From assembly GCA_021201095.1 (NCBI GenBank), contig JAJQFO010000255.1, forward strand, positions 1-38,185: DNA of 38,185 nucleotides, in the 5' to 3' direction. The stretch is from Lachnospiraceae bacterium. Lineage in GTDB: Bacteria > Bacillota > Clostridia > Lachnospirales > Lachnospiraceae. Numbering within the stretch: position 1 is the first letter of the stretch; each line of letters begins with the position of its first letter. Both the position numbers and the translations under genes were made by a program. The notes under the pieces were generated by a model. The model had not been told where the DNA came from and did no database searches. It saw only the letters and a program-made list of their open reading frames with translations. Shown here piece after piece: positions 1 through 38,185 of the stretch.

Positions 1-933
1 GTATATGGAATGGATGGTCTGAAGGAGGTCGCCGTCTGCGAGACGGCTCAGATCCTGGTATCCGCAATCGTGGGTATGATTGGAATACTGCCGACGATTG
101 AGGCAATAAAGGCGGGAAAAGACATTGCTTTGGCAAATAAGGAAACACTGGTGACGGCCGGGCATCTGATTATGCCGCTGGCAAAACAGCAGGGGGTGAA
201 GATCCTGCCCGTGGACAGCGAACACAGCGCGATTTTTCAGTGCCTCAACGGAGAACGGGAATGCGGGAATTCGCACGGGGAGCTTTTTAAGATCCTGCTG
301 ACAGCGTCCGGCGGCCCATTCCGCGGCAAAAGCCGCAGGGAACTGGAGACGGTTCAGCTGGAGGATGCGCTGAGACATCCGAACTGGTCGATGGGGAAGA
401 AAATCACGATAGATTCCGCTACCATGGTCAATAAGGGACTCGAGGTGATGGAAGCCTGCTGGCTGTTTGATGTCTCTCCGGATCAGGTGCAGGTTGTTGT
501 GCAGCCGCAGAGCATTATTCACTCAATGGTGCAGTTTGCGGACGGAGCGGTCATTGCCCAGATGGGAATGCCGGATATGAAGCTGCCCATCCAGTACGCG
601 CTGTATTATCCCCAAAGACGCTATCTGGCAGGAGAACGCCTGGATTTTGCAAAGCTGGGCAGCATTACCTTTGAAAATCCGGATATGGAGACGTTCCTGG
701 GATTGAAATACGCGTTTGAAGCGGCACAAAGGGGCGGCTCGATGCCAACCGTATTGAATGCCGCCAACGAACGGGCAGTAAGCCTGTTTTTAAAAGGGAA
801 AATTGGTTTTACCCAGATTTATGAGATCATCCGCTATTGTATGGATCACCACAGGGTAATCGAGTCTCCGGATATTCAGGAGATACTGGATACGGAGAAG
901 TCTGTATATGAAATGATTGAAACAAAGTGGTAA
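1..933 (+). CDS. dxr: 1-deoxy-D-xylulose 5-phosphate reductoisomerase, 5' end outside window
   Basis: ORF reads ...GIEAIKAGKDIALANKETLVTAG...VDSEHSAIFQCL...TASGGPFRG...HPNWSMGKKITIDSATMVNKGLEVMEA, typical of DXR; N-terminus is cut by the window edge. Confidence 0.95.
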   Translation, partial: VYGMDGLKEVAVCETAQILVSAIVGMIGILPTIEAIKAGKDIALANKETLVTAGHLIMPLAKQQGVKILPVDSEHSAIFQCLNGERECGNSHGELFKILLTASGGPFRGKSRRELETVQLEDALRHPNWSMGKKITIDSATMVNKGLEVMEACWLFDVSPDQVQVVVQPQSIIHSMVQFADGAVIAQMGMPDMKLPIQYALYYPQRRYLAGERLDFAKLGSITFENPDMETFLGLKYAFEAAQRGGSMPTVLNAANERAVSLFLKGKIGFTQIYEIIRYCMDHHRVIESPDIQEILDTEKSVYEMIETKW

Positions 934-1992
934 GTGAGGGCAGGTGAAAGATTGAGTATTATTATTGCGCTGATTGTGTTCAGCCTCATTATTATCGTAC
1001 ACGAGCTGGGACATTTTCTGCTGGCGAAGATGAACGGAATCACGGTTCTGGAGTTTTCTGTCGGCATGGGGCCGCGTCTTCTGAGCCATCAGAAGGAGGG
1101 CAGCACACGATATTCGCTGAAGCTCCTGCCGTTTGGCGGCTCCTGCATGATGCTGGGCGAGGACGGCGAGGACAATGGCGAGGAGGGGTCGTTCCAGAGC
1201 AAATTTGTGGGAGCCCGCATTTCAGTCGTCGCGGCTGGCCCGATTTTTAACTTTATTCTGGCTTTTGTGCTTTCTATTTTTATTGTAGGCGCAATCGGTT
1301 ACGATCCTGCGGTTGTCCTGGGCGTGACGGAGGGATATCCGGCCGCCGAGGCGGGACTTCAGGAAGGGGATCTGATTACCCGCATGAACGGAAAACACAT
1401 CCGGCTGTACAGACAGTTTTATAATTATATTTACTTTCACAGCGGAGAGACCATAGAATTTGAATATGAGCGCGACGGTGCGACGTATACCGCAGTGATC
1501 ACCCCGGTCATGACGGATAACGGCTACAAATTTGGCATTTCCGGCAGCACTAATTACCGTTATAAGACTGGACCGATACAGACTCTGTATTACAGTGCCT
1601 ATGAGGTATGGTACTGGATTGATACGACCTTGCAGAGCCTGAATCTGCTGATTCACGGAGGCGTTTCCCTGGACGACATGTCCGGACCGGTGGGGGTTGT
1701 CAGCACGATCTCAGAAACCTATGAGGAAAGCAAATCGGACGGCGTGTATTATATCTGGCTGAACATGCTGAATATTGCAATCCTGCTGACCGCGAACCTC
1801 GGGGTTATGAATCTTTTGCCTATCCCTGCTCTGGACGGCGGACGTCTGGTATTTTTGATCATAGAGGCTGTCCGCCGGAAACGGATTTCTCCGGAGCTGG
1901 AAGGGCGGGTTCATTTAGTTGGACTGATGCTGCTGATGGTACTGATGGTGGTGATTATGTTTAATGACGTGCTGAAAATAGTGATACAATGA
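934..1992 (+). CDS. rseP: Site-2 protease family RIP metalloprotease (start may be an internal TTG near 952)
   Basis: HELGHFLLAK zinc protease motif, PDZ-like middle, C-terminal NLLPIPALDGGRLVF; directly follows dxr. Confidence 0.93.
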   Translation: MRAGERLSIIIALIVFSLIIIVHELGHFLLAKMNGITVLEFSVGMGPRLLSHQKEGSTRYSLKLLPFGGSCMMLGEDGEDNGEEGSFQSKFVGARISVVAAGPIFNFILAFVLSIFIVGAIGYDPAVVLGVTEGYPAAEAGLQEGDLITRMNGKHIRLYRQFYNYIYFHSGETIEFEYERDGATYTAVITPVMTDNGYKFGISGSTNYRYKTGPIQTLYYSAYEVWYWIDTTLQSLNLLIHGGVSLDDMSGPVGVVSTISETYEESKSDGVYYIWLNMLNIAILLTANLGVMNLLPIPALDGGRLVFLIIEAVRRKRISPELEGRVHLVGLMLLMVLMVVIMFNDVLKIVIQ

Positions 1993-2240
1993 GAGCCGCG
2001 CAACTGAAAATCGCTGCGCGATTGTATATCCCGTACGAAGTGCGGAATGCCCACATCCACAATCAAAGATTGTGGACATACCACACCCCACAATCGAAGA
2101 TTGGGGAATATCCCATGCGAAGCGTGGGGGAAGCCACCCGGCGAGGGGCAAAACCTGGCGAGGGGCGCGGTACCGTTCTCGATTTGCTGCGCAAATCGGA
2201 ACATTGCCTGCGTCCATACTCACAAGCGAATATGACATGA
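1988..2240. repeat. Mosaic intergenic repeat (copy A) made of several short hairpin cassettes
   Basis: Serial palindromes: cgcaactgaaaatcgctgcgcg, ccgtacgaagtgcgg, ccacaatcaaagattgtgg, ccccacaatcgaagattgggg, cgatttgctgcgcaaatcg; long near-identical stretches recur at 11526-11760. Confidence 0.85.
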
Positions 2241-2428
2241 GATAAGGCAAGGCTGGGAAAACACAAAATCCACACCGCGGGAAAAGAACGGTGTGGATTT
2301 TTCTATGCACAGAGCCGGGCAAGGTATTTTTGCGGCAGATGCCGCACCAAAAATGTGAAAGGAACATTTGCCTATATGGACTGTTTTATTTTTTTGATTA
2401 CTAATATGAGAATAGATAAAATTATATG

Positions 2429-2457
2429 TTGACAATTAAAGATAATATTGATACAAT
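2429..2457 (+). promoter_or_regulatory. Putative sigma-A promoter upstream of recA (TTGACA-N17-TACAAT)
   Basis: TTGACA 2429-2434, 17-nt spacer, TACAAT 2452-2457. Confidence 0.7.
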
Positions 2458-2610
2458 AATGCAGAAATATTACATGACGGAAGATCACATGGCTGTGCCT
2501 GAAATGGCAATGCTTCGCAAGGAACTGAAAGAAGGCAGAAAGGAAGCCGGAAAAGAAGGCAAAGAAATGCTTGACAACGGCGCGAAAGTAGAGTAGGATA
2601 AGCAAAGAGA

Positions 2611-2624
2611 CGAACATAAGTTCG
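2611..2624. promoter_or_regulatory. LexA/DinR-type SOS box CGAACATAAGTTCG
   Basis: One mismatch to the Gram-positive palindrome CGAACATATGTTCG; lies just upstream of the recA ribosome-binding site. Confidence 0.75.
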
Positions 2625-2638
2625 AACAGGAGGGACAA

Positions 2639-3802
2639 ATGGCACAGGAAGACAAATTAAAGGCACTTGATGCCGCACTTACACAGATTGAAAAGCAGTT
2701 TGGCAAGGGCGCAGTGATGAAACTGGGAGATACCGGCGCCCACATGAATATTGAGACGACTCCTACCGGTTCCCTGAGTCTTGATATCGCACTTGGACTC
2801 GGCGGGATTCCGAAGGGACGTGTTGTGGAGATTTACGGACCAGAGTCCAGCGGTAAGACTACAGTGGCCCTGCATATGGTCGCTGAGGTGCAGAAGCTTG
2901 GCGGCATCGCAGGCTTCATTGATGCAGAGCATGCATTAGACCCGGTATACGCGAAAAATATCGGAGTAGATATTGATAATCTTTACATTTCTCAGCCGGA
3001 TAACGGAGAGCAGGGGCTTGAGATCACGGAGACGATGGTCCGTTCCGGCGCGGTTGACATTATTATTGTGGATTCCGTGGCAGCACTGGTTCCGAAGGCT
3101 GAGATTGAGGGAGACATGGGAGATGCCCATGTAGGACTTCAGGCCCGGCTGATGTCCCAGGCATTACGAAAGCTGACAGGCGTGATCAGCAAATCAAACT
3201 GTACCGTAATCTTTATCAATCAGCTGCGAGAGAAGGTAGGGATTATGTTTGGCAATCCTGAGACCACGACTGGCGGCCGCGCGCTGAAATTTTACTCCTC
3301 TATCCGTCTGGATGTGCGCAGGACAGAGTCCCTGAAGCAGGGCGGAGAGGTGATCGGAAACCATGTTCGTGTAAAGGTTGTAAAGAATAAGATTGCGCCG
3401 CCTTTTAAAGAGGCGGAATTTGACATCATGTTTGGACAGGGCATTTCCAGAGAAGGGGATATTCTGGACCTTGCTGCGAATAACAATATCATTAATAAAA
3501 GCGGAGCATGGTATGCTTACAATGGCAATAAGATCGGCCAGGGCCGTGAAAATGCCAAGATTTATCTGAAGGAGCATCCGGACGTGATGATGGAGGTCGA
3601 CCGCAAAGTGCGTCAGCATTACGGCCTGATTGATGCAGACGAGCCTGATACACGCACAGGTGGCAAGACAGCGGGCTCCAAAACGCGTTCTCTCAAGGAT
3701 GCTGCACCCAAAACAGATGGAAAAGAGACTCGCGGCGAGGTTTTGAGTGAGGCTCTGTCAGCATCGGACGAAGCAGCTGGTAAGAGTGAGACTGAGGCTT
3801 GA
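2639..3802 (+). CDS. recA: Recombinase A
   Basis: [13 protein letters not shown] Walker [48 protein letters not shown]; acidic/polar C-terminal tail. Confidence 0.98.
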
Positions 3803-3963
3803 AACGGAGACTCGAAATGGTCAGTCCCTACGAGACCGATGTCAGAATGAAAGTCCAAAGCATGAATTCATAAATGTCAGGCATCGCAAGTATGGAAACA
3901 GACTGCTGTGACTTTGCAGAATTCACGGGCAGGCCAGGCAGAAGGAGAGCAGCAAAAAAATAT

Positions 3964-4575
3964 ATGGAGCGGGTGTCAGAAATCAGAAAGCTCACGGGCG
4001 GCAGATATCTGGTGATTCTGGAGAACGGACGAAAATTTCCACTATACAGAAAAGAACTGAATGACTGCGGAATTGTTGAAGAAGCAGAGCTGTCGGAGAC
4101 GGTTCTGGAGAGGATCTTTCATGAGATCCTCCCGGGACGCGCCCGCCTTCGTGTTATGCATCTTCTGGAAAAAATGGACCGGACAGAGCTTCAGATTCGT
4201 GAAAAGCTGAGACAGTCCGGTTATCCGGAAGAAATTATTGATGATGCTGTTGATTACGTAAAGAATTATCATTATATCGATGACCTGCGATATGCACAAA
4301 ATTACCTGGAAACACACGCAGCAGCCAAAAGCCTTCGGCAGATGGAACAGGATTTGTATGAAAAGGGGATTTCCAAAGATCTTGTGATGCAGGCCGTATC
4401 AGAGATAGAAGTTCCGGATGAGGAAGCTCAGATCCGCGAACTGCTGAAGAAAAAGAATTACACTCCCGGACAGAATGATCGAAAAATGCAGCAGAAAATC
4501 TATGCCTTCCTGATGCGCCGGGGTTACGAGGCTTCCGCAATTTCTCGTGCAATGAAGCTGGAGGAATGGCAGTAG
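3964..4575 (+). CDS. recX: Regulatory protein RecX (ORF open from 3874; start at 3964 preferred)
   Basis: Located after recA; RARLRVMHLLEKMDRTELQIREKLRQSGYPEEIIDDAVDYVKNYHYIDDLRYAQNYLE is RecX-like. Confidence 0.85.
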   Translation: MERVSEIRKLTGGRYLVILENGRKFPLYRKELNDCGIVEEAELSETVLERIFHEILPGRARLRVMHLLEKMDRTELQIREKLRQSGYPEEIIDDAVDYVKNYHYIDDLRYAQNYLETHAAAKSLRQMEQDLYEKGISKDLVMQAVSEIEVPDEEAQIRELLKKKNYTPGQNDRKMQQKIYAFLMRRGYEASAISRAMKLEEWQ

Positions 4576-4698
4576 AGAACAGTTCACAAACTTTTTTGCC
4601 AGGTTTCATGATCGGGCAGGAGACGGCTTGCCGACTCCTGCTTGCCCGCGTTGGCTACGTATGGCCTAAGCCATAAAACGTCTTTTACGGTTGTGCGC

Positions 4699-4727
4699 AA
4701 AAAAAGGGAACTGAAAATTCAGTTCCC
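4699..4727 (-). terminator. Rho-independent terminator of tRNA-Arg
   Basis: gggaactgaaaattcagttccc hairpin preceded on + by a 7-A tract (U-tract on the minus strand). Confidence 0.75.
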
Positions 4728-4740
4728 GGTTTAATTAAGC

Positions 4741-4813
4741 GTGCGCAAGAGGATTCGAACCCCCGACCTTTTGGTCCGTAGCCAAACGCTCTATCCAGCT
4801 GAGCTATGCGCAC
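4741..4813 (-). tRNA. tRNA-Arg(ACG)
   Basis: Reverse complement GTGCGCATAGCTCAGCTGGATAGAGCGTTTGGCTACGGACCAAAAGGTCGGGGGTTCGAATCCTCTTGCGCAC folds as a cloverleaf; anticodon ACG. Confidence 0.95.
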
Positions 4814-4985
4814 CTGCCTCATCAGCAAAAGCCATTATATACTTCATTCATTCATTTGTCAAACCTTTTTTTGAAAATAATTAAAAAAATTCACCTGGCT
4901 GAAGTAAAAAAGTAAATTCCACTCTGAAGGGGGAAAAGTTCACTTGCGCTGGAATGAAAAAGAAAATGAAAATATGATAAATAAA

Positions 4986-5013
4986 TTGACGATTGAGGAA
5001 ATCATGGTATAAG
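4986..5013 (+). promoter_or_regulatory. Putative sigma-A promoter (TTGACG-N16-TATAAG)
   Basis: Spacing and sequence; overlaps the ORF-track start at 4993, supporting a start at 5059. Confidence 0.6.
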
Positions 5014-5058
5014 ATAGTGTTCGGGATTTCTAAAATGCTTACAGAAAGAGGGAAGATT

Positions 5059-5655
5059 ATGAGTGCAGGATTTACAAACATGAAAGAACTTGTGATGGCC
5101 AACCGAAGCTATCGGGGCTACGATGAGAGCCGCCGGGTGACCCGGGAGGAGCTTCTGGAAATGGTGGACTGTGCCAGACTGACGGCATCAAGTGTGAACC
5201 AGCAGCCTTTGTGTTATTATCTGGCATACGAGAAAGAAGATGTGGACAGGATCCAGCCTTTGACCAAGTGGGCGAGAGGGCTGCCAGATATGGAGCTGCC
5301 GCATCCTGGTATGTGTCCGACTGCTTTTATTGTAATCTGTCAGGATAAGCGGGTTTCGGATGCTCTTTCCCGCTTTAGCCGTGATGTGGGGATTGTGGCC
5401 CAGACAATCCTGCTCTGCGCGACAGAGATGGGACTTGGGGGATGCATGATTGGAAATTTCAGTCCGGCGCAGATATCAGATGCAGCTCAGCTGCCGGAAT
5501 ACGTTGCCCCGCTGCTTGTAGTGGCAATGGGGAAGCCTGCGGAAAAAGTTGTCATGACGGAGATAGGGCCTGATGAACCGACAAATTATTATCGTGACGA
5601 AAACGATACGCATTATGTGCCAAAGCGCCGGCTGAAGGACATTGTAATCAACTGA
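5059..5655 (+). CDS. Nitroreductase family protein
   Basis: MKELVMANRSYRGYDESRRVTREELLEMVDCARLTASSVNQQPLCYYLA; FMN-binding nitroreductase fold pattern. Confidence 0.88.
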   Translation: MSAGFTNMKELVMANRSYRGYDESRRVTREELLEMVDCARLTASSVNQQPLCYYLAYEKEDVDRIQPLTKWARGLPDMELPHPGMCPTAFIVICQDKRVSDALSRFSRDVGIVAQTILLCATEMGLGGCMIGNFSPAQISDAAQLPEYVAPLLVVAMGKPAEKVVMTEIGPDEPTNYYRDENDTHYVPKRRLKDIVIN

Positions 5656-5811
5656 ATGCAGACGAGAAGGCGGCATTCTGGCTGTGTACACAGATTGAGG
5701 GGTCAGGAAAAATGAAAGACGGTTTTCCTGAATATTTTGGGAAAAGTGGACAACCTGCGTGCATATATTGGACAGATACGGTGAATGCTTAAGGAAGACG
5801 GGAGGTAGAGT

Positions 5812-6705
5812 ATGACGATTTATTTGCTGACAGGCCTGCTTCTCCCTTTTGCAGGCACCACATTGGGAGCGGCATGCGTGTTTTTCCTGAAAAACGAATT
5901 AAAAGCCGGAGTGCAGAAGACGTTGTTGGGGTTTGCCTCAGGTGTCATGGTGGCCGCCTCTGTCTGGTCACTTCTGATTCCTTCTATGGAAATGTCGGAG
6001 AGTATGGGCAGGCTTTCCTTTATTCCTGCATTGACCGGGCTTTTGGCCGGTTTTGGGTTTCTCCTTTTGATGGACATTGCGATTCCCCATTTGCATTTGG
6101 ATAGTGATCAGGCGGAAGGACCAAAATGCAAGCTGCCCAGGACGACCATGCTTTTGCTGGCGGTGACTTTACACAATATCCCGGAAGGGATGGCGGTGGG
6201 CGTGGTGTTTGCCGGAGTGCTTTCGGGAGAGGCACAGATCACGTCAGCCGGTGCTCTGGCACTTGCGATCGGGATCGCAATCCAGAATTTTCCGGAGGGA
6301 GCTGTGATCAGTCTGCCGCTGCGCGGAGGAATGTCATCATCAGAGGCGCAGAGCGGAGGACAGCAGACAGGAGAATGCTCTGAAAGGACAGATTCTGCCG
6401 GGGAGCTATCTGATGTATCCAAAGATACCAGGGGCGCCGGGACTATGAGTCGGCCGAAAGCGTTTCTGTGCGGAATGCTTTCGGGAATTGTGGAGCCGGT
6501 CGGCGCAGTGATTACGATTCTTCTGTCGCGGATCGTAATGCCGATGCTGCCGTATCTGCTTTCGTTCGCGGCCGGAGCAATGTTGTATGTGGTGGTGGAA
6601 GAGCTGATTCCGGAGTCTTCGACGGGAGAGCACAGCAATCTGGGGACGATCGGCTTTGCGGCTGGTTTTGCGCTGATGATGGTTCTGGATGTGGCGCTGG
6701 GATAG
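5812..6705 (+). CDS. ZIP family metal transporter
   Basis: LHNIPEGMAVGVVF and IQNFPEGAVISLPLR metal-binding TM motifs; FLCGMLSGIVEPVGAVI. Confidence 0.92.
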   Translation: MTIYLLTGLLLPFAGTTLGAACVFFLKNELKAGVQKTLLGFASGVMVAASVWSLLIPSMEMSESMGRLSFIPALTGLLAGFGFLLLMDIAIPHLHLDSDQAEGPKCKLPRTTMLLLAVTLHNIPEGMAVGVVFAGVLSGEAQITSAGALALAIGIAIQNFPEGAVISLPLRGGMSSSEAQSGGQQTGECSERTDSAGELSDVSKDTRGAGTMSRPKAFLCGMLSGIVEPVGAVITILLSRIVMPMLPYLLSFAAGAMLYVVVEELIPESSTGEHSNLGTIGFAAGFALMMVLDVALG

Positions 6706-6835
6706 GTTTGAAAGAATGTGGCCGCAATCCCATTAGTTTAAGATGATGGGTAATTCACCTGTGAAACGTGGATGAATTTCAAAAACCAATTATAACGAAA
6801 AATGCGCAAGACATTCAGATATAAGAGGGAATGCC

Positions 6836-8014
6836 ATGCAATATAGAAAAGACCGGGACGGCAACGAGCTGTCCATACTGGGTTATGGATGCATGAGATT
6901 TTCAAAGAACGGTAATGAGATAGACCTTGATAAGGCAGAGCAGGAGCTGATGCGCGCGATTCGAGGCGGAGTGAATTATCTGGATACCGCTTATGTGTAT
7001 CCGGGGAACGAGGAGGCGGTCGGCAAAATTCTGGAGCGAAATAAATGCCGTGACCAGGTTTATCTTGCAACAAAGCTCCCTCATTATCTGATTCGTTCTT
7101 CCCAGGGCGCGGAGAAAAGATTTCAGGAGGAGCTTACCCGTCTGCGGACAGATCATGTGGATTATTATCTGATGCATATGCTGAATGATGTAAAGACATG
7201 GGATCATCTGACTGAACTGGGGATAAAAGACTGGATACAGGAAAAGCTGAAGGACGGGCAGATCCGCCATATCGGGTTTTCCTATCATGGGAATTCGGAC
7301 AATTTTAAGCTGCTGCTGGATGCATATGACTGGGATTTTTGTCAGATCCAATACAACTATCTGGATGAATTTTCACAGGCCGGGCGATCAGGCCTGACGT
7401 ATGCAGGAGAAAAAGAAATTCCTGTTATTATTATGGAACCGTTGAGAGGCGGACGGCTGGTAAACCTTCTTCCTGAAAAAGCGCGGACATTGATCGCAGA
7501 CTCCGGACACTTTCAGACCCCGGCAGAGTTGGCGTTTCGCTGGCTATGGGACCAGCCGCAGGTGACATGCGTGCTTTCCGGGATGAACAGTATGGAAATG
7601 GTGGAGGAAAACCTGCGGATTGCGGATGCGGTCCGTGTGGGTGAGCTGACGGATCAGGATCGTCTGCTGATCGATCAGGTACGGACAGAGATTAACCGAA
7701 AAATGAAGGTGGGATGTACTGGGTGCGGCTACTGCATGCCTTGCCCAAAAGGCGTGGATATTCCGATGGCATTCCATTGCCTGAATTTGAAGCATACAGA
7801 AGGAGGACGATCAGGCAGCTGGGAGTATATACAGTCGACCGCTATGCGCCGTGAGCCATCAAGTGCTTCTATGTGTGCAGGCTGCGGCCGCTGCGAGCAG
7901 CATTGCCCTCAAAGCATTCCGGTCAGAGAAATGCTTCGGGAGGCTGCCCGGGAACTTGAGACACCAAAGTATCGGGCAATCCGGTGGGCGGTACACAAGT
8001 TTCATATTTACTAA
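6836..8014 (+). CDS. Aldo/keto reductase with C-terminal 4Fe-4S ferredoxin-like motifs
   Basis: LGYGCMRF...YLDTAYVYPGNEEAVGK...HYYLMHML; C-terminal CTGCGYCMPCPKGVDIP and CAGCGRCEQHCPQSIPV. Confidence 0.93.
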   Translation: MQYRKDRDGNELSILGYGCMRFSKNGNEIDLDKAEQELMRAIRGGVNYLDTAYVYPGNEEAVGKILERNKCRDQVYLATKLPHYLIRSSQGAEKRFQEELTRLRTDHVDYYLMHMLNDVKTWDHLTELGIKDWIQEKLKDGQIRHIGFSYHGNSDNFKLLLDAYDWDFCQIQYNYLDEFSQAGRSGLTYAGEKEIPVIIMEPLRGGRLVNLLPEKARTLIADSGHFQTPAELAFRWLWDQPQVTCVLSGMNSMEMVEENLRIADAVRVGELTDQDRLLIDQVRTEINRKMKVGCTGCGYCMPCPKGVDIPMAFHCLNLKHTEGGRSGSWEYIQSTAMRREPSSASMCAGCGRCEQHCPQSIPVREMLREAARELETPKYRAIRWAVHKFHIY

Positions 8015-8113
8015 AAAGCAGATGCTCAGAGCAACCTGTTCTGACGGCTCCTTCAAAGGCTCCTTTGGAGTGGAATTTACTTTTTCACTTTAGACAAAAA
8101 TTCAAAAAAACAG

Positions 8114-8142
8114 TTGACATTCGGGACTCTGTGTAATATAAT
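8114..8142 (+). promoter_or_regulatory. Consensus sigma-A promoter for the tRNA cluster (TTGACA-N17-TATAAT)
   Basis: Exact -35 and -10 hexamers with 17-nt spacing, about 46 bp upstream of tRNA-Pro. Confidence 0.9.
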
Positions 8143-8187
8143 ACATTTCGCGTCAAGCGCCAGGGCGCCTTGATTTGTAGAGCGTTT

Positions 8188-8262
8188 CGGGGTGTGGCTC
8201 AGCTTGGCTAGAGCGCCTGGTTTGGGACCAGGAGGTCGCAGGTTCGAATCCTGTCACCCCGA
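8188..8262 (+). tRNA. tRNA-Pro(TGG)
   Basis: cggggtgtggctcag...ctggtttgggaccag...ggttcgaatcctgtcaccccga. Confidence 0.95.
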
Positions 8263-8293
8263 TGGTGTTTCAAGGCGGCTTATGTATAGATAT

Positions 8294-8364
8294 GCGGGTG
8301 TAGTTCAATGGTAGAACACCAGCCTTCCAAGCTGGACACGTGGGTTCGATTCCCATCACCCGCT
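8294..8364 (+). tRNA. tRNA-Gly(TCC)
   Basis: gcgggtgtagttcaatggtagaacaccagccttccaagctgg...ggttcgattcccatcacccgct. Confidence 0.95.
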
Positions 8365-8368
8365 TTTT

Positions 8369-8442
<74 letters not shown>

Positions 8443-8480
8443 GTCTCATATTTTGCGGAACAAAATAGTGAGTTATTATG

Positions 8481-8555
8481 GTGGGTATGGCGCAGTTGGC
8501 TAGCGCGCCAGATTGTGGCTCTGGAGGCCAAGGGTTCGAGTCCCTTTACCCACCC
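8481..8555 (+). tRNA. tRNA-His(GTG)
   Basis: gtgggtatggcgcagttggctagcgcgccagattgtggctctgg...ggttcgagtccctttacccaccc. Confidence 0.95.
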
Positions 8556-8583
8556 TTTTTCATTGTAATAATTAACCCATTTT

Positions 8584-8655
8584 TGGGCTATCGCCAAGCG
8601 GTAAGGCACAGGTCTTTGACACCTGCATTCGCCGGTTCGAATCCGGCTAGCCCAG
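8584..8655 (+). tRNA. tRNA-Gln(TTG)
   Basis: tgggctatcgccaagcggtaaggcacaggtctttgacacctg...ggttcgaatccggctagcccag. Confidence 0.95.
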
Positions 8656-8738
8656 CTTGGTTTTTTTGTGCCCAAAAGACACATGAAATCGTGAAAAATT
8701 TTGACAGATGATAGCTGTCTGTCAGGGCAATTGTCCAG

Positions 8739-8818
8739 GCGGCCATGACGGAATTGGCAGACGTGCAGGATTTAGGTTCCTGTGGGAGACCGTGCGGGTT
8801 CGACTCCCGCTGGCCGCA
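8739..8818 (+). tRNA. tRNA-Leu(TAG)
   Basis: gcggccatgacggaattggcagacgtgcaggatttaggttcctg...ggttcgactcccgctggccgca. Confidence 0.94.
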
Positions 8819-8844
8819 TTCAATAAATGATTGATTCCCGCGAT

Positions 8845-8907
8845 ACGGTTTCTCCATTTTATCTTGCAAAGAAACAAAATGGCTGAGAAGCCGTTTGCTG
8901 TTTTTAA
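8845..8907 (+). terminator. Possible terminator of the tRNA cluster (long imperfect hairpin followed by a T-rich run)
   Basis: acggtttctc..catttt pairs with aaaatggctgagaagccgt, then ttgctgttttt. Confidence 0.45.
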
Positions 8908-8924
8908 GCGTATTTGCGGCTCAT

Positions 8925-9027
8925 ATTATGGGAAGAAAACCGCTTCCCATAATGCTCCAGAATCTGGCGATTCTGTCGCTAACTTATCGGGTGAAAGCCC
9001 GCAAGCGCGCTTTCCTTCCGATAAGTT
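8925..9027. repeat. Palindromic element PE-2, copy 1
   Basis: attatgggaag/cttcccataat, cagaat/attctg and aacttatcgg/ccgataagtt stems; copies at 20657-20747 and 34670-34772. Confidence 0.9.
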
Positions 9028-9071
9028 ATATTATAGGAACGCAAGAAAATTAGCAGACAACGGAGGCATTT

Positions 9072-10103
9072 ATGTTATCTTTTGAGAGCGACTATACGAC
9101 CGGAGCACATCCGGCAATTCTTCGGAGACTGATGGAGACGAACCTGGAGCCTTATTCCGGGTATGGAAATGATCCCTATTGCGAGAGTGCGAAAGAGAAG
9201 ATTCGCGCCGCCTGTGGTTGTCCGGAGGCAGAAATCTGGTTTTTGGCCGGAGGGACACAGACCAACGCTATGGTGATTTCCACGATGCTGCGGGATTACG
9301 AAGGCGTGGTTGCCGCAGATACGGGACATGTGAATACGCACGAAGCTGGTGCGATCGAATACAGCGGACATAAGGTGCTGCCCATCAGACATCGGGACGG
9401 GAAAATTGACGCGGCTGATCTGAGAGAGTATCTGGCGCAGTTTTACCAGGATGGAAATCATGAACATATGGTCTTTCCGGGAATGGTTTATATCTCTCAT
9501 CCGACGGAGTACGGGACTTTGTATACAAAAAGCGAGATGGAGAGCCTTTCCGCTGTCTGCAGGGAGTATGAGATTCCTCTGTACATGGATGGCGCCCGCC
9601 TGGGATACGCTTTGATGAGCAGCCAAAGTGATATGGTTCTTCCGGATATTGCGCAGCTGTGTGATGTTTTTTACATTGGCGGGACGAAGGTCGGTGCACT
9701 TTGCGGAGAGGCGCTGGTTTTTACAAAGCATAACATGCCGAAGCATTTTCTGGCGCTGGTAAAGCAGCGAGGGGCTTTATTGGCGAAAGGGCGCCTGCTG
9801 GGCATACAGTTTGATACGCTGTTTACGGATGATCTGTACTGGAAGATCTCCAGCCACGCGATTCGTATGGCAGAAAAGCTGAAAACAGTGCTTCATGAAA
9901 AAAGCTGCAAAATTTATCTGGAATCTCCTACAAACCAGCAGTTTATCATTCTGACGGATGAAAAACTGGCCGAGCTCAGCCAAAAGGTCACTCTTAGCTT
10001 CTGGGAAAAAACTGACGAGACGCATACTGCCGTACGGCTGGCTACAAGCTGGTCTACGACGGAAGAGGATATTGAACAGCTTGGAGAATTACTTTCACGT
10101 TAG
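9072..10103 (+). CDS. ltaE: Low-specificity L-threonine aldolase / beta-eliminating lyase family (PLP)
   Basis: FESDYTTGAHPAILRRLMETN...FLAGGTQTNAMVISTML...YMDGARLGYALMS...FYIGGTKVGALCGEALVF. Confidence 0.92.
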   Translation: MLSFESDYTTGAHPAILRRLMETNLEPYSGYGNDPYCESAKEKIRAACGCPEAEIWFLAGGTQTNAMVISTMLRDYEGVVAADTGHVNTHEAGAIEYSGHKVLPIRHRDGKIDAADLREYLAQFYQDGNHEHMVFPGMVYISHPTEYGTLYTKSEMESLSAVCREYEIPLYMDGARLGYALMSSQSDMVLPDIAQLCDVFYIGGTKVGALCGEALVFTKHNMPKHFLALVKQRGALLAKGRLLGIQFDTLFTDDLYWKISSHAIRMAEKLKTVLHEKSCKIYLESPTNQQFIILTDEKLAELSQKVTLSFWEKTDETHTAVRLATSWSTTEEDIEQLGELLSR

Positions 10104-10184
10104 AGACGGATATCGAAAACCCATGCAGGAAGCATGGGTTTTCAACATTTATGCGAACGGGCATTGACAAAAAGGCACCTTCGA

Positions 10185-10529
10185 TCAGGAGGGATATTTC
10201 TTTTTCAGGTAAATGAACTGCCATACTTCTTTTTTGCTGGCCTGAGTCAGCTCGGCGATGTGATCGAGAAACAATCTTTCGCTGGTATGCAGATGCCTGT
10301 AGTTGGCAGGAATGTCCGTCTCCTCGGTGCTGTTGATGAGATAATCGACACTGACGTGATATAATTCCGCGAGAGCAACAATGATGCTAAGCGGCGGCAC
10401 CCGCATGCCGTTTTCGTAGTTGCAGTAGGTGGAACGGCGGATGTGCAGCTGTTCGCTGATTTCCTGCTGCGTCAGATGTGACTGGCTGCGGAGTGCCCGC
10501 ATGTTTTTCAGATAGACATGTTCATTCAT
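10185..10529 (-). CDS. XRE-family HTH transcriptional regulator
   Basis: LKNMRALRSQSHLTQQEISEQLHIRRSTYCNYENGMRVPPLSIIVALAELYHVSVDYLIN. Confidence 0.93.
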   Translation of the reverse strand: MNEHVYLKNMRALRSQSHLTQQEISEQLHIRRSTYCNYENGMRVPPLSIIVALAELYHVSVDYLINSTEETDIPANYRHLHTSERLFLDHIAELTQASKKEVWQFIYLKKKYPS

Positions 10530-10550
10530 TTTATTTTCCTCCCCTTATTC

Positions 10551-10800
10551 CAGCGAAGCAACGAGCCAGGTAGCCGGAGCCATAAGGTATCCACCGGCAA
10601 GCCGGTCCCCCTTATGGCATAGCTTGCGCGGATCTTTGGCGGTGCTGTGTGCCAGTGGCACACGTTTAGCACCGACCGGAGCGAAGCGTAGATGTCGCGA
10701 GGGTCAAATACCCCGATGCTTGCGTCGCTGCAAATTGGTGCCCCGTATGCTTGCATCGGGGTCATTGACTATGAAACGAGCCGCGAATAATTTTGCACTG
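10551..10800. repeat. Mosaic intergenic repeat region (copy E)
   Basis: ccataagg...ccttatgg enclosing accggcaagccggt; tgtgccagtggcaca cassette shared with 19.7 and 26.9 kb; ccccgatgc/gcatcgggg inverted repeat. Confidence 0.75.
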
Positions 10801-10984
10801 TGCCCTGTCAAAGGGTCAGAGGCACGCTGGCGGCAGGCGGGAGACACCAGAGAGCTGGAATACTGCCCCGCCGGATCCGTTTACAATAATATAGAAACGA
10901 ATGACCGGTTAAAAAGTTACGCACGAGGAGAAAAAAATTTAATTCATATTATTAAGATGCCTGGCTTATAGCATCCGGGTTATT

Positions 10985-11428
10985 TTACTGAACCTGGCTG
11001 AGAAAAGAATTCTGGTAGGAAGGATCGCGGGTGACTTCTCGGCCAAACCAGTCCGGAGGAAGGAAGGCATTTGCGGTTGCTTCATCTGGAAATTCGACCT
11101 CTGCCATCTGCAGACCGGAAAACTTTCCTTCAAAGATATCCAGTTCGATATTCAGGCCACTGCCGAAAGGTATGACATATCTTTTTTTGGTAAGGAGGTT
11201 TCCGTCTGCTTTGGGAAGCAGGTGTTCATAGGCCTCTTTTGTGAGAGGCAGGTTGTATTCTTCGCGTACCAGAAAACCTTTTCCCTTATAAGTCAGGATG
11301 TATTCTTCATCCTGCCGTCGAATGCGGACTACCGGGGAAGTACACAGATAGGCCTGCTCAATCTGATGGCAGGGATAAAGCTCCAGCTGCGGAGTTGTTT
11401 TGACAAGAAATTTTCGTTCGATTTCCAT
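10985..11428 (-). CDS. CYTH domain (adenylate cyclase/thiamine-triphosphatase-like) protein
   Basis: MEIERKFLVK start signature, VRIRRQDEEYILTYKGKG, LNIELDIFEGKFSGLQMAEVEF; the upstream ORF extension is repeat-derived. Confidence 0.9.
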   Translation of the reverse strand: MEIERKFLVKTTPQLELYPCHQIEQAYLCTSPVVRIRRQDEEYILTYKGKGFLVREEYNLPLTKEAYEHLLPKADGNLLTKKRYVIPFGSGLNIELDIFEGKFSGLQMAEVEFPDEATANAFLPPDWFGREVTRDPSYQNSFLSQVQ

Positions 11429-11525
11429 ATGAGACCTCTCTTTCTGCGGAATTGAGCTGTCAGTCGTCGGTTTATTGACGGAATACAATAAAATCCTTCT
11501 GGCAGTTCTTTCGCACACGTAGTAT

Positions 11526-11761
11526 TGTATGTCCGTATTCGCTTGCGAGTATGGACGCAGGCAATGTTCCGATTTGCGCAGCAAATCGAGAACGGTACCG
11601 CGCCCCTCGCCGGGGTGGCATCCCGCACTTCGTACGGGATATACCATCGCGCAGCGATTTTTAGTTGCGCGGCTTTCATTGTATGTCCGTACTCGCTTGC
11701 GAGTATGGACGCAGGCCGCGCCAATCGCGCAGCGATTTTTAGTTGCGCGGCTTTCATTGTA
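11526..11761. repeat. Mosaic intergenic repeat (copy B, inverted relative to copy A)
   Basis: Reverse complement shares the ggcgaggggcgcggtaccgttctcgatttgctgcgcaaatcggaacattgcctgcgtccatactc module and others with 1988-2240; carries internal duplicates. Confidence 0.88.
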
Positions 11762-12004
11762 GAAAAGTTTAGCACATTTTTTTCAGAGAGAAAAGACAGA
11801 ATCATATTGATTTTATGTGAATCGTCTGATAAACTGTTGAAGGCTGAAATAAAAAAGGCTGGAATAACAAAGCTTAAAACAATGAAACGTTACATTAAAA
11901 TAATGAAGCTTAAAACAGCAAAGTTTATAACTAACGAGGCTTAAGCTAACGGAGTTTAAAACAACAGAACCTGAAGCTAAAAGAATTAAAACCGCAGAAT
12001 ACAA

Positions 12005-12092
12005 AGCAACAAAGCCTGGAAAAAGTTAAAGCAACGAAGCAACAAGGTCTGGAAAAAGTTAAAGCAACGAAGCAACAGGGCCTGGAAAAGTT
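12005..12092. repeat. ~33-bp tandem repeat, about 2.7 copies
   Basis: aaagcaacgaagcaacaaggtctggaaaaagtt followed by aaagcaacgaagcaacagggcctggaaaagtt. Confidence 0.85.
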
Positions 12093-12141
12093 AAAGAACA
12101 AAGCAGTGAAGACAGAAAAAACAGGAAAGGAAGGGAATAGC

Positions 12142-12696
12142 ATGACAGAAGCGTATATTTTTCTCGCGGACGGTTTTGAAGAGATTGAAGGACTGACCGT
12201 GGTGGATCTGCTGCGCAGGGCAGGAATTTCGATACAGATGGTTTCTATAACAGAGAGCAGGACAGTAAAAGGAAGCCATGGGATTGAAGTTACGGCGGAT
12301 CTGTTGTTTGACGAGATGAATACGGAATCAGCGCAGATGTTTGTGCTTCCTGGCGGGATGCCGGGGACCACGCATCTGGCAGAGCATGCGGGACTGGCAG
12401 AGCTTCTGAAGGAGCAGGCTGCTGCAGGGAAAAAGATCGCTGCCATCTGCGCGGCTCCGACCGTACTGGGAGGTCTGGGACTGCTTGAAGGACATCGGGC
12501 AGTTTGCTATCCGGGGCTTGAAAATGGCCTGACCGGGGCACATACATCAGAAAATCCAGTGGAGATCAGTGAGAATATAACGACCAGCCGCGGGATGGGA
12601 ACCGCGATCCCCTTTGGTCTGGCGCTTGTCGCACAGCTGCGGGGGCAGAAGGCTGCCGATCAGCTGGCTAAATCAATTGTTTTTTCGAAAGAATAG
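12142..12696 (+). CDS. DJ-1/PfpI family protein
   Basis: MTEAYIFLADGFEEIEGLTVVDLLRRAG...VLPGGMPGT...IAAICAAPTVLGGLGLLEG. Confidence 0.92.
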   Translation: MTEAYIFLADGFEEIEGLTVVDLLRRAGISIQMVSITESRTVKGSHGIEVTADLLFDEMNTESAQMFVLPGGMPGTTHLAEHAGLAELLKEQAAAGKKIAAICAAPTVLGGLGLLEGHRAVCYPGLENGLTGAHTSENPVEISENITTSRGMGTAIPFGLALVAQLRGQKAADQLAKSIVFSKE

Positions 12697-12699
12697 CGC

Positions 12700-12719
12700 A
12701 AAAAAGGTCTGGCCTTTTT
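12700..12719 (+). terminator. Short hairpin with T-tract after the DJ-1 gene
   Basis: aaaaaggtctggccttttt. Confidence 0.45.
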
Positions 12720-12856
12720 AACAGTGCTGTGCTATACTAGCAAAATGACTGTAATTCAAATGACTGTAACTCAGATCTTTGAAAAATAATAATTTAAAGA
12801 AAGGAAAAGCTGCTATTGCCGGTCCGGCATGGTTTTAGCAGCGGGAACACGGGACA

Positions 12857-14269
12857 ATGGGTGTTGAAGTAGAGAAACTGGAAAATAATATGGCTAAGCT
12901 TACAATTGAGGTTCCGGCGGAAGCATTTATCGCCGAGCTTGATAAAGCATACAGAGCCCAGAGAAACCGGATCAGCGTTCCGGGCTTCCGTAAAGGAAAA
13001 GCTCCGCGCAAGATGATCCAGAAGCTTTACGGTGCGGGTGTATTCTTTGAGGACGCCGCGAACAGTGCGATCAACAGCGAATATCCGAAGGCATTGAAGG
13101 AATGTGAGGAGACAGTTGTATCCCGCCCGGAGATTGCTGTTGTTCAGATCGAAGAAGGCAAACCGTTTATTTTTACCGCGACGGTGGCGCTGAAGCCGGA
13201 AGTGACTCTTGGCGAGTATAAGGGAGTGGAGATTACCCGCACACCGGTTGAAGTTTCAGAGGCAGACGTGGATGCAGAAATTGATAAGGAACGCGAGCAG
13301 AATTCACGTGTCATTGACATTGATGACCGTCCGGTTATGGATGGCGATACAGTAAAGCTTGACTTTGAAGGATTCGTGGACGGCGAAGCGTTTGAAGGCG
13401 GCAAAGGCACAGATTACCCGCTGACCATCGGATCGGGCAGCTTTATTCCCGGATTCGAGGAGCAGCTGGTCGGTGCAGTGATCGGTGAGGAAAAGGAAGT
13501 TTCCGTTACGTTCCCGGAGAATTATCAGGCAGAGGAGCTTCGCGGAAAGGCTGCTGTATTTAAATGCACGGTAAACCAGATTACCAGAAAAGAGCTTCCG
13601 GAGCTGGACGACGATTTCGCACAGGATGTTTCAGAGTTTGATACATTAGAGGAATACAAGGACGATATCCGTTCGAAGCTTCTGGAAAAGAAGACAGAGG
13701 ATGCAAAGCGCACAAAGGAGAATAAAGCAGTAGAAAAAGCAGTGGCGAATGCACAGATCGATGTGCCTTCACCGATGATTGATGAGCAGGTGCAGAGCCA
13801 GATGGATGATTTCGCGAGCCGGATCCAGTCCCAGGGGATCACGCTTGAGCAGTATATGCAGCTTACCGGCATGACGGATGATATGCTGCGTGCACAGATC
13901 AGACCGGACGCAGAGCGCCGTATCCGGACGACCCTTGTGCTGGAAGCGGTTGTGAAGGCAGAGGCGATCGAGATCAGTGAAGAACAGATCGATGAAGAGA
14001 TTCACAGCCTTGCCAAGTCCTACAACATGGAATTTGACAAGCTGAAAGAAAACCTTGGAGAGTATGGGATCGAGCAGGTAACGCACGACCTGGAGGTTCG
14101 CGCTGCGGTTGCACTGATCACAGATGCAGCTGTTGAGGTGGATGCGCCGGAAGAAGACGATGAAGTAGAAGAAATCGCGGTCGACGGTGCTGCAGATGCG
14201 ATGGCGGCCGGCGATGCGGCTGCGGCGGCTGCGGAGGATTCGGATTCTGCGGACGCTCAGGAAGAGTAA
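12857..14269 (+). CDS. tig: Trigger factor
   Basis: VPGFRKGKAPRKMIQKLYG, PPIase domain GDTVKLDFEGFVDGEAFEGGKGTDYPLTIGSGSFIPGFEEQLVG; followed by clpP. Confidence 0.97.
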   Translation: MGVEVEKLENNMAKLTIEVPAEAFIAELDKAYRAQRNRISVPGFRKGKAPRKMIQKLYGAGVFFEDAANSAINSEYPKALKECEETVVSRPEIAVVQIEEGKPFIFTATVALKPEVTLGEYKGVEITRTPVEVSEADVDAEIDKEREQNSRVIDIDDRPVMDGDTVKLDFEGFVDGEAFEGGKGTDYPLTIGSGSFIPGFEEQLVGAVIGEEKEVSVTFPENYQAEELRGKAAVFKCTVNQITRKELPELDDDFAQDVSEFDTLEEYKDDIRSKLLEKKTEDAKRTKENKAVEKAVANAQIDVPSPMIDEQVQSQMDDFASRIQSQGITLEQYMQLTGMTDDMLRAQIRPDAERRIRTTLVLEAVVKAEAIEISEEQIDEEIHSLAKSYNMEFDKLKENLGEYGIEQVTHDLEVRAAVALITDAAVEVDAPEEDDEVEEIAVDGAADAMAAGDAAAAAAEDSDSADAQEE

Positions 14270-14416
14270 CAGGACCTGCTGCTGACGGTCCTGAAATAGA
14301 AAGCAGCGGGACTAGCCGCTGACAGCCCTGAAATAGAAAAACAGCAGGACTAGCCGCTGATAGTCCTGGACCCTGAAATATAGAAGTGCAACAGGAACCG
14401 TTACTAACGGTTCCGG
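14268..14416. repeat. Degenerate tandem array of four stem-loops between tig and clpP
   Basis: Stems aggacc/ggtcct, gggact/agccc, aggacta/tagtcct, ggaaccgtta/aacggttcc at ~36-47 bp spacing. Confidence 0.8.
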
Positions 14417-14435
14417 AATAAGGGGGATGAAAAGC

Positions 14436-15017
14436 ATGAGCTTTGTACCATATGTCATTGAACAGACGGGCAGAGGGGAACGCTCCTATGACATCTATTC
14501 GAGATTGTTAAAAGACCGGATTATTTTTCTGGGAGAAGAAGTGACGGATGTAAGCGCGAATCTGATTGTCGCACAGCTTCTTTTCCTGGAATCAGAGGAT
14601 CCGAATAAGGATATTCATCTGTACATCAACAGCCCGGGCGGATCTGTACCGGCGGGTCTGGCTATTTATGACACGATGCATTATGTAAAATGCGATGTGT
14701 CTACGATCTGCATGGGCATGGCTGCGAGCATGGGAGCATTTCTGCTTGCAGGCGGAGCAAAGGGCAAGCGCTACGCGCTGCCGAATGCAGAAATCATGAT
14801 CCATCAGCCGTCCGGCGGAGCTCAGGGGCAGGCGACGGATATTAAGATTGCCGCTGAGAGAATTCTGAAGACGAAGCAGCAGCTGAATGAAATGCTGGCT
14901 GCCAATACCGGACAGCCTCTGGAAGTGATTGCTGCTGATACAGAGAGAGACAATTTTATGAGTGCTGAGGAAGCAAAGGCCTACGGCCTGATTGACGAAG
15001 TGGTTATTTCACGGTAA
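14436..15017 (+). CDS. clpP: ATP-dependent Clp protease proteolytic subunit
   Basis: [32 protein letters not shown]...[17 protein letters not shown]...[11 protein letters not shown]...MIHQPSGG. Confidence 0.98.
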
Positions 15018-15063
15018 ATACAGCAGCTTTGACTGCGCGGCTTTCATTGATCATAATTCGCCT

Positions 15064-15101
15064 GGCCGGGTAAGAAACTGTGCGGCTGGCCGCACCCGGC
15101 C
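15064..15101. other. Nested hairpin in the clpP-clpX spacer
   Basis: Outer stem ggccggg/cccggcc enclosing gtgcgg/ccgcac. Confidence 0.7.
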
Positions 15102-15137
15102 CGCGTAAATTTATCATAATAATTAAGAGGTGGAGAT

Positions 15138-16427
15138 ATGCCGGGAAAAATCATGGAGAAAGTCAGATGCTCTTTCTGCAATAAGACGGAGGATCAGGTG
15201 CGTAAGCTGATTTCCGGCCCGAACGGAGTTTATATCTGTGACGAATGCATCGATATCTGCGCGGAAATTGTGGAGGAGGAGCTCGCGGACGAATATATGG
15301 GCGATGACCCGGACGCGATCAATCTGCAGCGTCCCGCTCAGATTAAAGAATTCCTGGATGAATATGTGATCGGTCAGGATGCCGCGAAAAAGGCTCTGGC
15401 CGTGGCTGTGTACAATCATTACAAGAGGATCACGAGCGGGAGATATCTCAACGTCGAGATCCAGAAGAGCAACATTCTGATGCTCGGACCGACCGGCAGC
15501 GGCAAAACTCTGCTTGCCCAGACTCTGGCGAGACTGCTGAATGTGCCGTTTGCGATTGCGGACGCGACGTCTCTGACGGAGGCCGGATATGTCGGTGAAG
15601 ATGTGGAAAACATTCTGCTGAAGATCATCCAGGCGGCTGATTATGATATCAAAAAGGCCGAGCATGGGATCATTTATATTGATGAGATCGACAAGATTAC
15701 GAGAAAATCGGAGAATGCTTCTATTACCAGAGATGTTTCCGGCGAGGGTGTGCAGCAGGCATTGCTGAAGATTCTCGAAGGGACGGTCGCTTCTGTACCG
15801 CCGCAGGGAGGAAGAAAGCATCCGCATCAGGAGCTGATCCAGATAGATACGACGGATATTCTCTTTATCTGCGGAGGCGCGTTTGAGGGCCTTGATAAAA
15901 TCATCGAGGCGCGTATGGACCGGAAGGGGATTGGCTTTGGCTCTGAACTGACGCAGAACAGCACCCGAAATGTAGGCGAGGTTTTAAAAGAAGCCCTGCC
16001 GGAGGATTTCATTAAGTTTGGCATGATTCCTGAATTTATGGGCCGCGTGCCGGTCGTGGTTTCGCTTGACGAGCTCGACCGCGACAGCCTGATCCGCATC
16101 CTGACGGAGCCGAAGAACGCGATTGTGAAGCAGTACCAGGCACTTCTGGGACTGGACGACGTGGAGCTTTCCTTTACGCCGGAAGCGATCGAGGAGATTG
16201 CTGACCGCACGATCAAGAGAAGGACGGGAGCGCGTGGCCTGCGCGCGATCATGGAGACGGCGATGATGGATCTGATGTTCCGGATTCCGTCTGACCGCAC
16301 GATTGCCACCTGTACGGTGACAAAAGAAACGATCGAGGGCACACAGGAGCCGGAGCTGACCTTCCGCTCGCCGGAGAGCCTTCCGCGCAGAAAACGCAGG
16401 CGCGGCTTTTTTGAGGAGACGGCCTGA
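15138..16427 (+). CDS. clpX: ATP-dependent Clp protease ATP-binding subunit ClpX
   Basis: Zinc finger [53 protein letters not shown]. Confidence 0.98.
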
Positions 16428-16456
16428 GATTCGATGTAATTTAAAAAGTCTCATAT

Positions 16457-16551
16457 GCTGCCGCAGAGAAAGGCAGCGAGTACCAGGAACGGCTTATGCC
16501 GTTTACCATAAATATCACGCGGCGCAAGAAGAAATTTTCGGATTGCGCCGC
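16457..16551. other. Three consecutive hairpins in the clpX-lon spacer
   Basis: gctgcc/ggcagc, aacggc/gccgtt, gcggcgcaa/ttgcgccgc. Confidence 0.7.
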
Positions 16552-16575
16552 ATTGACTGATAAAGAGAGAATGAT

Positions 16576-18909
16576 ATGGGAGACATCATCAGAAATCTGC
16601 CGGTGATCCCGCTGCGCGCTCTGACTGTATTTCCGTCCATGATATTAAGCTTTGATATCAGCCGGGAAAAGTCCATCCGCGCGATTGAGGGAGCAATGAC
16701 CGCAGATCAGACAATCTTTTTAGTGACGCAGAAAAACCCGGATGAAAACGATCCGGGTTTACCGTCTTTATATGAAGTCGGCGTGGCCGCGAAGATTCTG
16801 AATGTCGCGAAGCTGCCGAAAAATGTCATACGCGTGCGTGTGGAAGGGCTCACCCGTGCCCGTCTGGTTTCTGCATCAGACGAAAATGGAATCCTGTTTG
16901 CCAGGATTCAGACGATTGATGAAGTCCCGGCAGAATTGGATGCGGTCGAGGAAGAAGCTATGGCGCGGGGGCTGAAAGATCTGCTGGCACGGTACGGGCA
17001 GGTGAATCAGAAATTCGGCAAAGAGCTGCTGCGGGGACTTCAGGAGATTCGCAGCCTTGAAAAACTGATCCTGACGACCTGTGTACATCTTCCTGTACGT
17101 TATGAGGAACGGCAGAAGCTTCTGGAAACGGATGAGATGATAGAGCGCTACAATCTGCTGACTACGCTGCTCGCGCGGGAGATTGAAATTATCCAGGTAC
17201 AGAATGAGATCCAGCAGAAGGTAAAGGAGCGGGTGGACAAAAACCAGCGGGAGTATGTCCTCCGTGAGCAGATCCGCGTCATTCAGGAGGAATTGGGCGA
17301 GGACACGCTTCTCTCAGATGTGCGGCATTATCAGGAGGCCGCCGGGAAGCTTTTGGCACCGGATGCGGTCAAAGAGAAAATATGTAAGGAAGCGGAACGC
17401 CTGAAAAGCATCGGCATGAATTCCGCTGAAAATTCGGTCGTGCGCGGATACGTGGAGACGCTGCTGGAAATCCCGTGGGAGAAGGCTTCCACTGACAATC
17501 ACGACTTAAAAAACGCCCGGAAAATACTGGATCAGGATCATTACGGACTGGAGAAGGTGAAGGAGCGCGTGCTGGAGTTTCTGGCGGTGCGCTGTCTGAC
17601 GGAAAAGGGCGACAGTCCGATTATCTGTCTTGTGGGACCTCCCGGGACGGGGAAATCTTCGATCGCACAGTCGATCGCGCGTGCGCTTGATAAGAAATTT
17701 GTGCGGATCAGCCTGGGAGGCGTCCGGGACGAGGCGGAGATCCGCGGACACCGGCGCACCTATGTAGGAGCCATGCCCGGACGGATTGTGGACGGACTGC
17801 GGCAGGCCGGGGTCAAAAATCCGCTGATGCTGCTGGACGAGATCGACAAGGTGAGCAGCGACTACAAGGGGGATCCATCCTCCGCACTGCTGGAGGTGCT
17901 TGATTCTGAGCAGAACAGTCACTTCCGGGATAACTATGTCGAGCTGCCGGTCGACCTTTCAGAGATCCTTTTTATTGCTACTGCGAATGACGTGCATACG
18001 ATTCCACGTCCTCTGCTGGACCGTATGGAACTCATAGAAGTGACGAGCTATACTGCAAATGAAAAATTTCATATAGCAAAAGAGCACCTGATGAAAAAGC
18101 AGCTCTCGCACAATGGACTCAAAAAGGGACAGCTTACGATCTCCAAATCGGCGATGACGGCCATCATTGAAGGCTACACCCGGGAGGCCGGCGTCCGGCA
18201 GCTGGAGCGCAGGCTTGGAGAAATCTGCAGAAAAGCGGCCAGAGAGATTCTGGAGGATGGCGTCTCTTCTGTAAAAGTGACCGGGCGCAATCTGGAAAAA
18301 TACCTTGGAAAACGGCACAGCACGATCCTGAAGCGCAACGCAAAGAATGACATTGGCATCGTGCGCGGCCTGGCGTGGACCAGTGTGGGCGGCGACACCC
18401 TGCAGATCGAGGTAAACACCATGCCCGGCAAGGGAGAGTTCCTGCTGACCGGCCAGTTGGGCGATGTGATGAAGGAATCGGCCCGTACGGCGATCAGCTA
18501 TGTGCGTTCTCTGGGCGAGGAGTATGAAATCGATCCGGAATTCTTCACGAAGAACGATATTCACATCCACATTCCAGAGGGCGCGGTGCCCAAGGATGGC
18601 CCATCCGCCGGCATCACGATGGCGGTGGCGATCCTCTCCGCGATTACGAAAATTCCGGTCCGCGCCGATGTGGCAATGACCGGCGAAATCACGCTCCGGG
18701 GCAGGGTGCTGCCGATCGGAGGCCTCAAGGAAAAGCTGTTGGCAGCCAAACAGGCCGGTATCACGACCGTGATCGTTCCCTCGGAGAATAAGCCTGACAT
18801 CGAAGAGATTACTGCTGAAATCACAGATGGACTGAACCTTGTATACGCGGCTTCCATGCCGGATGTGCTGAAGACGGCACTTGCGGCGAACCATGCTGCA
18901 TCTGCTTAA
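16576..18909 (+). CDS. lon: ATP-dependent protease Lon
   Basis: GPPGTGKSSIAQSIA Walker A; catalytic PKDGPSAGITM; LGGVRDEAEIRGHRRTYVGAMPG. Confidence 0.98.
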   Translation: MGDIIRNLPVIPLRALTVFPSMILSFDISREKSIRAIEGAMTADQTIFLVTQKNPDENDPGLPSLYEVGVAAKILNVAKLPKNVIRVRVEGLTRARLVSASDENGILFARIQTIDEVPAELDAVEEEAMARGLKDLLARYGQVNQKFGKELLRGLQEIRSLEKLILTTCVHLPVRYEERQKLLETDEMIERYNLLTTLLAREIEIIQVQNEIQQKVKERVDKNQREYVLREQIRVIQEELGEDTLLSDVRHYQEAAGKLLAPDAVKEKICKEAERLKSIGMNSAENSVVRGYVETLLEIPWEKASTDNHDLKNARKILDQDHYGLEKVKERVLEFLAVRCLTEKGDSPIICLVGPPGTGKSSIAQSIARALDKKFVRISLGGVRDEAEIRGHRRTYVGAMPGRIVDGLRQAGVKNPLMLLDEIDKVSSDYKGDPSSALLEVLDSEQNSHFRDNYVELPVDLSEILFIATANDVHTIPRPLLDRMELIEVTSYTANEKFHIAKEHLMKKQLSHNGLKKGQLTISKSAMTAIIEGYTREAGVRQLERRLGEICRKAAREILEDGVSSVKVTGRNLEKYLGKRHSTILKRNAKNDIGIVRGLAWTSVGGDTLQIEVNTMPGKGEFLLTGQLGDVMKESARTAISYVRSLGEEYEIDPEFFTKNDIHIHIPEGAVPKDGPSAGITMAVAILSAITKIPVRADVAMTGEITLRGRVLPIGGLKEKLLAAKQAGITTVIVPSENKPDIEEITAEITDGLNLVYAASMPDVLKTALAANHAASA

Positions 18910-19060
18910 GACTGTTCTTACGGCGGCAGGTCATGTCGCTGATTCTTAAGGTGTCTATGCGGCGGAAAATTATGTAATGGGTTCTTAAAGACCGCATATT
19001 CAGTGGCAAGCTATGAAATGGGTTCTTAAGACAATATATGCGGTGACAGCCTTGTTACAT
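18903..19060. repeat. Degenerate ~40-bp tandem repeat, about four units, starting at the lon stop codon
   Basis: cttaag/ttcttaag blocks at ~18904, 18943, 18982 and 19023, each followed by a ggcgg/atgcggtg-like segment. Confidence 0.65.
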
Positions 19061-19111
19061 TTGCATAAGACTGCAAATGCAGTAATTAGAATGCTGCACA
19101 GGGGAAATCAT

Positions 19112-19702
19112 ATGATTATTAAAGAAGCAAGCCTTGAGACGGTATGCGGGATTACAAGCAGACTTCCGGAAAATGATAAATGTGAGGTGGCGTTTGCCGG
19201 AAAGTCCAACGTAGGCAAATCCTCCCTGATCAACACGCTGCTGAACCGGAAATCCCTGGCCCGTACCAGCGCACAGCCGGGGAAGACGCAGACGATTAAT
19301 TTTTATAACGTCAACGATCTTCTGTATCTGGTGGATCTCCCAGGGTATGGATATGCGAAGGTTCCCCAGTCGGAAAAAGAAAAATGGGGAAAAATGATTG
19401 AACGGTATCTGCACACCTCCAGGCAGCTGAAAGCAGTTTTCCTGCTGATTGATATCCGGCACGAGCCTGGGGCCAACGACCGCACCATGTATGAGTGGAT
19501 CTGCAGCAACGGCTATGAACCCATCATACTGGCGACCAAGCTGGACAAGATCAAACGCAGCCAGGTACAACACCAGATGAAGCTTCTGCGTGAAGGCCTG
19601 AGCCTTCGCCCCGGCACGGAGATCATTCCTTTTTCCTCCCAGACACGTCAGGGACGAGACGAAACGTGGGCGGAGATTGAAAAAATCTGTTTAATCGAAT
19701 AG
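19112..19702 (+). CDS. engB: Ribosome biogenesis GTP-binding protein YsxC/EngB
   Basis: VAFAGKSNVGKSSLINTLLNRKSLARTSAQPGKTQTINFY, DLPGYGYAKVP, TKLDKI. Confidence 0.96.
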   Translation: MIIKEASLETVCGITSRLPENDKCEVAFAGKSNVGKSSLINTLLNRKSLARTSAQPGKTQTINFYNVNDLLYLVDLPGYGYAKVPQSEKEKWGKMIERYLHTSRQLKAVFLLIDIRHEPGANDRTMYEWICSNGYEPIILATKLDKIKRSQVQHQMKLLREGLSLRPGTEIIPFSSQTRQGRDETWAEIEKICLIE

Positions 19703-20030
19703 GAGGCGGCTTGCCGGCTCCTACTTGTCCGCGCGGTTGCTGTGTGCCAGTGGCACACGTTTAGCCCTCGCCGGGTAGTGCCCCAATCTCTGATTGTGGG
19801 GCGCGGGCATCCCACGCTTCGCATGGGATATTCAACGACCGAAGCGGAGCGTAGATGGGTGCGGCTTTAGCCGCAAAACACCCTCGCCGGGTGGCATCCC
19901 ACGCTTCGCATGGGATATGCCTTGCCCGGTTCTGCTTTTTAATCAGACAGGGGAGGAACCTTCTCCCCTGTCCGCTGCGCGAGCCGGGTGCGGCTTCAGC
20001 CGCAAAAATTCCTTACCCGGCTCTGCGCAT
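19693..20030. repeat. Mosaic intergenic repeat (copy C)
   Basis: aataggaggcggcttgccggctcctacttgtccgcgcggttgctgtgtgccagtggcacacgtttagccctcgccgg... is near-identical to the reverse complement of 26741-26945; also two gcggctt(t/c)agccgc cassettes. Confidence 0.9.
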
Positions 20031-20093
20031 AAAAAAACCCCCCGCTGCCGATAAGAGGGTATCAACAGCGGGGGTAATTTTTGTTTTTACTTT
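20031..20093. terminator. Bidirectional rho-independent terminator between engB and rpsT
   Basis: cccccgctg...cagcgggggtaatttttgttttt; A-tract on the other side gives a U-tract for the minus strand. Confidence 0.8.
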
Positions 20094-20177
20094 TACGTGT
20101 TATAATCTGTAACCATCCGGCAACATCACGGATGTGGGGAATTGTCCCGGACAGCTGCGATTATTCTATAGGAATCA

Positions 20178-20441
20178 TTAAGCCATCGCGTTGACTGCCT
20201 TGGCCAGACGAGAGACTTTTCTCGCAGCGTTGTTCTTATGATAAACGCCTTTTGTAGCGGCCTTATCAATTGTAGATGTAGCAGCAAGAAGAGCTTCCTG
20301 GGCAGCTGCCTTGTCATTTGCAGCAACAGCCGTCTCAACCTTTTTGATCGCGGTCTTTACAGAAGACTTGATGGATTTATTTCTGTCATGTTTCTTCTGA
20401 GAAACGAGAATCCTTTTCTTCGCAGATTTAATATTAGCCAA
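20178..20441 (-). CDS. rpsT: 30S ribosomal protein S20 (TTG start)
   Basis: [35 protein letters not shown]...[24 protein letters not shown]; aaaagttgggaggtgttcacaTTG. Confidence 0.96.
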
Positions 20442-20656
20442 TGTGAACACCTCCCAACTTTTCAAGAATACAGGTTGCTTAAAACGGACACGGTCGTTTT
20501 ACACACATGCTTTATCTTAGCCCAAACAAGGGTCTCTGTCAAGAAAAATTTTCATATCATTGACAGGAAAAGGACAAGCGTGTAAAATCAAATTATTGTT
20601 CACATCAGTAGAGGAAGAAGTACCGTAAAATTGTTCATGATGTGACCTGTAGCATA

Positions 20657-20747
20657 ATTATGAGAAGAAAACCGCTTCTTATAATGCTCCAGAATCTGGC
20701 GATTCCGTCGCTAACTTATCGGGTGAAAACTCTCCTTCCGATAAGTT
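20657..20747. repeat. Palindromic element PE-2, copy 2 (12 bp shorter internal loop)
   Basis: attatgagaagaaaaccgcttcttataatgctccagaatctggcgattccgtcgctaacttatcgggtgaaaactctccttccgataagtt. Confidence 0.9.
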
Positions 20748-20815
20748 AAATCAGGGAAAACACAGCTGCGCGAGGATACCAGACAGCTGCGAAAAACAGG
20801 AAGAGAGGACTTAAA

Positions 20816-22099
20816 ATGAGCGATTACAGAATTGGCACGCGCTGCGTGCAGGGCGGCTACACACCGGGCAATGGGGAGCCGCGTCAGATCCCGATTGTGC
20901 AGTCTACGACATTTCGTTACGCGACCAGCGAGGATATGGGGAAGCTGTTTGACCTGGAGGCGAGCGGTTATTTTTATACGCGTCTGCAGAATCCGACCAA
21001 TGATCACGTGGCAGCGAAGATCACGGAGATGGAAGGCGGCACTGCCGGAATGCTGACCTCCTCCGGGCAGGCGGCAAACTTTTTCGCACTGTTTAACATC
21101 TGCGAGTGCGGCGACCATATTGTTTCTTCTTCCTCCATCTACGGAGGGACGTTTAATCTGATTTCCGTGACGATGGCCAAGATGGGGATTACGGCGACCT
21201 TTGTCAGCCCGGACGCAAGTGAGGAGGAGCTGAACGCGGCCTTTCAGCCGAATACAAAGGCGGTTTTTGGAGAGACCATCGCAAATCCGGCACTGACGGT
21301 GCTGGATATTGAAAAATTTGCAAAAGTGGCTCATGAGCATGGCGTGCCGCTGATTGTGGATAACACCTTCCCGACGCCGGTCAACTGTCGTCCGTTCGAG
21401 TGGGGAGCGGATATTGTCACACATTCGACGACAAAATACATGGACGGCCACGGAGCGGCTGTGGGCGGAGCGATTATCGATCATGGTGTCTTTGACTGGA
21501 TGGCTCACGCGGAGAAATTTCCCGGACTGTGTACACCGGATGAGAGCTACCACGGCATTACCTATGCGGAAAAGTTTGGCAAAGAAGGCGCGTTTATCAC
21601 CAAATGCACCTCTCAGCTGATGCGCGACTTCGGCTCCATACAGTCTCCGCAGAACGCATTCCTGCTGAATCTTGGACTGGAATCCCTGCATGTGCGTATG
21701 CCGAAGCACGTGGAAAACGGACAGGCTGTCGCGGAATTCCTCTATAATCACCCGAAGGTGGCGTATGTGAATTATTCCGGGCTTCCGACCGACAAATATT
21801 ATGAGATTGCACAGAAATATCTGCCGAACGGCGGCTGCGGCATCGTCTCCTTCGGCCTGAAGGGCGGCAGGGAGGCAGCATCGATCTTTATGCGCGAGCT
21901 GAAGCTGGGGGCGATCGAGACCCATGTGGCGGACGCGCGGACCTGCTGTCTGAATCCGGCGACCTCCACTCACCGCCAGATGAATGATGAGCAGCTGGCC
22001 GAGGCAGGTGTACCGGCAGAGCTGATCCGCATCAGCCTGGGGCTGGAGGACAAGGAGGATCTGATCGCGGATATCGCGAATGCATTAGATGCGATCTGA
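20816..22099 (+). CDS. metY: O-acetylhomoserine aminocarboxypropyltransferase/cysteine synthase family
   Basis: GTRCVQGGYTPGNGEPRQIPIVQSTTFRY...YTRLQNPT...SSGQAANFFALFN...STTKYMDGHGAAVGG. Confidence 0.95.
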   Translation: MSDYRIGTRCVQGGYTPGNGEPRQIPIVQSTTFRYATSEDMGKLFDLEASGYFYTRLQNPTNDHVAAKITEMEGGTAGMLTSSGQAANFFALFNICECGDHIVSSSSIYGGTFNLISVTMAKMGITATFVSPDASEEELNAAFQPNTKAVFGETIANPALTVLDIEKFAKVAHEHGVPLIVDNTFPTPVNCRPFEWGADIVTHSTTKYMDGHGAAVGGAIIDHGVFDWMAHAEKFPGLCTPDESYHGITYAEKFGKEGAFITKCTSQLMRDFGSIQSPQNAFLLNLGLESLHVRMPKHVENGQAVAEFLYNHPKVAYVNYSGLPTDKYYEIAQKYLPNGGCGIVSFGLKGGREAASIFMRELKLGAIETHVADARTCCLNPATSTHRQMNDEQLAEAGVPAELIRISLGLEDKEDLIADIANALDAI

Positions 22100-22138
22100 T
22101 ACCCCCCCTTAAGTGAACGGTTTTGAGATATGGTAGAA

Positions 22139-22175
22139 TAAGTGTCGGTCTTTTGGCTGGCACTTCTTTTTTTCA
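22139..22175 (+). terminator. Terminator of metY
   Basis: aagtgtcggtcttttggctggcacttctttttttc. Confidence 0.8.
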
Positions 22176-22336
22176 TGTCAAAAAATCTCTGGAGAGAGTG
22201 TTATTTTTGTACTTTGAAAACTGAATAAGGAAAGAGAAACGATCACAACAGGAAAAGTGTAAGATAATGATTGTCAATATGCAAAACCAAGCTATGCATC
22301 CTAAAACGTTGCAGGACACATAACATCACAAGCGAT

Positions 22337-22406
22337 ATGGAACCTGAAGTGGAGAGCCGCGCATGCAAAATCACGCTGAGGCGTGATGGCGAGGCCTGCG
22401 TTCCAT
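22337..22406 (+). promoter_or_regulatory. Structured leader immediately upstream of the PcfJ-like gene
   Basis: Outer stem atggaac/gttccat and inner hairpin atcacgctgaggcgtgat, ending just before the aaggagg RBS. Confidence 0.45.
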
Positions 22407-22425
22407 GTAAAGGAGGATCGTGGAT

Positions 22426-24315
22426 ATGGATATTGTAAATAAACATCATCATATGTTTCTCAAAAAAGGGCTGGGTCTTTATTGCTCCAAGTGCGGAAAA
22501 GCCGTCATGCCGGATGAATACAGCAGGAAGCTTCATGCGTCTGCCTGCAAATTTGACGGGAGTGAAGATATTACTGCGATTATTCAGGAGGGCGCCTATT
22601 ATGCGTATTCCTTTCGGTTGGAGGATGGAAAACTGGTCTTTCTTGTTTCGAAGCTGATGCTGAGACCCCGGAACGGGGCTGAGGATCAGTTTCGCGGGAG
22701 CATCTGGAAGGAAATCTTTCGCGCTTCCTTTTCCAAAAACAGCCATGAAATTGAGGAGGAAGGTCTTTACAATGTAGATGTCTGGATGAAAAAGTTTATC
22801 GAACAGCATCACATGGCCTGTCTGCAGCCGGAGCGGGGAATTCGGGTCATTCATCAATATTTTCCGGAAATTATGTATGTGCAGAGCTTTGGGATGTTTC
22901 TGGATACCTACCGCCAGAGGGGATATTCCCGGAAGGAATATGATGTCCGCCGGGAGCTGGAAGCGCCGCTGGATGAAACCGTGTGCGAGATTATCCGTGA
23001 GAGCAGGGATGTCAATATTTTAGCGGTTACTGAATTTGAAAAAGAAGGAGAACTGTTTCTGGTGATGGATCTGGGATGGCTGCCTGCAAGGATTATTATT
23101 ACAAAGGATTTCCTGGTATCACGGGAGTCATACCTGGATCTCTCTTTTTTGGAGGGACCGGAAAAAAGCTTGTATGGCGGTCTTAAGGAGGACGGCAAAA
23201 AACTGGAGATTCTGGAATATCCATATGGCGGAATTCTGGAACGTTTTGCGGAAAAATATCCGTCTTTTATGCTTTCAGAATATGAAAAAGGCGGCGGGGA
23301 AAATCCTCTGGTACCGATGCTTTCTCCGATGTATAGTCATGCTCTGGAGCTTTTATCAAAAGCAGGCCTTGGCAAAATCTGCGGTTTCTATCGTTTATTA
23401 AAGGATCAGACCTGGTTTCATGCCCAGGAAACAGATATCCGCAGGATGCTGGGATTGCCGGTGAAGGTTTTAAAACGTCTCCAGTATCAGTCAGGGGAGG
23501 AATTTGTCCGTATGCTGCCCAGATATGCGGAGATTTATGCGAAAAAGCCGCAGTTTCTGCAGATGGAACAGTTTACCGCTGCTTATAATGATATGCTGCG
23601 ATACAACGATGTCTGTCACGACGGAAAAGGATATACCTGGCAGGGAATCAATGGCGTCGCGAAATGGTCTGATCAGGAAATCCTGCGGACACTCCGGTAT
23701 CTTTCCGGATTTTCCGGATCGGGAGCTTATGTTACGTACAGAGACTATCTGCAGATGTGCCGGCGAATTCAAAACTATCCGGACGGACGATTTCCGAAGA
23801 ATCTGAGGGTGGCACATGATCATGTGCTTCAGTTATACCAAATCCAGGAGGATGAATATCGAAACAGACAATTCATGGCGGCTGTGGCAAAAGAAGAATA
23901 CGCGCAGCTTGCCACGGATTCAGAAGAAAAATCAGAGGAGCCCTATGAGGTGCTTACACCTTCTGGTATGTGGGATCTGGTGAAAGAGTCGGAGAAGCTG
24001 CATCATTGTGTCCGTATGTACACGGAAGTGGTAACACAGGGGAGAACTTACATCTTGTTTTTGCGCCGAAGGGAAGAGCATGACAGACCATTTGCCACAA
24101 TGGAGGTCCTTCCGTCCAGGGCTGCGTCCAGCAGAAACGGCGGGAGCACGAAACCGACCCTTATTCAGCTCAAAGCCGTCAATAATACGAAGGCACCGGC
24201 GGATGCACAGAGGTTTGTCTGCCGATGGGCCAGTGAAAAAGGGGTGCGGATTGATACCAGGGACATAGACGCGAGGATTGTGGGCGGCTGCGAAGCCGCC
24301 CATCCGGCTGCGTAG
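22426..24315 (+). CDS. PcfJ-like domain protein with an N-terminal Cys-rich motif
   Basis: C-terminal LVKESEKLHHCVRMYTEVVTQGRTYILFLRR...FATMEV...QLKAVNNTKA pattern of PcfJ proteins; N-terminal YCSKCGKAVMPDEYSRKLHASACKF. Confidence 0.8.
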   Translation: MDIVNKHHHMFLKKGLGLYCSKCGKAVMPDEYSRKLHASACKFDGSEDITAIIQEGAYYAYSFRLEDGKLVFLVSKLMLRPRNGAEDQFRGSIWKEIFRASFSKNSHEIEEEGLYNVDVWMKKFIEQHHMACLQPERGIRVIHQYFPEIMYVQSFGMFLDTYRQRGYSRKEYDVRRELEAPLDETVCEIIRESRDVNILAVTEFEKEGELFLVMDLGWLPARIIITKDFLVSRESYLDLSFLEGPEKSLYGGLKEDGKKLEILEYPYGGILERFAEKYPSFMLSEYEKGGGENPLVPMLSPMYSHALELLSKAGLGKICGFYRLLKDQTWFHAQETDIRRMLGLPVKVLKRLQYQSGEEFVRMLPRYAEIYAKKPQFLQMEQFTAAYNDMLRYNDVCHDGKGYTWQGINGVAKWSDQEILRTLRYLSGFSGSGAYVTYRDYLQMCRRIQNYPDGRFPKNLRVAHDHVLQLYQIQEDEYRNRQFMAAVAKEEYAQLATDSEEKSEEPYEVLTPSGMWDLVKESEKLHHCVRMYTEVVTQGRTYILFLRRREEHDRPFATMEVLPSRAASSRNGGSTKPTLIQLKAVNNTKAPADAQRFVCRWASEKGVRIDTRDIDARIVGGCEAAHPAA

Positions 24316-24586
24316 GTAAGAGAGGAAACGGATTTCATCTGATTGCGTGCAGAACCTGAGCACCTGTTGCCTGCTGCGGGGGCTCAGGCCGGATTGGACG
24401 TGCAGAGGCTGCCTTCGACTTGATTTTTTAGATTGCCTAATTCTTCCAAACGTTGTATAGTATGGGGCGGGATATAGAAATACCCCACCCTCGATGCGCA
24501 GAACCAGACGAGGTATCTGGCGGCCTTATGCCGTGTTCGCGCGGGGAAGGGGGGAAATTCCCCATCTAACCTGGGAGGTAAATGTT

Positions 24587-25435
24587 TTGGAAGAAAAGAA
24601 AGAAATCTGCCAGAAGCGTCTGACTGGCGAACGCGCCCTCTTTCAGGGGCATGATCTGAAAATAAGAGACACCATTTTTGACGACGGTGAGTCGCCGCTG
24701 AAAGAGAGCCGGAACATCGAGCTGGAGGGGTGCATGTTTAAATGGAAATATCCGCTCTGGTACGCGAAAAACATTTCCGTGAAAAACTGCACCTGGTTTG
24801 AAATGGGCCGCGCCGGCGTCTGGTATACAGACCACATTACAGTAGAGGACTCCGCGATCGAGGCTCCGAAAAATTTCCGCCGCTGCAGCGACCTTACACT
24901 TCGGAATGTCTCCTTTCCGAATGCCGCTGAAACCCTGTGGAGCTGCCGGGGGGTGCGGCTGGAGCAGGTGATGGCCAAGGGAGATTATTTCGCCATGAAC
25001 TGCGAGAATATGGATGTCCGCGGCTTCACACTCTACGGCAATTACTCCTTTGACGGAGCCAGAAATGTCGAGATCCGCCATTCCCGCCTGCTCTCGAAGG
25101 ACTCCTTCTGGAACAGCGAGAACGTGACAGTGTACGACTCCTTTATTTCCGGCGAATACCTGGGCTGGAACGCGAAAAACCTGACCCTGATCGACTGCAC
25201 GGTAGAGAGCCTGCAGGGCATGTGCTACATCGACAATCTGGTGATGAAAAACTGCCGCCTGCTCAACACAACCCTGGCATTTGAATACTCGACCGTAGAC
25301 GCCGAGATCGACAGCCACATCGACAGCGTCCTGAACCCCTCAGGCGGCGTGATCCGCGCAGAATCCATCGGGGAACTGATTCTGGAGCGCGACAAGATCG
25401 ACCCGGAAAAGACGTGGATTATCTGTGCGCAATAG
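24587..25435 (+). CDS. DUF3737 family protein (right-handed beta-helix-like); TTG start likely
   Basis: DTIFDDGESPLKESRNIELEGCMFKWKYPLWYAKNISVKNCTWFEMGRAGVWYT...; gggaggtaaatgttTTG start context. Confidence 0.82.
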   Translation: MEEKKEICQKRLTGERALFQGHDLKIRDTIFDDGESPLKESRNIELEGCMFKWKYPLWYAKNISVKNCTWFEMGRAGVWYTDHITVEDSAIEAPKNFRRCSDLTLRNVSFPNAAETLWSCRGVRLEQVMAKGDYFAMNCENMDVRGFTLYGNYSFDGARNVEIRHSRLLSKDSFWNSENVTVYDSFISGEYLGWNAKNLTLIDCTVESLQGMCYIDNLVMKNCRLLNTTLAFEYSTVDAEIDSHIDSVLNPSGGVIRAESIGELILERDKIDPEKTWIICAQ

Positions 25436-25482
25436 TCCTGTAAAGGCGTAGCTTTCATTATATTTGACGAGGAGATCCCGAA

Positions 25483-26709
25483 ATGAAATATGATTTTGAC
25501 ACAATCATTGACCGCAGGAATACCAGTTCCCTCAAATGGAACGTAAAAGAAGAGGAGCTCCCCATGTGGGTGGCGGATATGGATTTTCAGACTGCGCCGG
25601 AGATTCGCTCGGCGATTGAGAAACGGGCTGCGCACGGGGTTTTCGGGTATACGGATATTCCGGACGCCTGGTATCAGGCATACATCGGCTGGTGGCAGAG
25701 CCGTCACAATTATACAATGGAAAAAGAGTGGCTGATTTTCTGCACAGGCATTGTTCCTGCTATTTCCAGTATGGTGCGCAAGCTGACCACGCCTGCGGAG
25801 AAGGTGCTTTTGCAGACGCCGGTTTACAACATCTTTTTTAACTCGGTTCTGAACAATGGCCGGCAGGTGCTGGAGAGTCCGCTGCGCTACGATGGGGAGC
25901 GCTATTCGATGGATTTTGCAGATCTGGAAGAGAAGCTTGCCGACCCGCAGACGACTCTGATGATTCTGTGCAACCCGCAGAATCCGTCTGGGAATATCTG
26001 GGATCGCCAGACGCTTGCCGCGGTCGGCGAGCTGTGCAAAAAGCATCATGTCACTGTGATTTCCGACGAGATTCACTGTGACCTTGTTGCCCCTGGATGC
26101 AGCTATGTGCCGTTTGCTTCTGTCTCTGAGACCTGCCGTGAGATCAGCGTGACCTGCGTGGCACCGACGAAAACATTCAACATCGCAGGCCTGCAGACGG
26201 CTGCTGTCATCGTCCCGGATCCAGTTCTGCGCCACAAGGTCTGGAGAGGGCTGAATACCGATGAAGTGGCAGAGCCGAACGCTTTTGCGGTTGACGCTGC
26301 CATAGCGGCGTTTACAGAGGGCGGACCATGGCTGGACGCTCTGCGTGAATACATCTGGAAAAATAAGGAGACCGTGAAAAACTATATTGCGGCAAATATT
26401 CCGGGAATCCGGGTTGTGGATTCGGACGCGACATACCTGATGTGGCTGGACTGCGGGACGTATTATGGAGCGAAATATGGCGTGGGAGCAGGCACCTGTG
26501 GCTTGGACGAAAAACATGGTACAGGCAATGCCGCTGACATTAATCATTTCGACCTGGCCGGATTTATCCGGGAGAAAACGGGCCTCTATCTTTCCTCTGG
26601 CAGTCAGTATGGAGGGAATGGCGCGCAGTTTTTGCGCCTGAATGTGGCCTGCCCCAACAGCGTGGTGCTCGATGGAATGAAAAGACTGGAGGCAGGGCTT
26701 CGGCATTAA
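25483..26709 (+). CDS. patB: PatB/MalY family PLP aminotransferase (cystathionine beta-lyase type)
   Basis: MKYDFDTIIDRRNTSSLKWN...LPMWVADMDF...GVFGYTD...LCNPQNPSGNIW...ISDEIHCDLV...APTKTFNIAGLQ. Confidence 0.93.
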   Translation: MKYDFDTIIDRRNTSSLKWNVKEEELPMWVADMDFQTAPEIRSAIEKRAAHGVFGYTDIPDAWYQAYIGWWQSRHNYTMEKEWLIFCTGIVPAISSMVRKLTTPAEKVLLQTPVYNIFFNSVLNNGRQVLESPLRYDGERYSMDFADLEEKLADPQTTLMILCNPQNPSGNIWDRQTLAAVGELCKKHHVTVISDEIHCDLVAPGCSYVPFASVSETCREISVTCVAPTKTFNIAGLQTAAVIVPDPVLRHKVWRGLNTDEVAEPNAFAVDAAIAAFTEGGPWLDALREYIWKNKETVKNYIAANIPGIRVVDSDATYLMWLDCGTYYGAKYGVGAGTCGLDEKHGTGNAADINHFDLAGFIREKTGLYLSSGSQYGGNGAQFLRLNVACPNSVVLDGMKRLEAGLRH

Positions 26710-26740
26710 AAGCGGTTACTATTCACGGGATGGGGATGAT

Positions 26741-26945
26741 ATCTACGCTTCGCTTCGGTCGTTGAATATCCCATGCGAAGCGTGGAATGCCCGCGCCCCA
26801 CAATCAGAGATTGGGGCTTATCCCGTCCGAAGGACGAGGATGCCACCCCGGCGAGGGGGCATTATCCGGCGAGGGCTAAACGTGTGCCACTGGCACACAG
26901 CAACCGCGCGGCGAGTAGGATTCGGCAAGCCGCCTCCTACTCGAT
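26741..26945. repeat. Mosaic intergenic repeat (copy D), inverted relative to copy C with an extra cassette
   Basis: Reverse complement matches 19693-19856 plus an inserted cassette atgccccctcgccggggtggcatcctcgtccttcggacgggat. Confidence 0.9.
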
Positions 26946-26974
26946 TACATGGGACGCGTAAGGAATTTTCCAGC

Positions 26975-28390
26975 TTACGCCGGACGCGGCCCGGCGCAGC
27001 GGGTATAAATATCCTCCAGCGTCAGCAGCGTTACTTCGCTGTTTTCCGCCAGATCAAGCAGAGACTGCGTAAACCCGCCTTTGGAAAAAATATAATAATG
27101 AAATACTCCGTTTTTCCGAAAAACAGATGCATATCTGCGAAGCAGTTCCAGTTCATCCACGCCGATCTTTTCATTGCGGTATTTGCAGGAACCGATCAGA
27201 TATTCATTTCCCTCGAGCGGAATTCCCACAATATCGATCTGGATTTCTTTTCGGCTTTGGGCGTCATTTCCCCACCATTGGCCAACATCGTTCAGGACAA
27301 TAGGCAGATCCTGTTCATAAAGCAGCAGGTAGTCCCGGCACATTTTTTCAAAAATGATGCCCATATAATCAGAAAGATTACACTTTACCGCCTGTTTGTA
27401 AACGGAGCGGATCCTCCCGGCATTGATAATCGACATATTGTGAGGAACGAAACGATACCAGAACCGAAAGAAATTATCATCGATTTGGTAAATTGTCTTC
27501 TTTCCCGGCTTTTCCCCGATCGGAAATTCTTTCCTGAGAATTCCCAGATCCAGAAGAACCTTTAAATATTTTGCGCAGATCCCGGATTCCAGCCCGGATT
27601 TTGTGGCGATTTCATTTGCACGGCTTGCACCGCCGGCAATTGAGGATATCACAGAATTGTAAATAGCCGGTTCCCGGAGTTCCTGTTTCAGGAGATTTTC
27701 CGGCTCTTCAAACAGGTAGGCGGATGGATCGAACAGGTTTTCCAGAAGAGCTTCCTCCAGACTATCTTCTACCTCCAGTTTGTTTATATAATGCGGGATA
27801 CCGCCCGTGATTCCATATAGAAGTGCCTGATCTTCCGCAGACAGTTCCGGATGAAAGACTGTCATTTCTCTGTAATTTAACGCAGAAATCTTAAATTGAG
27901 CTGTGCGCCGTCCATACAATGGACTTTCATACCCCAGCACCTGATATTCCATAAAACTCATAGAAGAGCCACATAAAATCAAAAACAGCTGGCTGTTTTG
28001 CCACTTATGGTCGATTTCGTGCTGAAGGCGTGAGGAGATGGACTCTTCCGCTTTGGTGAGGTACGGATATTCATCAATGACAAATACCAGTCTTTTATTG
28101 ACGGCCAGTTCACTGATAGCGTCCAGTGCGTCAGCATAGCTGTGGTAAGTGGGTGCATTCACGGCGCCCGGATTCTGGCAGGTGTAAATAGCCTTTGATA
28201 AGGCTTCCAGGTTTTCACGGGATGATGCGTTCAGTGCAGAAAAATAGATCACAGGCTTGTCTTTACAAAACTCGTTGATCAGCGAAGTCTTGCCAACACG
28301 CCGTCTTCCGTAAATGATAATACATTCGAAATGTCCTTTTTTGTATCGCTGTTCCATTGAGAGCAGCTCTTTCTCACGGCAATAAAACAT
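26975..28390 (-). CDS. AAA-type ATP-binding protein with C-terminal DUF234 (putative PD-(D/E)XK-like) domain
   Basis: IIYGRRRVGKTSLINEF Walker A, RLVFVIDEYPYL Walker B, C-terminal EIQIDIVGIPLEGNEYLIGSCKYRNEKIG. Confidence 0.9.
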   Translation of the reverse strand: MFYCREKELLSMEQRYKKGHFECIIIYGRRRVGKTSLINEFCKDKPVIYFSALNASSRENLEALSKAIYTCQNPGAVNAPTYHSYADALDAISELAVNKRLVFVIDEYPYLTKAEESISSRLQHEIDHKWQNSQLFLILCGSSMSFMEYQVLGYESPLYGRRTAQFKISALNYREMTVFHPELSAEDQALLYGITGGIPHYINKLEVEDSLEEALLENLFDPSAYLFEEPENLLKQELREPAIYNSVISSIAGGASRANEIATKSGLESGICAKYLKVLLDLGILRKEFPIGEKPGKKTIYQIDDNFFRFWYRFVPHNMSIINAGRIRSVYKQAVKCNLSDYMGIIFEKMCRDYLLLYEQDLPIVLNDVGQWWGNDAQSRKEIQIDIVGIPLEGNEYLIGSCKYRNEKIGVDELELLRRYASVFRKNGVFHYYIFSKGGFTQSLLDLAENSEVTLLTLEDIYTRCAGPRPA

Positions 28391-28507
28391 CTGGTACTCC
28401 TTTTTGTATAGACCATCCGTGTGGATAGCGTTCGCGACGATACGCAGGCGGCAGAGAAATCTACTGACGGCGGTCGCTGTTTTGGAAAAACAGGGGACGG
28501 AATAATT

Positions 28508-28525
28508 ACCAACTTACGAGTTGGT
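28508..28525. promoter_or_regulatory. Palindromic operator candidate ACCAACTTACGAGTTGGT
   Basis: 7-bp inverted repeat directly downstream of the minus-strand promoter 28539-28566. Confidence 0.55.
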
Positions 28526-28538
28526 GTATTATGAGTTT

Positions 28539-28566
28539 ATTATAAAGAGCTTATGAAAAATGTCAA
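28539..28566 (-). promoter_or_regulatory. Consensus sigma-A promoter driving the DUF234 ATPase (TTGACA-N16-TATAAT)
   Basis: Reverse complement cgcttgacatttttcataagctctttataataaactc. Confidence 0.8.
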
Positions 28567-28792
28567 GCGATAAGGTGATAAGGCAGCAGAATGAAAGGAA
28601 ATGTCACGCCCAACAATAAAACCCACAAAAAACAACACAAATCTCCAGACAAAAACAACACAACAAACCAAAAAACAGGCACAGAACTCAAAAAAACCAT
28701 CAAAAAATTTTCAAAAACAATCAAAAAAGGTTCCCAAAGCTATATATCTGTGCTACAATGTTCGAAATAGCAGTTTTTGGGGGAATCGTAAG

Positions 28793-30457
28793 ATGAAAAG
28801 ATCAAAGAGAATCGAGGCTCTGGATCAGCGGAAGGTGAATCTGGACGGTTTTATCGATGAGTGGTCGGAAAAAGGATTCGCCGCGATGGACAGTCCTTAT
28901 GATCCGGCGCCGTCCGTCCGGGTTGAGAACGGACGGATCGTGGAGCTGGACGGAAAGAAGCGGGAGGAGTTTGACTTTATTGATCAGTTTATCGCGGATT
29001 ACGCGATGCGCGTGGATCGGGTGGAGCGCTCCATGGCGATGTCTTCCGTAGATATTGCGCGGATGATTGTGGATATTCATGTTTCCAGAGACGAAATTCT
29101 GAAGGTCGTATCCGGCATCACCCCGGCGAAGATGAAAGAGGTCATCAACGAGCTGAACGTGGTCGAGATGATGATGGGCATGCAGAAGATGCGCGCGCGC
29201 CGGGTGCCGGGAAATCAGGCACACATTACGAATTTAAAGGATGACCCGGTACAGCTGGCGGCCGATGCCGCCGAGGGAGCACTCCGAGGCTTCCGCGAGG
29301 AGGAGACGACGATGGGAGTTGCCCGCTACGCGCCCTTCAGTGCGATTGCGCTGCTGATCGGCTCACAGGTGGGCGGACGCGGCGTGCTGACGCAGTGCTC
29401 CGCAGAGGAGGCTACGGAGCTGGAGCTGGGAATTCGCGGTTTTACGACCTATGCGGAGACCCTTTCTGTGTACGGGACGGAGAAGGTATTTATCGACGGC
29501 GATGATACGCCTTATTCCAAGGCTTTCCTGAATTCCGCCTATGCCTCCCGCGGACTGAAGGTGCGTTTTACCTCAGGATCCGGCTCGGAAGCGTTGATGG
29601 GCAGCACGGAAAAGAAATCCATGCTCTATCTGGAGTGCCGCTGCCTGTATATGACGAAGGGAGCAGGCTCTCAGGGGATTCAGAACGGCTCTGTGAGCTG
29701 CATTGGTATTACAGCGAGCGTGCCGGCCGGGATTCGTGAGGTGATGGGCGAAAATCTGGTGGCGGCGCTTCTGGGACTGGAGTGCGCCTCTTCCAATGAC
29801 CAGAGCTTTTCGCATTCGGATATGCGCAGGACGGCGCGGACGATGCTTCAGTTTCTGCCGGGCACGGATTTTATCTTTTCCGGCTATGCGGCGGAGCCCA
29901 ATTATGACAATATGTTTGCCGGGTCCAATTTTGACGCGGAGGACTTTGACGATTACAACGTGATGCAGAGAGACATGCAGGTGGACGGTGGCCTGCGGCC
30001 GGTGACGGAGGAAGATGTAATCCGTGTGCGGCGCAGGGCGGCCAAAGCCGTGCAGGCAGTTTTTTCGTACCTGCATGTGGCGGAAGTGACGGACGAGCAG
30101 GTGGAGGCTGTGACCTACGCGCACGGCAGCAAGGATACGCTGGACCGGGATGTGGTAGCAGATCTGATGGGTGTGGAGGATCTGATGAAGCGCGGCATCA
30201 CGGGCGTGGATGTGGTGAAGGCGCTCGCGGAGACCGGCTATGAGGACGTGGCAGAAAGTGTCCTGAACATGCTCCGGCAGCGGGTTATCGGCGATTATAT
30301 GCAGACCGCGGCGATCCTGGATGAAGACTTCCACGTGATGAGCGGTGTAAATACGCCGAATGATTACATGGGCCCGGGGACTGGGTACCGGGTGAACGGC
30401 GCGCGTTGGGAAGAAATCAAAAAGATCCCGCACAGGATTGACCGGAATAATTTCTAA
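28793..30457 (+). CDS. pduC: B12-dependent propanediol/glycerol dehydratase large subunit (ORF-track start at 28601 rejected)
   Basis: MKRSKRIEALDQRKVNLDGFIDEWSEKGFAAMDSPYDPAPS...MMMGMQKMRARRVPGNQAHITN...TSGSGSEALMG. Confidence 0.97.
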   Translation: MKRSKRIEALDQRKVNLDGFIDEWSEKGFAAMDSPYDPAPSVRVENGRIVELDGKKREEFDFIDQFIADYAMRVDRVERSMAMSSVDIARMIVDIHVSRDEILKVVSGITPAKMKEVINELNVVEMMMGMQKMRARRVPGNQAHITNLKDDPVQLAADAAEGALRGFREEETTMGVARYAPFSAIALLIGSQVGGRGVLTQCSAEEATELELGIRGFTTYAETLSVYGTEKVFIDGDDTPYSKAFLNSAYASRGLKVRFTSGSGSEALMGSTEKKSMLYLECRCLYMTKGAGSQGIQNGSVSCIGITASVPAGIREVMGENLVAALLGLECASSNDQSFSHSDMRRTARTMLQFLPGTDFIFSGYAAEPNYDNMFAGSNFDAEDFDDYNVMQRDMQVDGGLRPVTEEDVIRVRRRAAKAVQAVFSYLHVAEVTDEQVEAVTYAHGSKDTLDRDVVADLMGVEDLMKRGITGVDVVKALAETGYEDVAESVLNMLRQRVIGDYMQTAAILDEDFHVMSGVNTPNDYMGPGTGYRVNGARWEEIKKIPHRIDRNNF

Positions 30458-30470
30458 GGAGGACACGGAT

Positions 30471-31346
30471 ATGGAAGTAAATGAAGCACTGGTCCGGCAG
30501 ATTACGGAAGCAGTCGTCCGTGAACTCCAGACGAGGGATTACGGTGGGAAAAGTGGGACTGCTGACGGCAATGGAGCCGGAGTGGCAAGTCGAACTGTTG
30601 GCGGCAGTGGAGCCGGAGGGACAAGTGGAACAGCTGGCGGCAGTGGAACCGGGACAAAAAGCGGAATGGCTGGCGGCAGTATAGCCGCGGCAGGAAGCGA
30701 TAACGACAAAAGTGAAAATAGCAGTAATGAGAATGGCACAATCAGGAATTACTGGGGCGAAATAGTAACAACCGCCCGCCCGGATGAAAATGAAACCGCA
30801 CTTCCGAATAAAATAGATTATCATGGTTACCCGCAGGCGAAGCAGGGAACGGACCCGAAGGAGGTCGTGATCGGTGTGGGCGCTGCCTTTGGCACCGTGA
30901 TCAAACATACGATCACCGGCATCCCGGTCGACAAGGTGATCAAGGCCATTATCGCCGGGATCGAGGAGGAAGGGATGACCGCGCGGGTGGTCAAAAACCT
31001 GAAGACTTCGGACGTCTGCTTTATCGGCCTTGAGGCCGCGAAGCTGAGCGGCTCCGGCTTTGGGATCGGCCTGCAGTCGAAGGGGACGGCGGTCATTCAT
31101 CACAAGGCTCTTTATCCGCTCTCCAATCTCGAACTGTTTCCCCAGGCGCCGCAGATGACGCTGGAGACTTACTTCGCGATCGGAAAAAATGCGGCAAGGT
31201 ATGTAAAGGGTGAAAAGGTAGTGCCGGTGCCTGGCACAAATGACCCGATGGTGCGGGCGAAATACCAGGTAAAGGCGGCACTGATGCATATCCGCGAGAC
31301 AGATCAGATCTGTCCGGAGCTGAATATCATTGAATGGACGGTGTGA
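30471..31346 (+). CDS. pduD: Propanediol/glycerol dehydratase medium subunit
   Basis: MEVNEALVRQITEAVVREL; EVVIGVGAAFGTVIKHTITGIP...AGIEEEGMTARVVK...SNLELFPQAPQMTLETYFAIGKNAARYVKG. Confidence 0.96.
   Translation: MEVNEALVRQITEAVVRELQTRDYGGKSGTADGNGAGVASRTVGGSGAGGTSGTAGGSGTGTKSGMAGGSIAAAGSDNDKSENSSNENGTIRNYWGEIVTTARPDENETALPNKIDYHGYPQAKQGTDPKEVVIGVGAAFGTVIKHTITGIPVDKVIKAIIAGIEEEGMTARVVKNLKTSDVCFIGLEAAKLSGSGFGIGLQSKGTAVIHHKALYPLSNLELFPQAPQMTLETYFAIGKNAARYVKGEKVVPVPGTNDPMVRAKYQVKAALMHIRETDQICPELNIIEWTV
30549..30698. repeat. In-frame 36-bp (12-aa) tandem repeat within pduD
   Basis: GAGVASRTVGGS / GAGGTSGTAGGS / GTGTKSGMAGGS, with a partial unit before and after. Confidence 0.9.
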
Positions 31347-31350
31347 GAGT

Positions 31351-31743
31351 ATGGCATATCCTTTAGGAGAGCATGAGGCGGAGCGAATCACCTCAAGAAC
31401 AGGAAAAAAGTTATCTGAGATTACGCTGGAAGAAGTCCGGAACGGCAATATCACCGCCGATGATATTAAGATTTCGCAGGAGACGCTGGCCGCGCAGGGA
31501 GCGGTGTGCAGAGAACATGACAATCCGGCCATGGATGAGAATTTCGTGCGCGCGTCGGAGATGGTAAATATTCCGGATGATGTGATCCTGAAAATGTATA
31601 ATCAGCTGCGGCCCAACCGTTCCACAAAGCTGGAGCTGGTGCAGATGGCGCAGACCCTGCTGGAGCAGTATCACGCGTCGCACTGCGCGAAGCTGGTGCT
31701 GGACGCGGCGGAGATTTATGAAAAACGAGGGATTTTACTGTAA
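31351..31743 (+). CDS. pduE: Propanediol/glycerol dehydratase small subunit
   Basis: YPLGEHEAERITSRTGKKLSEITLEEVRNGNITADDIKISQETLAAQ...RPNRSTKLELVQMAQTLLEQYHA. Confidence 0.96.
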   Translation: MAYPLGEHEAERITSRTGKKLSEITLEEVRNGNITADDIKISQETLAAQGAVCREHDNPAMDENFVRASEMVNIPDDVILKMYNQLRPNRSTKLELVQMAQTLLEQYHASHCAKLVLDAAEIYEKRGILL

Positions 31744-31926
31744 AGAAGTCCTTAATCGTAATAGTCATCAGGCTAATGTTTTTGATTTGCAATGGATTTG
31801 CAGTGTGAACTGGGATTAAGAGTGGTGCAGTGAAAAACATTGCGTGGCCATTTGCAGCCAAGGACCCGGCGGCATACACGGTGCCTGGCCTGCTGTTTTG
31901 TGAGAATAAAGGAACACGGTGGAAGT

Positions 31927-33936
31927 ATGGACATCAGGACGGTTGCGGGGATCGACATCGGAAATTCGACAACGGAAGTGTGCATCGGCACGTTTGACGA
32001 GAAGGGCAGACTCACCTTTCACGCCAGTGCCCGGACTCTGACGACCGGTACCAAGGGGACACCGGAAAATGTGCGTGGAATCCGCACGGCGTTGGAGATG
32101 GCGGTGGAAAAGACCGGGCCGCACCGGATTTATCCGGATGTGCTGCTGCTCAACGAGGCAGCGCCCGTGATCGGGGACACGGCCATGGAGACCATCACTG
32201 AGACCATTATTATGGAATCCTCTATGATCGGGCACAATCCATCCACTCCGGCGGGCGTCGGACAGGCAGTGGGAGAGATTATCCGCATTGATCATCTTTC
32301 CCGGGCGATTCCCGGGAAAAACTACATCGTGACGGTTCCGAAGGAGGTTTCCTACGAGACGGCAGCTTCGCAGCTGAACGCGGCATGGGACCAGATCCGG
32401 ATGACCGGGGCGATCCTGCAGCGCGACGAGGCCGTTCTGGTATACAATCGCCTGCGCCACAAGATTCCGATCCTGGATGAGGTGGCGAAGCTGGAGCAGA
32501 TTCCGGAATTCCGGATGGCCGCCATCGAGGTGGCGCCGGCGGGGCAGACGATCCGCATGCTTTCGAATCCGTATGGGATTGCGACTTTGCTGGATCTGAA
32601 CGCGGATGAGACCCGTCAGGTAATGCCGATTGCCAAGAGCCTGATCGGGAAAAGAAGCGCGGTAGTCATCCGTACGCCCGGAGGCAATGTCCGGGAGCAG
32701 ACGATCCCTGCCGGGGAAATTTACATCAGCGGGGAGCGTAAAACAAGTGTACAGATTGACGCGGGCGCGGAAAAAATCATGGAAGCTGTTCATGAGGCGG
32801 GCGTGATCACAGACGTGGACGGCCAGGAGAACAGCAACGTGGGAAATATGCTGCGGCGGATTAAAAGCGGTATGCACCGCGTTTCCGGCCAGCAGCCGGA
32901 AAACATTCGCATCACCGATATTCTGGCGGTCGATACGCTGGCTCCCGTGCGGATTTCTGGTGCGCTGGCGGACGAGACCTGTATGGAAAAAGCCGTCGGC
33001 GTGGCCGCGATGGTCAAGACCAGCCGGCTGCCGATGCAGGAGATTGCCGATCTGCTTAGCGAGGAGATGGGGATTCCCGCGCGCGTAGCCGGTGTGGAGG
33101 CAGTCATGGCTTCCATGGGAGCGCTGACGACTCCCGGGACAAAGCTTCCGCTGGCGATTCTTGATATGGGAGGCGGCTCGACAGACGCCGCACTGGTGAC
33201 GGAGGATGGCAAAGTGACAGTCACTCACCAGGCGGGAGCCGGTGAGCTGGTGACGATGCTGATTCAGACGGAGCTTGGCCTGCACAGCCGCATGACGGCA
33301 GAACGGATCAAACGTTCGCCGCTGGCAAAGGTTGAGAGTCTGTTTCATATCCGGCTGGAGAGCGGAGAAATCCGCTTTTTCGAGGAGCCTCTGGATCCGC
33401 GGCTGTTTGGGTGTGTGGTGCTGCTGGAACAGAAGAAATCGATGGACAGGGATGGAGCATATGCTGCCGGGACGAATTCCACGGGGGCATATACCGCAGG
33501 GGCGAATTCGGCAGGGGGAAACATCACAGGTATGAATTCCACTGGAGCCTATACTACAGGGACAAATTCTGCGGGAGCAGGTCAGTCTTCCCAAGAAACA
33601 TCGGATTCCTGGGAAATGGTGCGGATCGAGGAGGATCTGACACTCGAGCGCATCGCGGATGTGCGCCGCGAGGCTAAGCGAAAGGTGTTTGTGACAAATG
33701 CGCTGCGGGCGCTGGAAAGCATCGCGCCGGATCATGACCTGCGGAAGGTGCCGAATGTAGTACTGGTCGGCGGGTCTGCAGAGGATTTTGAGATTCCTGA
33801 GCTGCTTTTAGAGGAGCTTTCTAAATACCGGGTACTCTGCGGCCGTGGAAACATCCGCAAAACAGAAGGACCGCGCAATGCGGTGGCGACAGGACTGGTG
33901 ATGTCCTGGTGGGGGAATCGTCATGGAAATGAATAA
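31927..33936 (+). CDS. ddrA: Diol/glycerol dehydratase reactivase large subunit
   Basis: VAGIDIGNSTTEVCIGTF...ILDMGGGSTDAALV...HQAGAGELVTMLI...VLVGGSAEDFEIPELLLEEL. Confidence 0.95.
   Translation: MDIRTVAGIDIGNSTTEVCIGTFDEKGRLTFHASARTLTTGTKGTPENVRGIRTALEMAVEKTGPHRIYPDVLLLNEAAPVIGDTAMETITETIIMESSMIGHNPSTPAGVGQAVGEIIRIDHLSRAIPGKNYIVTVPKEVSYETAASQLNAAWDQIRMTGAILQRDEAVLVYNRLRHKIPILDEVAKLEQIPEFRMAAIEVAPAGQTIRMLSNPYGIATLLDLNADETRQVMPIAKSLIGKRSAVVIRTPGGNVREQTIPAGEIYISGERKTSVQIDAGAEKIMEAVHEAGVITDVDGQENSNVGNMLRRIKSGMHRVSGQQPENIRITDILAVDTLAPVRISGALADETCMEKAVGVAAMVKTSRLPMQEIADLLSEEMGIPARVAGVEAVMASMGALTTPGTKLPLAILDMGGGSTDAALVTEDGKVTVTHQAGAGELVTMLIQTELGLHSRMTAERIKRSPLAKVESLFHIRLESGEIRFFEEPLDPRLFGCVVLLEQKKSMDRDGAYAAGTNSTGAYTAGANSAGGNITGMNSTGAYTTGTNSAGAGQSSQETSDSWEMVRIEEDLTLERIADVRREAKRKVFVTNALRALESIAPDHDLRKVPNVVLVGGSAEDFEIPELLLEELSKYRVLCGRGNIRKTEGPRNAVATGLVMSWWGNRHGNE
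33454..33573. repeat. In-frame 30-bp (10-aa) tandem repeat within ddrA, four units
   Basis: GAYAAGTNST / GAYTAGANSA / GGNITGMNST / GAYTTGTNSA. Confidence 0.9.
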
Positions 33937-34255
33937 ACCGGCTGTTCATTTGTATACAACAGACGAGCATCTGCCCTCTTTGCCTGAGATCTGCGCAGGT
34001 CTGGAAGAAGAAGGCGTGCCGTGGAAGCTGATACAAACAGAAGGAAGCGCGGAAGAGCTGGCCTGGCGTGCCGCGCAGGATTCTGTGCTGGAGACTGGAA
34101 TCGGAGTGACTAGGCAGGCTGCGGCACTGCAGATCAGCCGCGTGCCAAAGGAACGTCCGGTATTTCTCTTTGCAAATCCGACCGCAGACCAGAGCCGGGC
34201 ATTGGGAACGAACGCCGCCAGAGCGGTGAAGAAAAGACGGTTTGTAGAAACGTAG
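33923..34255 (+). CDS. ddrB: Diol/glycerol dehydratase reactivase small subunit
   Basis: Overlaps the ddrA 3' end; PAVHLYTTDE...CAGLEEEGVPWKL...AQDSVLETGIGVTRQAAALQISRVPKERPVF. Confidence 0.92.
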   Translation: MEMNKPAVHLYTTDEHLPSLPEICAGLEEEGVPWKLIQTEGSAEELAWRAAQDSVLETGIGVTRQAAALQISRVPKERPVFLFANPTADQSRALGTNAARAVKKRRFVET

Positions 34256-34270
34256 AGGCGCAGAAGTGCA

Positions 34271-34350
34271 GAAGCGTAAAAGTGCAGAAATATAGAGAGA
34301 TAGAAGCATAAAAGTGCAGAAGTATAGAGGTATTGAAGCATAGAGACAAG
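34271..34350. repeat. 32-bp tandem repeat, about 2.5 copies, in the ddrB-pduO spacer
   Basis: gaagcgtaaaagtgcagaaatatagagagata / gaagcataaaagtgcagaagtatagaggtatt / gaagcatagaga. Confidence 0.8.
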
Positions 34351-34434
34351 GCATGCAGAACTCGTTTGAGAATGGAATCAGCAAAGAATCAGATAGTCAG
34401 GAATCACGCAGCAGACAGGGAAAGGAGTACGGCA

Positions 34435-35691
34435 GTGAAAATTTATACCAAAACAGGCGACCGAATGACGACCGGACTCCTAGACGGGACGCGGGTATCC
34501 AAGCATGATGAACGCATTCATCTTCTTGGAAACATCGACGAACTGAACAGCCAGCTCGGCGTGGTAAAGAGCCTCACGGCGGAACCGGCGCGGAAGGAAG
34601 AGCTTTCCGGCATCCAGAGAATGCTGATGAGGATCATGTCCGGAATTGCGGACGCTTCACAATCAGGAGATTATGAGAAGAAAACCGCTTCTCATAATCC
34701 TCCAGAATCTGGCGATTCTGTCGCTAACTTATCGGTTCCGAGTACGCAAGCGTCCTCTCCTTCCGATAAGTTAAACTATCAGGTGGATGCAGCTTCCATT
34801 GCGCATCTGGAGGCAGAGATTGACCGCATGGAATCTGCTTTTGAGCGGATAAAAGACTTTGTTCTGCCTGGCGGCTCCTTTTATTCCGCCCAGATTGATG
34901 TGGCGAGGACCGTGACCAGACGCTGCGAGCGCTGGTTCGCCCAGGTGGCGGAAGAATATCCCATGGATACAGAGGCAGCCCGTTACCTGAACCGTCTTTC
35001 TGATTACCTGTATGTACTGGCCCGGTATGTGGATGCTTCTGATCAGGAACAGACACAGCAGACGCCTGGAGCAGAACATTCACTTGAAGGGCAATCTTTG
35101 GGCGATTCTTTATCGATAGAGCAAAAAGACATAAAAGCCATAAAAGACACAAAAGACATAAAAGACATAAAAGATATAAAAGACGCAATAGGTGCAAAAG
35201 ATTCATCAGATAAAAAAATCGCCCTTACTGCGGAAAGAGCACAACAGGCTGTTGACCGGCTCCACAGGCAGATCAATAATTCCTGCGGGACATTCTATAC
35301 CTTCTGCGTCTGTGACGCCGAGGGAAAGCAGCTGGCGACAAACGCGCTGGCGCATTATTCAGTGGCTGTCTTTGAGGCACAGCGTTCCGCCACGAACGCG
35401 CTCCTGCGGGCTGCCAGAGCTGCTGTGGGGACAGGAGCAGATGCTGCGTCAGGGCAGACAGCAACATTCGGCTCAATCTCAACGTCAGGGCAGACCGTGT
35501 TATCTGCGCCGATAGCAGCACCAGGCCAACTGGCGGCAGCAGGATCAGCTGCGGTACCAGAAGATGGAGGAGCCGCTATATACATTCAGGGCCAGCTGAC
35601 CGGCAGCGTGGGCGTGTATGGCTCATACAAAAAAGACATAAATGAAAAAGCACAGATGCTGCTGGATTTGCTTTGTTTTACTGGAAGGTAA
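34435..35691 (+). CDS. pduO: PduO-type cob(I)alamin adenosyltransferase with long C-terminal extension (GTG start likely)
   Basis: MKIYTKTGDRMTTGLLDGTRVSKHDERIHLLGNIDELNSQLG...IDRMESAFERIKDFVLPGGSFYSAQIDVARTVTRRCERW...RYLNRLSDYLYVLARY. Confidence 0.92.
   Translation: MKIYTKTGDRMTTGLLDGTRVSKHDERIHLLGNIDELNSQLGVVKSLTAEPARKEELSGIQRMLMRIMSGIADASQSGDYEKKTASHNPPESGDSVANLSVPSTQASSPSDKLNYQVDAASIAHLEAEIDRMESAFERIKDFVLPGGSFYSAQIDVARTVTRRCERWFAQVAEEYPMDTEAARYLNRLSDYLYVLARYVDASDQEQTQQTPGAEHSLEGQSLGDSLSIEQKDIKAIKDTKDIKDIKDIKDAIGAKDSSDKKIALTAERAQQAVDRLHRQINNSCGTFYTFCVCDAEGKQLATNALAHYSVAVFEAQRSATNALLRAARAAVGTGADAASGQTATFGSISTSGQTVLSAPIAAPGQLAAAGSAAVPEDGGAAIYIQGQLTGSVGVYGSYKKDINEKAQMLLDLLCFTGR
34670..34772. 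repeat. Palindromic element PE-2, copy 3, inserted in frame in pduO
   Basis: attatgagaagaaaaccgcttctcataatcctccagaatctggcgattctgtcgctaacttatcgg...ccgataagtt inside the adenosyltransferase domain. Confidence 0.92.
35125..35187. repeat. 9-bp in-frame tandem repeat (seven units) in pduO
   Basis: aaagacata-type units encoding KDI KAI KDT KDI KDI KDI KDA. Confidence 0.92.
35446..35553. repeat. 36-bp degenerate in-frame repeat (three units) in pduO
   Basis: ASGQTATFGSIS / TSGQTVLSAPIA / APGQLAAAGSAA. Confidence 0.7.
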
Positions 35692-35779
35692 GAGGTGAGC
35701 CGGGCGGAACTGTAAAAAAGCGGTCATTTTGAGAGTAATCACCTGGCGTTATAGAAAAATAGATGTACTCAGGAAGAGA

Positions 35780-35805
35780 AGCCCCCGATGCAGACATTGG
35801 GGGCT
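35780..35805. terminator. Hairpin after pduO, possible weak terminator
   Basis: agcccccgatgcagacattgggggct. Confidence 0.4.
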
Positions 35806-35943
35806 ATTAATCTGTGCAGGAAAATCTTTTTTCGACTAGGAAGTTTTTTGATTGCTTTGAAACGGACTCTGTGGTAATCTGAAACTAAATGAAAGAATTA
35901 TCTCGATCAGGTTTTCGATGGCTGTCATGGAGGTTGTTAGCGA

Positions 35944-37527
35944 ATGGCAAAATATTTTAATGTGAACGGATTGTGCAGACCGGAAAAGCATTATATGGTT
36001 GATCTGAATTCCCGTCTGGAACAGATTAAGAGAATGGTGGACAACGGAGATTATTTTACGATCAACCGGGGAAGGCAGTATGGCAAGACAACCACGCTGA
36101 ATGCGCTTGCGGAGTATCTGGGAAAAGAGTATGAGGTGGTGAGCCTGGATTTTCAGACTATGGATGCGTTGTCGTTTGACGGTGTCCAAAATTTTGTGAC
36201 GGCGTTTGCGGAGGAATTACTGGATAGTGTAGAAACTTTTCCTGAAGGAATAGAGGCACAATTTCTGGAGTTTGCGGAAGGTACAGCCAGAATCAATTCT
36301 CTCAATGCGCTTTTCAGGGTTGTAAAGTCGTGGTGCGGGAAAATGGACAGAGGAGTGGTCCTGATTATTGATGAAGTGGACACTGCGACAAACAATCAGG
36401 TATTTCTGGACTTTCTGGCGCAGCTTCGTGCCTATTATCTGAAACGGCCGAAGATGGCAACGTTTCAATCTGTGATTCTGGCAGGGGTTTATGATATTAG
36501 GAATATCAGGAGGAAGATTCGTCCTGATGAGGAACACAAAACGAATAGTCCCTGGAATATAGCGGCCGATTTTAACGTAGCCATGAATTTCTCTGTTTCG
36601 GATATTAGCGGTATGCTGAAAGAATATGAGAAAGATTACCACACAGGAATGGACATTGAGGAGATAGCAGAGCTTTTATATGAATACACCTCCGGCTATC
36701 CGGTTCTGGTCTCACGCCTGTGCAAGCTGATGGATGAATATATTACTGGTACAGAGGAGTTCCCAAATCGGGAAAAAACATGGACAAAGGAAGGAGTTCT
36801 GGAGGCGGTACGAATTCTCTTACAGGAAAAAAATGCGCTGTTCGATTCTCTGTTCGAGAAATTGAGTCTCTATCCAGAGATGAAAGAGAGAATTCGTGCA
36901 ATATTATTTAAGGGCGATCCGGTTCCTTACAATGTGGACGACCCTGTCACAGATTTGCTCCATATGTTTGGCTTTGTAAAAGCGGAAGATGGCAGGCTTC
37001 AGATAGCTAACCGGATATTTGAGACCCGTTTATATAATTATTTTCTGATGCCCCCGGAGGTCGGGCGAGAGGAACTGTACAATTATGCGGAACAGGATAA
37101 GAATCAGTTTATCCGGAACGGCAAGCTGGATATGAAGCTTCTGCTGGAAAAGTTTGTGCTGTATTTTGATGATATATACGGAGATCAGGAACAGAAATTC
37201 ATCGAGGATGATGGACGGCGTTATTTTATGCTGTTTTTGAGGCCTGTTATCAATGGAACCGGAAACTACTACGTGGAAACGCAGACCAGAAACAGAGAGC
37301 GCACCGATCTGATTATTGATTATCGGGGTGAACAGTATATTATTGAGTTGAAGATATACCGTGGGAATGCCTGGCACGAGCGCGGAGAACAACAGTTGAT
37401 CGAATATCTGGATCATTATCATCTGAAAAGAGGGTATATGCTTAGCTTTAGCTTTAATAAAAAGAAACAGATTGGAGTGAAGGAAATTACACTGGGGGAT
37501 AAGGTGTTGGTAGAAGCGGTGGTGTGA
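35944..37527 (+). CDS. AAA-ATPase-like protein with C-terminal PD-(D/E)XK nuclease-type domain
   Basis: FTINRGRQYGKTTTLNALAEYL Walker A; GVVLIIDEVD Walker B; C-terminal RTDLIIDYRGEQYIIELKIYRG. Confidence 0.9.
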   Translation: MAKYFNVNGLCRPEKHYMVDLNSRLEQIKRMVDNGDYFTINRGRQYGKTTTLNALAEYLGKEYEVVSLDFQTMDALSFDGVQNFVTAFAEELLDSVETFPEGIEAQFLEFAEGTARINSLNALFRVVKSWCGKMDRGVVLIIDEVDTATNNQVFLDFLAQLRAYYLKRPKMATFQSVILAGVYDIRNIRRKIRPDEEHKTNSPWNIAADFNVAMNFSVSDISGMLKEYEKDYHTGMDIEEIAELLYEYTSGYPVLVSRLCKLMDEYITGTEEFPNREKTWTKEGVLEAVRILLQEKNALFDSLFEKLSLYPEMKERIRAILFKGDPVPYNVDDPVTDLLHMFGFVKAEDGRLQIANRIFETRLYNYFLMPPEVGREELYNYAEQDKNQFIRNGKLDMKLLLEKFVLYFDDIYGDQEQKFIEDDGRRYFMLFLRPVINGTGNYYVETQTRNRERTDLIIDYRGEQYIIELKIYRGNAWHERGEQQLIEYLDHYHLKRGYMLSFSFNKKKQIGVKEITLGDKVLVEAVV

Positions 37528-37859
37528 GAACAGGTACATTAATGGCTTTCTTCTAAAGAAAAATGTAATTCCGCTGCCGGGCTTGCTTCACTGTATTTAT
37601 TCCCGCAAAGCAATGAGCCAGGTAGTCAGAGTCAGTTATCGAATCACTTTTTGGCGATAATGTTGATGATCAATGTGCAACGTAGCTGCGAAGAAGTTAT
37701 AAACAGGAAGAAAGGACAGATACAAGGGTGACCCGAAGCCTTATGAATTCCTCGGCGTAGCATTGAAGCAGATGAGCTACGGGGCTGTGAAACTGTCCTA
37801 TGATCCGGAGTCTCTTGTAGACTAGAGGATGGCAGTGAGAATACAAATTTTTTAAATTT

Positions 37860-37908
37860 ATGCGTTGCGTATTTATCCGGCATATGCTAAGATAGATACG
37901 CAACGCAT
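37860..37908. promoter_or_regulatory. 13-bp inverted repeat bracketing a candidate promoter upstream of the HTH gene
   Basis: atgcgttgcgtat...atacgcaacgcat; TTGCGT-N17-TAAGAT lies between/over the half-sites. Confidence 0.6.
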
Positions 37909-37985
37909 ATTTTGTTTTCGCATACGAGGAACACCGCCGGTGGTCGGTTTCGTAGCTGATTTTAATGGAGGAAAGATGAGACGAC

Positions 37986-38185
37986 ATGGAATTAAAAAAT
38001 AGAATCAGGGAACTGCGGGAAAGTACAGGCATGAACCGAAAGGAATTTTGCGAATATTTTCAAATCCCTTATAGAACAGTTACAGACTGGGAACTGGGCA
38101 ACCGGCACGCACCAGAGTACGTGATCCGGCTGCTGGCCTATTATATTCAAGCGGAAAACATTCACAAGGAGGCAAACGAACAATG
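37986..38185 (+). CDS. HTH (XRE-like) DNA-binding protein, 3' end outside window
   Basis: MELKNRIRELRESTGMNRKEFCEYFQIPYRTVTDWELGNRHAPEYVIRLLAYYIQAENIHKEANEQ. Confidence 0.85.
   Translation, partial: MELKNRIRELRESTGMNRKEFCEYFQIPYRTVTDWELGNRHAPEYVIRLLAYYIQAENIHKEANEQ

Follow-up and report, generated by a model that had tools for sequence, protein, structure and literature searches.

In-frame minisatellites at the linkers and loops of diol dehydratase, reactivase and adenosyltransferase proteins in a Lachnospiraceae lineage

Intragenic repeats of bacteria are best known from surface proteins. The arrays described here resemble bacterial intragenic minisatellites and VNTRs in their tandem units of 9-36 bp, their position in frame, their low-complexity product and a copy number that differs among close relatives, but in this lineage they also lie inside cytosolic metabolic and housekeeping enzymes, in 6-20% of sampled ORFs. 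A second point of comparison is the encapsulation-peptide proteins of bacterial microcompartments (PduD, PduP, EutC), in which an amphipathic N-terminal helix is followed by a poorly conserved disordered linker and then by the cargo core (PMC12339742). The PduD described here has the same plan of helix, linker and core; it differs in that the linker is an array of about four copies within a 97-aa stretch, and in that no recognised shell genes adjoin the operon. The third comparison is with Rickettsia palindromic elements (RPEs), hairpin elements that are read through in frame (PMC10969869). An element of about 110 bp in the pduO studied here is likewise dispersed and hairpin-forming; it lies in frame in a protein-coding sequence, where it probably persists as a disordered insert, whereas most of its copies lie outside long ORFs and its host is a Lachnospiraceae genus. 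This likeness is one of behaviour, as RPEs are described in PMC10969869. In the literature searched we found no description of such arrays, or of the palindromic element in pduO, in Lachnospiraceae.

The window, by which we mean the whole stretch of DNA analysed (38,185 nucleotides, contig JAJQFO010000255.1), belongs to a draft genome of 362 contigs with an estimated contamination of 5.35%. Its diol dehydratase operon has the gene order pduC-pduD-pduE-ddrA/pduG-pduH-pduO, all six identities being backed by Pfam (Table 1).

Arrays of the operon and their place in the proteins

An initial annotation had described four in-frame minisatellites in pduD, ddrA and pduO, and all four are confirmed, by TRF, by a self-match scan and, for the fourth, by comparison with a close relative. 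The ddrA array falls under the TRF threshold and was picked up by the more sensitive self-match scan, which returned zero arrays from a locally shuffled window. The 36-bp array of pduO is under the threshold of both programs, and its three units have little in common except a GQ core; it is credible because the orthologous PduO C-domain site of that relative, L025, carries 4.9 near-identical 36-bp copies (89%). Self-identity of the window's arrays in the self-match scan is 66-80%; they are degenerate. The coding periods of 36, 30, 9 and 36 bp are all divisible by three, and the frames given in the annotation are correct for these arrays. Within the same interval the annotation overlooked two further features, an intergenic array between pduH and pduO and a 108-bp insertion in pduO. 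The period of the intergenic array is not divisible by three, and it is the sole out-of-frame array in the interval. Elsewhere in the window, tandem arrays are found at 12004-12105 (33 bp x 3.2, within an ORF) and 14270-14368 (38 bp x 2.6).

Table 1. Genes, tandem arrays and inserted element of the diol dehydratase operon, in window coordinates
Feature	Position	Strand	Description
pduC	28793..30457	+	diol dehydratase large subunit (Dehydratase_LU), Pfam PF02286, E 2e-301
pduD	30471..31346	+	medium subunit, Pfam PF02288; encapsulation-peptide-like N-terminal helix, repeat linker, core
pduD minisatellite	about 30540..30687	+	36 bp x 4.1, in frame, Gly/Ser-rich linker; TRF 30542-30687, score 145
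pduE	31351..31743	+	small subunit, Pfam PF02287; array-free
ddrA/pduG	31927..33936	+	diol dehydratase reactivase large subunit, Pfam PF08841 and PF18427; structures 1nbw_A, 2d0o_A
ddrA minisatellite	33454..33578	+	30 bp x 4.2, in frame, DdrA loop; self-match scan score 31, self-identity 66%
pduH	33923..34255	+	reactivase small subunit, Pfam PF02288; array-free
intergenic array pduH-pduO	34264..34344	+	8/16/32 bp, degenerate; TRF
pduO	34435..35691	+	corrinoid adenosyltransferase with C-terminal domain, Pfam PF01923; structures such as 36zl_A, 2zhy_A
dispersed palindromic element copy	34670..34780	+	108-bp in-frame insertion, PduO adenosyltransferase domain
pduO 9-bp minisatellite (KDI)	about 35124..35190	+	9 bp x 6.8, in frame, hinge joining the two PduO domains; TRF 35124-35184, score 101
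pduO 36-bp array (ASGQ)	35446..35553	+	36 bp x 3, degenerate, in frame, C-terminal-domain loop; identified from its units

The N-terminus of PduD, MEVNEALVRQITEAVVREL, aligns with MEINEKLLRQIIEDVLSEM, residues 1-24 of 1dio_B, a diol dehydratase beta chain of known structure, at a weak local score (5.3 bits), and the core alignment resumes only at residue 122. This places the array in the linker that joins the core to an encapsulation-peptide-like helix. An amphipathic helix motif of this kind, like PduD 1-18, is present in 73/102 PduD homologues, and between identical anchors the linker of most homologues measures 18-38 aa. At four MAG loci (L039, L078, L082 and L094) three encapsulation-peptide-like helices follow one another at the N-terminus of PduD, at intervals of about 60 aa, and precede the core. 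The DdrA array corresponds in position to about residues 505-507 of 1nbw_A, a structure free of any insert; a structure model of DdrA was discarded (mean pLDDT 55) and this alignment used in its place. The PduO model assigns pLDDT above 90 to many helices of the adenosyltransferase domain and below 50 to residues 86-89, 92-109, 215-244, 253-256 and 336-371, and these low-confidence segments match the palindromic insert (86-89, 92-109), the KDI hinge (215-244) and the ASGQ loop (336-371).

Variation among relatives and across the genome

The two closest loci, L025 (MI.9_6, genome G313) and L026 (U_127077, genome G305), are from public MAGs. PduC is 99% and PduE 98% identical between the window and both of them, and PduC, PduE and PduH align with both relatives without a gap; pduC has no array. 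Both relatives have arrays at the window's sites, with differing copy numbers or units, in what is a comparison of three closely related genomes. In L026 the PduD linker has lost 24 and 35 aa; in L025 it has been rearranged and is longer. The ddrA unit family is common to all three, at 4.2 copies in the window, 4.9 in L026 and 8.8 in L025. The KDI repeat of PduO is degenerate in L026 and missing from L025, and the intergenic array is shorter in L026, with the same degenerate motif. All six gaps between the window and L026 operons lie within linkers, as do 11 of the 12 that separate the window from L025, the twelfth adjoining the PduO hinge; pooled over both relatives, 17/18 indels are in linkers and the remaining one is adjacent. 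Neutral or nearly neutral expansion with variable length, one of the readings raised in the initial annotation, is supported by these lengths, which differ between close relatives and do so at linkers. The pduD of L026 (G305:C166:34401-34961) has an in-frame TAG within the PduD core, either a pseudogene or an assembly error.

Further out, L027 and L028, with PduC 90% identical, are array-free at the window's array sites and have no insert in DdrA. A wider survey covered 83 loci with ddrA and pduD and 74 with pduO; arrays were present in 6 ddrA, 5 pduD and 4 pduO ORFs, counts that include the window, L025 and L026, one of the ddrA matches, like the single pduC match, falling outside the protein core, in the upstream part of a stop-to-stop frame. 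No array was found in 83 pduE or 74 pduH homologues. L029 and L107/L046 (L107 and L046 share one sequence) have arrays at the PduD linker that appear to be independent. Judged from these sequences, distant loci mostly lack arrays and a few have apparently gained their own. The homologue comparison proposed with the initial annotation finds repeat-free versions in other genera.

In the sampled genomes, the period was divisible by three for 71/72 arrays in ORFs of at least 150 aa versus 15/38 others (Fisher p 1e-12), although the ORF criterion itself somewhat favours in-frame arrays. Between units of the pdu arrays, 45% of differences fall at third codon positions and the ratio of nonsynonymous to synonymous codon pairs is 118:57; between the pduC genes of the window and L025 the corresponding values are 105/115 (~90%) and 5:110. 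The arrays are thus held in frame while nearly free in sequence. A third-position share of 45% is above the neutral third, and a slight residual constraint on their sequence remains. Gly and Ser make up 0.54 of the PduD array, and 0.62 and 0.48 of two other PduD arrays, against a median of 0.19 for genome arrays. This richness hints at selection for flexibility, but a linker that had been rich in Gly and Ser before it was amplified would look the same.

For the window's genome we relied on a sample of 40 stretches totalling 502 kb, in which a sensitive scan found 58 arrays and 8.1% of ORFs of at least 100 aa were array-bearing. The proportion of ORFs with arrays was 20.4% in the genome of L025, 5.9% in that of L026, 2.9% in G152, of the same genus and without the operon, and 1.1% in G225, of the same family and with a repeat-free operon. 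Sliding windows of 4.7 kb held at least three arrays in 18/642 cases in our sample, versus 0/300 and 0/310 in the two comparison genomes. The genes concerned include a TatD-related DNase, an LD-carboxypeptidase, a D-Ala-D-Ala carboxypeptidase, an alpha-rhamnosidase and a GH65 enzyme in the window's genome, and a DNA topoisomerase and a tRNA pseudouridine synthase in that of L025. Arrays in three of the six genes of one operon exceed the genome average; at 8.1% per gene the binomial probability for three of six adjacent genes is ~0.009, so that a genome as large as this one should hold several such clusters. The initial annotation had taken the clustering to be peculiar to the diol dehydratase system; with 8.1% of sampled ORFs carrying arrays and 18/642 windows carrying at least three, that view is not supported, and the annotation's own counter-case, repeats frequent across the genome, largely holds in the 0.5-Mb sample.

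Several accounts of the distribution were tried and rejected. A specific tie to microcompartment cargo was set aside, the genes of a glycyl-radical microcompartment operon in the same genome being without TRF arrays. This locus (L231, G000:C296, 2255-14844) encodes a glycyl-radical enzyme, shell proteins, an aldehyde dehydrogenase and an aldolase. As for loss of mismatch or hairpin repair, MutS1 scores above its curated cut-off in all five genomes compared, and SbcC-family matches are present in all five, each under the family cut-off, so that there is no simple repair loss. Lengths within the TatD family across the genus are mostly normal and do not discriminate. A GC-rich, non-coding 37-bp tandem unit occurs in two genomes of the genus (L131, 15788-15955; L167, 2116-2272), seemingly one unit in opposite orientations, and is possibly another dispersed repeat family.

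A dispersed palindromic element in pduO

Where the window has the 108-bp insertion in pduO, L025 reads AGC, and at the protein level L026 has no insert. Searched as DNA, the inserted sequence matches 44 places in the window's genome, partial matches and itself counted. A covariance model finds 32 copies there, 29 in the genome of L026 and 15 in that of L025, and none in G152 or G225; at E 1e-5, 21/47 genomes of the genus have a match. Across 22 copies from the genus, 96% of cells are paired, nine pairs have changed on both sides (31 such cells), and 0/500 shuffles reach the observed level of covariation. The predicted fold is multi-hairpin (z -5.3). The insertion in pduO is an in-frame copy of a dispersed, covarying palindromic element.

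Most copies lie outside long ORFs, which span 6 of the 33 copies checked. These ORFs include pduO and matches to the sortase, AAA-ATPase and aminotransferase families; in-frame insertion is clear for pduO, the one gene covered by an empty-site comparison. Two other copies in the window, at 8925-9034 and 20657-20750, are not spanned by a long ORF, and the first lies directly downstream of a tRNA cluster (8188-8818). An Rfam identity was sought and rejected, no family reaching its gathering score and the sole match with E<1 in the stretch (0.45) lying outside the element.

Origin of the arrays and what it means

We consider it likely that the arrays are explained by a lineage-wide expansion of in-frame minisatellites, filtered by reading frame and by the tolerance of disordered linkers. 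Tandem duplication, genome-wide and specific to the lineage, would make ordinary in-frame minisatellites, probably by replication slippage or unequal recombination, a mechanism that we infer. Selection would retain an array only if the frame stays intact and the added residues fall in a disordered linker or surface loop able to tolerate them; the tolerant sites here would be the PduD linker from encapsulation peptide to core, the DdrA loop, the hinge between the PduO domains and the loop in the PduO C-domain. Arrays so retained would then vary in copy number and drift almost freely, while the fifth insertion, in the PduO adenosyltransferase domain, would be of other origin, the palindromic element having landed in frame. 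The arrays to be accounted for are specific in their sites, changeable in length among relatives, filtered for frame, relaxed in sequence constraint and, in the sample, abundant genome-wide; that they bring no specific benefit we infer. Against this reading count the slight residual constraint on sequence, the Gly+Ser richness of the PduD linker and the excess of array-bearing genes in the operon over the genome average.

Alternatively, the arrays could be adaptive, length-tuned disordered spacers that aid the co-assembly of PduCDE with its reactivase and PduO, for instance inside a metabolosome core or a condensate. Condensates form through encapsulation peptides joined by disordered linkers, PduD being the most robust of those tested (PMC12339742), and Pdu cargo co-assembles, PduG and PduO included (PMC9132943); co-assembly is compatible with this published work on encapsulation peptides, the PduD array sits exactly in the encapsulation-peptide linker, and Gly/Ser-rich arrays recur at that linker. 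However, comparable arrays are present in unrelated enzymes of the same genome, related operons without arrays have unchanged cores, and array lengths differ freely between close relatives. Moreover, no shell gene was recognised among the ORFs and Pfam matches examined around the operon, and the shell-protein matches that were recognised in the genome are all on different contigs, with the strongest in the glycyl-radical locus. Linker-driven co-assembly is possible but unsupported, and we think it unlikely that the arrays arose in its service.

It is less probable still that strain-variable length serves the operon as a switch or as a phase-variation device. Copy number does differ among relatives, but coding periods that are all multiples of three mean that a change in copy number cannot shift the frame; the arrays are degenerate (66-80% self-identity), unlike the near-perfect short repeats that usually switch, and the only array out of frame is intergenic. 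Least credible is an artefact of assembly or binning: short-read assembly can collapse near-perfect arrays, and the genomes compared are drafts, the two close relatives being MAGs and the window's genome being fragmented and carrying the contamination given above, but arrays occupy matching sites, inside open frames, in three separate assemblies, with the ddrA unit family in all three, so that an artefact is largely refuted and, although copy numbers may be underestimated, the existence of the arrays stands.

If lineage-wide expansion under a filter of frame and tolerance is the correct reading, the unit of interest is the lineage and not the operon, and linker repeats in MAG proteins need not mean function. 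The element in pduO suggests that palindromes insert in frame in a gut Firmicutes genus as well as in Rickettsia, from which such insertion is best known. More speculatively, and in our view improbably, this gut Lachnospiraceae lineage may be in a hyper-minisatellite state, in which a mutational process keeps adding disordered in-frame insertions to core metabolic enzymes, at some sites alongside in-frame landings of a palindromic element; the lineage would then be a natural experiment in the degree to which central enzymes can bear or use new disordered linkers, the tuning of diol dehydratase assembly included. Should the genome-wide pattern hold, it would provide many matched pairs of enzymes, with and without a disordered repeat, in which the effects of linkers could be tested.

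Follow-up and report, generated by a model that had tools for sequence, protein, structure and literature searches.

A probable non-autonomous mobile hairpin element inserted in frame within protein genes of a Lachnospiraceae genus

Until now, translated selfish palindromes have mostly been regarded as peculiar to Rickettsiales endosymbionts, which have reduced genomes. In Wolbachia, palindromic repeats in protein genes (Wolbachia palindromic elements, WPE) were reportedly described by Ogata in 2005. The Rickettsia palindromic elements (RPE; Ogata et al. 2000, 2002) are hairpin repeats of 105-146 nt, which occur between genes and in frame within unrelated functional genes (PMC2229807, PMC10969869). 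They encode a conserved extra peptide, which is tolerated, as the gmk product is still active (reviewed in PMC2229807). ERIC/RU and Correia (NEMIS) are short non-autonomous elements with ORFs fused in frame with genes (PMC2229807), REPIN-RAYT and GTAG/CGTC REPs are moved by Y1 transposases (PMC3116915, PMC3733652), and the coding palindromes of nematomorph mitochondria are perfect, translated inverted repeats within mitochondrial genes (PMC6649704).

The window (the whole stretch of DNA analysed, 38,185 nucleotides) contains a pduO-type gene, which is apparently the last gene of a complete diol-dehydratase operon with three dehydratase and both reactivase subunits (Table 1). The gene starts with GTG just after an AAAGGAG ribosome-binding site, and its stop lies at 35691. 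According to the initial annotation, this ORF contains a palindromic repeat that is shared with intergenic sites at 8925 and 20657 and leaves the frame unbroken, and both points were confirmed. The pduO ORF translates through the element (34670-34773) as DYEKKTASHNPPESGDSVANLSVPSTQASSPSDKL, and alignment with the insert-free homologues of two sister species (G008, G016) gave a difference of exactly 105 nt, corresponding to residues 79-113. The empty sites read ...CAATCAGGAAGCTATCAGG..., and the filled site reads CAATCAGGAG-ATTATG...GTTA-AACTATCAGG. Outside the insert, the adenosyltransferase domains of G008 and G016 were 94% and 89% identical to that of the window. Within the genus, PduO proteins that are more distant also lack the segment and have the short loop that had been supposed for normal family members; the solved ATR structures also have a short loop there, and the PDB alignments were split around the insert.

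Table 1. Features of the window and in-frame element copies in other genes of the genus
Feature	Location	Strand	Evidence or remark
pduO-type cob(I)alamin adenosyltransferase gene with insertion	34435..35691	+	418 aa; Cob_adeno_trans (PF01923), E 4.8e-48, residues 3-199
Insertion, 105 nt, codons 79-113 (DYEK...SDKL)	34669..34773	+	absent from two sister-species orthologues, L174 (G008) and L173 (G016)
Hairpin A: ATTATGAGAAG-AAAACCG-CTTCTCATAAT	34670..34698	+	fold z -7.0; 3 compensatory pairs across copies
Hairpin B: CAGAATC-TGGC-GATTCTG, nearly invariant	34703..34720	+	8925 copy folds likewise
Hairpin C: TAACTTATCGG ... CCGATAAGTTA, covarying inner stem	34725..34773	+	both partners changed in 3 outer and 5 inner pairs
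Right flank AACTAT, imperfect repeat of left GATTAT and empty site AGCTAT	34774..34779	+	empty-site comparison; genus-wide repeat correlation
Intergenic element copy, 87% identical to pduO copy	8925..9028	+	sequence comparison
Intergenic element copy, 83% identical to pduO copy, hairpin C shortened	20657..20750	+	sequence comparison
Diol/glycerol dehydratase large, medium and small subunits; reactivase large and small (PduH-like) subunits	28601..34255	+	PF02286, PF02288, PF02287, PF08841/PF18427, PF02288
CxxCxxCC metal-binding protein	G013		in-frame element, Pfam support
Exonuclease	G013		in-frame element, Pfam support
Topoisomerase III tail	G013 (L156 818-3334)		in-frame element, Pfam support
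Sortase tail	G011		in-frame element, Pfam support
APH/CotS-like kinase, two copies	G012 (L164)		in frame; Pfam match just below curated cut-off
OppD tail	G012		in-frame element, Pfam support
AAA-ATPase/PDDEXK_9	G018		in-frame element, Pfam support
GH36 alpha-galactosidase N-domain, tandem copy	G017		in-frame element, Pfam support
Anaerobic ribonucleotide reductase NrdD	G014, G009		in-frame element, Pfam support
Serine aminopeptidase S33-type hydrolase	L101		65-nt partial copy, in frame, Pfam support
2-Hydroxyacyl-CoA-dehydratase-activator type, 1596-aa ORF	G020		recognised from sequence, without Pfam scan
ABC transporter tail	G015		recognised from sequence, without Pfam scan

The repeat folds strongly, but it is not a single palindrome and consists of three successive hairpins. 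In an alignment of 30 copies, 96.7% of the pair cells were paired, and 11 pairs had changed on both sides; shuffles gave 3.7 such pairs and slid controls 1-3. Shuffles can be exceeded by related copies even without structure, while slid controls preserve the relatedness; of the measures, those based on counts of pairs or of types are robust. Judged from sequence alone, the structure is under strong compensatory covariation. Selection on DNA, selection on RNA and repair that re-perfects the palindrome cannot be distinguished.

The host genome gave 40 matches to the element at E<=1e-3, about 25 of them substantial copies and the rest fragments; together with the fold z-score of -7 this is far beyond chance. 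Of the two intergenic copies of the window, one is flanked by a tRNA gene and a PLP-lyase gene, and the other is located upstream of the gene for a Cys/Met PLP enzyme. Copies were found in 23 of 47 genomes of the same genus. In an order-wide sample of 392 genomes, with two candidates scored per genome, the host alone had a credible match, and no copy was found in the viral and plasmid collections. Matches to a 21-nt core pattern in GTDB representative genomes were confined to Lachnospiraceae/Clostridiales MAGs. Within the samples searched, the element is specific to one Lachnospiraceae genus. The window also carries large mosaics built from other hairpin modules, with long mutual inverted copies (1984-2350, 11520-11761, 19690-20040 and 26740-26950), and on other contigs long forms of the element occur whose hairpin C contains modules similar to those of the mosaics.

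The initial annotation had also proposed a search for copies within the coding sequences of relatives. Using tblastn and nhmmer over the genus, in-frame copies were identified in at least 12 further, unrelated protein genes, so that the element interrupts 13 genes including pduO. In most of these the copy lies within or next to Pfam domains. For pduO, the exonuclease (in G017), the activator-type gene (six species compared) and NrdD (several species), there were exact or codon-exact empty sites with a length difference of 105 nt. In the topoisomerase III of G017 and the NrdD of G011 the middle of the insert was deleted in frame and its ends were still recognisable; these are relics. The count of 13 leaves out a HisC-like ORF (G027:C70), an ORF beside an aldo/keto reductase (L148), a SpaA-like ORF (L099), L117, L126 and L128, an ORF of low complexity, all of which were classed as upstream fusions or unsupported ORFs. 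As further observations, the two element copies of the G012 kinase are nested or in tandem in one reading frame, and in the topoisomerase III of G013 the in-frame copy is followed by sequence like a long-form module (CTCCGGTCGGTGCTAAACGG...), which is also in the reading frame.

In all 13 genes the element lies in sense orientation and in one and the same of the six frames. Among 63 distinct full-length copies, 54 have this frame (xYEKKTASHNAPESGDSVANLS...) open, 37 the next sense frame and none the third; the three antisense frames are open in 9, 2 and 11 copies. The used frame is hydrophilic (GRAVY about -1.0) and the next one hydrophobic (+0.3). If any open frame were equally acceptable, we infer from these counts that the chance of finding 13 of 13 genes in the used frame would be about (54/113)^13 = 7e-5. 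In an unselected set of 66 copies, collected with the 21-nt DNA pattern, seven lay in the used frame of an ORF with 200 aa or more, six of these with a recognisable protein; the in-gene fraction of 6-7 of 66 is a sampled figure. No antisense copy was found within a credible gene body. This includes the long antisense ORFs at L099, L117 and L126, which were rejected because the element lay only in the leader or the ORF was unsupported. The unit measured 105 nt in 47 of the 63 copies and 104 nt in 11, and 104-nt copies were absent from the 13 genes. Full-length intragenic copies had 105 nt, except the one in the G015 ABC transporter tail with 141 nt, which is divisible by three. From the conservation of the frame, without transcript or protein evidence, we infer that the insert is translated as a hydrophilic loop of about 35 residues, and the frame bias is ascribed, likewise by inference, to selective filtering.

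The base before the left ATTATG was the same as that before the right ATTA in 43 of 47 copies (tandems excluded), while 25.5 were expected and the maximum in 20,000 shuffles was 36. These figures suggest that an NATTA-like target may be duplicated at insertion, in keeping with an element of 100 nt and a duplication of 5 nt. A 5-bp target duplication remains unproven because the left and right repeats are often imperfect; in pduO they are GATTA and AACTA, with AGCTA at the empty site. The AACTAT on the right of the pduO insert is a probable target-site duplication on this comparison. Terminal inverted repeats are absent, the left end reading TGNGAAG.. and the complement of the right end TAACTTATCGG.

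With a probability of roughly 0.87, we regard the repeat as a non-autonomous mobile hairpin element of one Lachnospiraceae genus that is translated as a tolerated insert within genes. It would insert at or near NATTA-like sites, and each insertion would add about 100 nt of element and a 5-bp target duplication; this gain of 105 nt makes the length frame-neutral. Within genes a copy would survive only if it is in sense orientation, uses the sole frame that combines a hydrophilic product with the absence of stops, and is placed in a surface loop, a linker or a tail, where it would be translated as a tolerated insert of about 35 residues. The insertion history, the in-frame placement, the frame bias, the structural covariation and the restriction to the genus were demonstrated by the data; the transposition chemistry is inferred, and no mobilising enzyme was identified.

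If the 35-residue segment were instead an ancestral protein loop that was lost in some species, its likeness to the intergenic repeats would be secondary. This is formally possible only for a single gene, but 13 unrelated proteins contain the segment, as do intergenic regions, at 80-98% DNA identity, and it is missing both from the two nearest outgroups and from all the PduO proteins that are more distant. A segment common to distant homologues, which the initial annotation had named as a refuting case, was not met with in any of them. Taken together, the empty sites and the intergenic copies refute the ancestral loop, to which we give virtually no credence. A second refuting case named there, a pduO pseudogene, was not upheld either: the Pfam match is full, and the dN/dS of 0.064 over the adenosyltransferase domain (window gene against G008) indicates that pduO is under purifying selection. 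That the insertions in general mark pseudogenes or assembly errors is made conceivable by the fact that the named genomes are metagenome-assembled, and the excluded HisC-like (G027) and L128 ORFs may be upstream fusions. It is nevertheless very improbable, considering the dN/dS of 0.035 for the NrdD flanks, the ORFs, which run without interruption for up to 1596 aa, and the recurrence of the element across genomes of many separately named assemblies.

The peptide would never be made if the element were removed from the mRNA like an intron or IStron, or were skipped by the ribosome as a bypassing element. The strong conserved RNA fold would fit this, and the translational bypass elements of yeast mitochondria are palindromic (PMC6649704). 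However, neither process needs an open frame or a length divisible by three, whereas one frame was free of stops in 13 of 13 intragenic copies and the insertions with exact empty sites measured 105 nt. In addition, only tRNAs exceeded the gathering score in an Rfam 15 scan of the window, and the element had no match, neither to an intron nor to a ribozyme. We therefore consider removal or skipping decidedly improbable. Mobilisation as a REPIN-type repeat by a Y1/RAYT transposase is suggested by the short hairpin architecture, the high copy number and the mostly extragenic location, but it too is improbable, since PF01797 did not co-vary with the element: the family was absent from the element-rich genomes G008, G016, G027 and G006 and present in the element-free genomes G024, G031 and G036.

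The NrdD insert occupies an identical codon in G014 (L157), with the relic in its close relative G011 (L187), and in G009 (L159), the NrdD flanks of which group with the insert-free G020, G021 and G019. Each of the two clades includes members with empty sites. The inserts of G014 and G009 differ at 11 of 102 sites (dS 0.16), and the dS of the flanks is about 1. This patchy distribution over two clades is not explained by simple vertical inheritance; recombination, recurrent insertion at one site and constraint at the nucleotide level all remain open. In NrdD both outer hairpin arms match the unusual flanks (GTTC/GAAC and GCGCC/GGCGC). Among the copies with variant left flanks, four have a flank that matches their internal arm (GTTA/TAAC twice, ACTA/TAGT and GTTC/GAAC), but some do not. 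That base pairing between target and hairpin arms guides insertion, with homing-like re-entry into the same codon in different lineages, is a tentative and rather unlikely proposal.

The resemblance to RPE noted in the initial annotation holds for the behaviour, as both are dispersed hairpin repeats that also lie between genes and are inserted in frame in several unrelated conserved genes with insert-free orthologues; this likeness is not evidence of common descent. RPE are one palindrome with terminal inverted repeats, whereas the Lachnospiraceae element has three successive hairpins and termini that are not inverted repeats. The element also differs in its host, a Firmicutes gut anaerobe of a different phylum with genomes of 2-5.6 Mb, and in its net gain of 105 nt, its target-duplication-like repeat and its use of one frame only. 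Kinship in sequence is unlikely given the confinement of the 21-nt core pattern to Lachnospiraceae/Clostridiales MAGs, although RPE sequences were not compared directly. With WPE, for which no sequence comparison was made either, the element shares the occurrence of a palindromic repeat in protein genes, but the hosts of WPE are Rickettsiales. ERIC/RU and Correia elements differ by their terminal inverted repeats with TA at the termini and by their occurrence in enterobacteria and Neisseria, and classical MITEs differ from the element in that it lacks terminal inverted repeats. REPIN-RAYT and GTAG/CGTC REPs are similarly short, structured, multi-copy and non-autonomous, but the element does not co-occur with Y1 transposases; the nematomorph palindromes do not form a dispersed element family. 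An equivalent in clostridia or Lachnospiraceae was not found in the open-access literature, in agreement with the initial annotation.

An independent and still recognisable family in one genus of gut Firmicutes suggests that the insertion of short repeats is a recurrent bacterial route to new protein loops and linkers. As filled sites, exact empty sites and in-frame relics are available for the same genes across 47 species, the fate of the inserts (tolerance, erosion or co-option) is directly testable.

Other repeats were observed in and near the operon. The PduO linker contains a 9-nt tandem repeat (KDIKDIKD...) at 35115-35213, which is diverged and three codons shorter in G008. Two 32-nt repeats lie close upstream of pduO (34270-34333), and the medium subunit of the dehydratase has, in its N-terminal extension, four 36-nt tandem repeats (30542-30685) with a unit of 12 residues.
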